DNA of 64,000 nt, from the NCBI RefSeq assembly GCF_001476285.1, contig NZ_LDRU01000027.1:1-64000 (forward strand). Reading direction: 5' to 3'. A program made the translations under genes and the position numbers. This DNA comes from Microbacterium testaceum. Lineage in GTDB: Bacteria; Actinomycetota; Actinomycetes; Actinomycetales; Microbacteriaceae. A model generated the notes under the pieces. That model was not told the origin of the DNA, did not search any database, and saw nothing but the letters and a program-made list of their open reading frames with translations. Numbering within the stretch: the first letter of the stretch is position 1; the number at the start of each line of letters is the position of its first letter. Shown piece after piece: positions 1 through 64,000 of this stretch.

Positions 1-67
1 CGACGCCCGCCCCCACCCCGACCCCGTAGCCACCCGCGGCCCGCGCGGTCGCCCGCCCGAGGGCGCG

Positions 68-1153
68 TCAGGCCTTCTCGAGCGCCGCGTCGAGCAGGTC
101 GCTGATCAGATCGGGGTAGCTCAGGCCGGAAGCGATCCAGCACGTCGGGAACATCGAGATCGGGGTGAACCCGGGCATGGTGTTCACCTCGTTCACGAAG
201 AACTCGGTGCCCGTGTAGAAGAAGTCGACGCGCGCCAGGCCCTGGCCGCCGATGGCCTCGAACGCCTGCGCGGCGATGCGCTGCATCTCGGCGAGTTCGC
301 CGTCACGCAGGTCCGCTGGACAGACCAGGTCGACGCCCGGCGCATCGAGGTACTTGGCCTCGAAGTCGTAGAACTCGCGGCCCGTGACCACGATCTCGCC
401 CGCCACCGACACCCGCACCGGTCCCCCGTCGCGCCCGGGCAGGACGCCGCACTCGAGCTCGCGCCCGACGATCGCCTGCTCCACGAGCACGAGGCGGTCC
501 TCGGCGAAGGCGGTGTCGAGGGCGGCATCCAGGTCTTCCCAGCGCGACACCTTGGTCACACCGACGCTGGAGCCGGCCTCATTGGGCTTGACGAAGACGG
601 GCAGGTCGAGGGCGCGCATGCGGCGCTCCCACATCTGCCGGTCGTGAGCGAGGTCGGCCCGCGTGACAGCCACCCAGGGCACCACCGGCACGTGCGCGGC
701 CCGCAGCACCTGTTTCGTCACGTGCTTGTTCATGCCGATCGCCGACATGAGCACGCCGCCGCCCGCGTACGGGATGTCGAGCAGTTCGAGAAGGCCCTGC
801 ACCGTTCCGTCTTCGCCGAAGCGGCCGTGCAGGATCGGCAGCACGACATCGACGTTCCCGAGCGACCGGGTGCCCTCGGCATCCGTCACGGTCCACTCCC
901 TCGACAGCGTCGAGTCCGGCAGCCTTACGCGCGTGCCGTTGTCGACAACCTCGGGCAGCGCCTCGGGGATGAGGGCGAACTTCGCCGGATCGTCGTCTTC
1001 GAGCACGAAGGCCCCGTCGCGGGTGATGCCGACCGGGATCACCCGGAAGCGGTCACGATCGATCGCGCGAAGCACCCCGCCCGCCGTGGCGGAACTGATC
1101 GAATGCTCGCTGGAGCGCCCGCCGAAGAGCACCACCACCACCGGTTTGGTCAT
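68..1153 (-). CDS. ddl: D-alanine--D-alanine ligase
   Basis: Joins two D-alanines with ATP to make the dipeptide used for peptidoglycan stem peptides (cytoplasm). The 361-residue protein has the N-terminal GGRSSEHS motif at residues 11-18, the central ATP-grasp region with HGRFGEDGTVQG, and the C-terminal metal/substrate signature NEVNTMPGFTP near residues 321-331. Length is normal for the family. It is the last gene of the leuC-leuD-murA-plsC-gpsA-ddl run, and its start lies inside the 3' end of gpsA. The 67 bases beyond its stop codon reach the window edge and are too short to assign. Confidence 0.96.
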   Translation of the reverse strand: MTKPVVVVLFGGRSSEHSISSATAGGVLRAIDRDRFRVIPVGITRDGAFVLEDDDPAKFALIPEALPEVVDNGTRVRLPDSTLSREWTVTDAEGTRSLGNVDVVLPILHGRFGEDGTVQGLLELLDIPYAGGGVLMSAIGMNKHVTKQVLRAAHVPVVPWVAVTRADLAHDRQMWERRMRALDLPVFVKPNEAGSSVGVTKVSRWEDLDAALDTAFAEDRLVLVEQAIVGRELECGVLPGRDGGPVRVSVAGEIVVTGREFYDFEAKYLDAPGVDLVCPADLRDGELAEMQRIAAQAFEAIGGQGLARVDFFYTGTEFFVNEVNTMPGFTPISMFPTCWIASGLSYPDLISDLLDAALEKA

Positions 1154-2195
1154 TTCGCGTCCTCTCGCCCTGCGGCTGGTCGTCGTCGGTCGTCAGGTGG
1201 GGCGCGATGTCCCGCGGGTCCATGGTGCCGTCGAGCACCATCTTCACCTGCTGCACGATGGGCATGTCGACACCGACCTGCTTCGCGAGCTGAAGAACGG
1301 GAGCGACGGATGCCAGGCCCTCGGCGGTCTGCTGCATCTGAGCGACCACCTCTTTGTATCCGTAGCCCTGGCCGAGCAGACGCCCCGCCGTGTTGTTGCG
1401 GCTGAGCGGGGACTGGCACGTTGCGATGAGGTCGCCGAGGCCCGCCAGGCCCTGCAGCGTCTCGGGCTGCGCGCCCTGCGCGACCGCGAAGTCGGTCATC
1501 TCGACGAGTCCACGCGTGATGATCGAGGCCTTCGTGTTCTCGCCGTATCCCACGCCGTCGACGATGCCGATCGCCACCGCGATGAGGTTCTTCAGGACGC
1601 CGCCGAACTCGGTGCCGATGACGTCGGTGTTCACGAACGACCGGAAGTAGCGGTTGCGTGCGCGTCGAGCGACCGCCTCGGCCGTTTCGGGGCTCAGCGA
1701 GCTGATGACGGCCGCGGTCGGCTGCTCCCGTGCGATCTCGAGCGCGAGATTGGGCCCGGATGCCACGGCGATGCGCGCCGGGTCGCACGCGAGCACCTGC
1801 TCGATGACCTGGCTCATGCGCAGGCCGGTCGACTTCTCGACGCCCTTCATGAGCGAGACGATCGGCACGTCGGTGTGCTCGACGAACGGCTTGATCGCGG
1901 CGAGGTTCTCGCGCAGCGACTGGCTCGGCACCGAGAGGTAGATCTGCTCGGCGCCGCGGATCGCCTCGGCCAGGTCGGTGGTCGCCGTCATGGTGCGCGG
2001 CAGGTTGATGCCGGAGAGATAGCGACTGTTGCGCTTGGACTCGGTGATCTCGGCCGCCAGTTCGGGACGGCGTGCCCACATGACGACGGACGCCCCGCCG
2101 TCGGCGAGGATCTTCCCGAACGTCGTGCCCCAGCTTCCGGCGCCGATGACGGCGACCTTGGGACCGGCGACGGGCGCGGCGTTCTTACGACTCAA
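1053..2195 (-). CDS. gpsA: NAD(P)+-dependent glycerol-3-phosphate dehydrogenase
   Basis: Reduces dihydroxyacetone phosphate to sn-glycerol 3-phosphate, the backbone for phospholipids. The Rossmann motif GAGSWGTT is at residues 18-25, and the family hallmarks GPNLALEIA and FGGVLKNLIA follow. The open frame gives 380 residues, longer than the usual 330-345. The homologous part seems to end near DPRDIAPHL, and a tail of about 45 polar residues runs 101 bp into ddl. Whether that tail is real or the frame is broken near the end cannot be decided from sequence alone. The start overlaps the end of plsC by 11 bp, so translation is probably coupled. Confidence 0.93.
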   Translation of the reverse strand: MSRKNAAPVAGPKVAVIGAGSWGTTFGKILADGGASVVMWARRPELAAEITESKRNSRYLSGINLPRTMTATTDLAEAIRGAEQIYLSVPSQSLRENLAAIKPFVEHTDVPIVSLMKGVEKSTGLRMSQVIEQVLACDPARIAVASGPNLALEIAREQPTAAVISSLSPETAEAVARRARNRYFRSFVNTDVIGTEFGGVLKNLIAVAIGIVDGVGYGENTKASIITRGLVEMTDFAVAQGAQPETLQGLAGLGDLIATCQSPLSRNNTAGRLLGQGYGYKEVVAQMQQTAEGLASVAPVLQLAKQVGVDMPIVQQVKMVLDGTMDPRDIAPHLTTDDDQPQGERTRNDQTGGGGALRRALQRAFDQFRHGGRGASRDRS

Positions 2196-2922
2196 GGCGC
2201 CCCGTCTCGTTCTGCCCGTGCTGCGACGGGTTCCAGCGCTCCACCGGAGCCGGAAGACCTCGGATGCCGGAGAGCATCTGCGAGATGCGTCCCATGAGCG
2301 CGTCGGTCGCGCTCGTGAGCACGGCTGGCGAGGTCGAGCCCGCGTACTCCGACAGATCCATCGCGGGGCCGAACTCCACGATCACGTGCGAGCGGCGGGG
2401 GAACTTGAGCTTGCCGTAGCGCGGGAGGATCTGCTGAACTCCCCACTGCGCCATGGGGATGAGGGGAAGGTCGCCGGCGAGGGCGAGCCGGACGGCGCCC
2501 GTCTTGCCGCGCATCGGCCACAGGTCGGGGTCGCGCGTGAGCGTCCCCTCGGGGTAGACGATGACGCCGCGCCCGTCCGTGGCGATCTGCTGCGCGGCCT
2601 TCATGGACTGGTTCGCGCTCGTGGACGTCCGCGGCACGGGGACCATGCCGGTCGCCCGCAGCGCGGCACCCAGGACGGGGACCTTGAACAGGCTCTCCTT
2701 CGCCATGAACCGCGGCGCACGACCGAGGCGCCACACGGCCACGGCGACGGTCACCGGGTCGAACTCCGAGTTGTGGTTCGGCGCGAGCACGTACGCGCCC
2801 TCGCGAGGAAGGTTCTCCGCACCGCGGATCTCGATCCGGGCGAAGAGACCCGTGACGGGGACGATGATCGCCGCGAGCGGCCAGAAGGCGCTCGGCCGGC
2901 TCTTCTCGGGGTTCGAGGCCAC
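2185..2922 (-). CDS. plsC: 1-acyl-sn-glycerol-3-phosphate acyltransferase family protein
   Basis: A PlsC-type acyltransferase that adds a second acyl chain to lysophosphatidic acid, or a related acceptor, at the inner membrane face. The 245-residue protein has the catalytic NHx4D box (N49-H50...D55), a downstream FMAKESLF block and the YPEGTLTRD motif that binds the phosphate. A hydrophobic stretch near residues 13-28 may anchor it. It sits between murA (5-bp gap) and gpsA (overlap). gpsA makes the glycerol phosphate that this pathway acylates. The exact acyl acceptor is not shown by sequence. Confidence 0.9.
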   Translation of the reverse strand: MASNPEKSRPSAFWPLAAIIVPVTGLFARIEIRGAENLPREGAYVLAPNHNSEFDPVTVAVAVWRLGRAPRFMAKESLFKVPVLGAALRATGMVPVPRTSTSANQSMKAAQQIATDGRGVIVYPEGTLTRDPDLWPMRGKTGAVRLALAGDLPLIPMAQWGVQQILPRYGKLKFPRRSHVIVEFGPAMDLSEYAGSTSPAVLTSATDALMGRISQMLSGIRGLPAPVERWNPSQHGQNETGRLES

Positions 2923-2927
2923 CGGCG

Positions 2928-4301
2928 TCAGCCCACGACGGAGAAGTCGGCGTCGAGAGCGGTCAGCTTCTCGAGGAACTTCTCGTAACCGCGGCGGATG
3001 ATGCCGATGTTGCGCACCGTCGACTCCCCCTCGGCCGCCAGCGCGGCGATGACATAGCTGTAGCCGCCACGCAGATCGGGAACCTCGACGTCGGCGCCGT
3101 GCAGCGGCGTCGGGCCGTTGATGACGGCGGCCTGTTCGAGGTCACGGCGCGGAACACGGCGGTCGGGGCTCGCGATGCCCTTCGGGTGCACGACGATGTC
3201 GGCACCCATCTTGTTCAGCGCGGCCGTGAAGCCGAGGCGGTTCTCGTACACGGTCTCGTGGACCGTCGAGGTGCCCGGCGCCTGGGTGAGCGCGACGATC
3301 AGGGGCTGCTGCCAGTCGGTCATGAAGCCGGGGTGCACGTCGGTCTCGACCATGACGGGCTTGAGGGCGTCGCCGCGACGGAACAGGATGCCGTCCTCAC
3401 GCACGTCGAACCAGCCGCCGGCCTTGCGGAAGACGTTGAGGAACGTCAGCATGTCCTGCTGGCGAGCGCCCTTGGCGAAGATCTCACCGTCGGTGGCGAG
3501 GGCCGCACACGCCCACGAGGCCGCCTCGTTGCGGTCGAAGATCGCGCGGTGGTCGTATCCGACGAGCTTGTCGACGCCCTCGATGAAGATGACGCGGTTG
3601 GGCTCGTACGAGATGATCGCGCCCATCTTCTGCAGCACCGCGATGAGATCCATGATCTCAGGCTCGATGGCGGCGTTGCGCAGCTCGGTCACGCCCTTCG
3701 CGCGGACCGCGGTGAGGAGCACCTGCTCGGTCGCGCCGACGCTCGGGTACGGGAGCGTGATGTTCGCGCCGTGCAGGCCGTTCGGGGCCGTGATGCGGAT
3801 CCCCTCATAGCTCTTGTCGACCACGGCGCCGAAGGCGCGGAGCGCGTCCATGTGGAAGTTGATCGGACGGTCGCCGATGCGGCATCCGCCCAGATCGGGG
3901 ATGAGCGCCTCGCCGAGGAGGTGCAGCAGAGGACCGCAGAACAGGATCGGGATGCGCGAAGCTCCCGCGTGCGCGTCGATCTCCTCGAAATGCGCGGCGA
4001 CCGCGCCCGAGGGGTCGAGGTGGAGGGTTCCCTCCTCCTCGCCCTCGGTCACGGTGACGCCGTGCACCTCGAGGAGCGAACGCACGACCTTCACATCGCT
4101 GATCATGGGGACGTCGCGGAGCGTGCTGGTGGTGTCGCCGAGGAGTGCCGCCACCATCGCCTTGGTGACGAGGTTCTTCGCCCCCTTGACCTCGACGGTT
4201 CCCCGCAGCGGACGACCGCCGCGGATGGTGAGGGTCTCTGCCGCCTCCCAATCCGGCTGCCCGATGGGGTGCTCTCCGGTGTCGCTGACGAGTGTGCTCA
4301 T
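2928..4301 (-). CDS. murA: UDP-N-acetylglucosamine 1-carboxyvinyltransferase
   Basis: First committed step of peptidoglycan precursor synthesis: transfer of enolpyruvate from PEP to UDP-GlcNAc. The 457-residue protein has the two-domain EPSP-synthase-like fold. The catalytic cysteine is C140 in LGGCRIGDRP, so the enzyme should be sensitive to fosfomycin (inference from the family; Asp replaces Cys in resistant forms). The N-terminal KGAKN block is present. About 22 extra residues precede the conserved domain, and a closer internal start is not obvious. It lies between leuD and plsC. Confidence 0.95.
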   Translation of the reverse strand: MSTLVSDTGEHPIGQPDWEAAETLTIRGGRPLRGTVEVKGAKNLVTKAMVAALLGDTTSTLRDVPMISDVKVVRSLLEVHGVTVTEGEEEGTLHLDPSGAVAAHFEEIDAHAGASRIPILFCGPLLHLLGEALIPDLGGCRIGDRPINFHMDALRAFGAVVDKSYEGIRITAPNGLHGANITLPYPSVGATEQVLLTAVRAKGVTELRNAAIEPEIMDLIAVLQKMGAIISYEPNRVIFIEGVDKLVGYDHRAIFDRNEAASWACAALATDGEIFAKGARQQDMLTFLNVFRKAGGWFDVREDGILFRRGDALKPVMVETDVHPGFMTDWQQPLIVALTQAPGTSTVHETVYENRLGFTAALNKMGADIVVHPKGIASPDRRVPRRDLEQAAVINGPTPLHGADVEVPDLRGGYSYVIAALAAEGESTVRNIGIIRRGYEKFLEKLTALDADFSVVG

Positions 4302-4364
4302 AGGGGGGTGGACCTCACTTCGTGGACGAGGGGCGGCGAATCGACCCGATCGGGTCGATCGGGC

Positions 4365-4961
4365 TCAGCGGACCGGAAGGGTCCGCGGCCGCCATGCCTC
4401 GCGGCGCGCCTCGAACTGCGTGATCTTGTCTTCGTCACGCAGCGTGAGCCCGATGTCGTCGAGCCCTTCGAGAAGCCGCCACCTAGTGTAATCGTCGATG
4501 TCGAACGAGACCTGGAGGTCGCCGACCGTGGCGGTCTTGGCCTGCAGATCGACGGTCATCTCGATGCCGGGATTCGCCTCGAGAACCGCCCAGATCTGCT
4601 CGACCTCGTCTTCCGTGATCACGCCCGTGACCAGGCCCTGCTTGCCCGAATTGCCGCGGAAGATGTCGGCGAACTTCGGGCTCAGGACCACCTGGAAGCC
4701 GTAGTCGCGCAGCGCCCACACCGCGTGCTCGCGGCTCGACCCGGTACCGAAGTCGGGACCTGCGACGAGGATGGATGCCGAGCGGTAGGCGTCCTGGTTC
4801 AGGATGAACTCCGGATCCTGGCGCCAGTTCGCGAACAGTGCGTCGTCGAAGCCCGTCTTGGTGACCCGCTTGAGGAAGACGGCGGGGATGATCTGATCCG
4901 TGTCGACCGCGGACCGCTTCAAAGGCGCGGCGACACCGGTGTGCGTGGTGAACTTCTCCAT
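4365..4961 (-). CDS. leuD: 3-isopropylmalate dehydratase small subunit
   Basis: Small subunit of isopropylmalate isomerase, which converts 2- to 3-isopropylmalate in leucine synthesis together with LeuC. The 198-residue protein has the aconitase swivel domain, the [10 protein letters not shown] start region and the [11 protein letters not shown] motif that contacts substrate. The gene starts one base after the leuC stop, which indicates strict co-translation. murA follows 63 bp downstream. Confidence 0.96.
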
Positions 4962-4962
4962 G

Positions 4963-6423
4963 TCAGGCCTCCGCCCCGGTCGAAACGATGGCCGCGGGGA
5001 GCGGCTCCAGGTCGGCGGGGCTCGACAGCGTCCCGCGCACGGCGGTGGCCGCGGCGACCAGCGGCGACACGAGGTGCGTACGCCCGCCCTTGCCCTGCCG
5101 GCCCTCGAAGTTGCGGTTCGACGTGGAAGCGCAACGCTCCCCCGGCGCCAGCTGATCAGGGTTCATACCCAGGCACATCGAGCACCCGGCGAAGCGCCAT
5201 TCGGCTCCGAAGTCGGTGAACACCTTATCGAGCCCCTCGGCCTCGGCCTCCAGGCGCACGCGCGCCGAGCCCGGGACGACCATGACGCGGACGTTCTCGG
5301 CCTTGGTGCGCCCCTGGATGACGGAGGCGAAGGCACGCAGGTCTTCGATGCGGCTGTTGGTGCACGAGCCCATGAACACGGCATCCACCGGGATGTCCTT
5401 CATCGGGGTGCCGGCCGCGAGATCCATGTACTCGAGCGCCCGCTCCGCGGCGGCGCGCTCGTTGGGGTCGCTGATGTCGGCCGGGGTGGGCACGACGTCC
5501 GACAGCGACACGCCCTGGCCCGGGTTGGTGCCCCAGGTGACGAAGGGCTCGAGCTCGTTCGCGTCGAGGAAGACCTCGGCGTCGTAAACGGCGCCCTCGT
5601 CGCTCGGGAGCGTACGCCAGTAGGCGACGGCGTCGTCCCAGTCCTGCCCCTGCGGGGCGTGCGGCTTGTCCTTGACGTACGCGAAGGTCGTCTCGTCGGG
5701 GGCGATCATGCCGGCGCGCGCGCCCGCCTCGATCGACATGTTGCACATCGTCATGCGCCCCTCCATCGAGAGGGAGCGGATCGCGCTGCCGCGGAACTCG
5801 AGCACGTAGCCCTGGCCGCCGTTGGCACCGATCTTGGCGATGATCGCGAGGATGATGTCCTTCGCCGTCACGCCGGGCTTCAGTTCGCCCTCGACCGTGA
5901 TCGCCATCGTCTTGAAGGGCTTGAGCGGCAGGGTCTGCGTCGCGAGCACGTGCTCGACCTCGCTGGTGCCGATGCCGAACGCCATCGCGCCGAACGCACC
6001 GTGGGTCGAGGTGTGCGAGTCGCCGCAGACGACCGTGATGCCCGGCATCGTCAGACCCAGCTGCGGCCCCACGACGTGGACGATGCCCTGCTCCTTGTCG
6101 CCGAGCGAGTGGATGCGGACACCGAACTCGTCAGCGTTGCGGCGCAGCGTCTCGATCTGGGTGCGGCTGGTGAGGTCGGCGATCGGCTTGTCGATGTCGA
6201 GCGTCGGGGTGTTGTGGTCTTCCGTCGCGATCGTGAGGTCGAGACGGCGGACCGGGCGGCCCTCGGCGCGCAGGCCGTCGAACGCCTGGGGGCTCGTGAC
6301 CTCGTGCACGAGGTGCAGGTCGATGTAGATGAGGTCGGGCTGACCGTTCTCGCCCTTCACGACGAGGTGGTCGTCCCAGACCTTCTCGGCCAGGGTGCGA
6401 GGGTTCTCGGGAATCGTGCTCAT
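4963..6423 (-). CDS. leuC: 3-isopropylmalate dehydratase large subunit
   Basis: Catalytic [4Fe-4S] subunit of isopropylmalate isomerase. The 486 residues include [13 protein letters not shown], the cluster-binding cysteine in GSCTNSR and the CSMCLG pair. The frame stays open far upstream, but homology begins at [19 protein letters not shown]. The codon at 6423 is preceded by a GAGGAG ribosome-binding site eight bases upstream, which fixes the start. The 110 bases before it hold a leader peptide and competing hairpins (separate entries), suggesting control by leucine supply. Confidence 0.96.
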
Positions 6424-6432
6424 GGTTTGCGT

Positions 6433-6547
6433 TTCTCCTCGGGAGGGGTGTGAGGCCCGCGACGAACTCCGCGACGAGAAAGGCCTAGAACAAGGTCTCG
6501 TCGCGGCCGCTAAGGAGGAGGCCGACGATCCGCACCTGGTCACGATA
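6433..6547 (-). promoter_or_regulatory. leuC promoter and attenuator-like leader
   Basis: A -10-like hexamer is at 6542-6547. A 10-bp arm at 6496-6505, inside the leader-peptide codons, can pair perfectly with 6470-6479, or over 8 bp with 6458-6465, so two structures compete. The Leu codon run at 6512-6520 reads CTCCTCCTT and is complementary to the leuC ribosome-binding site (6435-6440). A stalled ribosome on the Leu codons would therefore change both pairing options. No T-run follows the stems, so control of translation rather than termination is more likely. The mechanism is inference. Confidence 0.5.
6485..6535 (-). CDS. putative leucine-rich leader peptide of leuCD
   Basis: A 16-codon frame with GTG start encodes [16 protein letters not shown], with three consecutive Leu codons (CTC CTC CTT) and a fourth Leu before the stop. 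It lies 62 bp upstream of leuC on the same strand. A -10-like TATCGT lies six bases before the GTG, so the transcript may start at the GTG (leaderless). Clustered codons for the pathway product, followed by competing stems, are the classic layout of amino-acid attenuation. That the peptide is made and regulates is inference. It is too short for homology to help. Confidence 0.6.
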
Positions 6548-6684
6548 CCACCGGCTCTCCTCCCCCTCGGCTCTCGCACCGCGCTCCGCCGGGTACCGAT
6601 CGACGTAACACGACGCCGCACGTTTGGGCGTCGCGGAACCCCTCGTGCGAGCCTTCTGGAACGCCGCAGGAAGGAGCGTGCCGC

Positions 6685-7995
6685 ATGGCCGCGAACGCAG
6701 AGCCCGGATTCTCGACCCGACAGGTGCACGTGGGCGCCACGACCGTACCCGCCTCGCCGCGCGCTCTGCCGATCTACCTCACCGCCGGCTTCACGTTCAC
6801 CGACCTCGACGAGTCCGCCGAGCACTTCGGCACCGGCGCGGGCTTCGGGTACACGCGCACGGGCAACCCCACCGTGCAGGCCGTGGAGAACCGCCTCGCC
6901 TCCCTCGAGGGCGGCGATCAGGCGGTCCTCGTCTCGAGCGGACAAGCCGCCGTGACCGTCGCCCTCCTCGCCCTGGCCGGGGCGGGCGATCACATCGTGG
7001 TCTCCGAGCACATCTACGAGGGCACACGCGGTCTGCTCCTCGACAACCTCGCGCGGCTCGGCATCGAGACGACGTTCGTCGACACCTCCGATCTCGACGC
7101 GTGGCGGGATGCCATCACCCCGCGCACGAAGGCGCTCTTCGCCGAGACCCTCTCCAACGCCCGCAACGACGTGCTCGACATCGCCGCCGTCTCCGCGATC
7201 GGGCGGGAGCACGGCATCCCGCTCGTGGTCGACAGCACCTTCACGACCCCCTACCTCCTGCGTCCGATCGAGCACGGCGCGGCGATCGTCGTGCACTCCG
7301 CGAGCAAGTTCCTGGCCGGACAGGGAGCCGTGCTCGGGGGCGTGATCGTCGATGACGGACGCTTCGACGCCGCGGCATCCGGTCATCTCTTCCCGCACCT
7401 CGTCCACGCCGACCGCCTCGGCGGGGCGAGCTATGCCGAGAAGTACGGCGCCCGCGCACGCGGCGCGTACATCCGCGAGAGCGTGGCCCCGCGCTTCGGG
7501 CCCGCGCCGTCGCCACTGAACGCCTTCCTGATCGGGCAGGGCATCGAGACGCTGAGCCTGCGCGTCGAGAGGCAGTCGCAGAACGCTCTGGCGATCGCAC
7601 AGTGGCTCGAGAACCGCCCCGAGGTCGAGCGCGTCGACCACGTCGGTCTCGCATCCCACCCGCATCACGGTCTCGGTGCGCGGTACCTCACGCGAGGCAC
7701 CGGCTCGGTCTTCACCGTGACCCTGCGCGGCGGACTCGAAGCCGCGCGCCACGTCGTGCAGTCGGTGAAGCTCATCACGCACATGACCCACCTCGGCGAC
7801 GTGCGCTCGCTCGTGCTGCACCCGCAGAGCACGTCGCACTCGGCGCGCACGGTCGAGGAGCGCGAGCGCGCGGGCGTCTTCCCCGGCACGATCCGCCTCT
7901 CCGTCGGCATCGAAGACGTCGACGACCTCCTCGCCGATCTCGAGCAGGCGCTCGTGGGAGTGCCCGTCGCCGAGCGCGAAACGGTCGTCCTGTGA
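6685..7995 (+). CDS. metY: O-acetylhomoserine sulfhydrylase family PLP enzyme
   Basis: Cys/Met metabolism PLP-dependent enzyme, probably forming homocysteine from O-acetylhomoserine and sulfide. The 436-residue protein has the family block GYTRTGNPT and the PLP-binding lysine K208 in [11 protein letters not shown]. Length and the aromatic/Thr-rich substrate region fit MetY better than cystathionine gamma-synthase. The start at [17 protein letters not shown] follows AGGAAGGAG. It overlaps the next flavin monooxygenase gene by 4 bp, pointing to sulfur assimilation from organic sources. No SAM riboswitch was recognised upstream. Confidence 0.9.
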
Positions 7996-9305
7996 GCCGT
8001 CTGCAGCACTTCGGGTGGTTCCTGGCGCGCGGCTTCGGCCCTCACGGCTGGGGCCATCCCTACCTCCGCTGGAATCACCGCTGGACGGAGCCGGGTCTGT
8101 ACCAGGACTCGGCGCGAACCCTCGAGCAGGCGGGCTTCGACCTTCTCATCATCGAGGACGCACCCTCGCTCGGAAGTGCGGAGACGATCGACCTGCGCGT
8201 GCGCCACGCCTTCGGCGGGCCGAAGCACGATCCGCTCCTGCTCGCCCCCTACCTCTTCGCCGCGACGCGGCACCTCGGCGTGGTGCCGACGGTGAACCCC
8301 GCTGCGTATCTGCCGTACACCGCGGCCCGGCAGTTCGCGACGCTGCAACACCTGAGCGGGCACCGCCTGGGACTCAACGTCGTCACCGACACCGGCAGTG
8401 CGCGCCACTTCTCCACGGCCCCGCAGCTCGGACACGACGCGGCCTACGACCGGGCCGAGGAGTGGCTCGACGGCATCCGTCAGCTGTGGCGGAGCTGGGG
8501 CGAGGGAGCGCTCGTCGTCGACGAGGAGTCAGGCGTCTACGCCGACGGGACGAGATTGGATGCCACGCGCCACCGCGGTGAGTACTTCGGCTTCGACGGA
8601 CCGCTCAACGCCATCCCCTTCACCGACGGCGAGCCGGCGATCGTCTCACCGGGCGGCTCGGGGCGCGGGCTGGCGTTCGCGGGACACAATTCGGACGTGC
8701 AGTTGGCGCTCGCCCCGCTCGACGAGGCAAGCATCCGGGCCTACCGCGGACGCATCCACGCCGCGGCGGAGGCAGCGGGGCGCGACGCCGCCGACATCAA
8801 GATCCTTTTCGCGATCCAGCCTGTACTGGTGTCGTCGCCGGAGGAGGCCGACCGATTGGTCGCGGCATCCGCGAATCCGTCCGAGGAGGCGTTGATCTCG
8901 ATCGCGCGCAAGCAGTCCAGCGACCTCGAGACGGATCTGACCGGTCTCGACCTCGACAGACCTCTCGACCGCTCGATCTTCGGCGAGCACGTGTCGGAGG
9001 GCAGCATCAAACGACTCGTCGGGAAGCGCGACGCCGACGCGCCGCTGCGGACGATCCTGGCCGCCCACGCGCGCCTCGGCCGTTTGAACGACGGTTCCGG
9101 CTTCGTCGGGACCGCGGACGAGTTCGCCGACCGCATCGAGGAGCTCGGCGAGTGGGGCAACGACGGCGTGCTGCTGTGGGGCGACCTCCACCCGGTCACC
9201 GTCCACCGCCTGCTCGACGACCTGGTGCCGATCCTGCGCCGTCGCGGCATCCTCCGCGAGGAGTACGTCGACGGGGGTCTGCGGGCGAACCTGCGGGCGT
9301 TCTAG
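7992..9305 (+). CDS. FMN-dependent monooxygenase, NtaA/SnaA/DszA family
   Basis: A bacterial-luciferase-like (LLM class) flavin monooxygenase of 437 residues that uses reduced FMN and oxygen. Visible family features are the N-terminal [21 protein letters not shown]-type region, [19 protein letters not shown], the [19 protein letters not shown] block and YDRAEEWL. Relatives cleave nitrilotriacetate, sulfones or other C-S/C-N bonds. The GTG start overlaps the metY stop (GTGA), so the two are translated together, and a desulfurising role feeding sulfide or sulfite to MetY is reasonable but inferred. The substrate is unknown. No flavin reductase is adjacent. Confidence 0.85.
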
Positions 9306-9353
9306 TCCCGGATGCCGCGCGCTCGGCGCCCAGTCCCGCTCACCTCCGGGGCA

Positions 9354-9403
9354 TGTCCCACTTTGTGCAGAAACCACCGTCTGTTATCGCACATTGTGGG
9401 ACA
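9354..9403. repeat. intergenic palindrome
   Basis: Outer arms TGTCCCAC and GTGGGACA plus inner TGC/GCA form a hairpin of about 13 matches in 15, around a loop of about 20 bases. It lies between the convergent monooxygenase and terC genes. It could serve as a two-way terminator but has no T-run. It resembles in size and placement the palindromes at 33258, 35508 and 63786. Confidence 0.6.
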
Positions 9404-9426
9404 CGCCTCGTCACGCCGCCTCCCGC

Positions 9427-10440
9427 TCACCCCGGGGTGTGTCGAGGTCCGTCCGCCACGGCCGGCTGACGCCGCGCGGCGATGAGGCTCGCGATCGTCG
9501 CGACGGCCATCGACACCACGATCACGGCGAGGGAAACCCACGTCGAGATCTCCGGAGCCCACTCGATGGGCTCACCGCCGTTGAGGAACGACAGTTCGTT
9601 GACGTGCATGGCGTGGAAGACGAGCTTCACGCCGATGAACGCCAGGATGAACGCGATGCCGTAGTGGAGGTACTTGAGGCGATCGAGCAGGTCGCCGAGC
9701 AGGAAGTACAGCTGACGCAGCCCCATCAGGGCGAAGAGGTTGGCGGTGAAGACGATGAACGGGCTCTGCGTGATGCCGAAGATCGCGGGGATCGAGTCGA
9801 TCGCGAACAGCAGATCGGTCACGCCGATCGCCACGAACACGATGATCATGGGTGTGAACAGCTTCTTGCCGTCCACACGCGTGATGACTCTCTTGCCGTC
9901 GTACGAGTCCGTCATCGGGAGGACGCGGCGGAGCGTCCGGACGATCAGGTTCTCTTTCTGCGTGTCGTCGTCATGGTCGTCGCCCGGGAAGGCCTGGCGG
10001 ATCGCGGTATACACGAGGAACGCGCCGAACAGGTAGAAGATCGGACTGAAGTTCTCGATGATGGTCGCGCCGACGAGGATGAACGCCCCGCGCAGGATCA
10101 GCGCGATGATGATGCCCACCATCAGCACCTCCTGCTGATAGCGCCGGGGCACCGCGAACTGCCCCATGATCAGCACGAAGACGAACAGGTTGTCGATCGA
10201 GAGGCTGTACTCGGTCAGCCAGCCGGCGACGAACTGCCCCGCGACCTCTCCCCCGGCGACGATCCACAGCACTCCGGCGAAGATGAGCGCGAGCGTGACG
10301 TAGAACACGACCCATAGGGTCGATTCCTTCGCCGCGGGGATGTGCGGGCGCTTGAGGATGATCAGCAGATCCGCGACCAGGATCAGCACGAGCACCACGA
10401 GGGTGATCGTCTGGAAGAGCGGGTCCAGCTGCAGCTCCAT
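9427..10440 (-). CDS. TerC family integral membrane protein
   Basis: A 337-residue polytopic membrane protein of the TerC/Alx family, linked in other bacteria to tellurite resistance and to manganese or metal export during protein secretion. The start at MELQLDPLFQTITL is chosen because homology begins there and GAGAAAGG precedes it. The upstream open frame is not coding. The conserved acidic helices EYSLSIDNLFVF and LLFAIDSIPAIFG are present, along with a soluble His/Asp-rich loop (PGDDHDDD). No manganese riboswitch (yybP-ykoY type) was recognised in the 168-bp divergent gap to the sigma factor gene. Confidence 0.9.
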   Translation of the reverse strand: MELQLDPLFQTITLVVLVLILVADLLIILKRPHIPAAKESTLWVVFYVTLALIFAGVLWIVAGGEVAGQFVAGWLTEYSLSIDNLFVFVLIMGQFAVPRRYQQEVLMVGIIIALILRGAFILVGATIIENFSPIFYLFGAFLVYTAIRQAFPGDDHDDDTQKENLIVRTLRRVLPMTDSYDGKRVITRVDGKKLFTPMIIVFVAIGVTDLLFAIDSIPAIFGITQSPFIVFTANLFALMGLRQLYFLLGDLLDRLKYLHYGIAFILAFIGVKLVFHAMHVNELSFLNGGEPIEWAPEISTWVSLAVIVVSMAVATIASLIAARRQPAVADGPRHTPG

Positions 10441-10608
10441 CGCGGGCCTTTCTCGGGGGAAACGCTCGAGTCTATCGGCCGTCCCCTGCGCGGCGGGCGG
10501 CTTGTGCGCGTACTGCTCATTGCGTGCGTATCTCCGTGAGACGATCGCGCGCGCCCGGACACCTCTCAGTGAGAGAGTGCTCGCAGAGCCGCTCCCGACG
10601 AGAAGTGG

Positions 10609-11169
10609 ATGCCGATGACCGACGACGTGATCGACGACAGGGCGCTCGTCGCGCGCGCAGCGGGCGGGTCCGAGATGGCCTTCCGATCGCTGTATCGCGC
10701 GTACGTCCGCCCCGTGTACTGGACGGCGCTCGGCCTGGTCGGCAATCCCAGCGACGCCGACGATGTCGTGCAGGACACGTTCGTCGTCGCGTGGAAGAAG
10801 CTGCCCGGTATGACGCTCGAGGGGACGTCGCTCCTGCCGTGGCTCGCCACGGTCTGTCGACTCCAGGCGGCGAACCGCCTCCGCGCCCGGACGCGTCACG
10901 GGTCGCACGCAGCCCTCGACCCCGAGATGCCGGCGCGCGTCGACGTCGAGCAGGAGGTCGTCGACGCTGAAACGGTGCGTGCGATCCTCGCCGAGGTCGA
11001 CGGCCTCGGCGAGGTGGATCGCGAGATCTTCCGCCTGTGCGCCGCCGAGGGCTACGGCTACCAGGCTGCGGCAGAGCATCTGGGCGTCACCCACGGCACG
11101 GTGCGCAATCGCCTCTCCCGCATCCGATCTCGGATGCGCGCCACCGCAATGGAGACGGAGACCCCATGA
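10609..11169 (+). CDS. ECF-type RNA polymerase sigma factor
   Basis: A 186-residue sigma-70 family protein with region 2 (FRSLYRAYVRPVYWTALGLV...DADDVVQDTFVVAW) and region 4 (DREIFRLCAAEGYGYQAAAEHLGVTHGTVRNRLSRIR), joined by a short linker, as in extracytoplasmic-function sigma factors. It overlaps the next membrane protein gene by 4 bp, so that protein is a candidate partner or anti-sigma factor. The regulon is unknown. ATG at 10609 or the in-frame ATG two codons later could both serve. Confidence 0.93.
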   Translation: MPMTDDVIDDRALVARAAGGSEMAFRSLYRAYVRPVYWTALGLVGNPSDADDVVQDTFVVAWKKLPGMTLEGTSLLPWLATVCRLQAANRLRARTRHGSHAALDPEMPARVDVEQEVVDAETVRAILAEVDGLGEVDREIFRLCAAEGYGYQAAAEHLGVTHGTVRNRLSRIRSRMRATAMETETP

Positions 11170-12212
11170 ACACCCCCACACTCCCCCCTCTCGACGAGGA
11201 CCGGATCGAATCGATGGAGAGGGTGATCTTCGCGCGCATCAGCGACTCCACCCGTGCCGATCGCCGGCGGCGTCGCTCCCGGATCGGCGGGTGGACCGCC
11301 GCGGCTGCCAGCGTGGTCCTGATCGCGGCCATCGTCGGCCCCGCCGTCATGAACGGCGGCAGCCGCGCTCTGTTCGAGCAGTCCGCCGCGGGCGGGGGCG
11401 CCCTCACGGAGCAGTACTCCGGGGCCGCGGGCAGTGTCGCCGATGCCCCCTCGCTCGACGGATCGGCCACCGAGGTCGTGCCTGACGCTCCCACCCGTGA
11501 GATCGTCGCGAACGGATCGGCCACGGTCGAGGCGAGCGACGTCGGCACCGCCGTCACCCGGATCTCGGATGTCGCGACCTCCGTCGGCGGCTACGTCGAA
11601 TCCTCGCAGGTGGGTGGCGCGTCCGGCGCGGTGCCGTTCGAGGGAGAGGCGATACCGCAGGGTGCGAGCGGTGATCCGGCGACCGCGTGGATCACCGTCC
11701 GCGTCCCCGCCGACAAGCTCACGAGCGTCATGGACGGCCTTTCCGCCATCGGAACCGTGACGGCGTCGAGCGAGAACCGCAGCGATGTCACCGACCAGGC
11801 GGTCGATCTTCGGGCACGCGTCGCCGCCGCCGAGGCATCCGTCGCCCGTCTGACGGAGCTGATGGCGCAGGCGGCCTCGGTGAGCGATCTCATCGCGGCG
11901 GAATCGGCTCTCGCCGAACGTCAGGCTCAGCTGGACGCGGACCGGCAGCAGCTGACGCTGCTGGAATCCCAGGTGGCGATGTCGTCACTGTCGGTGCAGG
12001 TCCTCCCCGCAGCCTCGACCGTCTCGGCCGATCCCGCGGGATTCGGCGACGGTCTCGTCGCGGGGTGGAACGGCCTCGTCGCGGCACTGAACGGCGTCGT
12101 GATCGGGCTGGGTTTCCTTCTCCCCTGGCTCGCCGTGGCCGCGGTGATCGGCGCGGTGGTGTGGGGCGTCCGGCGGGCCCGGCGACGCCGGTCGACCGAC
12201 GCGGACGTGTGA
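11166..12212 (+). CDS. DUF4349 domain membrane protein, possible sigma-factor partner
   Basis: The 348-residue protein has a short basic cytoplasmic N-terminus, a transmembrane helix at about residues 38-60, an extracytoplasmic DUF4349-like domain with a coiled-coil segment rich in A, E, Q and L (about 210-270), a second helix near 315-340 and a basic tail (RRARRRRS). Start overlap (ATGA) with the sigma gene implies joint translation and a regulatory link, but no known anti-sigma motif such as HxxxCxxC is present. The function is therefore only inferred from context. Confidence 0.8.
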   Translation: MNTPTLPPLDEDRIESMERVIFARISDSTRADRRRRRSRIGGWTAAAASVVLIAAIVGPAVMNGGSRALFEQSAAGGGALTEQYSGAAGSVADAPSLDGSATEVVPDAPTREIVANGSATVEASDVGTAVTRISDVATSVGGYVESSQVGGASGAVPFEGEAIPQGASGDPATAWITVRVPADKLTSVMDGLSAIGTVTASSENRSDVTDQAVDLRARVAAAEASVARLTELMAQAASVSDLIAAESALAERQAQLDADRQQLTLLESQVAMSSLSVQVLPAASTVSADPAGFGDGLVAGWNGLVAALNGVVIGLGFLLPWLAVAAVIGAVVWGVRRARRRRSTDADV

Positions 12213-12312
12213 CGCTCATGCGGCTCCTCGTTCAGCCGCGGCACCCGAACAACAAAAAGGCCCCGACCATTCGGTCGGAGCCTTTTTGTTGTTGGTGACC
12301 CCAGCGGGATTC
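12213..12312. repeat. 100-bp direct repeat, copy 1 (tRNA-Glu 3' end plus terminator)
   Basis: Nearly identical (one difference) to 12377-12476. It contains the last 16 bases of tRNA-Glu, the encoded CCA and the hairpin terminator, but not the rest of the tRNA. It starts directly after the stop codon of the DUF4349 gene. The duplication may be an attachment-site scar or a slippage product. The 64-bp spacer between copies contains a GC palindrome (CGCGCCGCTACGCGGCGCG). Confidence 0.9.
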
Positions 12313-12376
12313 TCCCTCCGCCCCCTCCACGCGCCGCTACGCGGCGCGCGGAGCCTCCGGGCGGTGGGGCCCAACC

Positions 12377-12476
12377 CGCTCATGCGGCTCCTCGTCCAGC
12401 CGCGGCACCCGAACAACAAAAAGGCCCCGACCATTCGGTCGGAGCCTTTTTGTTGTTGGTGACCCCAGCGGGATTC
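12377..12476. repeat. 100-bp direct repeat, copy 2 (at intact tRNA-Glu)
   Basis: The second copy of the repeat, ending inside the intact tRNA-Glu gene. Offset between copies is 164 bp. The region 12213-12743 has no protein gene: it holds both repeats, the tRNA and, from 12533 to 12743, a spacer in which I see nothing beyond a possible promoter for the next gene. Confidence 0.9.
12412..12457 (-). terminator. terminator of tRNA-Glu
   Basis: Strong hairpin (AAAAAGGC..CCGACC / GGTCGG..GCCTTTTT) flanked by T-runs on both strands, so it can act in both directions. An identical hairpin lies at 12248-12293 in repeat copy 1, downstream of the DUF4349 gene. Confidence 0.85.
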
Positions 12477-12532
12477 GAACCCGCGTTACCGCCGTGAGAG
12501 GGCGGCGTACTAGGCCGCTATACGATGGGGCC
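12460..12532 (-). tRNA. tRNA-Glu (anticodon CTC)
   Basis: Read on the minus strand, a cloverleaf forms: acceptor GGCCCCA/TGGGGTC, anticodon arm CCGCC-loop CTCTCAC-GGCGG with anticodon CTC, and T-arm with GGTTCGAATCC. The 3' CCA is encoded in the genome (12457-12459). A terminator follows immediately. Its 3' end is duplicated at 12297-12312. Confidence 0.97.
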
Positions 12533-12743
12533 GCGTCGCAACCGTTCAAGTATGCACCATGAAAGCACGCACGCAAAATCGAGGCGGGACCGCCGGGGAT
12601 CTCGGGCGTGTCCGGTCACCGTACCGCCATCGCGCGGCGAGCGGAAGACGCCCGCGCGTATCCGTGGACAGGCATATGTACATCTCTCGAGGTCGGGATA
12701 CCAGAGCTTGCCGCTCGCCGGGGCGAAGAGTTGACTTTCTCGC

Positions 12744-13382
12744 ATGCGAGTCACCAAACACGAACACGCCGCTCTCGTCCTCACCGAGTCGGGACACACG
12801 CTCGTCATCGATCCGGGGAGCTTCACCTCACCGCTCGAGAACCTGGAGGGGCTCGTCGGCATCGTCCTGACGCACGAGCACCCCGATCACTGGACGCCCG
12901 ACCACCTGAATCGACTCCTCGAGGCGCACCCCGGAACGCCGATCTACGGACCCGAGGGCGTCAAGCAGGCGGCCGCCGGTTTCGACATCGGCGTGGTCCA
13001 CCCGGGGGACACGCTCGACCTGGCGCCCTTCCACCTCGAGTTCTTCGGTGGGGAGCACGCCGTCATCCACGCCTCGATCCCGGTGATCGACAACGTCGGC
13101 GTCCTCGTGAACGACGCTCTGTACTACCCCGGGGATTCGTACGCCGTTCCAAAGCACAAGAAGGTGGCGCTGCTCGCCGCCCCCGTCGGCGCACCGTGGC
13201 TGAAGATCGGCGACGCGATCGACTTCGTCCTCGACGTCAAGCCCGAGCGCGTCTTCGCCACGCACGACATGACACTGTCGGCCGCCGGGAAGCAGATGGG
13301 AGACGGCCGACTGACGTGGGCGGTCGAGCAGAACGGCGGGTCCTTCGTCGATCTGAAGCCGGGCGACTCGACCGACGTGTGA
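12744..13382 (+). CDS. metallo-beta-lactamase fold hydrolase (UlaG-like)
   Basis: A 212-residue MBL-fold metal-dependent hydrolase. The zinc motif HEHPDHW is at residues 44-50, with a later metal ligand region YYPGDSYAVP and a final THD near residue 177. Short single-domain members of this family are often called L-ascorbate-6-phosphate lactonase-like, but the substrate cannot be read from the sequence. It stands alone between tRNA-Glu and the convergent ptsH, separated from the latter by a terminator. Confidence 0.85.
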   Translation: MRVTKHEHAALVLTESGHTLVIDPGSFTSPLENLEGLVGIVLTHEHPDHWTPDHLNRLLEAHPGTPIYGPEGVKQAAAGFDIGVVHPGDTLDLAPFHLEFFGGEHAVIHASIPVIDNVGVLVNDALYYPGDSYAVPKHKKVALLAAPVGAPWLKIGDAIDFVLDVKPERVFATHDMTLSAAGKQMGDGRLTWAVEQNGGSFVDLKPGDSTDV

Positions 13383-13498
13383 CGCGGCGTCGTCCCGGAC
13401 TCCGGAGCGGCTGAGGCCCTCGGCGGGTGACCCGTCTTGGGTGCGGCGCTGAACCCGGGCTGGTCCGGAGTCCGGCACGAGGGTAGCCCCGAAACGCG

Positions 13499-13545
13499 AG
13501 AACACCGGATGCCACGAGCCTCAGGCCCGTGGCATCCGGTGTTCT
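13499..13545 (-). terminator. terminator between MBL gene and ptsH
   Basis: A perfect inverted repeat with 18- to 19-bp arms (ACACCGGATGCCACG and its complement) and an 11-base loop, placed between convergent genes. Each arm carries the heptamer GGATGCC that is over-represented in this window. No long T-run follows. Confidence 0.75.
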
Positions 13546-13557
13546 GCGTGACTGTGC

Positions 13558-13827
13558 TTACTGCGCGTCGAGATCGGTCTCGAGGAGGGCGACGAGCTCG
13601 TCGAGCGCCTGCTCGGCGCCCTCGCCCTCGGCCTTGAGGGTCACGACGGTGCCGTGACCGGCTCCGAGACCCATGAGCGACAGGATGCTGCCGGCGTTGA
13701 GGTCGGCGCCGCCGTTCGCTGCGATCGTGACGGGGATCTTCTTCTCCTGCACGGCCTGGACGAAGAGCTTCGCGGGGCGGGCGTGGAGGCCCGAGGCGCT
13801 GGCGATGGTGGCCTGACGTTCTGCCAT
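13558..13827 (-). CDS. ptsH: HPr phosphocarrier protein
   Basis: A small cytoplasmic PTS carrier of 89 residues that takes phosphate from enzyme I and passes it to EIIA domains. The phosphorylated histidine is H15 in GLHARPA. The regulatory-site region NAGSILSLMGLG (S47) is also present. It is the last gene of the fruR-fruK-fruA-ptsH run, 27 bp after fruA, so it is probably induced with fructose uptake. Enzyme I is not in this window. Confidence 0.96.
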   Translation of the reverse strand: MAERQATIASASGLHARPAKLFVQAVQEKKIPVTIAANGGADLNAGSILSLMGLGAGHGTVVTLKAEGEGAEQALDELVALLETDLDAQ

Positions 13828-13854
13828 GGTGAATCCTTCCGATTCGACGGGGTA

Positions 13855-15912
13855 TTAGGCGGCGACCGTGGCTGCGGGAGCGGCCTCGGCGACGGCGGCG
13901 TCCTTGGTGCTGCGACCGAGACCCTTGAGGGCCACGACGATCAGCGCCGTCACGACGGTACCCGCCACGATTGCGAGGGCAAAACCCCAGAACGGGTTGA
14001 TCGCGAAGAACACGAAGATGCCGCCGTGCGGAGCGAACGACTGGACGCCCAGCAGCATGCTCAGACCGCCCGTGATCGCACCGCCGACCATCGAGGCGGG
14101 GATGACGCGCAGCGGGTCGGCCGCGGCGAAGGGGATCGCGCCTTCGGAGATGAACGAGGCACCGAGCAGCCACGCGGCGGCGCCGTTCTCGCGCTCGACC
14201 GGGGTGAACTTCTGACGGGCGAGCAGCGTCGACGCGAGCGCCATCGCGAGCGGGGGCACCATGCCTGCAGCCATGACCGCGGCCATGATGAGGTACGGCG
14301 CGGTGTTCGTCTGGGTCGCGGCGGCGAGGCCGGTCGTGGCGAAGACGTAGGCGACCTTGTTGACGGGGCCACCGAGGTCGAAGCACATCATGAGACCGAG
14401 GATCACACCGAGCACGACCGCGCCGGCGCTGCTGGCAGCGAGCGAGTTCAGTCCGTCGGTCAGCGCGGCCATGAGGGCGGCGATCGGGCGACCGAGGAAG
14501 AGGATCATCAGCCCCGAGGCGAAGATCGAGCCGAGGAACGGCACGATCACGACCGGCATGAGTCCGCGCAGCCAGCGCGGGGCGTCGAAGCGACCGAGCC
14601 ACCAGGCGATGAAGCCGGCGAGCAGACCGCCGATGATGCCGCCGATGAAGCCGGCGTTCATCAGCACGGCGACAGCACCCGCGACGAATCCGGGGGCGAT
14701 GCCGGGGCGGTCGGCGATCGCGTAGGCGATGAAGCCCGCGAGCACGGCGACGATGAAGCCCATCGAGGTGGCACCGATCATGAAGGCGACGGAGCCCAGG
14801 TACTGCCCGATCGGCCCGAGCGGCGAGGTGATGTTCTCGGTCGGGAGATCCCACAGCGAGTTCTGGATGATGACGTTCGCAGCATCCTTCGTGACCTGGT
14901 AGCCGCCGAGGAGGAAGCCGAGCGCGATGAGCAGACCGCCACCGGCGACGAACGGGATCATGTAGCTCACACCCGTGAGCAGCCAACGCTGGATGCGGCG
15001 ACCGACCGACTGCTGCGCGACCGGTGCGTCGGACGCGGATGCCGAGGCGGCACCGCCCTGCACGCGCGCGGCGTTCGGGTTCTCGCTCGCGGCGAGGGCC
15101 TCGGCGATGAGCTGCTTCGGCTGCTCGATGCCGCGCTTGACGCCCGCGCGGACGACGGGCTTGCCCGCGAAGCGCTGGGGCTCGCGCACGTCGACGTCGA
15201 CCGCGAAGATCACGGCGTCGGCGTCGTCGATCACGCTCTGCGGGAGGGCCTTGTAGCCGCTCGAGCCCTGCGGCTCGACGATGAGCTCGACGCCCTCGGT
15301 CTCGGCGCCGGCGGCGGTGAGCGCGTCGGCGGCCATGAAGGTGTGGGCGATGCCGGTCGCACACGCGGTGACGGCGACGATCTTCTTCGTCTTCGTCGCC
15401 GTGGCGGTGCGTGCTTCAGCGCGGGTCGCGGCGGGGGCCTCGGCCGCCGCCGGCGCGGGGGCCGGGTTCACGGCATCCGTGATGATCCGCACCGCGTCGG
15501 CGGGGGTCGAGGCCGAACGCAGGCCCGACATGAACTGATCGTTCATGAGGCTGCGGGCCAGCTGCGAGAGCACCGCCAGGTGCGCTTCGTCCGCCCCGGC
15601 GGGCGCGGCGATGAGGAAGACGATGTCGGCGGGTCCGTCGGGGGCGCCGAAGTCGACGCCGGGGGTGAGGCGGGCGAACGCGAGAGTCGGCTCGGTAACC
15701 GAGGCGCTGCGCGCGTGCGGGATGCCGATCCCGCCGGGCAGGCCGGTCTCGTCCTTCTGCTCACGCGCCCAGGCGTCGTCGAACAGCTCTTGAGCGCTGG
15801 TCGCGCGACCCTGCGCGACGACGCGCTCGGCGAGGGCTCGGATCACCGACTGCTTGTCGGTGCCCAGGGGCGCGTCGAGGCTGACGAGCTCCGGAGTGAT
15901 GATGTCGGACAT
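13855..15912 (-). CDS. fruA: PTS fructose transporter subunit EIIABC
   Basis: Imports and phosphorylates fructose to fructose 1-phosphate. The 685 residues are laid out as EIIA (about 1-150; active H66 in GIGIPHARS), an Ala/Pro linker, EIIB (about 175-280; phospho-cysteine C184 in TACATGIAHT) and a membrane EIIC (about 310-665; VSYMIPFVAGGGLL, LGGPVNKVAY, SEGAIPFAA). The three-domain order is the normal actinobacterial form. It follows fruK by 18 bp. Confidence 0.96.
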   Translation of the reverse strand: MSDIITPELVSLDAPLGTDKQSVIRALAERVVAQGRATSAQELFDDAWAREQKDETGLPGGIGIPHARSASVTEPTLAFARLTPGVDFGAPDGPADIVFLIAAPAGADEAHLAVLSQLARSLMNDQFMSGLRSASTPADAVRIITDAVNPAPAPAAAEAPAATRAEARTATATKTKKIVAVTACATGIAHTFMAADALTAAGAETEGVELIVEPQGSSGYKALPQSVIDDADAVIFAVDVDVREPQRFAGKPVVRAGVKRGIEQPKQLIAEALAASENPNAARVQGGAASASASDAPVAQQSVGRRIQRWLLTGVSYMIPFVAGGGLLIALGFLLGGYQVTKDAANVIIQNSLWDLPTENITSPLGPIGQYLGSVAFMIGATSMGFIVAVLAGFIAYAIADRPGIAPGFVAGAVAVLMNAGFIGGIIGGLLAGFIAWWLGRFDAPRWLRGLMPVVIVPFLGSIFASGLMILFLGRPIAALMAALTDGLNSLAASSAGAVVLGVILGLMMCFDLGGPVNKVAYVFATTGLAAATQTNTAPYLIMAAVMAAGMVPPLAMALASTLLARQKFTPVERENGAAAWLLGASFISEGAIPFAAADPLRVIPASMVGGAITGGLSMLLGVQSFAPHGGIFVFFAINPFWGFALAIVAGTVVTALIVVALKGLGRSTKDAAVAEAAPAATVAA

Positions 15913-15930
15913 GGGCAGTGACCTCCGTGG

Positions 15931-16896
15931 TCAGGATGTTGCGATGGGGGTGGGGAAATCGGAAACGGTGATCGTCCCGGAGGGAAGATCGGCCGGGGTG
16001 GGCGCCTGCGTTCCCGGCAGGGTCGCGGCGGCGGCACCGTAGGCGATGCTGCGCGCGAGACGTTCGGGAGCCGCGGCTCCCTCGAGATCGGCGAGCAGAT
16101 AACCGGCGAGCGAGCTGTCGCCCGCGCCGACCGTGCTCGCGACCTGGATTCTGGGGGCTCGTCCGCGCCAGGCACCCTCGGACGAGAAGAGCAACGCGCC
16201 GTCGGCACCGAGGGTGACCAGAGCGGATGCCACGCGCCCGGGCACGAGGGCACGTGCGCGACGCGCCGCCTCGGCGAGAACGTCGGCGTCGTCCGCGGCA
16301 TCCTCACCGACGAGCTCGGCGAGTTCTTCGTGGTTGGGCTTGATGAGATCCGGGCGAGCGGTCTCGACGACCGCGGCCAGAGCGGCGCCGGAGGCGTCGA
16401 CGGCGATCCGTGGAGCAGCGCTCCCCCACCGCTCGCGGACGGCCTCGATGAGATCGGCGTAGAACGTCGGCGGCACGCCCGGTGGCAGTGATCCGGCGAG
16501 GACGAGCCAGGTCGCGCCTTCTGCCGCGGCCACGACGCCCGCCACGAGCGCGCGGGCTTCCGCGGCGGAGAGCTCGGCACCGGGGAGGTTGAGCTTGGTG
16601 GTCTCGCCCGCCGGGTCGGTGATGGTGAGGTTCGCCCGCGCGCGGCCCGCGACCTCGACGAGGTCGAGCGCGATGCCGGCGTCCTCGAGCAGAAGGCGGT
16701 AGGGGTCGTGGCCGTTCACCGGAACGACGGCCCGCGCCGGTGCGCCCGCCGCGGTGACGACGCGGGCGACGTTGACGCCCTTGCCCCCGGCGTCCTCGCG
16801 CGACGACAGAGCGCGTTGCACCTCGCCCGGCGCGAGCGCCTCCGCGAGGACGACGGCCCGATCGGCCGAGGGGTTGGCGGTCAGGGTGACGATCAT
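15931..16896 (-). CDS. fruK: 1-phosphofructokinase
   Basis: PfkB-family kinase that turns fructose 1-phosphate into fructose 1,6-bisphosphate with ATP. The 321-residue protein has the N-terminal substrate motif GGKGVNVARVV (about 37-47), a central DASGAAL block and the C-terminal PfkB signature with catalytic aspartate in STVGAGDSSLAGYL. The start overlaps the fruR stop by 4 bp, so regulator and enzyme are translated together. Confidence 0.95.
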   Translation of the reverse strand: MIVTLTANPSADRAVVLAEALAPGEVQRALSSREDAGGKGVNVARVVTAAGAPARAVVPVNGHDPYRLLLEDAGIALDLVEVAGRARANLTITDPAGETTKLNLPGAELSAAEARALVAGVVAAAEGATWLVLAGSLPPGVPPTFYADLIEAVRERWGSAAPRIAVDASGAALAAVVETARPDLIKPNHEELAELVGEDAADDADVLAEAARRARALVPGRVASALVTLGADGALLFSSEGAWRGRAPRIQVASTVGAGDSSLAGYLLADLEGAAAPERLARSIAYGAAAATLPGTQAPTPADLPSGTITVSDFPTPIATS

Positions 16897-17675
16897 GCGA
16901 CGCGTACCTCCACATCGGCGTCCGCCAGGGCCTCGGCGAGGGCACCGGACGGCGGGGTGTCGGTGACGAGCACGTCGATCTCGTCGAGTCGAGCGAAGCT
17001 CACGAGCAGTTCCTCCCCGAACTTGGCGGCGTCGGCGAGCAGCACGATCCGACGCGCGGACTGGATGATGGCCGTCTTCACGGCCGCTTCTTCGGGATCC
17101 GGGGTGCTGAGACCGAACGTCGCACTCAGACCGTTGGTGCCGATGAAGGCGATATCGGGCCGCAACTGTCCGATCGCGCGGACGGTGTGGGCACCGACGG
17201 CGGCGGCGGTCACGCCGCGCACGCGGCCGCCGATGGTGGTGAGCGACAGACCCTCTTCACCCGCGAGGAGATGCGCGGCTTCGAGCGAGTGCGTGACCAC
17301 TTCGACACCGGCCGAGGCGGTGAGCGCGCCGGGCAGCGACGCGGCGACGGCTGCCGCCGTCGTTCCCGCGTCGACGAAGATCGAGCCCCGGAAGCCGGGG
17401 CCGAGGAGGGCGGCAGCGCTCGCGGCGATCGCGCGCTTCGCCTCGCCCTGACGCTCACGACGCTCGGTCAGCGTGGACTCGGCGGTACTGGCGCGATCGA
17501 TGCTCACGGCCCCGCCGTGGACGCGGCGGAGAGAGCCGGTGGTCTCGAGGCGGTCGAGGTCGCGGCGGACGGTCTCCGTGGTGACGTCGAAGCGCCGGGC
17601 CAGGTCGACGACGCTGACGCGTCCGACCTCGCGCAGTTCGCGCTCGATGAGCTGCTGGCGCTCCATTGCGTACAC
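16893..17675 (-). CDS. fruR: DeoR/GlpR-family repressor of the fructose operon
   Basis: A 260-residue regulator with an N-terminal winged helix (VSVVDLARRFDVTTETVRRDLDRLE, HGGAV) and a C-terminal sugar-phosphate sensing domain of the isomerase-like DeoR type (IFVDAGTT, IGTNGL, LLADAAKFG). The GTG at 17675 is chosen because AGGGGG lies five bases upstream. An ATG three codons later is possible. It leads the operon, and the tandem repeat just upstream is its likely binding site. The ligand is probably fructose 1-phosphate (inference). Confidence 0.9.
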   Translation of the reverse strand: MYAMERQQLIERELREVGRVSVVDLARRFDVTTETVRRDLDRLETTGSLRRVHGGAVSIDRASTAESTLTERRERQGEAKRAIAASAAALLGPGFRGSIFVDAGTTAAAVAASLPGALTASAGVEVVTHSLEAAHLLAGEEGLSLTTIGGRVRGVTAAAVGAHTVRAIGQLRPDIAFIGTNGLSATFGLSTPDPEEAAVKTAIIQSARRIVLLADAAKFGEELLVSFARLDEIDVLVTDTPPSGALAEALADADVEVRVA

Positions 17676-17694
17676 GGGATCCCCCTCGAAGATT

Positions 17695-17735
17695 CCCACA
17701 CGATACAACACGAAGCCACACGAATCAACACTTCG
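17695..17735 (-). promoter_or_regulatory. iterated 10-bp repeats upstream of fruR, probable operator
   Basis: On the minus strand three units on a 10-bp period read ATTCGTGTGG, CTTCGTGTTG and TATCGTGTGG, starting 20 bp upstream of the fruR start. Same-face tandem half-sites are typical of DeoR-family operators. Autoregulation is inferred. Confidence 0.6.
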
Positions 17736-17749
17736 TTCCGCAAAACGCA

Positions 17750-17783
17750 GATCGCGGCACGACCCGAGGGCCGTGCCGCGATC
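17750..17783 (-). terminator. hairpin downstream of the ABC binding protein
   Basis: Perfect 12-bp arms GATCGCGGCACG and CGTGCCGCGATC with a 10-base loop, 20 bp after the stop codon of the lipoprotein gene. It separates that gene from the fruR promoter. Confidence 0.7.
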
Positions 17784-17802
17784 CGCCTGAGGTCGGGCAG
17801 CG

Positions 17803-18966
17803 TCAGGGCAACGCGATCGACGCGTCGAGGAACCGGTTCGTGGCGAGACTCTCGGGTGTGAGTCCATCGGCCACGCTCACGCCTTTCGCGCTGAGGATCG
17901 GCGTCACGATCGACTGCACCTTCGCCACCCGTTCGGCGTCGAACGAGCCGAACGTCCCATCCCCGCCGTTCGCCGCGAGGCCGAGCGAGCGCTGCTGCAC
18001 GGTGGAGTTCGCCGCCTCCTCGGCCGGGTACACCCACCCGTTGTCGTACTGCTCGACGGCCGACACGATCAGCGTGTTCGCCGGCTCCGGGTCGGCGAAG
18101 TAGTCGACGCTCGCCTGCTGGATGACGGGGACGAGGGCGCTCAGGCACGCGGACTGCTGCTCGATGTCGGCGCTGCGCACGGCCAGGGCCACCGCGTAGA
18201 TCGGGTACCCCGTGTCGGCGACGAGCTGGTAGTCGAGCGGACGAGCCCACTCGGGGATCGCGTTCTCGTAGACCCACGGCTCCACGGTGGCGAAGCCCTG
18301 CTGCGCGGCCTTCCCGTCCGCCGCGATGAAGGCGGCCGGCGTACCGTCGTACGAGCCGTCGAGCTGGTCGGCGCGCAGGAGTCCGGACCCGGTCAGGTAG
18401 TCCATGTAGGTGGTGCCGTCGAAGTAGCGGACGGTGGCATCCGTCTTTCCGAGATCGGCGATGGAGTGGACGTCCGGGTAGGTCTTCGGGTCCCACATGA
18501 TCGCCCACGGGGCCTTTTCGAAGGTCGACATCACGGCGGTCGTAGGCAGGGTGGCGGATGCCGCGATCGCGTCGTCGGTGTTCACCCAGCCGAGCAGGAT
18601 GTCGGGGTCCGTGTACATCTGCGCCGGGACGCCCGAGAAGCCGATCGCCGGTCCGCCGGCGCGGATCTCGACGTTCACACCGGTCCACGATCCCCTCGAC
18701 ATCAGCGGGCCGGACACGCTCTTCTTTCCGGCGTCGATGGTCGCGTCGGGACCCAGCAGGGTGAACAGGCCGCCCTGCTCGGCCTGGGGGTTCCAGTCGG
18801 TCTGGATGACGACGGTCGCCGGGCACACGGCCGAGAGGTCGGTCGCCCCGATCGCGAGGTCGGAGGTGGCGGCCGGGGTCGAGGCGCCCGAGGCGCAGCC
18901 GGAGAGGACGGCGGCGACAGTCGCGCCGGCGGCCAGCGCGGACAGGGGACGAGAGGGTCTGATCAT
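17803..18966 (-). CDS. ABC transporter substrate-binding lipoprotein (orphan)
   Basis: A 387-residue secreted lipoprotein with signal peptide and lipobox LSGC (C24). The mature part resembles periplasmic-binding-like proteins of the nitrate/sulfonate/thiamine-precursor type (NMT1-like): IQTDWNPQAEQGG near the start, then GYPIYAVALAVRS. No permease or ATPase gene lies next to it, so it must work with a transporter elsewhere or have another role. It ends the DUF1989/flavin-reductase run (26-bp gap), so the ligand is probably a nitrogen-containing compound handled by those proteins (inference). Confidence 0.8.
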   Translation of the reverse strand: MIRPSRPLSALAAGATVAAVLSGCASGASTPAATSDLAIGATDLSAVCPATVVIQTDWNPQAEQGGLFTLLGPDATIDAGKKSVSGPLMSRGSWTGVNVEIRAGGPAIGFSGVPAQMYTDPDILLGWVNTDDAIAASATLPTTAVMSTFEKAPWAIMWDPKTYPDVHSIADLGKTDATVRYFDGTTYMDYLTGSGLLRADQLDGSYDGTPAAFIAADGKAAQQGFATVEPWVYENAIPEWARPLDYQLVADTGYPIYAVALAVRSADIEQQSACLSALVPVIQQASVDYFADPEPANTLIVSAVEQYDNGWVYPAEEAANSTVQQRSLGLAANGGDGTFGSFDAERVAKVQSIVTPILSAKGVSVADGLTPESLATNRFLDASIALP

Positions 18967-18992
18967 GGTGTTCTCCTGGGGTCGGGTGGAGC

Positions 18993-19619
18993 TCAGAGGG
19001 TGTCGATGTCGGTCGCGTCTTCGCCGGTCAGGGTGAAACGCTCACGAGTGGTGGTGTAGAAACTCGCGCCGAATCGCGCGACGGGTGAGTAGTCGGCGAG
19101 CCGCACGCGCATGCGCTCGCGATCGATCAGTCCCGGTCGGGTCCGCAGGCGTCGGACGCGCCCGAAGTAGATCTCGCGGCTCGGGATGTCCATGCGCGAC
19201 CACAGCTCGCACTCCAGCGCGACCGGGGCCTCGGCGATGACCGGAGGGCGAACGGATGCCGCGGGCACCGTCGCGATCCCCCGTTCGGCGAGCTCGTCGA
19301 CCTCGGGCGGATGCCGCACGCCCGTGGCATCCATCGACTCCACAAGGGGGCGGTCGACGAGGTGGACCACGAACTCGCCGGTGGCGTCGATGTTGACGGC
19401 GGTGTCCTTGCGCGCGCCGTCGGGCAGGCGGTCGATGCTCACCATCAGCAGCGGCGGGTCCTCCCCCACCATCGCGAACATCGAGAAGGGCGCGGCGTTC
19501 GGGATGCCGGTCGGGCCGAGCGTCGTGACCCACGCGATCGGCCGCGGGACGACGAGCGACGCCATGAGCTTGTAGCGCTCGTACGGAGTGAGCGCATCGA
19601 AGTCGTCGACCTCATGCAT
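18993..19619 (-). CDS. flavin reductase-like (FMN-binding split barrel) protein
   Basis: A 208-residue protein of the flavin reductase/FMN-binding family: the opening YKLMASLVVPRPIAWVTTLG, then NAAPFSMFAMVGEDPPLLMVS, then KDTAVNIDATGEFVVHLV are typical. Such proteins bind FMN and either supply reduced flavin to oxygenases or catalyse reductions themselves. The start at 19619 overlaps the end of the DUF1989 gene by 8 bp (ATGCATGA), so they are co-translated. The longer upstream frame is an overlap artefact. Confidence 0.85.
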   Translation of the reverse strand: MHEVDDFDALTPYERYKLMASLVVPRPIAWVTTLGPTGIPNAAPFSMFAMVGEDPPLLMVSIDRLPDGARKDTAVNIDATGEFVVHLVDRPLVESMDATGVRHPPEVDELAERGIATVPAASVRPPVIAEAPVALECELWSRMDIPSREIYFGRVRRLRTRPGLIDRERMRVRLADYSPVARFGASFYTTTRERFTLTGEDATDIDTL

Positions 19620-20700
19620 GGCTCTGCACCCACCAGCTGAGGACGATGTCGCGCAGCGCGGCCTCGTCGTCGTCGCCGTAGAGGTCACGGCGCGCATGGG
19701 CGAGGAGCAGGGCGGTGTCGGCATCCGTCAGCTCGACCTCGAGGTCGTCGACCGTGACCGGCGTGCGAGGGAAGTGCGGCACGTAGTCGGGGTCGCGCGC
19801 GAGCCGGCGGTCGGTGCGGATCTCGGGCTGTGCGAAGTCGGCCGGGGTCCGTTGGGCACGGTGGACCTGGAGGGGCGGCACCCGGACGAGGTCGGCCTCG
19901 GCGGCGTCGAACACCGTGACGTCGAGCGGCCGCAGCGCGTGGTTGCTCGTGCGGAAGATGTCGTTGCCGCACACGTTCGGCACGGCCAGGACATCCATCA
20001 CGGCGAGCAGCTCGACGTAAGAGTCGGCGGGGGTGTGCTGGTGCACGACCTCGATCGAGCCGTCGGCGTTCACACGCGTGGCCATGAAGAGATTGAACGA
20101 GTCGTGCACGTCGTCGGGAGTGAGGCCGTACTCGCGCTGGGCCTCCGCCTGCATGTCGGCGCAGTTCGTGTGCTCGGCGAATCCGAATATCGACTCGTAC
20201 ATCGCCGCGCTGCACCGGGGGAAGAGGGTGTCGTTCAGACCTGCGTCGTCGGAGAGGACGAACATCATCGCGCGTTCGCGCGGGGGCGCCGACCAGAGGA
20301 AGCTCCCCTCCCCGGGATGGATGCCGTGCAGCGTGCGGGTCCGACCGACGTGCATCGCCTCGCGATAGTCGTCGAGCGAGAAGACGTTGAGGTCGGCGCA
20401 CTGGTCGCCGTCGACCTGCGCCACGCGCAGAATCTGACCGGCGCGGACTTCGAACGCCTTGCCGGTCCCGGGGAGCAGACGGTGCTCCTGCCGGGCGACC
20501 CGCTCGGCGCCCGGGTTGAACGCCAGATCGTCTCGCCACGCACGCTCGGTCGGCGAGACGCCGGGGATCGGACGGGCGGACACGCCGAGCGAGGTCTCGC
20601 GCAATGCGAGCGACACGAGGTCGGCGATGTCCGCCGCCTCACCGGCGAGAATGGAGCGGTCGAGCAGCTCGCGCTGCTGGGACGTGAGGGAGAGTCGCAT
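19612..20700 (-). CDS. DUF1989 (urea carboxylase-associated) family protein
   Basis: A 362-residue protein. The DUF1989 core begins around residue 65, with motifs RVAQVDGDQCADLNVFSLDD (98-103 is GDQCAD) and SNHALRPLDVTVFDAAE. The first 60 residues are an extra helical segment. Relatives are found with urea/guanidine carboxylase genes and some act as carboxyguanidine deiminase subunits, but no carboxylase is here. It heads an operon with a flavin reductase and a binding lipoprotein, divergent from a GntR regulator and just downstream of a perfect palindrome. The substrate is unknown. Confidence 0.8.
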   Translation of the reverse strand: MRLSLTSQQRELLDRSILAGEAADIADLVSLALRETSLGVSARPIPGVSPTERAWRDDLAFNPGAERVARQEHRLLPGTGKAFEVRAGQILRVAQVDGDQCADLNVFSLDDYREAMHVGRTRTLHGIHPGEGSFLWSAPPRERAMMFVLSDDAGLNDTLFPRCSAAMYESIFGFAEHTNCADMQAEAQREYGLTPDDVHDSFNLFMATRVNADGSIEVVHQHTPADSYVELLAVMDVLAVPNVCGNDIFRTSNHALRPLDVTVFDAAEADLVRVPPLQVHRAQRTPADFAQPEIRTDRRLARDPDYVPHFPRTPVTVDDLEVELTDADTALLLAHARRDLYGDDDEAALRDIVLSWWVQSHA

Positions 20701-20715
20701 CTCGGATGCCTTTCT

Positions 20716-20744
20716 GTATACAGGAATAGTTCTATTCCGTATAC
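20716..20744. promoter_or_regulatory. palindromic operator, probable GntR site
   Basis: GTATAC-A-GGAATAG-TT-CTATTCC-GTATAC is an almost perfect 29-bp palindrome starting 16 bp upstream of the DUF1989 start. GTATAC recurs at 20824-20829 next to the regulator start. Placement in the divergent gap fits binding by the GntR protein encoded at 20839. Confidence 0.75.
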
Positions 20745-20746
20745 GA

Positions 20747-20771
20747 GACGCACGTGTTCCGAACGTGCGTC
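20747..20771. promoter_or_regulatory. second inverted repeat in the same divergent gap
   Basis: Perfect 9-bp arms GACGCACGT and ACGTGCGTC around a 7-base loop, directly adjacent to the GntR-type palindrome. It may be a second regulator site or an RNA hairpin. Nothing further can be said. Confidence 0.5.
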
Positions 20772-20838
20772 GCTTGCGTTACGCCATGCACCCGCGCACG
20801 TTCGCGGCAATTGCCAAGCGCTCGTATACAGTCATGGC

Positions 20839-21537
20839 ATGAATCCCGAGACAGAAGCGGTCGGCTCACCCGCTGAGCGCGCCGAGCGCGCGTACGCCTC
20901 ACTCCGCGCCGCGGTCATCGAAGGCGCCCTCACCCCCGGGACCAAACTCGGCGAGGAGACCCTCGCCGCCCACTACGGTGTGAGCCGCACGCTCGTCCGT
21001 ACCGTCCTGGCCCGGCTCGTCGCCGACGGCCTCGTCGATTCTCCGCACGGACGCTCCGCCGAGGTCGCGCACCCCACGATCGACGAAGCGCGCGACGCCT
21101 TCGCCGTGCGGCGGGTCCTCGAGCGCGAGGCCGCGCTCCGCGTCGCCGAACGGTGGGATGCCGACATAGCCGAGCGGCTGCGGTCGCACGTACGCGCTGA
21201 GCGCGGAGCATGGGCAGAGCGCCGCGCGGCCGCATCCTCCCGCCTGGGCGGCGAGTTCCACATCCTGCTCGCCCGCGAGACGGGCAACGATCTGCTCGAG
21301 CGCTACATGTCGGAGGTGGTGTCGCGGACGGCGCTGATCCTGGCGATCTACGGCCGCGACATCGACCAGCAAGCCTCGATCGAGGAGCACGAGGAGCTCC
21401 TCGTTCTCCTCGCCGCCGGGGACGCCGAGCGCGCCGCCGACCTCGTCACCCACCACCTCGACGAGGTCGAGCGCAAGACCCTGCGACCCGCCGAGCCCGG
21501 AACGGACCCCTTGCTCTCGGTGCTGTCGCGCTACTGA
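20839..21537 (+). CDS. GntR-family transcriptional regulator (FCD type)
   Basis: A 232-residue regulator with an N-terminal winged helix (YASLRAAVIEGALTPGTKLGEETLAAHYGVSRTLVRTVLARL) and an all-helical FCD ligand-binding domain (DAFAVRRVLEREAALR, FHILLARETGN, HEELLVLLAAGDAERAADLVTHHLDEVE). The ATG at 20839 lies 9 bases after a TATACA -10-like box, so the mRNA may be leaderless. It is divergent from the DUF1989 operon and likely controls it through the GTATAC palindromes. Confidence 0.9.
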   Translation: MNPETEAVGSPAERAERAYASLRAAVIEGALTPGTKLGEETLAAHYGVSRTLVRTVLARLVADGLVDSPHGRSAEVAHPTIDEARDAFAVRRVLEREAALRVAERWDADIAERLRSHVRAERGAWAERRAAASSRLGGEFHILLARETGNDLLERYMSEVVSRTALILAIYGRDIDQQASIEEHEELLVLLAAGDAERAADLVTHHLDEVERKTLRPAEPGTDPLLSVLSRY

Positions 21538-21588
21538 AGATTCGCCGGCGGTCTCGCGACCGGCACTGTCAATTCAGGGGGCGATGCT

Positions 21589-22017
21589 TCACGGGGCGAC
21601 GACGGAGATACGGAAGGCGATCTCCTTGCCCTCCGGTCCGGTGAGCGTCGCCTCGGTCGTTCCCATCCCGCGCGCGATGAATCCGGGGTGGAACGTCGCC
21701 CCCTCGGAGGCGCCCCCGGCCGAGAACTCCGCGATGGTGCGGTCGGCGGTGGTTCCGGTCCACTCGGCGTCCGTCCCGTCCGGGGCGGCGATCACGAGGG
21801 CGGTGCCGACCACCACGGACACGTCCCGCCCGTCGAGGTCGCCAGGCGAGACGAGCGTCGGTGGCAGCGCCTGGGAACTCCCGGACGGTTGGGGGTTCGC
21901 CGAAGCCACGGAAGCACTCGCGTCCGAAGCCGGTGTCGGATCCGCCGCGGGCGCGCATCCCGCGAGACCGAGACCGGCGATGACGACCCCTGCCACGAAG
22001 AACGACGAACGCTTCAC
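21589..22017 (-). CDS. small lipoprotein of unknown function
   Basis: 142 residues from a GTG preceded by AGAGGTG. Signal peptide with lipobox LAGC (C21), an Ala/Ser/Pro-rich linker, then a beta-rich domain with repeated Gly/Thr/Glu (GTALVIAAPDGTDAEW, GKEIAFRISVV). No family recognised. It faces the GntR gene and stands alone. Confidence 0.7.
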   Translation of the reverse strand: MKRSSFFVAGVVIAGLGLAGCAPAADPTPASDASASVASANPQPSGSSQALPPTLVSPGDLDGRDVSVVVGTALVIAAPDGTDAEWTGTTADRTIAEFSAGGASEGATFHPGFIARGMGTTEATLTGPEGKEIAFRISVVAP

Positions 22018-22185
22018 ATCACACCTCTTCCACCGCGGCGATCCTCGACACCGATGCCCGGATGCTACCCGGGCACCCGATGGATTGACCGGAGGCGATC
22101 CGCAGGTCGCCCACCGGTCGCCCGCACTCATCGAACGACGTCGTCCCGATCGACCCGCCACGCGCAGGTCTGAGTGGTGAAAAGC

Positions 22186-22761
22186 TCAGTCCTCGGGCTC
22201 GATCCGCTCGGGGACGATCGACCACATGTACCGCGCGCGCCGCAGTTCTCCTTCTTCGGAGCGACCGGCACTCAGGGCCTCGAACTCGTCGAAGACCTCC
22301 ATGACGCGATCCTGGAGCCGGCCCACCTCGTCGGCGCTCAACAGCAGCTGCCCCGTCCGCAGGACCATGTACGTGATGTCGGCATCCGGAGGGCGGACCG
22401 ACCGCACCGCCAGCAGCTCCTCCATGCGCTGGCGCATGGGGGTCAGGCGTGAGTCGATCAGGAGCATCCGCTGCACGGCATCCGACTCCGCACTCGCCAC
22501 GAGCGAGTAGCTCGGCGCCGCGGGGAGCCAGGGCCGTTCGCGTCCGTCGGTGGACTCACCGCGCCGGATGAGTCCGGTCGACTCCGCCGCCCGGAGGTGG
22601 TAGCTCATCGCGCTCGGGCTGAGCCCGACGAGCTCGGCGAGTTCGGTGGCGGTGGCCGGACCCTGTCGTCGGTAGAGCTCGTCGACCACGACCATGCGCA
22701 GAGGATTCGCCATGGCGCGGACCGCGCGAGGGTCGGAGATGACGAGCGTCTGATCGGACAT
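22186..22761 (-). CDS. winged-helix (ArsR-like) transcriptional regulator
   Basis: 191 residues. The N-terminal half is an ArsR-type winged helix without metal-binding cysteines (VRAMANPLRMVVVDELYRRQ, TATELAELVGLSPSAMSYHLR, GLIRRGES). The C-terminal half is helical and of unknown role. The start at 22761 is set by GGGAGGAC upstream. Its target is not evident. The subtilase gene ends 71 bp upstream on the same strand. Confidence 0.85.
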   Translation of the reverse strand: MSDQTLVISDPRAVRAMANPLRMVVVDELYRRQGPATATELAELVGLSPSAMSYHLRAAESTGLIRRGESTDGRERPWLPAAPSYSLVASAESDAVQRMLLIDSRLTPMRQRMEELLAVRSVRPPDADITYMVLRTGQLLLSADEVGRLQDRVMEVFDEFEALSAGRSEEGELRRARYMWSIVPERIEPED

Positions 22762-22832
22762 GTCCTCCCAGTGTGCCGCCTCGGCGGGCGCCGCGCATCT
22801 CGAAGAGTGCGCGACGCCCGCCGAGGCCGGAC

Positions 22833-25800
22833 TCAGGAGCGTCGGCGGCGTCGCCACGCGATCGCCGATCCGGCGACCAGCGCGGCCATGGCCCCGGCAC
22901 CGAGCCACACGAGGACCGCACCGTCGACACCGGTCGAGGCGAGCCCACCGCGCGAGGGCGACGCGCCGGGCGGAGTGGTCGCCCCGCCGTCGGGAGTAGA
23001 TGCCGTCGGGCTCGGGACCGGCTCCGACGGGGTCGGGGTGGGCTCACCCGCGACCGTCGGGGTGACGATCTCCGCACGGGCGTCACCGTCGCCGTGCAGG
23101 TGGAGGACCAGCACCTGAGGCGTTTCCTCCCCCGCCCGCGTGACGGCGACGGATCCCTCGGCGTCGGCGAACAGTGCCGTCCCGGAGTCACCGAACGCCA
23201 GGGCCGGAGCATAGGCGTCGATCGTGGCGGCATCCGTCTGGTCGACCAGCGCGCTCTGATACCCGCCGTCGAAAGCGGGGTTGTAGTACGAGCGCGTCTG
23301 CGCCAGATAGCGGATCGTCGTCTGCGTGGTGCCGGGCGTGTAGCCGAGCGCCTTGAGCGAGGTCGACATCGTGAGAGCGGTGTTGTCGAAGACGTTCGTG
23401 CCCTGATCGCCGAACACGCCGTTGACCGGGCGTTCCTCGATCAGATCACCGGTCACCGCGTCGATCGTCATCGCGACCGGCACGTCGCCGGCCTCACCGG
23501 GCTGCACCTGAACGATGAAGTCCGCGCGGGTGTCGCCGTTCACGTCGAGCTGCACCGATGGCCAGGTCAGGGGCGACATGCGCGCCCACTCGCCGTCCAT
23601 CTGCAGACCGAACGTCAGCACGCCCTGCGTCGGGTCGTCGAGCAGCGACGCCGTCGACGACGCTCCCACGGCCAGGATGTCGGCGCTCTCCAGCGTGCGC
23701 TGGGCCGACGTGTCGGGGAACGTGTCGTCGGGATCGGTGGCGCCGAGGATCAGGGGCACCATGAGCGAGCGGTACCGCTCACGGCCCTCGCCCTGGTCCA
23801 GTCCACGGCCCGCGATCGTCAGAGTGCCCGACGCCCCGTCGAACGCGACCCCCTCGGTGTGCGTCTCCGAGTACGGACGCGGAGCGGCGTACACCGCGAG
23901 ACGCACGGGGTAGGTCCCGGTCGGGCCGGTCGCCTCAAGAACGCCGGAGGCGTCCGCGAGGTACTGACGGGGCGCTCCCCCGGTCTCCGCCTCCATGGTC
24001 GGGTCGAGGGTGCGACGCAGAGCGGCGGGGTCGTCGATGCGCAGCGTCAGCGTCACGTCGACGCTTCCTCCCGCCGGAACCGTGACGGTGGACGGGCTGA
24101 CGTCGTAGCCGACGCCCGGCGTCTCGGTGCGCGGGGAGTACCGCAGGTCGAGGGTCGTGGCATCCGTCCCGTCGTTTCCGACCGTGATGGTCCTCGTCTG
24201 CACGATCGGTTCGGTGCCGGCGTCGATCACGCCGAACGAGGCGCTGAGCAGATCGCCGTTCTCCACCGAGCGGAGGCTGATGTCGCCCTCGACGGCGGCC
24301 AGGGCGTCGACGCGACCCACACCCACGCGGGCCGGCCCGTAGGCGCGGGGGTCGGCACCCGGCGTCACGATGTCGTGCGCCGCGGTGTTCATGACCTTCT
24401 GCTTGACCTGCTCGGCCGTCCAGTCCGGGTGGGCTTCGACGACCAGGGCGGCCACGCCCGCCGCGTGCGGCGCGGCCATCGACGTGCCACTGAGCACCTC
24501 GAGCCCCGTTCCCGAACCGTTGCCGGCCGAGATCACCGAGACGCCGGGGGCCGACACGTCGGGCTTCAGCACGTCGTCGATCGAGCCGTGGGTTCCCCGG
24601 GAGGTGAAGGATGCCGCGGTGTCGACCCGCGACGAGTCGAACACCTCGATCGTCCGACGCAGGTCCGAGCGCAGCTCGACGACGAGCCGACCCTCCTCCA
24701 TCGCGGAGCGAAGAGCATTGGTCGAGTCCCCCGTGAGCTGTGCGCCGGGGATCGCGGCGTTGCCGGCGATCCCGTTCTCAAACGAATTCGCCTGACCGGT
24801 GAGCACGACACCCACCGCACCCGCGTCGTACGCGTTGTCGAAGCGGACGGCGGAGCCGCACGCGACATCCGCATCGTCCCACTCGAGCCAGACGATCTTG
24901 CCCGCGACCCGGGGCTTCTCCGCGGCGTCGAACGGCTTGCAGCCGTCGGCGTTGTCTTTCTCCGAGAGGGCGACGACGTTCGCCGCGACCGCGAAGTCCC
25001 AGCCGAACTCCTGCGAGTACTGCACCTTGATCTTCTCGGCGGGGTTCTGCGCCGGGTCGCCGACGGTGGCCAACGCCGCGTCGGCGAGGCCGTGCCCGCT
25101 CGACGAGGCCGCGACCGTCAGGGCACCCATCGTGGTGCCCGGGCTTCCGGCGATGTCGGTGACGTCGCCGGAGTTGCCGGCGGCGACGACCGGCAGCACG
25201 CCCGCGTCGACGAGCGTCTGCAGTTTGGCGTTGTCGGGGTCGTCGATCGCGCCGTAGTTCGTGCCGAGCGAGAGGTTCACGACGTCGATCGAGGTTCCGG
25301 ATGCCACCTTCTGGGCGATCCATTCCAGAGCCGCGCCGGTGAGCGAGGTGCTGCCACCGTTGTCGCCGAACACCTTCAGCGCGATGAGCCCCGCCTCGGG
25401 AGCGGAACCGGGGCCGATCGCGAACTCGGATCGCACGCTCTCGGCCGAGAGTTCCGTGTAGTCGCCGCGGAACGTCTTCAGGTCCTTGTCGACGCCCAGG
25501 CCGACCGCTGTTCCCGCGACGTGCGTACCGTGGTTGCCGCCCGGCCCGTCGATCGGATTGGCGTCGGGGCGCGGGATCGGGTCGTACGCCGGCGTGCCGT
25601 TGGCTCCGTTGTACGTCGGACCCGCGAAGTCCCACCCGCCGAGGTACTTCGACGCGTCGAACCAGTCAGCCGCGGGCGCATCGGTCGAGGCGAGGGCCTG
25701 CTGGTACGCCTCCGTCGTGCCCGGTCCGCCGAAGTCGGCGTGGGTGTAGTCGACCCCGGTGTCCACGACGGCGACCGTGACGTCCTTACCGGTGCGTCCC

Positions 25801-26378
25801 GCCTGCTGCCACGCGTTGACCGCTCGCGTCAGCGCATCCGACGCGGCGTTCGACGGGGTGGCATCCGAGGTCGCAGGCAACTCGATCGACTGCGTGACGA
25901 TGCGAGACACCTTCTCGACGTCCGGCCGTTCAGCCAGCTGGCGCAGGGTGTCGGCGTCCGCGTTGACCGCGATGCCCGGCACCGAGTACGTCGAGGTGTA
26001 CAGCACCTCGGCGTCGGGGTCGATCTGCTCGAGCGCCTCCGATACGCGATCGGCGACCTCGGCATTCTGTGCCGCGGTGTCGGCGGCGGCGGCCGACGCG
26101 GCGTCGTCCGACGCCCCTCGGGCCTGCCACGCGCTGTGCACCCCGAGGGCGCTGTCACCGCGCGTCTGGACGAACACGTCGACGGGGCCGTCCGCCGAGA
26201 CGACGGAGTCGGGAAGCGGGGTGCCTCCACCGGACCCGGCGGGGGCGAGGGCGATCTCATCGAGACCGCCGGGGGCGGCTCCGGCGGGAAGAGCGGCGCC
26301 GAGCGACAGCGAGGTCGCGAGCAGGCCGGTCCCGACCAGGGCGCAGGCGCGCGAGCGCGCAGAACGGAAAGTGATCAT
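22833..26378 (-). CDS. cell-wall-anchored subtilisin-like serine protease (S8)
   Basis: A large secreted protease of 1181 residues. Signal peptide (about 1-35), an inhibitor-I9-like propeptide (to about 190), then the catalytic triad D206 (VAVVDTGVD), H283 (NHGTHVAGT) and S633 (GTSMAAP). A PA-like insert with two Cys (DGCKPF...VACGSAV, about 460-560) splits the domain. Fn3/Ig-like and WD-like repeats follow. The C-terminus has LASTG, a hydrophobic helix and RRRRRS, an LAxTG sortase signal. It is probably co-transcribed with the secreted protein 15 bp upstream. Confidence 0.92.
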   Translation of the reverse strand: MITFRSARSRACALVGTGLLATSLSLGAALPAGAAPGGLDEIALAPAGSGGGTPLPDSVVSADGPVDVFVQTRGDSALGVHSAWQARGASDDAASAAAADTAAQNAEVADRVSEALEQIDPDAEVLYTSTYSVPGIAVNADADTLRQLAERPDVEKVSRIVTQSIELPATSDATPSNAASDALTRAVNAWQQAGRTGKDVTVAVVDTGVDYTHADFGGPGTTEAYQQALASTDAPAADWFDASKYLGGWDFAGPTYNGANGTPAYDPIPRPDANPIDGPGGNHGTHVAGTAVGLGVDKDLKTFRGDYTELSAESVRSEFAIGPGSAPEAGLIALKVFGDNGGSTSLTGAALEWIAQKVASGTSIDVVNLSLGTNYGAIDDPDNAKLQTLVDAGVLPVVAAGNSGDVTDIAGSPGTTMGALTVAASSSGHGLADAALATVGDPAQNPAEKIKVQYSQEFGWDFAVAANVVALSEKDNADGCKPFDAAEKPRVAGKIVWLEWDDADVACGSAVRFDNAYDAGAVGVVLTGQANSFENGIAGNAAIPGAQLTGDSTNALRSAMEEGRLVVELRSDLRRTIEVFDSSRVDTAASFTSRGTHGSIDDVLKPDVSAPGVSVISAGNGSGTGLEVLSGTSMAAPHAAGVAALVVEAHPDWTAEQVKQKVMNTAAHDIVTPGADPRAYGPARVGVGRVDALAAVEGDISLRSVENGDLLSASFGVIDAGTEPIVQTRTITVGNDGTDATTLDLRYSPRTETPGVGYDVSPSTVTVPAGGSVDVTLTLRIDDPAALRRTLDPTMEAETGGAPRQYLADASGVLEATGPTGTYPVRLAVYAAPRPYSETHTEGVAFDGASGTLTIAGRGLDQGEGRERYRSLMVPLILGATDPDDTFPDTSAQRTLESADILAVGASSTASLLDDPTQGVLTFGLQMDGEWARMSPLTWPSVQLDVNGDTRADFIVQVQPGEAGDVPVAMTIDAVTGDLIEERPVNGVFGDQGTNVFDNTALTMSTSLKALGYTPGTTQTTIRYLAQTRSYYNPAFDGGYQSALVDQTDAATIDAYAPALAFGDSGTALFADAEGSVAVTRAGEETPQVLVLHLHGDGDARAEIVTPTVAGEPTPTPSEPVPSPTASTPDGGATTPPGASPSRGGLASTGVDGAVLVWLGAGAMAALVAGSAIAWRRRRRS

Positions 26379-26393
26379 GAGGTTTCCTGGACG

Positions 26394-28082
26394 TCAGCGG
26401 GTGGGCACGGTCGGAACGGGCAGTGCCGGACTCGGCACGTCGTCCTCGATCGGATCGGGAGTGGGAGTCGGTGAGGCACTCGGCCGCGGCGCGGGAGCCG
26501 GGGTCGGGGCGTCGGGCGTGGGCGCCGGAAGCGCGGGGGCCTCGTCGACGGGCGCGAGACGGGTCTCGGGCGCGACCGAGGGCGTGGTCGACGTGGCATC
26601 GGCCGTCACCTCGAGCGGCAGGCGCACGTCGTACGCCGCCGCACCACCGCCGCCCTCCGCCCAGATCGTGTAGCTTCCCGGCGCCAGCGGCTGGAGGGTG
26701 ACGAGCGTCACGGCGAGCCGTCCGTCGTCGCCGGCCGTGGCGTAGGCGTCCGCACCGACGAGCAGGGGTTGCCGCTCCCAGGCGCCGTTACGCAGCGAGA
26801 CGCGCAAACTCGTCCCCGGGGTGACGTCGCTGCCCTCGAGGGCCACTCCGCCCGACGGGTCGGCGAGCGAACCGGAGCTCACGGAACTCGTCGACAGGGA
26901 GATCTTCGACGCGGGGGCCGCCGGGTTGCCCGTGACACGGAAGGTGCCGGTCGCGTAGTCGCCCGTCGTGGTCGATCGCGCCGTGACGGTGTACTCGCCC
27001 TCAGGAATGCCCTTCGGGCTCGTGATGGCGTTGCTGTCACGGCCCTCGCCGTCCGTGCGCGAGATACCGAGCGACGCCGTGTAGCCGCGAGAGGTGGTCA
27101 GAAGCAGCTCGTAGGTGTCGAACGGCAGGAATCCCTCGAGAGCGAAGCCCATTCCGGGCTCGGCGGCGAAGTCGGCGACCGAGATCTCGCGGCTCGCCGG
27201 GGTCACGGTCTTGTCGGCGGTGCGTACGGCTCCCGCGGTCACCTGGAAGGTGGCGGATCCGCTGCGATCGTCCGAGACGAAGCTCATGAGCCAGGTACCC
27301 ACCTGCGTGTTGACGGAGTTCATCTGCAGTTGATACGAGAAGTTCCCGTTCTCGTCCGAGTGAAGACCCTCGTTCTCGCCCACCGCGTACATCGTGGTGT
27401 CCGGCATGCCGAGATTGAAGAAGACCTTGGTCATCGGCGAGAACCCGCTGGCGTGGATCGTGACTGGCCGGTCGAGGAATTCGTCCTGGCTGATGGTGAC
27501 CGGGTCGCTCGAGACCGTGATGACGTCGGTCGTCGCGGTGATGTCGAGCAGGGTCGACCCCGCCTCGCCCGCCGACGAGCTGACGGTGATCTGTGCCAGA
27601 CCGATCTCCGGGCGCGTGTTCTCGGGGTCCACATCGAGGGTGCGGACCCGGGTGACGACCGTGCCGTCGCCGTCGGCTTGCACGGGAGCCCAGTGCTTCG
27701 TGGACCCCGAGCTGAAGACGATGCCGATCTCCACGTCGGAGCCCGGGGTGAGCCCGTGGGCGGTCACTTCCACCCCGGAAGCCCAGAGCCAGTACTGCTC
27801 GATGCTCGTCGCATCGAGGCTGACGGGCACGATCGCGGTCGTCTCCGGCGCTGCCGCGATGACGCGGCTGTCGTCGAGAGCGGCCGCCCCCTCGGACTCG
27901 GCGAGCGTGAACGACCCCGCGCGCTCGAGATCGATGGCGGATGCCACCGCGCCGACGTTCGAAGCGGGTTGGGCGGGCGTGGCGGGAATGCCGCTCTGCG
28001 CGACGGCGACGGTGCCGACGGCACCACCGACGACGAGGACGGCGACGAGGGCCGCACCGGCGGTGATCCAGGGTTTCTTCAT
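26394..28082 (-). CDS. secreted multi-domain protein with Pro-rich tail, function unknown
   Basis: 562 residues starting MKKPWITAGAALVAVLVVGG, a signal sequence. The mature protein is Thr/Ser/Val-rich and seems to hold several Ig-like beta-sandwich repeats (recurring VTISQDEFLD-, ISVADFAAEPG- and SGFSPMTKV/GLTPGSDVEI-type strands). It ends in about 50 residues rich in Pro/Ala/Thr with no sortase motif or helix. The start is set by homology of the signal peptide; an upstream in-frame ATG is less likely. It leads the operon with the wall-anchored subtilase, so it may be its substrate or partner (inference). Confidence 0.7.
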   Translation of the reverse strand: MKKPWITAGAALVAVLVVGGAVGTVAVAQSGIPATPAQPASNVGAVASAIDLERAGSFTLAESEGAAALDDSRVIAAAPETTAIVPVSLDATSIEQYWLWASGVEVTAHGLTPGSDVEIGIVFSSGSTKHWAPVQADGDGTVVTRVRTLDVDPENTRPEIGLAQITVSSSAGEAGSTLLDITATTDVITVSSDPVTISQDEFLDRPVTIHASGFSPMTKVFFNLGMPDTTMYAVGENEGLHSDENGNFSYQLQMNSVNTQVGTWLMSFVSDDRSGSATFQVTAGAVRTADKTVTPASREISVADFAAEPGMGFALEGFLPFDTYELLLTTSRGYTASLGISRTDGEGRDSNAITSPKGIPEGEYTVTARSTTTGDYATGTFRVTGNPAAPASKISLSTSSVSSGSLADPSGGVALEGSDVTPGTSLRVSLRNGAWERQPLLVGADAYATAGDDGRLAVTLVTLQPLAPGSYTIWAEGGGGAAAYDVRLPLEVTADATSTTPSVAPETRLAPVDEAPALPAPTPDAPTPAPAPRPSASPTPTPDPIEDDVPSPALPVPTVPTR

Positions 28083-28207
28083 AGGTGCCTCAGGGGGTGT
28101 ACGGATGATGTGCGTACAGTGAAGCACGATGTGAAGGATTTTTTCAGATTATTTTTGCGCTCGCCACACACCGTCACACGATCGTCATGTAGCGAGGCTG
28201 CCGGCGA

Positions 28208-28462
28208 TCACGCGGACTCGTCACCACCGTCCTCGTCCCCAGCGGACGCGTTGGACGCGGACGGGGCGACCGGAACCGCGGCGTCGAGAGGGATCGAGAT
28301 CGACGAGAGGGGCGACTCCCCCACCCCCAGCAGATCCGGCGAGGATAGGGTCGACACCTCATCCTCGGGAAGCATCTCGGCACGACTTCGGGCGCGGCGT
28401 GGCTCCCCGGGCAACCCCGCCCACTCGGTCGGTTCCTCCGGACGCTGCGCAAAGATTCCCAT
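28208..28462 (-). CDS. small acidic conserved hypothetical protein
   Basis: 84 residues beginning MGIFAQRPEEPTEWAGLPGEP. I recall the N-terminal motif from hypothetical proteins of other Microbacteriaceae, while the rest is low-complexity, acidic and probably disordered. It lies 43 bp downstream of the next membrane protein gene on the same strand and may be co-transcribed with it. No function can be given. Confidence 0.65.
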   Translation of the reverse strand: MGIFAQRPEEPTEWAGLPGEPRRARSRAEMLPEDEVSTLSSPDLLGVGESPLSSISIPLDAAVPVAPSASNASAGDEDGGDESA

Positions 28463-28505
28463 GACCCCATTGTGCTCGCGACGCGTCACGAGGGGACGGG
28501 TGAGG

Positions 28506-29192
28506 TCAGCGCGCGAAGACGTATCGCAGAGAAATGCGCCCGCCCTCATCCACCGAGACCTCGGCGGTGACGGTCATCCCGTCGACGGGCGTCGCCGGCA
28601 GACGGAACGTCTGAGCGACACCCTCCTCGCGCCCCGCATCCCCGACGTTCTGCTGCAGGTCCCGCAGATCACTCTCCGACCATCCCCACTGAGCCGCGCG
28701 CTGCTCGAGATCCGAGCGGATGGCGACCCAGGTGGTGCTCGAGGCGGGAGTCACCGTCAGAGCGGTCAGTCGGTCCTGTTCCGTCGCAATGGCGAACCAG
28801 GAGACCCCGGGGAAGGAGATCACTCCCCCGCTCCCGCGGACATCGACGGTCAGCGGAACGAGCGTTTCGACCGGCGTGTCGCCGTTCGCGGGGAGTCCGA
28901 GTTCACCCGCGGAGGCAGCATCGACGACGTCGACGGTGGCGTGTCGCTGCCGGTTCAGGAAGTCGAGGCCCGCCTGATCGAACCGCGACTGCCCATCCGG
29001 GAGTTGCTGATCGGCGGAGGCGGTCGGAGCATCTTCGACCCACCACGAGTTCGCCATGCCGTACGCCCCCAACGCCGCGACGGCGCAGACGACGAGCACG
29101 ACACCGATCGTGATCCACGTCGACAGTCGCTCCCGGCGGGCGCGACGCTCCGACGGCGACGGTCGTCGCGGTGGAGAAGCGGTCGTGGTCAT
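28506..29192 (-). CDS. membrane-anchored protein of unknown function
   Basis: 228 residues. A basic cytoplasmic N-terminus (RRPSPSERRARRERL), one transmembrane helix at about 25-48 and an extracytoplasmic domain of mixed alpha/beta type containing PLTVDVRGSGGVISFPGVSWF and FRLPATPVDGMTVTAEVSVD. Not a recognised family. The start is followed closely by the basic segment and preceded by AGGAGGTATG. Confidence 0.7.
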   Translation of the reverse strand: MTTTASPPRRPSPSERRARRERLSTWITIGVVLVVCAVAALGAYGMANSWWVEDAPTASADQQLPDGQSRFDQAGLDFLNRQRHATVDVVDAASAGELGLPANGDTPVETLVPLTVDVRGSGGVISFPGVSWFAIATEQDRLTALTVTPASSTTWVAIRSDLEQRAAQWGWSESDLRDLQQNVGDAGREEGVAQTFRLPATPVDGMTVTAEVSVDEGGRISLRYVFAR

Positions 29193-29246
29193 ACCTCCTG
29201 CCTACCAGGATGACCGCGGACATGCGAGACCCTCGGGGGAAAAAGC

Positions 29247-29289
29247 AAAAGCCCCGGATTCCGCGCTTTGCGCGTTGACCGGGGCTTTT
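29247..29289 (-). terminator. terminator of tRNA-Gln
   Basis: Hairpin with arms AAAAGCCCCGG and CCGGGGCTTTT; an inner CGCGC pair extends it. It starts 8 bp after the tRNA end, and T-rich sequence follows on the minus strand (CTTTTGCTTTTT). Confidence 0.85.
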
Positions 29290-29296
29290 CGTCTTG

Positions 29297-29368
29297 CTGG
29301 GGTACCTGGACTCGAACCAAGAACAACGGAACCAGAAACCGCCGTGTTGCCAATTACACCATACCCCA
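29297..29368 (-). tRNA. tRNA-Gln (anticodon CTG)
   Basis: Minus-strand cloverleaf: acceptor TGGGGTA/TACCCCA, D-arm GTGT...ACAC, anticodon loop TTCTGGT with CTG at 34-36, and T-arm GGTTCGAGTCC. A U-A first acceptor pair is a tRNA-Gln hallmark. CCA is not encoded. Confidence 0.95.
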
Positions 29369-29494
29369 AGGCGCTGAGCCGGAACTCGTGCCGAGGATCA
29401 AGCTTACGTGAAGCGCGGCCCAGCGCCAAACCGGCGTCGGCCCGCGCGCGTCGCACGCCGCGATGTCGCCGGCGCGAAGTGCGCACAGAATGCG

Positions 29495-29533
29495 AGAACC
29501 TCGCAGAATCCGACGGGGATTCTGCGAGGTTCT
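29495..29533 (-). terminator. hairpin downstream of gltX
   Basis: Perfect 17-bp inverted repeat (AGAACCTCGCAGAATCC and its complement) with a 5-base loop, starting 36 bp after the gltX stop. No T-run follows, so termination may need Rho, or the structure may protect the 3' end. Confidence 0.7.
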
Positions 29534-29569
29534 GCGAGTCTCGCGGACGGGGCGACAGGCGGCGGATGC

Positions 29570-31084
29570 TCAGCCGAGGTGACGGACGAGCGCATCGAGG
29601 CGACGCAGAGTCTCGGTCTTACCGAGCAGTTCCATCGACTCGAAAAGCGGGGGCGACACACGACGGCCGGTCAGCGCCACGCGAGGCGGCCCGTAAGCGA
29701 CGCGGGGCTTGAGGCCCAGCTCGTCGACCAGCGCTCGCGACAGCGCCTCCTGCACGGCCGCTGCGGTGAACTCCGTCTCGGGCACGAGTTCGAGGGCTCC
29801 GACCGATGCCACGAGCACCTCGGCCGAGTTCGCCGGGAGACCCTTGAGCGCGTCCTCGGCGTACTCCACTTCGGAGACGAAGAGGAACCCGAGCATGCCC
29901 GGCACCTCACCGAGCAGTTGCACGCGCTCCTGAACGAGCGGAGCGGCAGCGGCGATGATCGCCCGGTGCTCCGGCGACGGCTCCTCGGCGATGAACCCGG
30001 CCCCCGCGAGGTAGGGGACGATGCGGGCCGCGAAGTCGTCGGCATCCAGCATCCGGATGTGGTCGCCGTTGATCGCCTCGGCCTTCTTCTGGTCGAAGCG
30101 CGCGGGGTTCGGATTGACGTCGGCGATGTCGAACGCGGCGATCATCTCGTCGAGCGAGAAGACGTCGCGGTCGCTCGCGAGCGACCAGCCGAGCAGCGAC
30201 AGGTAGTTGAGCAGCCCCTCGTGAATGAAGCCCTTCTCGCGCTGCAGGAACAGGTCGGCCTGCGGGTCGCGCTTCGACAGCTTCTTGTTGCCGGTCTCGC
30301 CCAGCACCAGCGGCATGTGGCCGAAGCGCGGGATGAAGGTCGTAACTCCGGCATCCACCAGGGCGGAGTACAGCGCGAGCTGGCGCGCGGTCGAGGGCAT
30401 CAGGTCTTCGCCGCGGATGACGTGGGTGATGCCCATGAGAGCGTCGTCGACCGGGTTCACGAAGGGGTACAGCGGCACTCCACCGGCGCGCACGAGCACG
30501 AAGTCGGGGAACGATCCCGCGGGGAAGGTGACCTCGCCGCGGATCAGATCGTCGTAGCTCAGGTCGTGGTCGGGCACGCGCAGGCGCCACGCGGGCTGGC
30601 GCCCCTCAGCGCGGAACGCCGCCTTCTGCTCCTCGGTGAGGTCGCGATCGAAGTTGTCGTACCCGAGCTGCTTCGCGCGGCCGTTGGCCTCGTTGCGAGC
30701 GTCGATCTCCTCGGCCGTCGAGTAGCTCTCGTACACCGCTCCCGCCGCGACGAGCTTGTCGAGAACCTCGCGATAGATCTCGTGCCGCTGGGACTGCCGG
30801 TAGGGAGCGTGCGGACCGCCGACCTCGACGCCCTCGTCCCAATCGATGTTCATCCACCGCAGGGCATCGAGGAGCTGCTGATAGCTCTCCTCGCTGTCGC
30901 GCGCGGCATCGGTGTCTTCGATACGGAAGACGAGCTTTCCGCCGTTGTGTCGGGCGTAGGCCCAGTTGAACAGGACGGTGCGGATGAGACCGACGTGCGG
31001 CAGACCCGTCGGAGACGGGCAGAACCGGACGCGGACGTCGGCGCCGGTGGCGGTCGTGGTGCGGGGATCGGGAGAGGCAGACAT
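29570..31084 (-). CDS. gltX: glutamate--tRNA ligase
   Basis: Charges tRNA-Glu, and in actinobacteria probably also tRNA-Gln before amidation. The 504-residue class I synthetase has the HIGH-type motif PTGLPHVGL (25-33) and the KMSKS-type motif KLSKRD near residue 265, plus the anticodon-binding helical C-terminal domain. The start [11 protein letters not shown] at 31084 is favoured by homology, since catalytic residues begin at [11 protein letters not shown]. It lies close to a tRNA-Gln gene. Confidence 0.96.
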
Positions 31085-31094
31085 CCCCTCGATC

Positions 31095-32051
31095 CTACCG
31101 GCGGCGCGCCTGACGCCCCGAGGGCAGAGGGTAGTCGGCGAGCACCTCGGCGATGACGTCGAGCGCCACCCCGACCGCCGGCACGCGTTCCGCACCGCGA
31201 GCGGTCACCACGTGCAGCGTGCGGGCCTCGGCATCCGGGAGCCGAGCAGCGGCGATTCCCGCGAGCAGCGGGAAGGATGCCACCGCCATGCGCGGCAGGA
31301 TCGCGACCCCCACGCCCTGCGCGACGAGGTTCTCGACGGCGATGTAGTTGTCGGTCTCGAAGGCGATGTCGGGGACGAAGCCCGCTCGCGCACAGGCTTC
31401 GAGCAGGTGCCCGCGACACTGGGGGCATCCCGCGATCCACCGATCGTCCGCGAGGCGGGAAAGGTCGATGGGGCCGGTGGCGGCCGGGTGGTCGACGGGC
31501 AGGACGAGGACCGTGTCGTCTCCACCGACCGCGCGCACCGAGAGTCCGTTGGCGGCGAGGTCGAGCTCACGCCGGTCACCGGGATAGCTGTAGGTGAGCG
31601 CGATGTCGGCCCGGTCCTCGCGTACCGCGACGATCGCCTCGGGTGGTTCGGCCTCGACGAAGCTGATCGAAACCCCGGGACGGCGAGCCGTGACGGCGGC
31701 GATGACGCGGGGAACGACGATCGACGACGCGGATGGGAACGCGGCGATGCGCACGCGACCGGCCCGCAGACCACGCAGCTCGGCGAGGTCACCGGCGGCG
31801 GCCTCGAGGGCCGTCGTGACCACGGCCGCGTGCCGCGCGAGGACGCGGCCGGCCTCCGTCAGGCGTACACCGCGCCCGACGCGCTCGACGATCGGCGTGC
31901 CCGCGCGCCGCTCGAGCCGCCGCAGTTGCTGGCTCACCGCCGGCTGGCTGTAGCCCAACGCGTGGGCGGCCGCGGTGATCGAGCCGGTGTCGGCGATGGC
32001 CTTCACGACGCGGAGCGAATGGGCGTCGAGGTCGTCGTCCTGATCGGTCAC
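31095..32051 (-). CDS. LysR-family transcriptional regulator
   Basis: 318 residues from GTG. The N-terminal winged helix is clear ([35 protein letters not shown]). The C-terminal effector domain has the usual two lobes, with a CPQC pair in the hinge region. An ATG 12 codons upstream is possible. It is divergent from a class V aminotransferase gene with a palindrome between them, so it probably controls that gene and itself. Confidence 0.88.
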
Positions 32052-32069
32052 CCTGATACATAAGCAGAG

Positions 32070-32086
32070 TGCATGTTTCTCATGCA
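32070..32086. promoter_or_regulatory. LysR-type palindrome
   Basis: TGCATG-TTTCT-CATGCA: 6-bp arms with a 5-base centre, matching the T-N11-A pattern of LysR boxes, in the gap between lysR and the aminotransferase gene. Confidence 0.65.
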
Positions 32087-32131
32087 ATACCTGCTCTAGT
32101 GCAATGTCGCGCTCCGCGGGAGCCTGGATCC

Positions 32132-33217
32132 ATGAGCAACCTCGCCTCCCGCTTCACCGGCGGCCGCGACTACCTCGCCGCCTGTACCGTCGGTCTCCCG
32201 TCTCGCGCCACCGTGCGCGCCGTCCGCGACGACCTCGACGCCGCGGCATCCGGTCGCCCCGATGTCGCCGCCGCGTCCCGCGCCGTCGAGGATGCGCGCG
32301 CCGCGTACGCGCGCCTCGTGCGCTCCCCCGCCGGCGACGTCGCGATCGCCTCGCAGACGTCAGTGATGGTGTCTCTCATCGCCGCTTCGCTTCCCGACGG
32401 TGCCGAGGTCCTCTGCCCCGAGGGCGACTTCGCGTCGCTCGTCGCCCCCTTCGCCCACGCCGGTCGAGGCATGCGTCTGCGTACCGCGTCGCTCGGCGAG
32501 CTCGCCCACGCCGTGGATGCCGAGACCTCTCTCGTGGCCTTCTCTCTCGTGCAGTCGGCGACCGGAGAAGTCGCGGATGCCGCGGGGATCGTCGCCGCGG
32601 CCGCCCGCGTCGGCGCGCGCACGCTGTGCGATCTCACGCAGGCCGCGGGCTGGCATCCGGTCGATGCCACCCTCTTCGACGCGACGGTCTGTCACGCGTA
32701 CAAGTGGCTCTGCTGCCCGCGTGGCGTGGGCTTCCTCACCGTGCGACCCGATTTCGCGCGCTCGCTCCGCCCGGTGCAGGCGGGCTGGTACTCGGGAGAC
32801 GATCCGTGGGCATCGTGCTACGGAACCGGCGGCACCCTCGCGCCGGACGCCCGCCGGTTCGACGTCTCGCCCGCCTGGCAAGCGTTCGTCGGTGCCGCCC
32901 CCGCGATCGAGATGTTCGCCGACGCCGACGTCACGGAGGTCTACGCCCACGCGACGGGGTTGGCGGCGCGCTTCCGCGAGGGACTCGGACTCCCCCAGCC
33001 GGCACGCCCCTCGGCGATCGTCACGTGGCCGGATGCCGACGGCGAAGCCCTCTCGCGGCTGTCAGCTCGCGGCATCACGGCGTCGGGACGCGCGAGCCGC
33101 GCGCGCGTCGCGTTCCACGTCTTCAACGACGACGGCGACGTGGACCGCGCGCTCCGCGCGCTGGGGACCACCGCCGTGCCCGCCGCCCGGCCGGTAGCTC
33201 TCAGCTACTCGATCTGA
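32132..33217 (+). CDS. class V aminotransferase (SufS/kynureninase-like fold)
   Basis: 361 residues starting MSNLASRFTGGRDY. A PLP fold-type I enzyme: aspartate/Gln region CDLTQAAGWHPVDA and PLP lysine in VCHAYKWLCCPRGVGF. Unlike true cysteine desulfurases it lacks a recognisable long active-site Cys loop, and the two adjacent cysteines after the lysine are unusual. Substrate unknown. The earlier in-frame ATG overlaps the LysR operator and is less likely. Control by the divergent LysR protein is expected. Confidence 0.82.
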   Translation: MSNLASRFTGGRDYLAACTVGLPSRATVRAVRDDLDAAASGRPDVAAASRAVEDARAAYARLVRSPAGDVAIASQTSVMVSLIAASLPDGAEVLCPEGDFASLVAPFAHAGRGMRLRTASLGELAHAVDAETSLVAFSLVQSATGEVADAAGIVAAAARVGARTLCDLTQAAGWHPVDATLFDATVCHAYKWLCCPRGVGFLTVRPDFARSLRPVQAGWYSGDDPWASCYGTGGTLAPDARRFDVSPAWQAFVGAAPAIEMFADADVTEVYAHATGLAARFREGLGLPQPARPSAIVTWPDADGEALSRLSARGITASGRASRARVAFHVFNDDGDVDRALRALGTTAVPAARPVALSYSI

Positions 33218-33257
33218 TCGGCCGACGCGCGCGCGGCCACGGTCCGGGTGGGTGCGG

Positions 33258-33331
33258 AACTCCTGACTTTCTGGGCTCGCCGCGTGGTTCTCGACGGCCG
33301 CGCGGTGCACGGCCCCGATTTCTCAGGAGTT
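33258..33331. repeat. intergenic palindrome
   Basis: Outer arms AACTCCTGA and TCAGGAGTT, then imperfect pairing of CGGGGC/GGGCTCG-type sequence around a central GGTTCTCGACGGCC loop, 74 bp in all. It sits between convergent genes (aminotransferase and MFS). No T-run follows. Confidence 0.6.
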
Positions 33332-33395
33332 TCGTACGCGCACGCCAATAGGTGAGCGGGCTCTCGTGCGCGCGCGGGGCATGTCGCGCCGACGG

Positions 33396-34637
33396 TCAGG
33401 ACGCGCGTGCCCGGACGACCACGGCACCCACGCACACGAGCGCGACGGGCACGAAGGCCCAGAGGGCGAGACCGCCGTACCCGACGAGCCCGAGGATCAC
33501 GCCCGCGAGGATCGATCCGACGGCGGCGCACGCGGTCATGAGGGTGTCGCTGCGGCCCTGACGTCGCGGGCGCAGAGCGAGCGGGGTCGCCTCGGTCAGC
33601 AACGCGGAGCCCGCCACGGTCGCGGCGCTCCACCCGAGGCCGAGCAGCACGAGAGCAACCAGCACGCCGGTCTGGAACGCGGAGAACAGCGACGCGACGA
33701 CGAGCGAGGCCGCGAGGAGCGCCTGCCCCAGCAGGATCACCGTGAGACGTCCGACGCGGTCGGCGAGAATGCCGAAGACCGGTGACAGGCCGTACATGCC
33801 GAACACGTGCAGTGCGATCGTCACACCGACGGCGAGCGTGACGGCATCCGGGGCGACGATGTGCGACAGGTGCACGGGCGTCATCGCCATCACCGACGCC
33901 ATCGTGACGTGGGAGGCGGCGACCGCGAGCATCGCGAACCGAGCGAGTCCCGGGCGATCGGCCTCGGGGATCTCGGCCACCGAGGCGGTCTTCTCCCGGT
34001 CGAGGCGCTGCGCGAGCAAGAGGGGGTCGGGCCGCAGAACGAGCACGTACAGAGCGAACGCGCACACCTGCGCGGCGAACGAGAAAAGGTAGGCGCCCGT
34101 CAGCCGCGGCATCCCGATGCTCGCCCCGACGAGCTCACCGGGTGCGAGGAGCAGAGGACCCACCACGCCTCCGACGGTGGTCGCCCAGACCACCGTCGCG
34201 AGGTCGCGACCGCGACGAGCGGTCGTCGCGAGGTCGGTCGCGGCGAAACGCGATTGGAGCGTGCCGGCGTTCCCGGCCCCGATGAGCGCGATGCCCACCA
34301 GCAGCAGGGGGAAGGTGCGGGTGGCGGCCGCCGCGATGACGACGATAATCCCGCTGAGCGCCGCGAGGTTTCCCGTCGTCAGCGCGAATCGCCGGCCGCG
34401 ACGGGCAGCCAGTCGGGCGAGCGGAATGGCGGTCAGGGCAGCGCCGAGGGTGACCGCGGCGGTCGCGAAGCCCGACAGCGCCTCCTGGCCCGACAGATCG
34501 GCCGCGAGGAGAGCTCCGAGCGACAGGGTGGCCCCGAAAGCCACACCGGTGAGCACCTGCCCCGCGGCTAGGACCCGCACCGTACGGCGCTGGGTGGCGG
34601 CGAGGTCGATGCCCACCGGCGCGGTCGCGTCAGGCAT
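33396..34637 (-). CDS. MFS transporter (DHA1-like exporter)
   Basis: 413 residues with about 12 transmembrane helices. The loop-2 motif is ARLAARRGRRFALTTG, and a related GILADRVGRLTVILLG occurs in the second half, as in drug or metabolite exporters. The start at 34637 overlaps the end of the FAH-family hydrolase by 8 bp (ATGCCTGA), so the two are translated together. Substrate unknown. Confidence 0.88.
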   Translation of the reverse strand: MPDATAPVGIDLAATQRRTVRVLAAGQVLTGVAFGATLSLGALLAADLSGQEALSGFATAAVTLGAALTAIPLARLAARRGRRFALTTGNLAALSGIIVVIAAAATRTFPLLLVGIALIGAGNAGTLQSRFAATDLATTARRGRDLATVVWATTVGGVVGPLLLAPGELVGASIGMPRLTGAYLFSFAAQVCAFALYVLVLRPDPLLLAQRLDREKTASVAEIPEADRPGLARFAMLAVAASHVTMASVMAMTPVHLSHIVAPDAVTLAVGVTIALHVFGMYGLSPVFGILADRVGRLTVILLGQALLAASLVVASLFSAFQTGVLVALVLLGLGWSAATVAGSALLTEATPLALRPRRQGRSDTLMTACAAVGSILAGVILGLVGYGGLALWAFVPVALVCVGAVVVRARAS

Positions 34638-35397
34638 CGCGCGCGGTGTTGCGCAGAACCCCGATACCGCTGACCTCGACCTCGACGGCATCACCGGCGA
34701 CGAAGGGACCGACGCCGGCGGGGGTGCCGGTGAGGATCAGGTCGCCGGGCAGGAGCGTGAAGACCGCGGACGCGTACGCGACCAGGGCGCCGACGCCGTG
34801 GATCATGTCGGACACCGGGCCCTGCTGACGGACCTCGCCGTTGACGCGCGTGGTGATCGCGGCGGTCTCGAGGTCGAGCTCGGTCTCGATGACGGGCCCG
34901 ACGGGGCAGAACGTATCGAACCCCTTGGCGCGCGACCACTGCCCGTCACTGCGCTGAAGGTCTCGTGCGGTGACGTCGTTGGCCACGGTGTAACCGAAGA
35001 TGTAGTCGCTCGCCTTGTCGGCGGGGACGTTCTTGGCGATACGGCCGATGACGACGGCGAGCTCGCCCTCGTAGTCGGTGTGCGAGCTCAGACTCGTAGG
35101 CCGAACGATCACGTCTCCCGGGCCGATCACCGAGGTGTTGGGCTTGAGGAACATCAGGGGCTCGGCCGGCGCCTCGCCGCCCATCTCGGCGGCGTGGTCG
35201 TGGTAGTTCTTGCCGATGCAGACCACCTTCGACCGCGGGATGACCGGCGCGAGGAGCGCGACATCGGACAGGGGCACGCGCTCCCCCGTCGTGTCGAATC
35301 CCGCGAACATCGGGTCTCCGGCGAGGACCACGAGCTCGCCGTCGTCGACGATCCCGTAGCGAATGGCATCCTGGTGGCTGAATCGAGCGATCTTCAC
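34630..35397 (-). CDS. fumarylacetoacetate hydrolase family protein
   Basis: 255 residues. FAH superfamily (also covers 2-hydroxyhepta-2,4-diene-1,7-dioate isomerase and acylpyruvases). The metal-binding region is visible: CIGKNYHDHAAEM, then PLMFLKPNTSVIGPGD, then DYEGELAVVIG (Glu/Glu/Asp ligands) and GYTVANDVTARDLQ. It cleaves or isomerises diketo acids in aromatic or sugar catabolism, exact substrate not determined. It leads the pair with the MFS transporter. Confidence 0.9.
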   Translation of the reverse strand: MKIARFSHQDAIRYGIVDDGELVVLAGDPMFAGFDTTGERVPLSDVALLAPVIPRSKVVCIGKNYHDHAAEMGGEAPAEPLMFLKPNTSVIGPGDVIVRPTSLSSHTDYEGELAVVIGRIAKNVPADKASDYIFGYTVANDVTARDLQRSDGQWSRAKGFDTFCPVGPVIETELDLETAAITTRVNGEVRQQGPVSDMIHGVGALVAYASAVFTLLPGDLILTGTPAGVGPFVAGDAVEVEVSGIGVLRNTARDA

Positions 35398-35507
35398 CGC
35401 TTCAGCCTATCCGCGGGGTCGGACATGGCATCCGTCTCCCCACCCGCCCGGGGCGAGCGAGTCCGGCCCGAGCTCCTCCGCCCCGGCGCGCCCCTGGCCC
35501 GCGGCAT

Positions 35508-35574
35508 CCATAAACACGATCCGCGCACAGAAACACGTGCACACCGCGTTTCCGTGAGCGGATCGCGTTTATGG
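35508..35574 (-). repeat. 67-bp intergenic palindrome
   Basis: Arms of about 30 bases (CCATAAAC.CGATCCGC.CAC.GAAAC.CG) match at 26 of 30 positions. Three of four differences are A/C on the plus strand and therefore U-G wobbles in a minus-strand transcript, so the structure fits RNA made in the direction of ilvE. It lies between the ilvE terminator and the FAH gene. Confidence 0.7.
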
Positions 35575-35602
35575 CGGAGGGGCGACGCCCGGCGGAGACG
35601 AC

Positions 35603-35633
35603 GGAGGGGCCCCCGGCATCCGGGAACCCCTCC
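35603..35633 (-). terminator. terminator of ilvE
   Basis: Hairpin GGAGGGG...CCCCTCC with inner CCGG/CCGG pairing, 15 bp after the ilvE stop. No strong T-run. Confidence 0.65.
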
Positions 35634-35647
35634 GATGGACTCGGCGC

Positions 35648-36754
35648 TTACGCGTCGAGGCGGTACAGCCAGCCGTGCTTGTCTTCGGCGCGGCCGTACT
35701 GGATGTTCGTCAGCTCTTCGCGCAGCTCGAGGGCGAGAGTGCCCATCGGCTGCTCGTCGATGAAGTCGCGACCCTTCAGGATGCCGATCGGCGTCACCAC
35801 CGCGGCCGTGCCGCACGCGAACACCTCGACGATGTCTCCGGATGCCACACCCCGGCGCCACTCGTCGAGCGACACGTTGCGCCCCTCGACGTGGTGTCCT
35901 CGGTCGCGGGCGAGCTGCAGAAGAGAGTCGCGCGTGATGCCCTCGAGGATCGAGTCGGACTGCGGGGTGACGATCGTGCCGTCTTTGTAGACGAACACGA
36001 CGTTCATGCCACCGAGCTCTTCGACGTTGCGGTCCTGGTCGAGGAAGACGACCTGGTCGCACTCGTTCTCGTACGCCTCGGACTGGGGCAGGAGGCTGGC
36101 GGCGTAGTTGCCACCGGTCTTCGCCGCACCGGTACCGCCCTTGCCGGCGCGCGAGTAGTCCTCGCTGAGCCAGATCGACACCGGCTTCACGCCGCCCTTG
36201 AAGTACGCACCCGCGGGGCTGGCGATGAGGTAGTACGCGACCTTGTGCGCGGGGCGCACGCCGAGGAACGCCTCCTTCGCGAACATGAACGGCCGCAGGT
36301 AGAGGCTCTGATCCTCGCCCGACGGCACCCACGCGCCGTCGACGGCGATGAGCTCGCGCAGCGACTGCAGGAAGTACGGCACGGGCAGCTCGGGCAGCGC
36401 CAGGCGGCGGGCCGAGCGCTGCAGACGACGACCGTTCTGGTCGGGGCGGAAGGTGTGCACGGATCCGTCGGTGTGACGGTAGGCCTTGATGCCCTCGAAG
36501 ATCTCCTGCCCGTAGTGCAGGACAGCTGCGGCCGGGTCGAGCGAGATCGGCCCGTAGGGCGAGACGCGCGGGCGGTGCCAGCCGCCGCGGACCGACCAGC
36601 AGATGTCGACCATGTGGTCGGTGAAGCTCTGCCCGAAGCCGGGGTTGGCGAGGATCGCGTCGCGATCCGCCGCGCTCTTCGCCGCGAGGTTGCGGGTGAC
36701 GGCGAACTCGAGCGGGTCGAGTCCGGTGTCGGGGTCAGTGTCGATGGTGGTCAT
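35648..36754 (-). CDS. ilvE: branched-chain amino acid aminotransferase
   Basis: Last step of leucine, isoleucine and valine synthesis (and first of their breakdown), PLP fold type IV. 368 residues: LHYGQEIFEGIKAYR, LYLRPFMFA and the PLP-binding lysine in GTGAAKTGGNYAAS, then GTAAVVTPIG binding the cofactor phosphate. It follows leuB by 54 bp on the same strand and may share a transcript. Confidence 0.96.
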   Translation of the reverse strand: MTTIDTDPDTGLDPLEFAVTRNLAAKSAADRDAILANPGFGQSFTDHMVDICWSVRGGWHRPRVSPYGPISLDPAAAVLHYGQEIFEGIKAYRHTDGSVHTFRPDQNGRRLQRSARRLALPELPVPYFLQSLRELIAVDGAWVPSGEDQSLYLRPFMFAKEAFLGVRPAHKVAYYLIASPAGAYFKGGVKPVSIWLSEDYSRAGKGGTGAAKTGGNYAASLLPQSEAYENECDQVVFLDQDRNVEELGGMNVVFVYKDGTIVTPQSDSILEGITRDSLLQLARDRGHHVEGRNVSLDEWRRGVASGDIVEVFACGTAAVVTPIGILKGRDFIDEQPMGTLALELREELTNIQYGRAEDKHGWLYRLDA

Positions 36755-36808
36755 TCGTGATCCAAAACTGTTCGATGCGCGGGGGCGATGCGGGCCGATC
36801 GGTCCAGG

Positions 36809-37858
36809 TTACGCCTGGACGCGTTCGACGATGGCGTCGCCGATCTGAGCGGTGCTGCGGGCGCCGTCGCGGCTCGCGATGTCGTCCTCGACCGCGCGGG
36901 TGACGCGGGCGGCTTCGTCGGTGAGCCCGAGGTGATCGAGCAGGAGGGCGACGGAGAGGATCGCAGCCGTGGCGTCGGCCTTCTGGGTGCCCGCGATGTC
37001 GGGCGCCGATCCGTGGACGGGCTCGAACATCGAGGGGAACGCGCCGTCGGGGTTGATGTTGCCCGAAGCGGCGAGGCCGATGCCTCCGGTGACGGCGCCG
37101 GCCAAGTCGGTCAGGATGTCGCCGAAGAGGTTGTCGGTGACGATCACGTCGAAGCGGCCCGGGTTCGTGACCAGGAAGATCGTTGCCGCATCGACGTGCA
37201 GGTAGTCTACGTCGACCCCGGGGTACTCGGATGCCACGGCATCCACGATCCGCTTCCACATGCCGCCGGCGTGCACGAGCACGTTCGTCTTGTGCACGAG
37301 CGTGAGCTTGTGGCGACGACGCTCCGCGAGGGCGAACGCGTATCGGACGACTCGCTCGACACCGAAAGCGGTGTTGACCGACGTCTCGTTGGCGACCTCG
37401 TGCGGAGTGCCGCGACGGATCGCACCGCCGTTGCCGACGTACGGGCCCTCGGTGCCCTCGCGCACGACCACGAAGTCGATGTCTCCCGGGTCGGCGAGCG
37501 GACCGCTCGCACCGGGGTACAGCTTCGACGGACGCAGGTTCACGTAGTGGTCGAGCTCGAACCGAAGCTTCAGCAGAAGGCCCCGCTCGATGTTCGCGTC
37601 TTTCAGGCGCGGGTCGCCGGGGACTCCCCCGACGGCGCCGAGCAGGATCGCATCCTGCGCCGCGATGGCCGCGAGGTCGTCATCGGTGAGCGTGTCGCCC
37701 GTCTCGAGGTAGCGACCCGCCCCGAGGGAGAAGTGCGTCTTCTCGAAGACGACTTCGGATTCGGCGGTGACCGCGTCGAGGACCTTCACGGCCTCCGCAA
37801 CGACCTCGGGACCGATGCCGTCACCGGGGATGACGGCCAGCTTCACGACACGCGACAT
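36809..37858 (-). CDS. leuB: 3-isopropylmalate dehydrogenase
   Basis: Oxidative decarboxylation of 3-isopropylmalate to 2-ketoisocaproate with NAD+. 349 residues: GDGIGPEV near the N-terminus, the substrate region [22 protein letters not shown], a catalytic Lys/Asp pair in [16 protein letters not shown] and GSAPDIAGT. The ATG at 37858 is set by CTGAGGAGAGCG. The DHA2 exporter gene ends 25 bp upstream and may be co-transcribed. Confidence 0.96.
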
Positions 37859-37883
37859 CGCTCTCCTCAGAGCTCGGGGCACG

Positions 37884-39422
37884 TCACTTCGTCGACGTGC
37901 CGCGGGTTCCTCCCAGGGTAGTGGCAGCGATCACACCCGCGACGACGATGAGGCCCGCCCCGATCAGAGCCGTGACGACCACACCCGAGTCGAACGCGTG
38001 CGCCGCGGCGGTCCGCAGAGCCTCGGCCAGGGTGGCATCGTCGAGGGTGTGCGAGACGGCGACAGCCCCGGCGAGGGTTTCTCGGGCGGCTGAGGCCGCG
38101 GCATCCGGGAGCCCCGCCGGCAGGACCAGCTGAGCGCGGTAGAACGCCGCCAGGATGCCGCCGAGCACAGCCGTTCCGAGCACCGCGCCCACCTCGTACG
38201 CCGTCTCGGAGACGGCGCTCGCGGCACCCGCCTTCGCAGAGGGCGCGCTCGACAGGATCAGCTCGTTCGACACCGTTTCAGCCGCACCGATACCGACGCC
38301 CAGCAGACCGAAGGCCACGATGAGCTGAACGAGGTCGGCAGTCGAGAGCGCGACCATCACGTAGGCGACCGCCGAGAAGCCGAGCGCGATCGGCACGACG
38401 ACGCGCGGTGCGAAACGCGCCGCGATGGGCACGACCGCGAGGCCGGACACGATCATGAGGGCGAGCCCCGGGAGCAGGGCGAAGCCCGCGACCATTGGCG
38501 TCAGCCCGACGACGAGCTGCAGATGCTGGGCGACGAAGTACAGGAATCCGACGAGACCGACCACGCTGAGCAGGTTCACGAGGATCGCGCCCGAGAAGGT
38601 GCCGCGCTGGAACAGCGTCATGTCGAGCATCGGCGCGGACAGGCGCCGCTGACGACGCACAAACAACCAGCCGAAGACGACGCCGATGACGAAGAGCAGG
38701 GGCGCGAGTGACACCGGGCCGTCGACGGCGAGCTTCTTGATGCCATACACGATCGGCACCATGGTCGCGAGCGACAGGAGGACGCTGATCGGGTCGAAGC
38801 GGCCGGGTGCGGGGTCGCGACTCTCGGGCACGAAGATGGGGGCGAGGATGAGCAGAGGCACGAGCACCGGTACCGCCATGAGGAACACCGAGCCCCATGA
38901 GAAGTGCTCGAGCAGGAAGCCCCCGACGATGGGACCCAGCGCAGCACCGGCCGAGAAACCCGAGGCCCAGATCGCGATCGCGAAGCGACGCTGATCACGG
39001 TCGCGGAAGATGCTCCGCAGCAGGGAGAGCGTAGAGGGCATGAGCATCGCGCCGAACACGCCCATCAGCGCGCGGCCCGCGATGAGAGCAGCCGCCGTCG
39101 GGGCGAAGGCGGACAGCGCCGACACGGCCGCGAAACCCGTCGCGCCGATCAGCAGCATGCGCTTGCGGCCGAAGCGGTCGCCGAGGGTGCCCATCGTGAC
39201 GAGGAGACCAGCCAGAACCAGAGGGTAGACGTCGATGATCCAGAGCTGCTCGATGCTCGACGGCTGCAGGTCGAGTGCGATCTCGGGGAGAGCGAAGCTC
39301 AACACCGTGTTGTCGACCGAGACCAGGAGCACGGGCAGCATGAGCACCGCCAGCGCGAACCAGCCACGCCACCCGGCGCGGGTCACGGCGATGTCTTGCG
39401 TGGGCAACGACGAGGTGAGCAT
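37884..39422 (-). CDS. MFS transporter, DHA2 (QacA/EmrB) family
   Basis: 512 residues, expected 14 transmembrane helices. Loop motif [17 protein letters not shown] and motif-C-like [19 protein letters not shown] are clear; the N-terminal [15 protein letters not shown] is typical. Likely a drug or toxic-compound exporter. It is divergent from a TetR gene, with an operator-like palindrome next to its start, so expression is probably repressor-controlled. Confidence 0.92.
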
Positions 39423-39438
39423 TCTTCGAATCCGTTTC

Positions 39439-39458
39439 TAAACCGTCCAGCCGGTATA
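39439..39458. promoter_or_regulatory. inverted repeat, possible TetR operator
   Basis: TAAACCG-TCCAGC-CGGTATA: 6 of 7 arm positions pair. It lies 17 bp upstream of the exporter start and covers a TATAGT -10-like box that would serve the tetR side. Confidence 0.55.
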
Positions 39459-39501
39459 GTAACAGACGAGAAACACTCGCCGCCAGTACGATCGAGGAGT
39501 C

Positions 39502-40044
39502 ATGAGCCGCCCCCCACTCGCCCGCGAAGCAGTCCTCGACGCGTTCACGCGCATCCTCGTCGACGAGGGAGAGCGCGCGGCGACCGTCGATGCCACCGCG
39601 CGATCGGCCGGCGTCTCCAAGGGCGGTCTCCTCTACCACTTCAACTCCAAGAGCGCCCTCGAAGCGGCGCTCGTGGAACGCCTCGAGAAGCTCGCGCGCG
39701 AAGACGTGGAAGAGATCGAGAGGTCCACGGAGGGCGCCGTCGCCGCGCACATCCGCTCATCGCAGAACACCGGCTCCGCGCTCGACGTGACGATCCTCGC
39801 GGTATCCCGCCTCGCGCAGAACGGCAACGACGCCGCCACCGCATCACTCCGACGCGTGCGCGAGCTCTGGGAAGAGAGCCTGCGGGGCCACACCCGCGAC
39901 GAGACCGCACTGCAGATCGTGCTGCTCGTCAGCGACGGCCTCTACTTCAACGCCGTTCTCGACCTCAACGCCGTCCCGAGCCCGCGGGTCGAGGGTGCTG
40001 ACCTCGACAAGCTCATCGCCGCGGTCGTCGCGGCGACCACCTGA
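39502..40044 (+). CDS. TetR-family transcriptional regulator
   Basis: 180 residues with the N-terminal TetR helix-turn-helix (AVLDAFTRILVDEGERAATVDATARSAGVSKGGLLYHF) and a helical ligand-binding domain. AGGAG precedes the ATG. It is divergent from the DHA2 exporter gene, which is its probable target. The ligand is unknown. Confidence 0.92.
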   Translation: MSRPPLAREAVLDAFTRILVDEGERAATVDATARSAGVSKGGLLYHFNSKSALEAALVERLEKLAREDVEEIERSTEGAVAAHIRSSQNTGSALDVTILAVSRLAQNGNDAATASLRRVRELWEESLRGHTRDETALQIVLLVSDGLYFNAVLDLNAVPSPRVEGADLDKLIAAVVAATT

Positions 40045-40235
40045 ACGACGGGTGACCGGCGCATCCATCCAGGATGCGGCCAGCGAGCCGCGCGCCGAAG
40101 GGGCCACCGTCCTGACCCCTCGCGGGCTGCTCGCATCGTCGCCCAGGCCGTCACGCCCTGAACACCCCGTACAGAACCATCCCGAAACGACGAAGGGGGC
40201 CGCTCCCGCGACCCCCTCCCCCGAACGCTGTCGCG

Positions 40236-41840
40236 TCAGTCTTCGACGATGTCGATCTGCCGGAACAGGTCGGCGCCGACGGCCTCGCGCATGGCGCCGA
40301 GGATCTCGTCGGGCACGGGCGAATCGACGGTGAGGACCGAGAGCGCACGGCCCGTGGCATCCGGAGCAGCCACCTGGAGACCGGCGATGTTGATGCCCGC
40401 CTCACCCAGCTTCTGGCCGTAGATCGCGACGATGCCGGGGCGGTCGGCGTAGCGCATCACAAGGTGGTGCTTCTCGATCGGCACTTCGATGTCGTAGCCG
40501 TTGATGGCGACGACCTTCGGCACCATGCGGGTTCCGGCGAGCGTGCCGGCGACCGTCAGGGTCGACCCGTCGGCGAGCGTGCCGCGCAGGATCGTGATGT
40601 TGCGGTACAGCGGGCTCTCGGCCTCGACGACGAGACGCGCCTCGACACCGCGCTGTTCGGCGAAGAGCGGAGCGTTCACGTACGACACGCTCTCGCTGAC
40701 GATGCGGCTGAAGTACCCCTTCAGTGCGGCGAGGCGGTAGACGCTCACGTCGTAGGCGGCGAGCTCGCCGCGCACCTCGATGTCGAGGCTGGTGAGGGCG
40801 CTGTCGGCGAGGCCGCTGAAGAACTGGCCGAGCATCTCGACAAGCGCGATACCGGGACGCACGAACGGGTCGATCGCGCCGCCGGCGACGTTCACGGCAT
40901 CCGGAACGAGGTCGCCCTCGAGGGCGAGCTTCACGGAGCGGGCGACGGAGACACCCGCCTTCTCCTGCGCTTCCTCGGTGCTGGCGCCGAGGTGCGGGGT
41001 GACCACAACGTTCGGCAGGTCGAGGAGCTTGCGCGCCGGGCCGCCCTCGGCGGGAGGCTCGGTCGAGAACACGTCGAGGCCGGCACCGGCGATCTCGCCG
41101 GTGGCGAGGGCGTCGAACAGCGCCTCCTCGTCGATGAGGCCACCGCGCGCGACGTTGATGACGTACGCCGTCTTCTTCATGCGGCGCAGCTGCTCGGCGC
41201 CGACCATTCCCGTCGTCTCGGGCGTCTTGGGCATGTGGATGGTGACGAAGTCGCTCTGCTCGAGGAGCTCGTCGAGCGACACGAGCTGCACACCGAGCTG
41301 CTGAGCGCGAGCCGCGGTGACGTAGGGGTCGTACGCGATCACGCGCATGTCGAACGCCTGCAACCGGGCGGCGATCAGGGCACCGATGCGTCCGAGACCG
41401 ATGATGCCGATCGTCTTCTCGAACAGCTCGGTGCCGGTGAACGAGCTGCGCTTCCACAGGCCCTGCGCCAACGAGGAGTGGGCAGCCGGGATGCGACGGG
41501 CGAGAGACAGCACGTGCCCGACGGTGAGCTCGGCGGCCGAGATGATGTTGGAGGTCGGCGCATTGACGACCATGACTCCCGCCGCGGTGGCCGACTTGAT
41601 GTCGACGTTGTCGAGGCCGACACCGGCGCGGGCGACGACCTTGAGCGACGGCGCCGCGGCGAGGGCCTCGGCGTCGATCTGGGTGGCCGAGCGCACGAGC
41701 ACCGCGTGCGCGTCGGCGAGGGCCGAGAGCAGCGCGGGGCGATCGGTCCCGTCGACGTTGCGCACGTCGAAGTCGGGGCCGAGCGCGTCGATCGTGGCGG
41801 GAGAGAGTTCTTCGGCGATGAGCACGACGGGCTTCGTCAC
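40236..41840 (-). CDS. serA: D-3-phosphoglycerate dehydrogenase
   Basis: First step of serine synthesis: oxidation of 3-phosphoglycerate with NAD+. 534 residues, the long actinobacterial type: substrate and Rossmann domains (GIIGLGRIG, NVARGGLIDEEAL, HLGASTEEAQ with catalytic His), an intervening ASB-like domain (about 320-455) and a C-terminal ACT domain (HHLVMRYADRPGIVAIYG) that senses serine. GTG at 41840 is set by GAAGGACG. A weak GC hairpin lies near 40195-40216 beyond the stop. Confidence 0.95.
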   Translation of the reverse strand: MTKPVVLIAEELSPATIDALGPDFDVRNVDGTDRPALLSALADAHAVLVRSATQIDAEALAAAPSLKVVARAGVGLDNVDIKSATAAGVMVVNAPTSNIISAAELTVGHVLSLARRIPAAHSSLAQGLWKRSSFTGTELFEKTIGIIGLGRIGALIAARLQAFDMRVIAYDPYVTAARAQQLGVQLVSLDELLEQSDFVTIHMPKTPETTGMVGAEQLRRMKKTAYVINVARGGLIDEEALFDALATGEIAGAGLDVFSTEPPAEGGPARKLLDLPNVVVTPHLGASTEEAQEKAGVSVARSVKLALEGDLVPDAVNVAGGAIDPFVRPGIALVEMLGQFFSGLADSALTSLDIEVRGELAAYDVSVYRLAALKGYFSRIVSESVSYVNAPLFAEQRGVEARLVVEAESPLYRNITILRGTLADGSTLTVAGTLAGTRMVPKVVAINGYDIEVPIEKHHLVMRYADRPGIVAIYGQKLGEAGINIAGLQVAAPDATGRALSVLTVDSPVPDEILGAMREAVGADLFRQIDIVED

Positions 41841-42014
41841 GGATGCGTCCTTCGAAACGGTGCTGGGGGTCTGACGCGCACCGTCGCGCACCGCCGGCGC
41901 GAACCGGGCGCGCGACCCGTGCGGGCCGTCTGCCAGCCTAGCGCGGAGGCGAATGGATGCCGGACCGTATGACGCCGGAGCGGGTCGCGCGCGATGACGT
42001 GCGCGAAACCGGGC

Positions 42015-42353
42015 TCAAGACCCGTACAACCCGTACGACGTCGTCCCGTACCCCACGATCGCGAGCCAGAAGGCCGCCGAGAGAGTCAGCCCGGCGAGCA
42101 GCACGAGGGCGAACTCCCCCGCCTTCCGCCGCGCGCCGATCGCGAAAGCGACGCCGAACGCGATGAGCGGGAAGACGATCGGCAGGCAGTAGACGAACCA
42201 GCCGAGGCCGTTGAGACCCAGCGGCCCGTTGACCTGCAGGATGAGCAGGGCCACCGAACTCCACACGACGTACGCGTAGAACAGTCCGAAGATTCCCGCG
42301 ATCGTGACGACGAGCCACGTCGGCAGGTGACGGGTGCGGGCGACGGCGCTCAT
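42015..42353 (-). CDS. small integral membrane protein
   Basis: 112 residues with about three transmembrane helices (WLVVTIAGIFGLFYAYVVW, WFVYCLPIVFPLIAFGVAFAI, FALVLLAGLTLSAAFWLAIV). Starts within the last bases of the next upstream gene (ATGA overlap), so the pair is translated together. No family recognised. Confidence 0.7.
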   Translation of the reverse strand: MSAVARTRHLPTWLVVTIAGIFGLFYAYVVWSSVALLILQVNGPLGLNGLGWFVYCLPIVFPLIAFGVAFAIGARRKAGEFALVLLAGLTLSAAFWLAIVGYGTTSYGLYGS

Positions 42354-42880
42354 GCGAGAGATCCCATCGACAGGAACGGCCACGGCACGAGCAGGACGAT
42401 GCCCAGGATCAGCAGGAGGAATCGCTGCCACGTGCGCCACGAGCGCGTGAGCACCAGGACCGTCACGAACCACACGATCGGGGCGAGGGTGGCCCCGATG
42501 GTCATCGCGACGACGGTCACATCCGGGATGGGGATGCCGAGGCTCTGGAGCTGGCGTCCCGAAAGCAGCCAGCCGAGCGCGAAGAGCAGGAACGTCGCCG
42601 CCACCATGCCGATGCCCACCAGGCCGACGTTTCCGAGGGGCGCGGAATGCGCGGCATCCGGGGTCGCATCCGAAGGGGAATCGACGGATGCCGCAACCTC
42701 GGGCGCGCGCGGCGCCTCGCGTGTCGGCGGCGCATCGGAGACAGGTGATTGAGGCACGAGCGGTTCCGGTCCCGCGACCGGCTCCGCCACGGGGTCGGGC
42801 GCGCGCTTGTCGCCGACGTCGAGGGTCGGATCGTCGTCACCGCCCCACGAGAGGGCGTCGTCATCGCGCGGTGTGCTCAC
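42350..42880 (-). CDS. membrane protein with disordered acidic N-terminus
   Basis: 176 residues from a GTG. The first 95 residues are Asp/Pro/Ala-rich and probably disordered (WGGDDDPTLDVGDKRAP...), followed by three transmembrane helices (VGIGMVAATFLLFALGWLL, VVAMTIGATLAPIVWFVTV, FLLLILGIVLLVPWPF). Overlaps the following small membrane protein by 4 bp. No function recognised. Confidence 0.65.
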   Translation of the reverse strand: MSTPRDDDALSWGGDDDPTLDVGDKRAPDPVAEPVAGPEPLVPQSPVSDAPPTREAPRAPEVAASVDSPSDATPDAAHSAPLGNVGLVGIGMVAATFLLFALGWLLSGRQLQSLGIPIPDVTVVAMTIGATLAPIVWFVTVLVLTRSWRTWQRFLLLILGIVLLVPWPFLSMGSLA

Positions 42881-42970
42881 GATCCCACGGTAGCGGCGCT
42901 CCCCCGCGACCGGGTCGCGCCCCGCCGAGCGCCTCGTCCGCGGCATGCGGGGCGAGAGAACCCCGTGCAA

Positions 42971-43012
42971 CGGCGAACGCCCCGGAACCGAGAGGCTCCG
43001 GGGCGTTCGCCG
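42971..43012 (-). terminator. terminator of the ilv operon
   Basis: Perfect 16-bp arms CGGCGAACGCCCCGGA and TCCGGGGCGTTCGCCG with a 10-base loop, 7 bp after the ilvC stop. Confidence 0.8.
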
Positions 43013-43018
43013 GACGGA

Positions 43019-44107
<1,089 letters not shown>

Positions 44108-44617
44108 TCAGCTGCGCAGGACGCGCTCCGTGATGCTCTTGCCTCCGCGACCGACGGCGAGAAGGCCCGACTGCGCGAGCTCTTTCACACCGAACGGCTC
44201 GATGGCCTTCAGGAACGCACCGACCTTGCCCGAGTCGCCCGTGATCTCGATCACGATCGCGTCGGGTGCGTAGTCGACCACCGACGCGCGGAAGAGGTTG
44301 ACGACCTCGAGCACGTTCGAGCGGGTGGCGTTGTCGGCCCGCACCTTGACCAGCACGTGCTCGCGCTGGACGGATGCCGCGGGGTCGAGTTCGACGATCT
44401 TGATCACGTTGATCAGCTTGTTGAGCTGCTTCGTGACCTGCTCGAGCGGCAGTCCCTCGACGTCGACGACGACCGTGATGCGGGAGAGGCCCGGCACCTC
44501 GGTGACACCCACGGCGAGCGACTCGATGTTGAATCCGCGACGGGCGAAGAGACCGGCGACGCGCGTGAGCAGACCGGGCTTGTCCTCGACGAGGAGGCTC
44601 AGAACGTGACGAGACAT
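44108..44617 (-). CDS. ilvN: acetolactate synthase small (regulatory) subunit
   Basis: Activates IlvB and confers feedback inhibition by valine. 169 residues: N-terminal ACT domain (HVLSLLVEDKPGLLTRVAGLFARRGFNIESL), a second ACT-like half (NLFRASVVDYAPDAIVIEITGDSGKV), typical size. It begins one base after the ilvB stop. Confidence 0.96.
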   Translation of the reverse strand: MSRHVLSLLVEDKPGLLTRVAGLFARRGFNIESLAVGVTEVPGLSRITVVVDVEGLPLEQVTKQLNKLINVIKIVELDPAASVQREHVLVKVRADNATRSNVLEVVNLFRASVVDYAPDAIVIEITGDSGKVGAFLKAIEPFGVKELAQSGLLAVGRGGKSITERVLRS

Positions 44618-44618
44618 C

Positions 44619-46427
44619 TCAGTCCTCCTGCTCGTTGAAGGCGGGCGAGTGGTCGCGCGCGTACTGGACGTAGCTGTTGCTGACGCCCTGCGGCACCATC
44701 GGCCACACCATCGCGTCGGCGCTCACGACGAAGTCGATCACGACCGGACGGTCGTTCGTGTCCAGCGCGAGCTGGATCGCGGCGTCGATCTCGTCTTCCT
44801 TCTCGACACGGATCGCGAGGCACCCGTACGCCTCGGCGAGCTTGACGAAGTCGGGGATGCGACGCGTGCCGTGTCCCGTGTTCAGGTCGGTGTTGGAGTG
44901 GCGTCCGTCGAAGAACAGCGTCTGCCACTGGCGCACCATGCCGAGGGAGGAGTTGTTGATGATCGCGACCTTGATCGGGATGTCGTTGATGACGCAGGTC
45001 GCGAGCTCCTGGTTCGTCATCTGGAAGCAGCCGTCGCCGTCGATCGCCCACACGGCACGCTCGGGCTGCGCGACCTTGGCGCCCATCGCGGCCGGAACCG
45101 CGTAGCCCATGGTGCCGGCGCCGCCGGAGTTCAGCCAGGCGTTGGGGCGCTCGTACTTGATGAACTGCGCCGCCCACATCTGGTGCTGACCCACACCGGA
45201 GGCGTAGACGCCCTCGGGACCGGTCAGCTCGCCGATGCGCTGGATCACGTGCTGGGGCGAGAGCAGACCGTCGCTGGTGGGCGTGTAGCCGAGCGGGAAC
45301 TCCTCGCGGAGGCCGTTCAGGTAGGTCCACCACTCCGAGTAATCGTGCGGGTGCTCGGCGTCGGCGGCGCGGAAGGCGGCATCCAGGTCGACGAGCACCT
45401 CTTTGAGGTCGCCCACGATCGGCACGTCGGCGGTGCGGATCTTGGAGATCTCGGCGGGGTCGATGTCGACGTGCACCACCTGCGCGTGCGGCGCGAACAG
45501 CGACGCCTTGCCCGTGACGCGGTCGTCGAAGCGCGCGCCGAGCGAGACGATGAGGTCGCTCTCCTGAAGGGCGAGCACCGCGGGAACGGTGCCGTGCATT
45601 CCGGGCATCCCCAGGTGCTGCTCGTGCGAGTCGGGGAACGCGCCGCGTGCCATGAGGGTGGTCACGACGGGCGCACCGGTCGCCTCGGCCAGCACCTTCA
45701 GCTCGGCAGCCGCGTTCGCGCGGATCGTTCCGCCGCCCACGTACAGGACGGGCTTCTGCGCGGTGGCGAGCAGCTGCGCCGCGGCCTGGATCTGCTTGCC
45801 GTGCGCCTTGGTCACCGGCCGGTATCCGGGCAGGTCGATCTTGGGCGGCCAGACGAAAGCGGCCTCGGCCTGCTGGGCGTCCTTCGTGATGTCGACGAGC
45901 ACCGGGCCCGGGCGACCGGTCGAGGCGATCTCGAAAGCCGCGGCGATGGCGCCGGGGATCTCCTCGGCCGTCTTGACCAGGAAGGAGTGCTTGGTGATCG
46001 GCATCGTGATGCCGACGATGTCGGCCTCCTGGAAGGCGTCCGTGCCCATGAGGGTGGAGAACACCTGCCCCGTGATGCACACGAGCGGCACCGAGTCCAT
46101 GTAGGCGTCGGCGATCGCGGTGACGAGGTTGGTGGCCCCCGGACCCGACGTCGCGATCGCGACGCCGACCTTGCCGGATGCCGCGGCGTAGCCTTCGGCC
46201 GCGTGGCCAGCGCCCTGCTCGTGGCGCACGAGGATGTGACGGACGTGTTCGTCATCCATCAGCGGGTCGTAGACGGGCATGATCGCCCCGCCCGGCAGGC
46301 CGAAGACGTCGGTGACCCCGAGCAGATCGAGCGAGCGGACGACCGCCTGCGCACCCGTCATCACGGGCGCCGGGGCGGTGCGGGCGGGAGGCCGGGGCAC
46401 GGCCGCCGTAGGGGAATCGATGGACAT
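44619..46427 (-). CDS. ilvB: acetolactate synthase large subunit
   Basis: ThDP enzyme that condenses pyruvate with pyruvate or 2-ketobutyrate. 602 residues: the ThDP-activating glutamate in [16 protein letters not shown], the FAD region [14 protein letters not shown], and the ThDP motif [12 protein letters not shown]...INN. The start at [10 protein letters not shown] (46427) is preceded by GAGGTACTCCC. The upstream open frame enters the 46-bp gap to ilvD and is not used. Confidence 0.96.
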
Positions 46428-46473
46428 GGGAGTACCTCGAGAACCAGAAGAAGGTGAAAAAGGGGGACGGCCG

Positions 46474-48192
46474 TCAGCCCGTGACCGCGCCCTCCGCGGC
46501 GGAGTGCACGAGCTTGGAGTACTTGGCCAGAACGCCACGGGTATAGCGCGGGGGAAGCGGTTCCCAGCCTTCGCGGCGGGAACTCAGCTCGGCCTCATCG
46601 ACGATCAAGTCGAGAGTGCGAGCGGCGATATCGACCCGTATCAGATCACCATCGCGCACGAAGGCGATCGGACCTGCGTCCACCGCTTCGGGAGCTATGT
46701 GGCCGATGCAGAGGCCGGTTGTGCCGCCTGAGAATCGACCGTCCGTCAAGAGTAGTACATCTTTTCCGAGCCCCGCGCCCTTGATGGCCGCGGTGATGGC
46801 CAGCATCTCGCGCATGCCGGGGCCGCCCTTGGGGCCCTCGTAGCGGATCACCACGACATCGCCCGCGGCGATGTCTCCCGCCTCGAGCGCGTCCATGGCC
46901 GCGCGCTCGCGCTCGAACACGCGGGCGGGGCCCTCGAAGACGTTGCCGTCGAAGCCGGCCGACTTCACGACGGCGCCCTCGGGGGCCATCGAGCCGTGGA
47001 GGATCGTGATGCCGCCCGTGGCGTGGATCGGGTCGTCAAATCGGTGGATCACCTTACCGTCGACGGGGTCGGGGTTCAGGTCCGCGAGGTTCTCTGCGAG
47101 CGTCTTTCCGGTGACGGTCAGCGCGTCGCCGTGCAGCAGCCCCTCGTCGAGCATCGCCTTCATGATGACCGGGATGCCGCCGTGGCGGTCGACATCGTTC
47201 ATGACGTACTGGCCGAACGGCTTCATGTCGGCGACGTGCGGCGTGCGGTCGCCGATGCGGTTGAAGTCGTGCAGGTTCAGCTCGACCTCGGCCTCGTTCG
47301 CGATTGCGAGGAGGTGGAGCACGACGTTGGTCGAGCCGCCGAGCGCCATGGCGAGGGCGATGGCGTTCTCGAACGCCTCCTTGGTGAGGATGTCGCGCGT
47401 GGTGATGCCCTGGCGCAGCAGGTTGACCACGGCTTCACCCGAACGGTGGGCGAAGTAGTCGCGACGACGGTCGGCCGACGGCGGGGCGGCGGAGCCGGGA
47501 AGGCTGAGGCCGAGGGCTTCGGCGACCGAGGCCATCGTGTTGGCGGTGTACATACCGCCGCAGGCACCCTCGCCCGGGGCGATCGCGCACTCTATGCGCT
47601 TGAGGTCGGCCTCGCTCATCTTGCCCGCGAGGCACGCGCCCAGGGCCTCGAACGAGTCGATGATCGTGACGTCCTTCTCGGTGCCGTCGCTGAGCTTTAC
47701 CCAGCCCGGCGCGATCGAGCCCGCGTAGAGGAAGACGCTCGACAGGTCGAGACGAGCGGATGCCATGAGCATGCCCGGGATCGACTTGTCGCAGCCCGCG
47801 AGCAGGACGGACCCGTCGAGGCGCTCGGCCATCATCACGGTCTCGACGCTGTCGGCGATGACCTCGCGCGAGACGAGCGAGAAGTGCATCCCCTCGTGGC
47901 CCATCGAGATGCCGTCGGAGACGGAGATGGTGCCGAACTGCAGCGGGTACCCACCGCCGGCGTGGACGCCCTCCTTGGCGCCCTGCGCGAGGCGGTCGAG
48001 GCTCAGGTTGCAGGGGGTGATCTCGTTCCAGCTCGACGCGATGCCGATCTGGGGCTTGTCCCAGTCCTCGTCGCCCATGCCGACCGCGCGGAGCATTCCG
48101 CGGGAGGTCGTGGCTTCGATGCCGTCGGTGACGACGCGACTGCGGGGCTTGATGTCGAACTCGCCGGTGTTCGGATTCTGCGGTGCGGGCAT
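46474..48192 (-). CDS. ilvD: dihydroxy-acid dehydratase
   Basis: Third step of isoleucine/valine synthesis. 572 residues: iron-sulfur ligands in [15 protein letters not shown] and [14 protein letters not shown], and catalytic-serine region TDGRFSGGT. First gene of the ilvDBNC block, with a TAGACT -10-like box and CGAGG close to the start. No branched-chain leader peptide was seen in the 59-bp gap to otsB. Confidence 0.96.
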
Positions 48193-48251
48193 CCTCGAAG
48201 TCTATTGCGCGCGCGTGGCGCGCCGATGCGCCACGAGTGTCGAATCGCTGA

Positions 48252-49031
48252 TCAATCCGTGTGCGCGCGGCGAAGACGCGCGATGTCCTCCAGGACGGTC
48301 ACGAAAGCGTCGATGTCGTCGACGCGCAGCGTGGCCGCGGTCTCTCCCCCGCCGACGCGGATGCCGAGGTCTCCGGGGCCGAGGGAGCGCAGCGCGTCCT
48401 CGTCGGTGACGTCGTCGCCCGCGAACAGCACAGCGGTCGCTCCGACCCGCTCGCGCAGGTGCGCGACGGCGGAGTCCTTCCCCTCGTGGCGGAACGAGAA
48501 CTCGAGGATGTCGTGTCCCGTGCGACGCCTCCACCCGGGCGCCTCGGCGGCGACCAGCTCGTCGGCGATCTCCCGGACGGCGCGGGCGGTCTCGGCATCC
48601 GCGGTCCGGGTGTGCACGCCGAAGCCGTACTCCTTCGGTTCGATCCAGACGCCGGTCGTCCCGGCGGCGCGACGACTGACCTCGTCTTGCAGCTGATCCC
48701 GGAGGGCGAGGTCCGCGTCGTCGTCCGTCGCAGACTCGACACCGACCCCCGGTACCCAGAACTGCACGCCGTGGGAGCCCGCGAGCCAGATGACCGAGTC
48801 GTCCGTGTGCTCCGCGATCTCGCGAAGGTGTCCGAGCGAGCGTCCGGAGACGAGAGCGACGACCGTGCGGGGAAGCGTGACCAGGTCGCCGAGCACGGCA
48901 CGGGCCCCCGGCGTCATGCGCGCCGACATCGGCTCATCGACGAGCGGGGAGAGGGTGCCGTCGAAGTCGACGGCGATCAGCAGGCGGTCGGTCGTGGCGA
49001 CGGCCTCGATCGTGGCGTCGGCGGCGGTCAT
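48252..49031 (-). CDS. otsB: trehalose-6-phosphate phosphatase
   Basis: HAD-superfamily phosphatase that makes trehalose, a compatible solute and stress protectant. 259 residues: catalytic DFDGT with D22/D24, the Ser/Thr region VALVSGRSLGHL, and the Mg ligands in FAGDDVTDEDA. Overlaps the otsA end by 4 bp, so the synthase is translated first. Confidence 0.93.
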   Translation of the reverse strand: MTAADATIEAVATTDRLLIAVDFDGTLSPLVDEPMSARMTPGARAVLGDLVTLPRTVVALVSGRSLGHLREIAEHTDDSVIWLAGSHGVQFWVPGVGVESATDDDADLALRDQLQDEVSRRAAGTTGVWIEPKEYGFGVHTRTADAETARAVREIADELVAAEAPGWRRRTGHDILEFSFRHEGKDSAVAHLRERVGATAVLFAGDDVTDEDALRSLGPGDLGIRVGGGETAATLRVDDIDAFVTVLEDIARLRRAHTD

Positions 49032-50488
49032 TCCGCGTCCTCGCTCTCGGAACCGCCCTCGACCTCGGCTGCGGCCGCCGCGCTCGAGGCCGTGTCGTGG
49101 AACGTCGCAAGAGCCTCGAGGAACTCGCGCGACCAGTCCTCGACGTCGTGATCGCGCACGCGTTTGCGAAGCGCCCGCATACGGCGACCCTGCTCGGCGG
49201 CGGGCATGTCGATCGCGCGGACGATGGCATCCTTCAACCCGTCGATGTCGTGCGGGTTGATGAGCAGGGCGCTGCCCATCTCGTCGGCCGCGCCGGCGAA
49301 CTCGCTCAGCACCAGCACACCGCGGTTGTCGGTGCGACTCGCGACGTACTCCTTCGCCACGAGGTTCATGCCGTCGCGGAGGGCCGTGACCAGCATGACG
49401 TCCGCGGCGAGGAAGAGCGCGACCATCTCTTCGCGCGGGTACGACTGGTGCAGGTACCGGATCGCGGTGTGCGTGGTGGTGTCGTGGTCGCCGTTGATCC
49501 GCCCGACGGTCATCTCGATCTCGTCGCGCAGCTGAACGTAGGCGTCGACGCGTTCGCGACTCGGGCTCGCGACCTGCACGAGCGTGGCGTCCTCGACGGT
49601 GGCGCGGCCGTCCTCGAGCAGTTCGCCCCACGCCTTCAGACGGTGGCGGATGCCCTTCGTGTAGTCGAGGCGATCGACCCCGAGCAGGATCTTGCGGGGG
49701 TTGCCGAGCCCCTCGCGGATCTCTTTCGCACGCTGCTGGATCTCGGGCTTCTGCGCGAGCTCGACGTACGACTCGGCGTCGATCGAGATCGGGAACGCCT
49801 TGGCGAGGGCGACGCGCGTCCCGCCCTTCTCGTCCGGAACCAGGATGCCGCTGGCCTTCGTCTCGTACCGCAACTGGCGCCGCACGGCTCGCGCGAAGTT
49901 GCCCGCGTCCGCGACGCGCTGGAACCCGATCACGTCGGCGCCCAGCAGCCCCTCGAGAACCTGCTTGCGCCACGGGAGCTGCGAGTACAGCCCGTAAGCG
50001 GGGAACGGGATGTGGTGGAAGTAGCCGATCGTCAGGTCGGGGCGGAGCTCCCGCAGCATCTTGGGGACGAGCTGCAGCTGATAGTCCTGCACCCACACCG
50101 TCGCGTTCTGAGCAGCAGAGGCGGCCGCAGCTTCGGCGAATCGACGGTTCACGCGGACATAGGCGTCCCACCACGCCCGCTTGTAGGTCGGCGCGGCGAT
50201 GACGTCGTGGTAGAGCGGCCAGATCGTGTCGTTCGAGAAGCCCTCGTAGTAGTTCTGCACGTCGGCCGCCGACAGCACGACGGGAACCAGGTGCACGCCG
50301 TCGAACTCGAACGGCTCCAGCTCGACGTCGGGCTGACCGGCCCACCCGACCCACGCGCCATCGGCGCGACGCATGACCGGCTCGAGGGCGGTCACGAGAC
50401 CGCCGGGGGAACGACGCCATCCCTCACCGTCCGGGGTGCGGTCGACGGGAAGGCGGTTGGCGACGACGACGAAATCGGCCTGGGTCAC
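49028..50488 (-). CDS. otsA: alpha,alpha-trehalose-phosphate synthase
   Basis: GT20 glucosyltransferase joining a nucleotide-activated glucose and glucose 6-phosphate. 486 residues: PGGLVTALEPV loop, WVQDYQLQLVPKMLR, GVDRLDYTKGI and LRDGMNLVAKEYVASR. Normal length plus an acidic tail (EGGSESEDAE). AGGAGG precedes the start. Confidence 0.95.
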   Translation of the reverse strand: MTQADFVVVANRLPVDRTPDGEGWRRSPGGLVTALEPVMRRADGAWVGWAGQPDVELEPFEFDGVHLVPVVLSAADVQNYYEGFSNDTIWPLYHDVIAAPTYKRAWWDAYVRVNRRFAEAAAASAAQNATVWVQDYQLQLVPKMLRELRPDLTIGYFHHIPFPAYGLYSQLPWRKQVLEGLLGADVIGFQRVADAGNFARAVRRQLRYETKASGILVPDEKGGTRVALAKAFPISIDAESYVELAQKPEIQQRAKEIREGLGNPRKILLGVDRLDYTKGIRHRLKAWGELLEDGRATVEDATLVQVASPSRERVDAYVQLRDEIEMTVGRINGDHDTTTHTAIRYLHQSYPREEMVALFLAADVMLVTALRDGMNLVAKEYVASRTDNRGVLVLSEFAGAADEMGSALLINPHDIDGLKDAIVRAIDMPAAEQGRRMRALRKRVRDHDVEDWSREFLEALATFHDTASSAAAAAEVEGGSESEDAE

Positions 50489-50618
50489 AGGTCCTCCTCG
50501 GGGATCGACCTCAGGCTAACAGCGGCGTCGGGCGGCGCAGAGGGCTGGACGGGATGCGATATGCACGCCCGCCTGTCAAGGCGCGGCATCGGTCCGCGCT
50601 CCTCGGTAGGTTGAACGC

Positions 50619-50873
50619 ATGCGCCAGTACATCTTCGGAACGGGTCTTCTCAGCGCCATCACGGGTGGCATCACGCTCCTGCGGGCTCTGCGCAACGACG
50701 AGCCCTTCACCTGGCGCACCGCGCTCGCGTGGCTCAGCTGGGGCATCACTCTCGCGCTCGCGATCGGATCGGTCGTCGATACCCGTCGCGCCCGGCGCGG
50801 ACGCGTGATCGCGGGCGACTCCCCTGTCGCGAAGAAGCAGCAGAAGCTTTTCAAGAAGCGCCTCGCGCGCTGA
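50619..50873 (+). CDS. small membrane protein, conserved hypothetical
   Basis: 84 residues with two transmembrane stretches (YIFGTGLLSAITGGITLLRAL, ALAWLSWGITLALAIGSVV) and a very basic C-terminal tail (KKQQKLFKKRLAR). Not a recognised family. A perfect hairpin follows at 50880. Confidence 0.7.
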   Translation: MRQYIFGTGLLSAITGGITLLRALRNDEPFTWRTALAWLSWGITLALAIGSVVDTRRARRGRVIAGDSPVAKKQQKLFKKRLAR

Positions 50874-50879
50874 TCGGAC

Positions 50880-50915
50880 GACGGATGCCACGACCCCGGG
50901 GTCGTGGCATCCGTC
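50880..50915. terminator. bidirectional terminator built from GGATGCC repeats
   Basis: Perfect palindrome with 18-bp arms (GACGGATGCCACGACC and its complement) between the small membrane protein and the convergent thiolase. Each arm holds a GGATGCC heptamer. Confidence 0.75.
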
Positions 50916-50921
50916 TGTCCG

Positions 50922-52106
50922 TCAGCGGGTGAGGATCAGCGCGTCGCCCTGACCTCCACCGCCGCAGAGGGCGACCGCGGCGGTGCCGCTCCCCCGCCGC
51001 ACCAGCTCGTGGACCGCGTGCACGACGAGCCGGTTGCCCGAGACGCCGATGGGGTGACCGATCGCGATGCCCCCGCCGTGCGGGTTGACGACGTCGTCGG
51101 ACAGCCCCAGCTCGGCCTGCGAACGAGCAACGACAGCGCCGAAGGCTTCGTTGATCTCGACGAGATCGAGATCGGATGCCGAGATGCCCTGCTTCTCGAG
51201 GGCTCTCGCGATCGCGCGGGCGGGCTGCGCGTGCAGCGAGTTGTCGGGTCCGGCGACCTGTCCCGCGGCTCCGACGACCGCCAGGACGTCCCATCCTCGA
51301 TCGTCCGCCACGGATCGGGTCGTGACGACGACCGCCGACGCCCCGTCGGAGATCTGCGAGGCGTTGCCGGCGGTGATCGACCCACCCTCGGCGAAAGCGG
51401 GGCGGAGCTTCGCGAGCGTGTCGACCGTCGTGTCGGCACGGATGCCCTCGTCGGCCGTCACGACGACGGGATCGCCCTTGCGCTGCGGGATCTCGACGGG
51501 CACGATCTCGGCGTCGAAGACGCCCTCTGCCTGAGCGGCGGCGGCGCGCTGGTGCGACCGGGCGGCGACCGCATCCTGAGCCTCACGGGTCACGTCGAAT
51601 CGCGCGTTGGCGCGCTCGGTGGACGCCCCCATGCTCTCGCGGTCGTAGGCGTCCGTCAGGCCGTCGTAGGCGAGGTGATCGAGCACCTCGACCGAGCCGT
51701 AGGCGTAGCCCTCGCGCGAGTTCATCAGCAGGTGCGGGGCGCGGGTCATCGACTCCATGCCCGCCGCGACGACGACCGTCGCGTCACCGAGACGGAGCAT
51801 GCGCGCGGCATCGATGATCGCCGTGAGACCCGACAGGCAGACCTTGTTGACGGTCGCCGCGTGCACGTCCCACCCGATCCCGGCGGCGACGGCAGCCTGG
51901 CGAGCCGCGTTCTGTCCGGCACCGGCCTGGAGCACCTGTCCGACCAGCACCGCGTCGACGGCCTCGGCGGGAATCCCCCCGCGGTCGAGGGCTCCGCGTA
52001 TCGCGGCCGCGCCGAGCTGCACGGCGGTGAGCGGAGCGAGCTGGCCCTTCAGGCGCCCCTGAGGGGTGCGCGCGGCGGCGACGATCACGACGTCTTCGGG
52101 GTTCAT
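50922..52106 (-). CDS. acetyl-CoA C-acyltransferase (thiolase)
   Basis: 394 residues: acyl-accepting cysteine in VNKVCLSGL (about C88-C91), catalytic His in NEAFGAVVA and [14 protein letters not shown], and the second cysteine in [12 protein letters not shown]. Degradative thiolase fold. Overlaps scoB by 4 bp, so it probably cleaves the acetoacetyl-CoA (or 3-oxoadipyl-CoA) made by the CoA-transferase. Confidence 0.92.
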
Positions 52107-52756
52107 CGGGTGACCTCCTCGGTGAGTCTCACGGTCAGCGGGGGCTCGGTGGCATCCCGCACCTCGTCGACGCTCACCCCGGGGGCGAGCTCGACGAGCA
52201 CGAGTCCATCCTCGGTCACGTCGATGACGGCGAGGTCGGTGATGATGCGATCGACGACACCGCGACCGGTCAACGGCAGCGAGCAGTCGTTCACGATCTT
52301 CGGCGAGCCGTCTTTGGCGACGTGCTCCATGAGCACGATGACGCGCGCGGCTCCGTGGACGAGGTCCATCGCGCCGCCGGGACCCTTCACCATCTTTCCG
52401 GGGATCATCCAGTTCGCCAGGTCTCCGGATGCCGACACCTGCATCGCCCCGAGGATCGCGGCGTCGATCTTGCCCCCGCGGATCATCCCGAAGCTCAGCG
52501 CCGAGTCGAAGAAGGCTGCGCCGGGGAGCGTGGTCACCGTCTCTTTGCCGGCGTTGATGAGGTCGGCATCCACCGCGTCTTCGGTCGGATACGGACCGAC
52601 GCCGAGGATGCCGTTCTCGGACTGCAGCACGACGGTCACGCCCTCGGGGACGTGGTTCGGAACGAGGGTCGGCAGGCCGATCCCGAGGTTGACGTACGAG
52701 CCGTCAGCGAGTTCACGAGCGGCTCTCGCCGCCATCTCTGTGCGGGTGAGGGCCAT
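52103..52756 (-). CDS. scoB: 3-oxoacid CoA-transferase subunit B
   Basis: 217 residues. Beta subunit carrying the catalytic glutamate in [13 protein letters not shown], with [10 protein letters not shown] and the [10 protein letters not shown] block. Transfers CoA from succinyl-CoA to acetoacetate or 3-oxoadipate. It begins one base after scoA. pcaJ is an equally good name if the substrate is 3-oxoadipate. Confidence 0.92.
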
Positions 52757-52757
52757 G

Positions 52758-53591
52758 TCAGAACTCCTTGCTCATCGATGCGGAGGGACCTGAGCTCGTC
52801 GAAGGAACCGGCCCCGGCTCGGTGACGCCTTCTCGCACCGTGCGCTTCTCGATGCGCTTCTCGATCCCGGGCCCCACCTCGACGAGGCGGTGGACGTAGA
52901 CCCCGGGCAGGTGCACGTCGTCGGGGTCGATCTCGCCGGGTTCGACGAGATGCTCGACCTGGGCGATGCAGACCCGCCCCGCCATCGCCGCGAGCGGGTT
53001 GAAGTTGCGGGCGGCCTTGCGGAACACGAGGTTGCCGTGCCGGTCGCCCTTCCACGCATGGACGAGCGAGAAGTCCGTCGTGATCGCCTCTTCGAGGACG
53101 AATTCGCGAGGCACGCCGTCGACGTCGAAGACGCGCACGTCTTTGATGGGGGAAGCGACCGCGATACCTCCGGCGCCGTCGTACCGCTGGGGAAGGCCGC
53201 CCTCGGCGACCTGGGTTCCGACTCCCGTCTGGGTGTAGAACGCCGCGATGCCCGCCCCGCCGGCTCGGAGCTTCTCGGCGAGAGTGCCCTGGGGGGTGAG
53301 CTCGAGCTCGAGCTCGCCGGAGAGGAACTGCCGTTCGAACTCCTTGTTCTCGCCGACGTACGACGACGTCATCTTGCGGATCCGGCCGGCCCCCAACAGG
53401 ATGCCGAGACCCCAGTCGTCGACACCGCAGTTGTTGGAGACGACGGAGAGGTCTCGCGTCCCTTGCGCGAGCAGGGCTTCGATGAGGGCGATGGGGTTGC
53501 CGGAGAGTCCGAAGCCGCCGACGGCGAGGGACGCGCCATCGGGGATGTCGGAGACCGCGTCGGCGGCCGAGGTCCAGGTCTTGTCGATCAC
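52758..53591 (-). CDS. scoA: 3-oxoacid CoA-transferase subunit A
   Basis: 277 residues from GTG with AAGGAG upstream. Glycine-rich [21 protein letters not shown], and [11 protein letters not shown] are typical of the alpha subunit. The C-terminal 20 residues are unlike the family and are encoded by a dispersed repeat (52785-52805). Regulated, by inference, by the divergent IclR protein. Confidence 0.92.
52785..52805. repeat. dispersed repeat inside scoA 3' end
   Basis: The minus strand reads CCTTCGACGAGCTCAGGTCC, a version of the CTTCGACAAGCTCAGG element that I know as dispersed in many high-GC genomes. Here it lies inside the coding region and supplies the Ser/Thr-rich end of ScoA. Confidence 0.55.
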
Positions 53592-53660
53592 GCGAACTCC
53601 TTCGTGTCTGCGTGATCTCATGCTGAGGGCCGGCGCCGGGACGCGCCCAGCGCGATCTTG

Positions 53661-53695
53661 CGATGTGGATGCCAAGCCGCGTAGCGTCCACATCG
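53661..53695. promoter_or_regulatory. inverted repeat, possible IclR operator
   Basis: CGATGTGGA and TCCACATCG are exact inverted 9-mers separated by 17 bases, immediately upstream of the IclR start; the last base is the first of its GTG. Divergent gap to scoA. Confidence 0.6.
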
Positions 53696-54492
53696 TGGAC
53701 ACCGCACCTCATCCGCGCTCACCGGCGAGCGTTCCCGGCGCCCAGGCGATCGCCCGCGCCGCCGCGCTTCTTCGCCTGGTGACGGCGGCGGGATCCGCCG
53801 GGGCGACCATCGGCGACCTCTCCGGCGACGCCGACCTCACGCGCCCCACCGCACACCGACTCCTGACCGCCCTCCGCGCGGAGGGGCTCGTCGACCGCGA
53901 CGAGACGACCGGCCACTGGCTCCCCGGCCCCGAGCTCTACCTCATGGGCAGCGTGGCGGCCTCTCGCTTCGACATCACCGCGACGGCGCGCGACATCGTG
54001 CGCTCGCTGGCGGTCCGGACCGAAGAGAGCGCGTTCCTGTCCGTGCGGCGTGGCGACGAGACGGTGTGCCTCGTCCGCGAAGACGGGAGCTTCCCCATTC
54101 GCTCCTTCGTGCTGTCCGAGGGAGTGCGGTTCCCGCTGGGGGTGGCATCCGCGGGTCTCGCGATCCTCGCCTTTCTTCCGCCCCATGATGTGGACGCCTA
54201 CCTCGAGCGCCACGGAGACCTCGCCGAGAGGTTCGGATCCTCGCATGCCCCGGCGCGCCTGCGCGCGCGGGTGCGCGACACGCAGGAGCGCGGGTACGCC
54301 GTGAACCCGGGGCTCATCGTCGAGGGCAGCTGGGGCCTGGGAGCGGCCGTGTTCGACCGAGCGGGGGCTCCGCAGTGGGCGCTGAGCCTGACCGGCGTCG
54401 AATTCCGCTTCTCGGGCGAGCGGCTCGGCGAGCTCGGGCGCATCCTGCTCGCGCACGCGCACCAGCTGTCCACGCGACTCGCCTCGCGATAA
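53695..54492 (+). CDS. IclR-family transcriptional regulator
   Basis: 265 residues: winged helix (ARAAALLRLVTAAGSAGATIGDLS...RPTAHRLLTALRAEGLVDRDE) and a GAF-like effector domain (TARDIVRSLAVRTEESAFLSVRRGDETVCL, GLIVEGSWGLGAAVFDRAG). GTG start with no ribosome-binding site, probably leaderless. IclR members often control beta-ketoadipate and acetate pathways, matching the divergent scoAB-thiolase genes. Confidence 0.9.
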   Translation: MDTAPHPRSPASVPGAQAIARAAALLRLVTAAGSAGATIGDLSGDADLTRPTAHRLLTALRAEGLVDRDETTGHWLPGPELYLMGSVAASRFDITATARDIVRSLAVRTEESAFLSVRRGDETVCLVREDGSFPIRSFVLSEGVRFPLGVASAGLAILAFLPPHDVDAYLERHGDLAERFGSSHAPARLRARVRDTQERGYAVNPGLIVEGSWGLGAAVFDRAGAPQWALSLTGVEFRFSGERLGELGRILLAHAHQLSTRLASR

Positions 54493-54505
54493 ATACCTCA
54501 GGTAT
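54493..54505. promoter_or_regulatory. MarR-type palindrome
   Basis: ATACC-TCA-GGTAT directly upstream of the MarR gene promoter (a TATGAT -10 box at 54516-54521). Suggests autoregulation of the marR-MFS pair. Confidence 0.6.
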
Positions 54506-54528
54506 ATATCTGCGGTATGATTTTCCCC

Positions 54529-54963
54529 ATGACCCGCGATGACGATCTCCAGAGATTGCTGCTCGCGGTGCACGCCCTGACGCGCATCGCGGCCCTCGAT
54601 ACCCAGAACGACGCCCCCTCTGCGCAGTGGCGCACCCTCACCCTGCTGCGCGACCACGGACCCCAGCGTCTCGGCGACCTGGCCACCCTCAGCCGCGTGA
54701 CCCAGCCCGGCATGACGCGCCTCGTCCACCAGCTCAGCGACGCGGGTCTCGTCACGCGCGAACCGCACCCCGACGACTCGCGCGTCAGCGTCATCGCCGT
54801 GACCGACGCCGGTCTCTCCGCCCTCGAGCGCTGGCTCGCCCAGCTGAGCACCGCCCTCGCGCCCCACGTCGCCGATCTGACGGACGCCGAATGGGATGCC
54901 GTGAGCACGGCTGCCGGCGCCCTCTCGGCCCGCGTGGGCCTTCAGCCGGAGGTCGTGCGATGA
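54529..54963 (+). CDS. MarR-family transcriptional regulator
   Basis: 144 residues with the MarR winged helix (TLTLLRDHGPQRLGDLATLSRVTQPGMTRLVHQLSDAGLVTREPHPDDSR) and an upstream/downstream dimerisation helix pair. An ATG four codons earlier is part of the TATGAT -10 box, so the start at 54529, seven bases after it, is preferred (leaderless). Overlaps the MFS gene by 4 bp. Confidence 0.88.
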   Translation: MTRDDDLQRLLLAVHALTRIAALDTQNDAPSAQWRTLTLLRDHGPQRLGDLATLSRVTQPGMTRLVHQLSDAGLVTREPHPDDSRVSVIAVTDAGLSALERWLAQLSTALAPHVADLTDAEWDAVSTAAGALSARVGLQPEVVR

Positions 54964-56180
54964 GCGCCGCTCCGAGCGTGTGGAAGCAGCCGGCGCAGGT
55001 ATGGGCCGTGGCCTTCGCGTGCGTCGTCGCGTTCATGGGGATCGGTCTCGTCGACCCGATCCTCCCCGCGATCGCCGAGTCCCTGCAGGCGACGCCCGTC
55101 GAGACCGAGCTGCTGTTCACCAGTTACCTCGTCGTGACGGGCCTCGCAATGCTCGTCACGAGCTGGATCTCGAGCCGAATCGGAGCGAAGGCCACGCTGC
55201 TCGTGGGGCTCGCCCTGATCGTCGTGTTCTCGCTCCTGTGCGCGCTGAGCGGAAGCGTCGACGCCGTGATCGGCTTCCGCGCGGGCTGGGGCCTCGGCAA
55301 CGCCCTGTTCATCTCGACGGCTCTCGCGACCATCGTCGGCGCCGCTTCCGGTGGCAGCTCGGCGGCCATCATCCTGTATGAGGCGGCGCTCGGCCTGGGC
55401 ATCGCGATCGGACCGCTGCTCGGCGGCATCCTCGGCGAGGCGAGCTGGCGCGGACCGTTCTTCGGCGTGGTCGTCCTCATGGCGATCGCCTTCGTCGCGG
55501 TGGCTGTGCTCCTGCGCGGTCCTGCTCCTGCACGCACACCCATTCCGTTCAGCGCACCGTTCCGCGCCCTCGGTCGTCCGGCGCTCGCGATCCTGGCGGC
55601 CACCGCGCTGTTCTACAACATCGGCTTCTTCACCCTCCTGGCCTTCTCCCCCTTCCCGCTGGGCTTCGGCGCGATGGGGATCGGGCTCACCTTCTTCGGG
55701 TGGGGTGTGGCGCTCGCGATCACGAGTGTCTGGGTCGCCCCGATCCTCCTCCGCCGGATGCGGCTGACGTCGGTGCTGCTGCTCGCCCTCCCCCTGCTCG
55801 CTGTCGACCTCCTCGTCGCCGCTTTCGTCGTGGACTCCCCCGTCGGACTCGTGATCTGCATCGTCGTGGGCGGTCTGGTGCTCGGCGTCGTGAACACGGC
55901 GTTGACGGAGGCCGTGATGGAAGCCACCGACCTCCCCCGTTCGGTCGCCTCCTCGGCGTACTCGGCGGTCCGCTTCCTCGGCGGAGCCGTCGCCCCGCCG
56001 CTCGCCGCCTTCCTCTGGCACGCCGCCGGCGCGGGAGTGCCGTACGTCATGGCGACCGTCTCCGTGCTGATCGCGGCGGCGTGCGTCCTGTTCGGTCGGC
56101 GAGCCCTCGCGCACGTGGATCAGGCCCATCCGACGATCGCCGACGAGGGAGCCGCCGTCCTCGTGGGCGACGCCGCCTGA
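54960..56180 (+). CDS. MFS transporter (DHA1 family)
   Basis: 406 residues and about 12 transmembrane helices. Begins FACVVAFMGIGLVDPILPAIAESLQATPVETELLFTSYLV, typical of drug-H+ antiporters; motif WISSRIGAKATLLVG in loop 2-3. Co-translated with the MarR regulator, which probably controls its expression in response to the exported compound. Confidence 0.92.
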   Translation: MSAAPSVWKQPAQVWAVAFACVVAFMGIGLVDPILPAIAESLQATPVETELLFTSYLVVTGLAMLVTSWISSRIGAKATLLVGLALIVVFSLLCALSGSVDAVIGFRAGWGLGNALFISTALATIVGAASGGSSAAIILYEAALGLGIAIGPLLGGILGEASWRGPFFGVVVLMAIAFVAVAVLLRGPAPARTPIPFSAPFRALGRPALAILAATALFYNIGFFTLLAFSPFPLGFGAMGIGLTFFGWGVALAITSVWVAPILLRRMRLTSVLLLALPLLAVDLLVAAFVVDSPVGLVICIVVGGLVLGVVNTALTEAVMEATDLPRSVASSAYSAVRFLGGAVAPPLAAFLWHAAGAGVPYVMATVSVLIAAACVLFGRRALAHVDQAHPTIADEGAAVLVGDAA

Positions 56181-56196
56181 CGCATCGCGAATGCAC

Positions 56197-56237
56197 GCAC
56201 GCGCCCTGTTCCGAATCGTTCGGAACAGGGCGCGTGC
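56197..56237. terminator. bidirectional terminator
   Basis: Perfect 19-bp arms (GCACGCGCCCTGTTCCGAA) with a 3-base loop between convergent MFS and SGNH genes. Confidence 0.8.
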
Positions 56238-56253
56238 CCGTATAGCGGTCGGG

Positions 56254-57540
56254 TCAGCTGTGCACGCGGCGCCGAAGCAGGAGGGTCACCGCGACCCCCA
56301 CGAGGAGCAGGGCAGCACCGATACCGATCGCCCCCGCGACCGACGGCGTCCCCGTTGTCGCCAAGGCCCCGGTCGACGCGGCGGCGACGGGCGTGGCACT
56401 GGCCGACGGCACCGGGCTCACGCCGGCGCTCGGGCTCGGTGACGCCGTCGGGGTGGGCGACGGGTCGTCCGTCGGGGTCGGCGTCGACGTGATCGTCGGG
56501 GTCGGCGTCGGATCCGGCTCCGCGAACAGCGCACGCACGGCATCCGAGACCTTCGTACCGGCGAACGCGGCACCCGCCGCATTCGGGTGGATCGCCCCCT
56601 TCTTGATCCCGCCGACGGGGAGCCCCGAGACGGGAACGCTGTCGGGGGCGAGGCTCAGCGTGATGCCGTTGACGTATGCGTCGGTCGGGTTGCACGGCGT
56701 GTGCGCCACGGAGTCCGCGAGCAGCGAGACGTAGGTCGCGCCGGAGGCCGCGGTGACCTCCGCCATCGTGTCGTCGAGGTAGACCTGGGTGGCGTAGAGC
56801 AACTCCACGTCCGCGTTCGTGTACGGGTAGGCGTTCGCGCGGAACCCGAGCCCCTGGAGGAGCGAGGTATAGCACCCGTCGCTCGGGGTGTGCGCGGCGT
56901 CGGGGGCGAGCGCGGGGTATCCGACCACGATGACCTTCGCGTGCGGAGCCCGGGCCCTGATATCGGCGAGGGCCGCCGACAGGGCGGGCGCCACCGTCTG
57001 ATCGATCTGCGTCTCGAGCGTGTTCACCGGGCCCGCGGGAGTGTTCACCACGAATTGTTCGGCGCACGAGGCGTGCACGTTGCCGTCGAGACTCCCGGCG
57101 ACCGGGCCTCCCGCCGTGGCCGCGATGCACATCTGACCGAGCTGCCAGAACCCGAGGTCGTTCCCGCCGATCGTGAGGGTGACGAGGTCGGTGTCGGCAT
57201 CCAGGGCGTCCGACTGGACCGGTGCCGTCGCCCCGCCCACCGTCTGCGGAGTGTCGACCACGTTGGCGATCACAGCTCCCCCGCACGAGCGGTCGTCGAG
57301 GTCGAGGCCGAACTCATCGGCGACGAGGTGGGGGTAGTTCTCATCCGACTGATCGCACCCCGCGGCGGGCTGCGTCGCGGCGAGAGGGAGTCCCCAGGCG
57401 GCGGCGTACGAGTCACCGAGGGAGACGTAGGAACGACCCGTCAGGTCGGGGACGGCGGCGGAAGCGGGGACGGCGATCGCGGCCATCGCCGACACGGCGA
57501 GGACGGCGAGCACGGCACCCGTGGAGAGAAGACGGCGCAT
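56254..57540 (-). CDS. cell-wall-anchored SGNH/GDSL hydrolase
   Basis: 428 residues. Signal peptide (about 1-29), then SGNH esterase motifs: block I YVSLGDSYAA with S44, block III TIGGNDLGF, block V IHPNAAG (catalytic D/H). A Pro/Thr/Ser-rich wall-spanning linker follows (PTPTPTITSTPTPTDDPS), then LATTG, a hydrophobic helix and RRRVHS, an LAxTG sortase signal. Probably a lipase/esterase displayed on the wall. Confidence 0.92.
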   Translation of the reverse strand: MRRLLSTGAVLAVLAVSAMAAIAVPASAAVPDLTGRSYVSLGDSYAAAWGLPLAATQPAAGCDQSDENYPHLVADEFGLDLDDRSCGGAVIANVVDTPQTVGGATAPVQSDALDADTDLVTLTIGGNDLGFWQLGQMCIAATAGGPVAGSLDGNVHASCAEQFVVNTPAGPVNTLETQIDQTVAPALSAALADIRARAPHAKVIVVGYPALAPDAAHTPSDGCYTSLLQGLGFRANAYPYTNADVELLYATQVYLDDTMAEVTAASGATYVSLLADSVAHTPCNPTDAYVNGITLSLAPDSVPVSGLPVGGIKKGAIHPNAAGAAFAGTKVSDAVRALFAEPDPTPTPTITSTPTPTDDPSPTPTASPSPSAGVSPVPSASATPVAAASTGALATTGTPSVAGAIGIGAALLLVGVAVTLLLRRRVHS

Positions 57541-57626
57541 CCGCCCGACGCTAGAGCCGCGGAGGGCGGGCGACCCGGCTTTCGACCCCTAAGGGGCCGA
57601 ACTTCACCCTCACGCCCACCGTTGCG

Positions 57627-58502
57627 TCAGCCGGCCTCGCCCGCGGCGCGCGCGACCTCCCGCGCTCCCGCCGCGGACATGACGATCGAGTAATGGTCGA
57701 CCCCGTCCACGCGGCGGACATCCCGAAGGCGCGGGTGGGTCGCCCGGAGCGCGTCCAGGTCGGGGTACAGCGGAGGCACCTCACCGCGCAGACCCCGCTC
57801 TGCCGCGAGGAGCGTCGTCGGCCGTGGCATCCGCTCGATAGCCCTCCCGACCGCGTCGCCCGCGTTCTGATCGATCGAGTCCTCCTCAACGGTGGACAGC
57901 GACGTAGCGGGACGCAGGGACGGTGCCGCGCCCGCGAGGTCGTACGCGAAATACGAATCGAGCAGCGGATCCTCGCGGTCGACGAACGCGGGGTGCGCGC
58001 GCCAGAAGTCTCTGTACTCGCCCTGGTCGGCGAACCGCCGCTCGAGCCGCGCCGCCGTCGGCCCCAACACGTGCCGCACGGCTTCCCGAGGCGACATCCC
58101 CGGCGGCAGTTCCAGGGGCAGGCCACCGTCGACGAGGACGACTCGATCAACCCGGCCCGCGTGCCGATCGGCGAGCACGGCGGAGACGAAAGCGCCCATC
58201 GAGTGACCGATGACGACGACCTGCTCCACCCCGAGCGTATCCACGACAGCGACGAGGTCATCCGCGTGGGCGGCCATGCCGAGCGGTCCCTCTCCCCTCT
58301 CGCTCCGCCCGCGGCCGCGCAGGTCGGGAGCGATCAAACGCTGCCCGGGTGCTTCGGCAGCCAGCCACGCCCAGGCGAGGTGCGAGGCGGTCACGCCGTG
58401 CACGAGCAGCCACGGCATGCCCGTGGCATCCGGATTCCACTCCCCTACGAGAAGCGACCCCGCCTCGACCGCAATGTCGTGCGTCCGGTACGCGGAGCTC
58501 AT
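57627..58502 (-). CDS. alpha/beta hydrolase
   Basis: 291 residues: oxyanion segment LLVHGVTASH, nucleophile S101 in GHSMG, acid in the RRVDGVDHYSIV region with the catalytic His. Substrate not indicated. The start at 58502 overlaps the Nudix gene (ATGA), so both come from one mRNA. Confidence 0.9.
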   Translation of the reverse strand: MSSAYRTHDIAVEAGSLLVGEWNPDATGMPWLLVHGVTASHLAWAWLAAEAPGQRLIAPDLRGRGRSERGEGPLGMAAHADDLVAVVDTLGVEQVVVIGHSMGAFVSAVLADRHAGRVDRVVLVDGGLPLELPPGMSPREAVRHVLGPTAARLERRFADQGEYRDFWRAHPAFVDREDPLLDSYFAYDLAGAAPSLRPATSLSTVEEDSIDQNAGDAVGRAIERMPRPTTLLAAERGLRGEVPPLYPDLDALRATHPRLRDVRRVDGVDHYSIVMSAAGAREVARAAGEAG

Positions 58503-59020
58503 GCGCCGCGCCCCACCTCGCGCGCGAGCGTGTCCCACAACTGGTCGAAGCGCGCGTTCCAGGGCGAGGCGAACATCCCCGCCTGCCAACGGCGCCTCAC
58601 CTCATCGAGCGTGACCCACTCGGCATCCTGGACCTCTTCGGGGTCGGGTACGGGCACCGGCTCGCCGTCCACTCGCGCGATCCAGAGGTCGAAGAGCGCG
58701 CGCTCCTCGATCACCCGCCCGACGAGGACGAGATCGTCCGGGGCGATCGAGAGCCCCGTCTCCTCTTCGAGCTCACGCGCGGCGCCGCGTCGGCTCGACT
58801 CCGCGCGAAGGGCGCTTCCCGCGGGGAACTCCCACGCGAGGGGGTAGTCCTTCCCGGGCGCACGCAGACTCACGAGCACCCGTCCCGTCGACGACACCAC
58901 GCAGACGGATGCCACGATGTGGAACGCCCCGGCCGGCACCGGGCCGTCCCCACGGCGATGCAGCGCGCCCGTCGGAGTCCCCTGGATGTCGGTCACGTCC
59001 CAGATCTCGTCATCGGCCAT
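58499..59020 (-). CDS. Nudix hydrolase
   Basis: 173 residues. Nudix box GSALRAESSRRGAARELEEETG fits Gx5Ex7REUxEExGU, residues about 70-91. Hydrolyses a nucleoside diphosphate linked to another group; substrate unknown (ADP-ribose pyrophosphatase type is possible). Precedes the alpha/beta hydrolase gene. Confidence 0.92.
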   Translation of the reverse strand: MADDEIWDVTDIQGTPTGALHRRGDGPVPAGAFHIVASVCVVSSTGRVLVSLRAPGKDYPLAWEFPAGSALRAESSRRGAARELEEETGLSIAPDDLVLVGRVIEERALFDLWIARVDGEPVPVPDPEEVQDAEWVTLDEVRRRWQAGMFASPWNARFDQLWDTLAREVGRGA

Positions 59021-59056
59021 GGGGCCATCCTTCCTGACGCGGCCGGAGTGCCGCCT

Positions 59057-59305
59057 TCACTCGACGGACGATTCGTGCCCGTCCGCTCGGCCGGTACGGA
59101 AGAGTGTCAGCACCCGAATCTCCCACGCAACCCACAGAGCGGCCGACAGCACAAGAATGCCCGCGACGGCCCACTGCACGGGCCCGAACCCGCCCATCAT
59201 GGCGCTTAACACCGCAAGCGCGATGAGCACGAGAAGCAGCACTGCGTGGACGACAAGGGAGACAATGTGCCTTCCCCGTGTCATCCCATAGAGCTTCGCC
59301 TCCAT
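59057..59305 (-). CDS. small membrane protein
   Basis: 82 residues with two transmembrane helices (IVSLVVHAVLLLVLIALAVL, VQWAVAGILVLSAALWVAW) and charged ends. No family recognised. A promoter and terminator of its own are not evident. Confidence 0.6.
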   Translation of the reverse strand: MEAKLYGMTRGRHIVSLVVHAVLLLVLIALAVLSAMMGGFGPVQWAVAGILVLSAALWVAWEIRVLTLFRTGRADGHESSVE

Positions 59306-59315
59306 GTCCCCGCCC

Positions 59316-60170
59316 TCAGCCCGTCGAAGCCGGGAGCACGTCGACGTACACGCTGTACTCGTTGCCGGGGGTCGTCATGGTGTCCCACATCTTCTCGGTG
59401 TCGCCGGGCAGGAGGCACGCGACCGAGAGGAACATCATGTTTCCGGTGTTGTAATCGGGACCCTGCACGACCTTCATGTCGGATTGCGTGCTGTTCTCGG
59501 CCGCGGGGATCGTGTAGTCGAAGAACGGGATCTGACCGAGACCCTCTTCGTGATACGGCAAGCCGAGCAGGGACTCCTCGTGGAATCGGGCCGGGTCCTG
59601 GACGCCCAGCTGATCACGGAAAAGCAAGAGCGTCGAGACGCCGTATGCCTTCTCGTTGAATGCCCAACGGTTCTCGGGGTCTCCCTCGTCGCGAACCATT
59701 CCGACGAACGACATGCACGATCCCAGGAATCCGAACGATGCGCTCATCTGCCCCGCGTACAACGACGCGTTGTCGATGGACGGCATCTCTTTCCACTCCC
59801 ACGGGGAGTCCTGCGCGGTGCTGATGACCGTGCGACCCCCGTCGAAGCCCTCGGCCGCGGGGAGCTCGAGCACCACGCGGGACGACGACACGCGATCGGA
59901 GATGAACCCGTCGAGGCGGACGTACTCCGTCGTGCCGAGCGGCGTCGCCGTCGGCGTGGCGGATTCGACGGGGGCGGCAACGGTGGCGGGAGCGTTCATC
60001 CCGACCAGTGCGCGGATGCCGAAGAACGCACCGACACCGATAACGACGACGCCGACCGCTGAAAGCCCCACGATGAGGCCGAGCCGGCCCCCGCGCTTGT
60101 TCTCCGGCGAAGCCGATGGCGGCGGCAGGATTGGCGGTGCAGGCGGCAAGCCGGGAGGGGTGTCGGTCAC
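59316..60170 (-). CDS. membrane-anchored protein of unknown function
   Basis: 284 residues from GTG with AAGGAG upstream. Pro-rich cytoplasmic N-terminus ([15 protein letters not shown]), a transmembrane helix at about 40-63, Ala/Thr linker, then an extracytoplasmic domain with four Cys (LGSCMSFVG, SVACLLPG). The last residues and stop codon lie in a variant of the dispersed CTTCGAC repeat (59312-59330). Confidence 0.75.
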   Translation of the reverse strand: MTDTPPGLPPAPPILPPPSASPENKRGGRLGLIVGLSAVGVVVIGVGAFFGIRALVGMNAPATVAAPVESATPTATPLGTTEYVRLDGFISDRVSSSRVVLELPAAEGFDGGRTVISTAQDSPWEWKEMPSIDNASLYAGQMSASFGFLGSCMSFVGMVRDEGDPENRWAFNEKAYGVSTLLLFRDQLGVQDPARFHEESLLGLPYHEEGLGQIPFFDYTIPAAENSTQSDMKVVQGPDYNTGNMMFLSVACLLPGDTEKMWDTMTTPGNEYSVYVDVLPASTG

Positions 60171-60315
60171 GGGGGGCTCCTTGTGTCCTCGGGCAGCGCC
60201 GGTTGTTCTGCGGCGCTGTTCGCGGATCTCCGATGCTCGCAGAGGGGCCAGCGGTCTTCTACCGCGTGACAGGCTGCGCACGCGCACGATAAGGGGCCGT
60301 GGATAGGTTGAGCGC

Positions 60316-60732
60316 ATGAGCCGAACGCACCGCCGCATCGCCGCGACCCTCACGACCGCCTCCGCGCTCGCCCTGACGGGGTGCTCTCTGGACGGGCTGA
60401 TCTGGGGTCCCGAGGGCGCGAGAGTGATCGACACCACGCGAAACCTCATCGAGGCCGCGGCAGCGGGAGAGGTAGAAGATACGGTGTGCGACGGGCGGGA
60501 GCTGGATCTCGGCTCCCCCGCCGACTGGAACGGACTGTCCGCCGAGGAGCCCGAGCAGTTCGTCGCCGAGTACTGGCCCGAGCAGGCCGAGCTCGACCCG
60601 ACGTGGAGCATCAACCTCTCGCTGCCCGCCGGGCGGGTGGCATCCGGAGTCGAGTATCCGGGAGACCTGTTCTACCGGGAGGACGACGGGGGCCTGTGCC
60701 TCGTCGACATCGCATGGTGGACCGTGGAGTGA
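60316..60732 (+). CDS. small lipoprotein
   Basis: 138 residues. Signal peptide and lipobox LTGC (C23); mature domain with two Cys (VCDGREL, GLCLVD) and many Trp/Asp/Glu. Function unknown. It is divergent from the 59316 gene. Confidence 0.75.
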   Translation: MSRTHRRIAATLTTASALALTGCSLDGLIWGPEGARVIDTTRNLIEAAAAGEVEDTVCDGRELDLGSPADWNGLSAEEPEQFVAEYWPEQAELDPTWSINLSLPAGRVASGVEYPGDLFYREDDGGLCLVDIAWWTVE

Positions 60733-60751
60733 CGTCCGCCCGCACGAGAAA

Positions 60752-60777
60752 GGGCCCCCACCCGAAGGTGGAGGCCC
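60752..60777 (-). terminator. original terminator of tRNA-Lys (now separated)
   Basis: Hairpin GGGCCTCCACC-TTCG-GGTGGGGGCCC followed by TTTCTCG on the minus strand. It lies beyond the displaced tRNA-Lys half, 120 bp from any minus-strand gene, as expected if an insertion split it from the tRNA. Confidence 0.75.
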
Positions 60778-60782
60778 GGTGC

Positions 60783-60825
60783 GTGCACCCCCTGGGACTC
60801 GAACCCAGAACCCACTGACTAAGAG
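60783..60825 (-). repeat. tRNA-Lys 3' half remnant (att-type repeat)
   Basis: 43 bp that match 61898-61940 with one difference: the 3' half of tRNA-Lys from the anticodon loop to the discriminator base and beyond. Direct orientation. Typical of the far attachment site left when an element inserts in a tRNA gene. Confidence 0.85.
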
Positions 60826-60883
60826 ACATCATGGCCGCCGCGGAGGAAGAGGCTGGAAGTGTCACTCCATTCCGACGCGCCAA

Positions 60884-61762
60884 CTAGGGACGCCGCGCGA
60901 TCCCACCGTTGCTGAACAGATTGACAAGAGTCACAGCCAGCGTGACCGCGGCTTCGGCGGCGGCCTGTGTGGACGGAACATAGCTCGCCGTTCCGGGGTG
61001 TCGGTCGCTATGCCCGGACCACAATGCTTGCATCATGCCCAGGACAACGTTTTGGCTCGGATTCTGAGCGTGCTCCTTGATGAATGGCAACTTCCAGTCC
61101 CCCTGGGTGCGCATCTGCCCCATGGCCTTGCCCAATGTCGCGGTGCTGTCATTCTTCATGACCAACGGCAACACCACCGCCTCGACCGCTTCGATTGCCT
61201 TTCTGTAGCCGAGGTCCGGTTGAGGGCTCCTGCCATATGTCGCATGCCATGCCTCCGACAGCAGTCGACCAGCATCTCCCGGCAGGGACATAGCCGCGTT
61301 CGCTGCGTCGCGCACGCCAGCAGGAACCCTGTACTCGAGCGCTGCGAACCCATCGCGAGTACCAACCTGCCATTCAGAGCCGCCATCACTGAGGATCGCT
61401 TCGAGAGTAACTAGCGGGTCGTGAAAATCTTCGATTCCTGCCTCTGCCAACTCTTCGTTGACCTGGCCCGCTCGCGCTACAAGGAAGTCGAGGAAATCCA
61501 TGAATTCGTCTTCTTCCATTGCCTCGTAGAGTACGCTCACGCCCTCGCGGGCGAACAACCCGACCAGAGTGGTTTGTCTTCTCGTGCGCGTCTCGAACTC
61601 CTCCATTATCGACGCGTCTGGCTGAGGCCCCATGAAGGAGTTGAAAGGTCGGGAAGCCACCGAGTCGGCCCATTCGAATATGCGCCGACGAATCCACATA
61701 GGCACGCCAGCATGCAACGCATCGAGGTTGGCAGAGTCAGCGCCGCGAGGTTTCCAGACCAT
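60884..61762 (-). CDS. island gene, possible HEPN/abortive-infection-like protein
   Basis: 292 residues. Codon use differs from neighbours (CCT, TCT, GCT, ATA, GAA, CAT in the first 30 codons). N-terminal 60 residues basic and Trp-rich; a helical middle with acidic runs; a C-terminal region with KAIEAVEAVVLPL (188-200), TATLGKAMGQ, GDWKLPF, LGMMQALWSG-HSDRHPG (H251, D253, R254, H255) and a final amphipathic helix (AAAEAAVTLAVTLVNLF). This layout recalls HEPN/AbiJ-type C-termini of phage-defence proteins, an inference from memory only. ATG at 61762 is the likely start. Confidence 0.65.
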   Translation of the reverse strand: MVWKPRGADSANLDALHAGVPMWIRRRIFEWADSVASRPFNSFMGPQPDASIMEEFETRTRRQTTLVGLFAREGVSVLYEAMEEDEFMDFLDFLVARAGQVNEELAEAGIEDFHDPLVTLEAILSDGGSEWQVGTRDGFAALEYRVPAGVRDAANAAMSLPGDAGRLLSEAWHATYGRSPQPDLGYRKAIEAVEAVVLPLVMKNDSTATLGKAMGQMRTQGDWKLPFIKEHAQNPSQNVVLGMMQALWSGHSDRHPGTASYVPSTQAAAEAAVTLAVTLVNLFSNGGIARRP

Positions 61763-61849
61763 GCATCCATCCTGGCCGACCCGATGGCTCGGACCATCAG
61801 GGACACACGCGCTGATTTCGCGCTGATTCCGGAACCGGGACGAAACGGA

Positions 61850-61893
61850 AGAGTCCCCGGACCTCCGTTTTGCTCGGAGATTCCGGGGACTCT
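61850..61893 (-). terminator. terminator of tRNA-Lys (island-borne)
   Basis: Arms AGAGTCCCCGGA and TCCGGGGACTCT with an inner CTCCG/CGGAG stem, 6 bp after the tRNA 3' end, followed by T-rich TTCCGTTTCGT on the minus strand. Confidence 0.75.
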
Positions 61894-61898
61894 GTCGG

Positions 61899-61971
61899 TG
61901 CACCCCCTGGGACTCGAACCCAGAACCCACTGATTAAGAGTCAGTTGCTCTGCCGATTGAGCTAGAGGTGC
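61899..61971 (-). tRNA. tRNA-Lys (anticodon CTT)
   Basis: Minus-strand cloverleaf: acceptor GCACCTC/GGGGTGC (one G-U), anticodon arm ACTGA-CTCTTAA-TCAGT with CTT, T-arm GGTTCGAGTCC. CCA is not encoded. Its 3' half was probably supplied by the inserted element. Confidence 0.97.
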
Positions 61972-62074
61972 AGGCTGATCCGCCTCAGATTTGCTTGGCG
62001 AACCGAGGGATTACGTTACCAGGCGTGACGCGACCGCGCCAAATCGGCCCGGGGTCGCCCGTTATCCTGGAGCC

Positions 62075-62893
62075 GTGTCCCCGACTCCCGACGAGATCCT
62101 CCCCACCCTCGCCGACGACCTCGCGCTCGCTCTGCGACTGGCGGACGCCGCCGACGCGGTCGCCATGGCGCGCTTCGACGCCGCCGGCCTGCGCATCGAC
62201 ACGAAGGCCGACCGGACGCACGTGACCGAAGCCGACCTCGCGACCGAACGGGCGATCCGGGAGATCCTGGATGCCGAGCGGCCCGGCGACGCCGTTCTGG
62301 GCGAGGAGTACGGAACGTCGGGTGACACCGCGCGGCGTTGGGTGATCGACCCGATCGACGGCACGCACAACTACATGCGCGGCATCCCGATCTGGGCGAC
62401 GCTGATCGCCCTCAGCGTCGGCGAGGTTCCCATGGTGGGTGTGGTGAGCCAGCCGGCCCTCGGGCGCCGCTGGTGGGCCGCGACGGGCCACGGGGCGTGG
62501 ACGAACACGCCGGCCGATGAACCACGCCGCATCCACGTCTCGGCTGTCGACGACGTCGCGAAAGCGAGCGTCAGCTTCCAGAGCGTCGAGCAGTGGCGCG
62601 ACGTCGACCTCCTCCCGGCCCTGGACCGGCTCACCCGCGCCGTCTGGCGCGACCGGGGGTACGGCGATGCCCTGCCCTACATGTGGCTCGCGGAGGGCCG
62701 CCTCGAGCTCGTGGCGGAGTTCGGCGTGAAGGAGTACGACGTCGCCGCCCTCGCGCCGATCGTGCGCGAAGCGGGCGGCCGCTTCACCGCCTTCGACGGA
62801 TCCGACCGCCTCGACGCCGGCTCGTCGTTCGCGACCAACGGCATCCTGCACGACGACTTCTTCCGCCTCACGCACGACGAGGGCACCGCGTGA
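62075..62893 (+). CDS. hisN: inositol monophosphatase family, probable histidinol-phosphatase
   Basis: 272 residues: metal motifs LGEEYGTSGD, WVIDPIDGTHNYMRG (motif A) and KEYDVAALAPIVREAGGRF (motif B). Actinobacterial members of this size commonly hydrolyse histidinol phosphate, but an inositol-phosphatase role is possible. GTG start after GGAGCC. Overlaps the next lipoprotein gene by 4 bp. Confidence 0.88.
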   Translation: MSPTPDEILPTLADDLALALRLADAADAVAMARFDAAGLRIDTKADRTHVTEADLATERAIREILDAERPGDAVLGEEYGTSGDTARRWVIDPIDGTHNYMRGIPIWATLIALSVGEVPMVGVVSQPALGRRWWAATGHGAWTNTPADEPRRIHVSAVDDVAKASVSFQSVEQWRDVDLLPALDRLTRAVWRDRGYGDALPYMWLAEGRLELVAEFGVKEYDVAALAPIVREAGGRFTAFDGSDRLDAGSSFATNGILHDDFFRLTHDEGTA

Positions 62894-63459
62894 CCCGCCG
62901 TCTCGGGCTCGTCATCTCGACCGTCGCGCTGGCCGGCATCCTGCTCGCCGGCTGCTCCGCTCCGGCACCGACGCCGACCGCGGCCGCGCAGGTGCCGAGC
63001 GACGCCGCCGGCACCTCCACCCCGGAACCGACCTCCGACGGCACCCCCGAGCCCGCTGCCGACCCCACGTGCGACACGATCATCCCGAAGAGCACCGCCG
63101 ACGACTTCCGGAGCCTCGGGTGGAGCGTGAGCTCCGAGCCGTTCCGCATCGGGGCGACCGAGATCGACGGCGGGATCCAGTGCAAGTGGGGCGATCAGCG
63201 CATCACGACCGACCGGGTCCAGGTGTTCGGGTGGGCTCCGATCGACGAGGCGACCGCCGCGAAGGCCGAACGCGACCTGGTCGCATCCGGCTGGCGTCGC
63301 GAGGAGGGGCCGGCCGGCACCTACGTCACCGAGAACTCCTCGTGGGTGGGAGGACGAGGCGACAGCGACGGCTACGGCATCACCTACCTCTTCGGAGACG
63401 GCTGGGTCAAAGTCGCCGACACCCGTCAGAGCCTCGTGCTCGTCGACGGTCCCTCCTGA
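62890..63459 (+). CDS. lipoprotein of unknown function
   Basis: 189 residues. Lipobox LAGC (C22), a Thr/Pro-rich linker to about residue 58, then a domain with two Cys (TCDTIIPKS, IQCKWGD) and Trp-rich strands. Translationally coupled to hisN. Not a recognised family. Confidence 0.75.
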   Translation: MTRRLGLVISTVALAGILLAGCSAPAPTPTAAAQVPSDAAGTSTPEPTSDGTPEPAADPTCDTIIPKSTADDFRSLGWSVSSEPFRIGATEIDGGIQCKWGDQRITTDRVQVFGWAPIDEATAAKAERDLVASGWRREEGPAGTYVTENSSWVGGRGDSDGYGITYLFGDGWVKVADTRQSLVLVDGPS

Positions 63460-63463
63460 CCCG

Positions 63464-63730
63464 TCACCGGTAGGGGTTGGTCGCCGCGGCATCTCTCGCC
63501 GCCGAGAAGCCCTCGTCCCACGCGTCCCCGCGCGCCTCGCGCTCGCGCCACAACTCGTCGGCCCGGCTCACCTTCTCCGCGAAGGCGACCCAGTCGCTCC
63601 ACGCGGCAGTGATCCCGGATGCCACTCCCCCGTCCGCCTCGCTCGGCACAGCGGTCCACGTGCCGACGTCAGGCGTCGGCTCCAGGCGGAACGGGCCGAC
63701 ATCGATGCGGAATGCGCGGGGATCTGGCAT
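63464..63730 (-). CDS. small conserved hypothetical protein
   Basis: 88 residues, soluble, with MPDPRAFRIDVGPFRLEPTPDVG at the start and a helical Glu/Arg/Trp-rich C-terminus (WREREARGDAWDEGFSAARD). Convergent with the lipoprotein gene (4-bp gap between stops). No function known. Confidence 0.65.
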   Translation of the reverse strand: MPDPRAFRIDVGPFRLEPTPDVGTWTAVPSEADGGVASGITAAWSDWVAFAEKVSRADELWREREARGDAWDEGFSAARDAAATNPYR

Positions 63731-63785
63731 CCCTCGACGCTACGCGCTGCGATCGTGCCCCGACAAGCGCCCCACACTCGGTGAC

Positions 63786-63844
63786 TTGCGCCGAATGTCC
63801 GCTCGGGAGGCTCCGCGGCGACCATTCGGCGCAACTCAACGGGG
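63786..63844. repeat. intergenic palindrome
   Basis: Perfect 12-bp arms TTGCGCCGAATG and CATTCGGCGCAA with an inner CCGC/GCGG pair, 59 bp in all. It lies between the divergent 63464 gene and yaeQ, so it is not a terminator there. Confidence 0.65.
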
Positions 63845-63889
63845 TGCGCGAACGCGCAGGCGAGGGCAGACGACGTAGGCTCGACCCTC

Positions 63890-64000
63890 GTGGCTATCGG
63901 CGCGACCATTCACACGTTCACGGTGCAGCTCTCCGACGTCGACCGCGGCGTCTACGACGAGCTGGCGATCCGCGTCGCTCGGCATCCGTCCGAGACCGAC
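63890..64000 (+). CDS. yaeQ: YaeQ family protein (5' end only)
   Basis: 37 codons are in the window: VAIGATIHTFTVQLSDVDRG and the following VYDELAIRVARHPSE match the N-terminus of YaeQ, a PD-(D/E)XK-fold protein of unclear role. GTG start with no clear ribosome-binding site and a TAGGCT -10-like box close by. The gene continues beyond the window. Confidence 0.85.
   Translation, partial: MAIGATIHTFTVQLSDVDRGVYDELAIRVARHPSETD

Follow-up and report, generated by a model that had tools for sequence, protein, structure and literature searches.

We analysed a stretch of 64,000 nucleotides of Microbacterium testaceum DNA (the window) and confirmed that a 1.1-kb segment close to its end is a site-specific insertion into a tRNA-Lys gene. 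The insertion restored the tRNA and placed a terminator-like hairpin behind it. The segment carries a single gene and no recombinase, and it looks like an unusually clean example of a tRNA island without an integrase. Taking the locus together with its counterparts in related genomes, we think it quite probable that the segment is a decayed and immobile remnant of a small element, once made up of an attachment (att) site, a cargo gene in a fixed slot and an integrase, which has kept a defence-type gene.

Structure of the inserted segment and its empty site

The features of the locus are listed here with their coordinates in the window and their strand.

61897..61971, minus strand: intact tRNA-Lys (anticodon CTT; ARAGORN), the 3' part of which is attL
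61898..61940, minus strand: attL, one of the two 43-bp repeat copies, which begins in the anticodon loop and extends to the tRNA 3' end
60783..60825, minus strand: attR, the displaced 3' half of the original tRNA-Lys, with one mismatch
61850..61893, minus strand: element-borne terminator-like hairpin directly behind the tRNA, replacing the displaced one (from the fold)
60752..60777, minus strand: original tRNA terminator hairpin, now beyond the tRNA remnant (from the fold and the position in relatives)
61808..61825, minus strand: CAGCGCG-N4-CAGCGCG, two 7-mers at a period of 11 bp, a candidate arm-type-like integrase site
60884..61762, minus strand: sole gene of the segment, 292 aa, with an N-terminal part without assigned domain and a predicted HEPN-like C-terminal domain
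61991..62893, plus strand: flanking chromosomal gene beside the tRNA, a syntenic marker of the site (ORF as listed); judging by a motif, its product may be inositol-monophosphatase-like
60316..60732, plus strand: flanking gene on the other side, which adjoins the tRNA in insert-free relatives (tblastn); from reading the ORF, its product may be lipoprotein-like

A preliminary description of the locus, made from the sequence alone, had noted that a 43-bp repeat of the tRNA-Lys 3' half, with one mismatch, bounds a 1.1-kb segment. The two copies (60783-60825 and 61898-61940) are indeed identical at 42 of 43 positions and form the top direct repeat of the region, and a search of the whole window found no further copy with at least 36/43 identical positions. 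The mismatch sits in the displaced copy, and the copy within the tRNA equals the tRNA of the nearest relative; the same tRNA was found at 71-75 of its 75 bases in 29 relatives. The sequence between the repeats (60826-61896) is about 1.1 kb long, and the whole element, both repeat ends included, measures 1189 bp. The GC content of the segment is 60.4%, compared with 68.1% and 71.3% in its flanks, and none of 299 stepped intervals of equal length elsewhere in the window was as GC-poor (minimum 63.9%).

The second terminator that had been proposed inside the segment, behind the intact tRNA, folds well as RNA (-33.9 kcal/mol, z -4.9), while the outer hairpin is part of a fold of -30.4 kcal/mol (z -3.4). 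The description of one gene and no recombinase between the repeats also held, since the 292-aa ORF was the only gene found and neither the Pfam search nor a six-frame search with an integrase profile revealed a recombinase in the segment. Having no integrase of its own, the segment would be a remnant or a dependent element rather than an autonomous island. A Pfam search of the strain's own draft genome gave two tyrosine recombinases, both of which appear to be XerC/XerD-like, together with a resolvase-type protein; none of the three lies on the contig of the window. When the same genome was searched with the DNA of the whole element, one full and two partial matches were returned, so that the CTT tRNA-Lys is apparently a single-copy gene. 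The contig runs about 1 kb beyond the end of the window.

A search with the tRNA and the adjoining gene gave matches in all 295 congeneric genomes, and the best 29 non-self loci were examined. In four of these 29 nearest relatives (G247, G170, G070 and G280) an uninterrupted tRNA-Lys is directly joined to the GGGCCTCCACC hairpin, the arrangement that the preliminary description had suggested looking for, and the outer hairpin of the window can therefore be identified as the original tRNA terminator. Identity over the tRNA and the adjoining gene is 96% in G247 and 89% in G280. When the flanks of the window were joined across the segment and aligned to G247, the 490 query bases gave 464 identities, 21 mismatches and 11 gap positions, and the joined flanks aligned straight through the junction in G170, G070 and G280 as well. 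Behind the hairpin, the next gene of the window (60316-60732) is present whole or nearly so in two of the four empty-site relatives (L052 and L054) and was not found at the empty site of G070. At the empty tRNA-Lys site of G247 (L051), the lipoprotein-like gene matches as two overlapping pieces about 1.2 kb apart, which might reflect a different insertion, a duplication or a rearrangement at the same spot. Nor is the 292-aa gene a constant neighbour of this tRNA in related genomes, since none of the 29 relatives carries it in the stretch examined behind the tRNA (1.5 kb in 26 relatives and 0.6-1.4 kb in three).

Because four near relatives have the empty site, the segment is a true site-specific insertion, as its layout had suggested. 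The empty site in G247 implies that the insertion took place after the split from G247, or that it was cleanly lost there. The preliminary description had also raised an ancient tRNA duplication. An old partial duplication, or the acquisition of a tRNA remnant with the gene a mere neighbour, could be considered on the ground that partial tRNA copies are common in genomes and have several causes (excerpt of PMC9897764). Since the joints of the empty site are exact in four relatives, a partial tRNA duplication is ruled out. The composition break at the segment argues against such an origin as well, as does the fact that members of the same gene family follow five types of tRNA, several of them with repeats of a tRNA half, and we leave this explanation next to no probability.

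The remaining relatives have varied sequence and hairpins behind tRNA-Lys, as expected for an integration hotspot. A strict pattern for a displaced tRNA 3' half matched in five of the 295 genomes, the own genome included, and in two of the five the displaced half lies about 72 kb (G009) and about 68 kb (G153) from the tRNA locus. The window locus thus shows what is expected of a genomic island, with the 3' part of the tRNA directly repeated at both ends, a restored tRNA, an empty site in relatives, foreign composition and a patchy distribution; the integrase of its own that an autonomous island would carry is absent from the window copy.

The 292-residue protein and its gene family

The window protein had no match in Pfam, NCBIfam or PADLOC at an E value of 1. 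Weak matches to the PADLOC defence-candidate model PDC-S32, which we found no mention of in the literature searched, were obtained for four of 13 family members (best E value 5.8e-5), spanning roughly residues 86-216 in the three members that matched on rescanning. The structure model (pLDDT 81) has a helical C-terminal domain, at about residues 160-287, for which VIA-align retrieved 1ufb (Z 11.6), 2hsb (11.2), 1wol (10.3), sacsin (10.2) and 1o3u (10.1), and Z values near 11, that is below 13, are by VIA-align's own note inconclusive for a helical bundle. Four of these top five rows are titled HEPN (Z 10.1-11.2), with ROQ domains close behind (9.0-9.9) and Csm6 (8.0), AbiA (7.5) and AbiV (9bj7, 6.5) lower down. 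The best Foldseek row was an archaeal HEPN protein (E value 0.067, probability 0.99), with no row at E <= 0.001, and a sequence search of solved structures gave nothing convincing (best E value 0.028). From these comparisons of the model, a HEPN-like C-terminal domain is the assignment that we favour.

In the 13-sequence alignment R254, H255 and G257 (R-H-x-G) are invariant and H173 is nearly so, and the usual Rx4-6H catalytic motif is absent from the 13 rows. The R-H-x-G residues follow the penultimate helix of the model and precede the last one, where by our reading they may occupy the place of Rx4-6H. The AbiV and AF0298 (2hsb) families of HEPN proteins are described as likewise keeping the R, and typically not the H, of Rx4-6H and as having another conserved H (excerpt of PMC3710099). 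The window protein resembles these two families in its predicted fold, judging by the Z values for 2hsb and 9bj7. It is unlike them in its invariant R254-H255-x-G257 and nearly invariant H173, in its different N-terminal part and in having no Pfam match.

The gene is full length in the window. Compared with its relative in Agromyces mediolanus (L027), it is identical at 66%, 72% and 37% of first, second and third codon positions, and this pattern is as expected for a gene under constraint. Judging from the predicted fold, the weak PDC-S32 match in the family and the other cargo found at the same place in related elements (see below), we consider the product to be, most likely, a defence-type protein akin to the HEPN proteins of abortive infection, and the segment gene probably encodes an anti-phage protein.

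Homologues were found in 22 of the 295 congeneric genomes at E <= 0.001, and a 13-row profile found them in 22 of 398 genomes of the bacterial family, the own genome being included in both counts. A scan of genome contigs gave a single relative, the one in A. mediolanus. None of 174 pattern matches in virus contigs was confirmed as a relative and phage records gave no match at 1e-5; among plasmids, 37 records matched, all at less than 60% identity and 29 of them from Streptomyces.

The loci were split by score into 22 close-homologue loci, the window and L027 included, and 19 distant ones. The three weakest homologues (L025, L100 and L101) belong to neither group and had no same-strand upstream tRNA in the stretch examined. 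L030, with two tandem family genes, was counted as one locus; in L033 the contig ends behind the gene and in L118 ahead of it, and the search for att repeats did not include L117 and L118. In 13 of the 22 close-homologue loci the gene lies 110-430 nt downstream of a tRNA or a copy of a tRNA 3' half, on the same strand, and we refer to this place as the slot. The tRNA is Lys in seven of them (the window, L030, L031, L034, L037, L038 and L105), Gln in three (L027, L032 and L102), and Asn (L036), Thr (L108) and Met (L110) in one each. By the same means none of the 19 distant homologues had a tRNA or att copy in that position (L118 being cut by the contig end), and the comparison of 13/22 with 0/19 gives a Fisher p of 3e-5 with kinship among the loci ignored.

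The nine close homologues that have no upstream tRNA or att copy (L033, L035, L039, L103, L104, L106, L107, L109 and L111) could mean that no integrase element ever carried the gene as cargo, and that it was instead captured between att copies by some other recombination while serving a housekeeping role. The absence of the distant homologues from the slot would agree with this, one of them (L044) lying inside an island flanked by tRNA halves but in the opposite orientation. The position and orientation of the gene are, however, consistent in all 13 slot loci, pieces of integrase lie immediately behind it in L032, L108 and L110, and its spread over the genus is patchy, which together make such an origin very unlikely.

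Clear left and right att copies were present in six of the 13 loci and bound 1.1 to 6.5 kb; apart from the window these are L030 (4.6 kb), L031 (6.5 kb), L036 (3.7 kb), L038 (6.2 kb) and L108 (about 2.6 kb, with copies identical at 44/44 positions). The right att copy of L027 is just 19 bp long. In L038 (G254) a remnant forms the left att copy, and it is followed by two more copies, the last at 39/43, so that elements are seemingly stacked there. The tRNA-Pyl called by ARAGORN in L081 and L102 appears to be a tRNA-Gln-like remnant. In L030 (7824-9594; G260) a single tRNA-Lys att precedes a tandem pair of family genes, the second being closer to the window gene than the first (55% compared with 37% identity). 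In L105 (G453) the gene is preceded, at 132 and 344 nt, by two tandem tRNA-Lys(CTT) that are both called intact, and not by a tRNA with a remnant. Many close homologues have a CCARRATG-like motif a few nucleotides before the start codon (25 nt upstream considered), which could be a candidate -10 box of a leaderless transcript.

In the family tree the window gene groups with those of L027 (Gln) and L108 (Thr) and with the second gene of L030. Genes at Lys sites are scattered throughout the tree, which suggests that the slot gene has switched tRNA addresses over time. The HEPN enzyme PrrC attacks tRNA-Lys (excerpt of PMC3710099). The idea that the gene's own tRNA is the target of its product was not supported, as the family occurs at five tRNA types.

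Shared left ends, integrase decay and proposed origin of the element

Most of the loci at tRNA sites have a common left end, in which att is followed by a terminator-like hairpin, a pair of 7-mers at a period of 11 bp and then the gene, and the window shows this layout in full. Six stretches were folded, and besides that of the window the hairpin behind att gave z values of -4.1 (L031), -4.7 (L036), -4.2 (L145) and -6.2 (L154). Pairs of 7-mers were scanned for 40-130 nt behind att, at period 11 and at eight other spacings. Exact pairs at period 11 occurred in seven of the 13 family loci (0-2 at other spacings), and pairs with at most one difference in nine (0-5 at other spacings, with five at period 12). 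The corresponding counts were 5/10 and 8/10 in ten integrase elements of the genus (other spacings 0 and 0-1), and 3/28 and 7/28 in the downstream regions of 28 tRNA-Lys genes of relatives (other spacings 0-1 and 0-5). The 7-mer is CAGCGCG in the window, L030, L031, L034 (where the pair lies outside the scanned stretch), L036, L037 and L038, and CCCCTCG in the Gln element L027. Similar pairs exist near the right ends of L030, L036 and L038; in the 1189-bp element of the window the left pair is the sole CAGCGCG pair with at least 5/7 matches in both halves. Position and period suggest that the pairs may be arm-type integrase sites. As a genome-wide tag for such elements, CAGCGCG-N4-CAGCGCG was rejected, since it occurs at background level (156 of 295 genomes) with a backwards control about as frequent, and the pair is informative solely through its place behind att.

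A profile made from eight integrases of these loci was used to search stop-to-stop pieces of at least 25 residues up to 12 kb behind att, where the sequence extends that far. Integrase pieces were found in eight of the 13 family loci and a complete integrase in none. In terms of the 393 model positions, the pieces cover 125-389 in L031, 165-385 in L027, 278-388 in L110, 307-383 in L030, 297-358 in L038, 343-392 in L037 and 338-381 in L108, and in L032 the integrase (94-365) is broken across two frames. Most of the pieces are C-terminal, and their strand is opposite to that of the slot gene. The same search found none in the window, L034, L036, L102 and L105. At the same tRNA-Lys in another genome (L154; G027), the left end and a scrap of integrase are present without a slot gene, with a right att copy (42/45) 3.0 kb on. 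Behind the integrase scrap of the tRNA-Thr element L108 (10064-11226; G370), between its perfect 44-bp att copies, lies a transposase pair, presumably IS3-like by its motifs.

Integrases of this clade, fragments included, were found in 22 of the 295 congeneric genomes at an E value of 1e-15, and the same search found none in the own draft genome. Thirteen regions (L145-L157) were fetched from the larger list of integrase matches, and three were excluded from the comparison of layouts, because no tRNA was found in L147 and L156 and the tRNA of L155 is far from the integrase. Seven of the other ten elements have a full integrase, a rate that is not a fair one because the elements were picked by their integrase match. 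Most of them show the same order of att, hairpin, slot gene and integrase. The slot holds a TIR protein in L149 (tRNA-Thr, 3.3 kb), with the gene reading towards the tRNA, a product that appears to be of membrane type in L145 (tRNA-Pro, 3.4 kb), a protein kinase in L153, where the integrase is shortened, and an N6/N4 methylase with an unmatched protein in L146. In this last element, at tRNA-Tyr (L146:10727-12185; G109), the methylase and the second protein are possibly a restriction-modification pair. Exceptions to the layout are L149 with its reversed gene, L148 and L157, in which the slot is empty, and L150, which has no 7-mer pair. L150 (1746-12433; G081) is 10.6 kb long, lies at tRNA-Lys(TTT) and has an att copy identical at 45/45 positions, an integrase and a second recombinase. 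A PHROGs comparison identified integrase, primase-like and excisionase-like proteins in it, so that by gene content the larger forms resemble phage satellites or integrative plasmids.

Our best reading is that the window copy represents the extreme of a decay series, in which the integrase and the right arm site would have been lost and the slot gene and both att copies kept. The element would have inserted at tRNA-Lys with a tRNA 3' half and terminator-like hairpin of its own and, as the anatomy and the empty site indicate, left the tRNA whole and properly ended. Judging from the relatives, its HEPN-type gene would have occupied the cargo slot first behind the attachment site, with a convergent tyrosine integrase behind it. 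A deletion from just past the stop codon of the slot gene to near attR may then have removed the integrase and the right arm site, and the remainder would be fixed in place with just the slot gene persisting. The window holds no integrase fragment, and its former integrase is thus deduced from the relatives. In 12 comparisons, the 58-nt stretch that separates the stop codon from attR matched no related right end or 3' flank above the 95% shuffle level, so that the end points of the deletion are putative. The product of the slot gene would act on RNA upon phage infection, and phage protection through its HEPN-like domain may be the reason that the gene stays.

The preliminary description had offered two explanations for a one-gene island of this kind, a trimmed remnant and a minimal element mobilised in trans. 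Integrase fragments in eight of the 13 family loci, an intact integrase in none of them and the missing right arm favour the first, and the second found no support. Mobilisation in trans, by a related tRNA-Lys integrase from another element or a phage, would require no more than the two att copies, the left arm site and one gene. It would fit the near-perfect 43-bp att pair and the one arm-type-like pair that are retained, the presence in the genus of long open frames for integrases of this clade, and the insertions at this tRNA-Lys in other strains, two of them leaving remnants about 68-72 kb away. It is unlikely, however, since the left CAGCGCG pair stands alone in the 1189-bp element with no right arm site, the own draft genome has no matching integrase, there is no second one-gene copy among the 22 close-homologue loci, and the relatives carry decayed integrases in cis. 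A trans-mobilised element would be marked by an arm at each end and a helper integrase in the own genome, and neither the right arm nor the helper was found here, nor was the integrase that lies behind the slot gene in the related elements. That the 1.1-kb unit is a working minimal defence cassette, moved between tRNA-Lys sites by integrases of related satellites or phages, seems quite unlikely to us; such a cassette would stand to tyrosine integrases as MITEs do to transposases and CALINs to integrons.

Relation to known elements and significance

Additive islands behind tRNA-Lys(CTT) have been described in freshwater Methylophilaceae, in which the final 20 nt of the tRNA are repeated, with sizes of 330 bp to 42 kb and 1 to 63 genes (excerpt of PMC10872708), so that a one-gene island at tRNA-Lys(CTT) is already on record. 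Those islands belong to another phylum and have a shorter repeat than the window. The putative arm-type site, the slot gene family and the decay of the integrase are features of the present elements that go beyond the description given in that excerpt. P4-like phage satellites have a defence hotspot beside the integrase with changing cargo, including TIR, HEPN, RM and others (excerpt of PMC9122126). The present elements are similar in being small and integrative and in having one changing defence system at a fixed place next to int. They differ from P4-like satellites, as these are portrayed there, in the placing of the slot, which has att on one side and the integrase 3' end on the other, in their occurrence in another bacterial family and, for the window copy, in having no integrase.

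Tycheposons combine a tRNA border with a tyrosine recombinase, and CALINs and MITEs are derivatives without the enzyme that may be moved in trans (excerpts of PMC11389934 and PMC10872708). The window copy differs from these in lacking a second arm site, and its own genome yielded no helper. Integrase-less satellites in chromosomes have been taken as probably inactivated (excerpt of PMC10690885). Given these precedents of one-gene islands, defence genes beside an integrase and satellites without one, the kind of element is already known; among the matches listed for islands of the genus and for integrase loss, no title concerned this locus.

The related loci provide a graded series that runs from elements with a whole integrase, through those in which it is frameshifted or shortened, to the lone gene between att copies in the window. 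The gene next to att survives while mobility is lost, which makes the proposition that defence cargo outlives its vehicle directly testable. The locus also points to an unnamed HEPN-like family, and the fixed cargo slot in the small tRNA elements of this bacterial family is a place in which to seek further defence genes.
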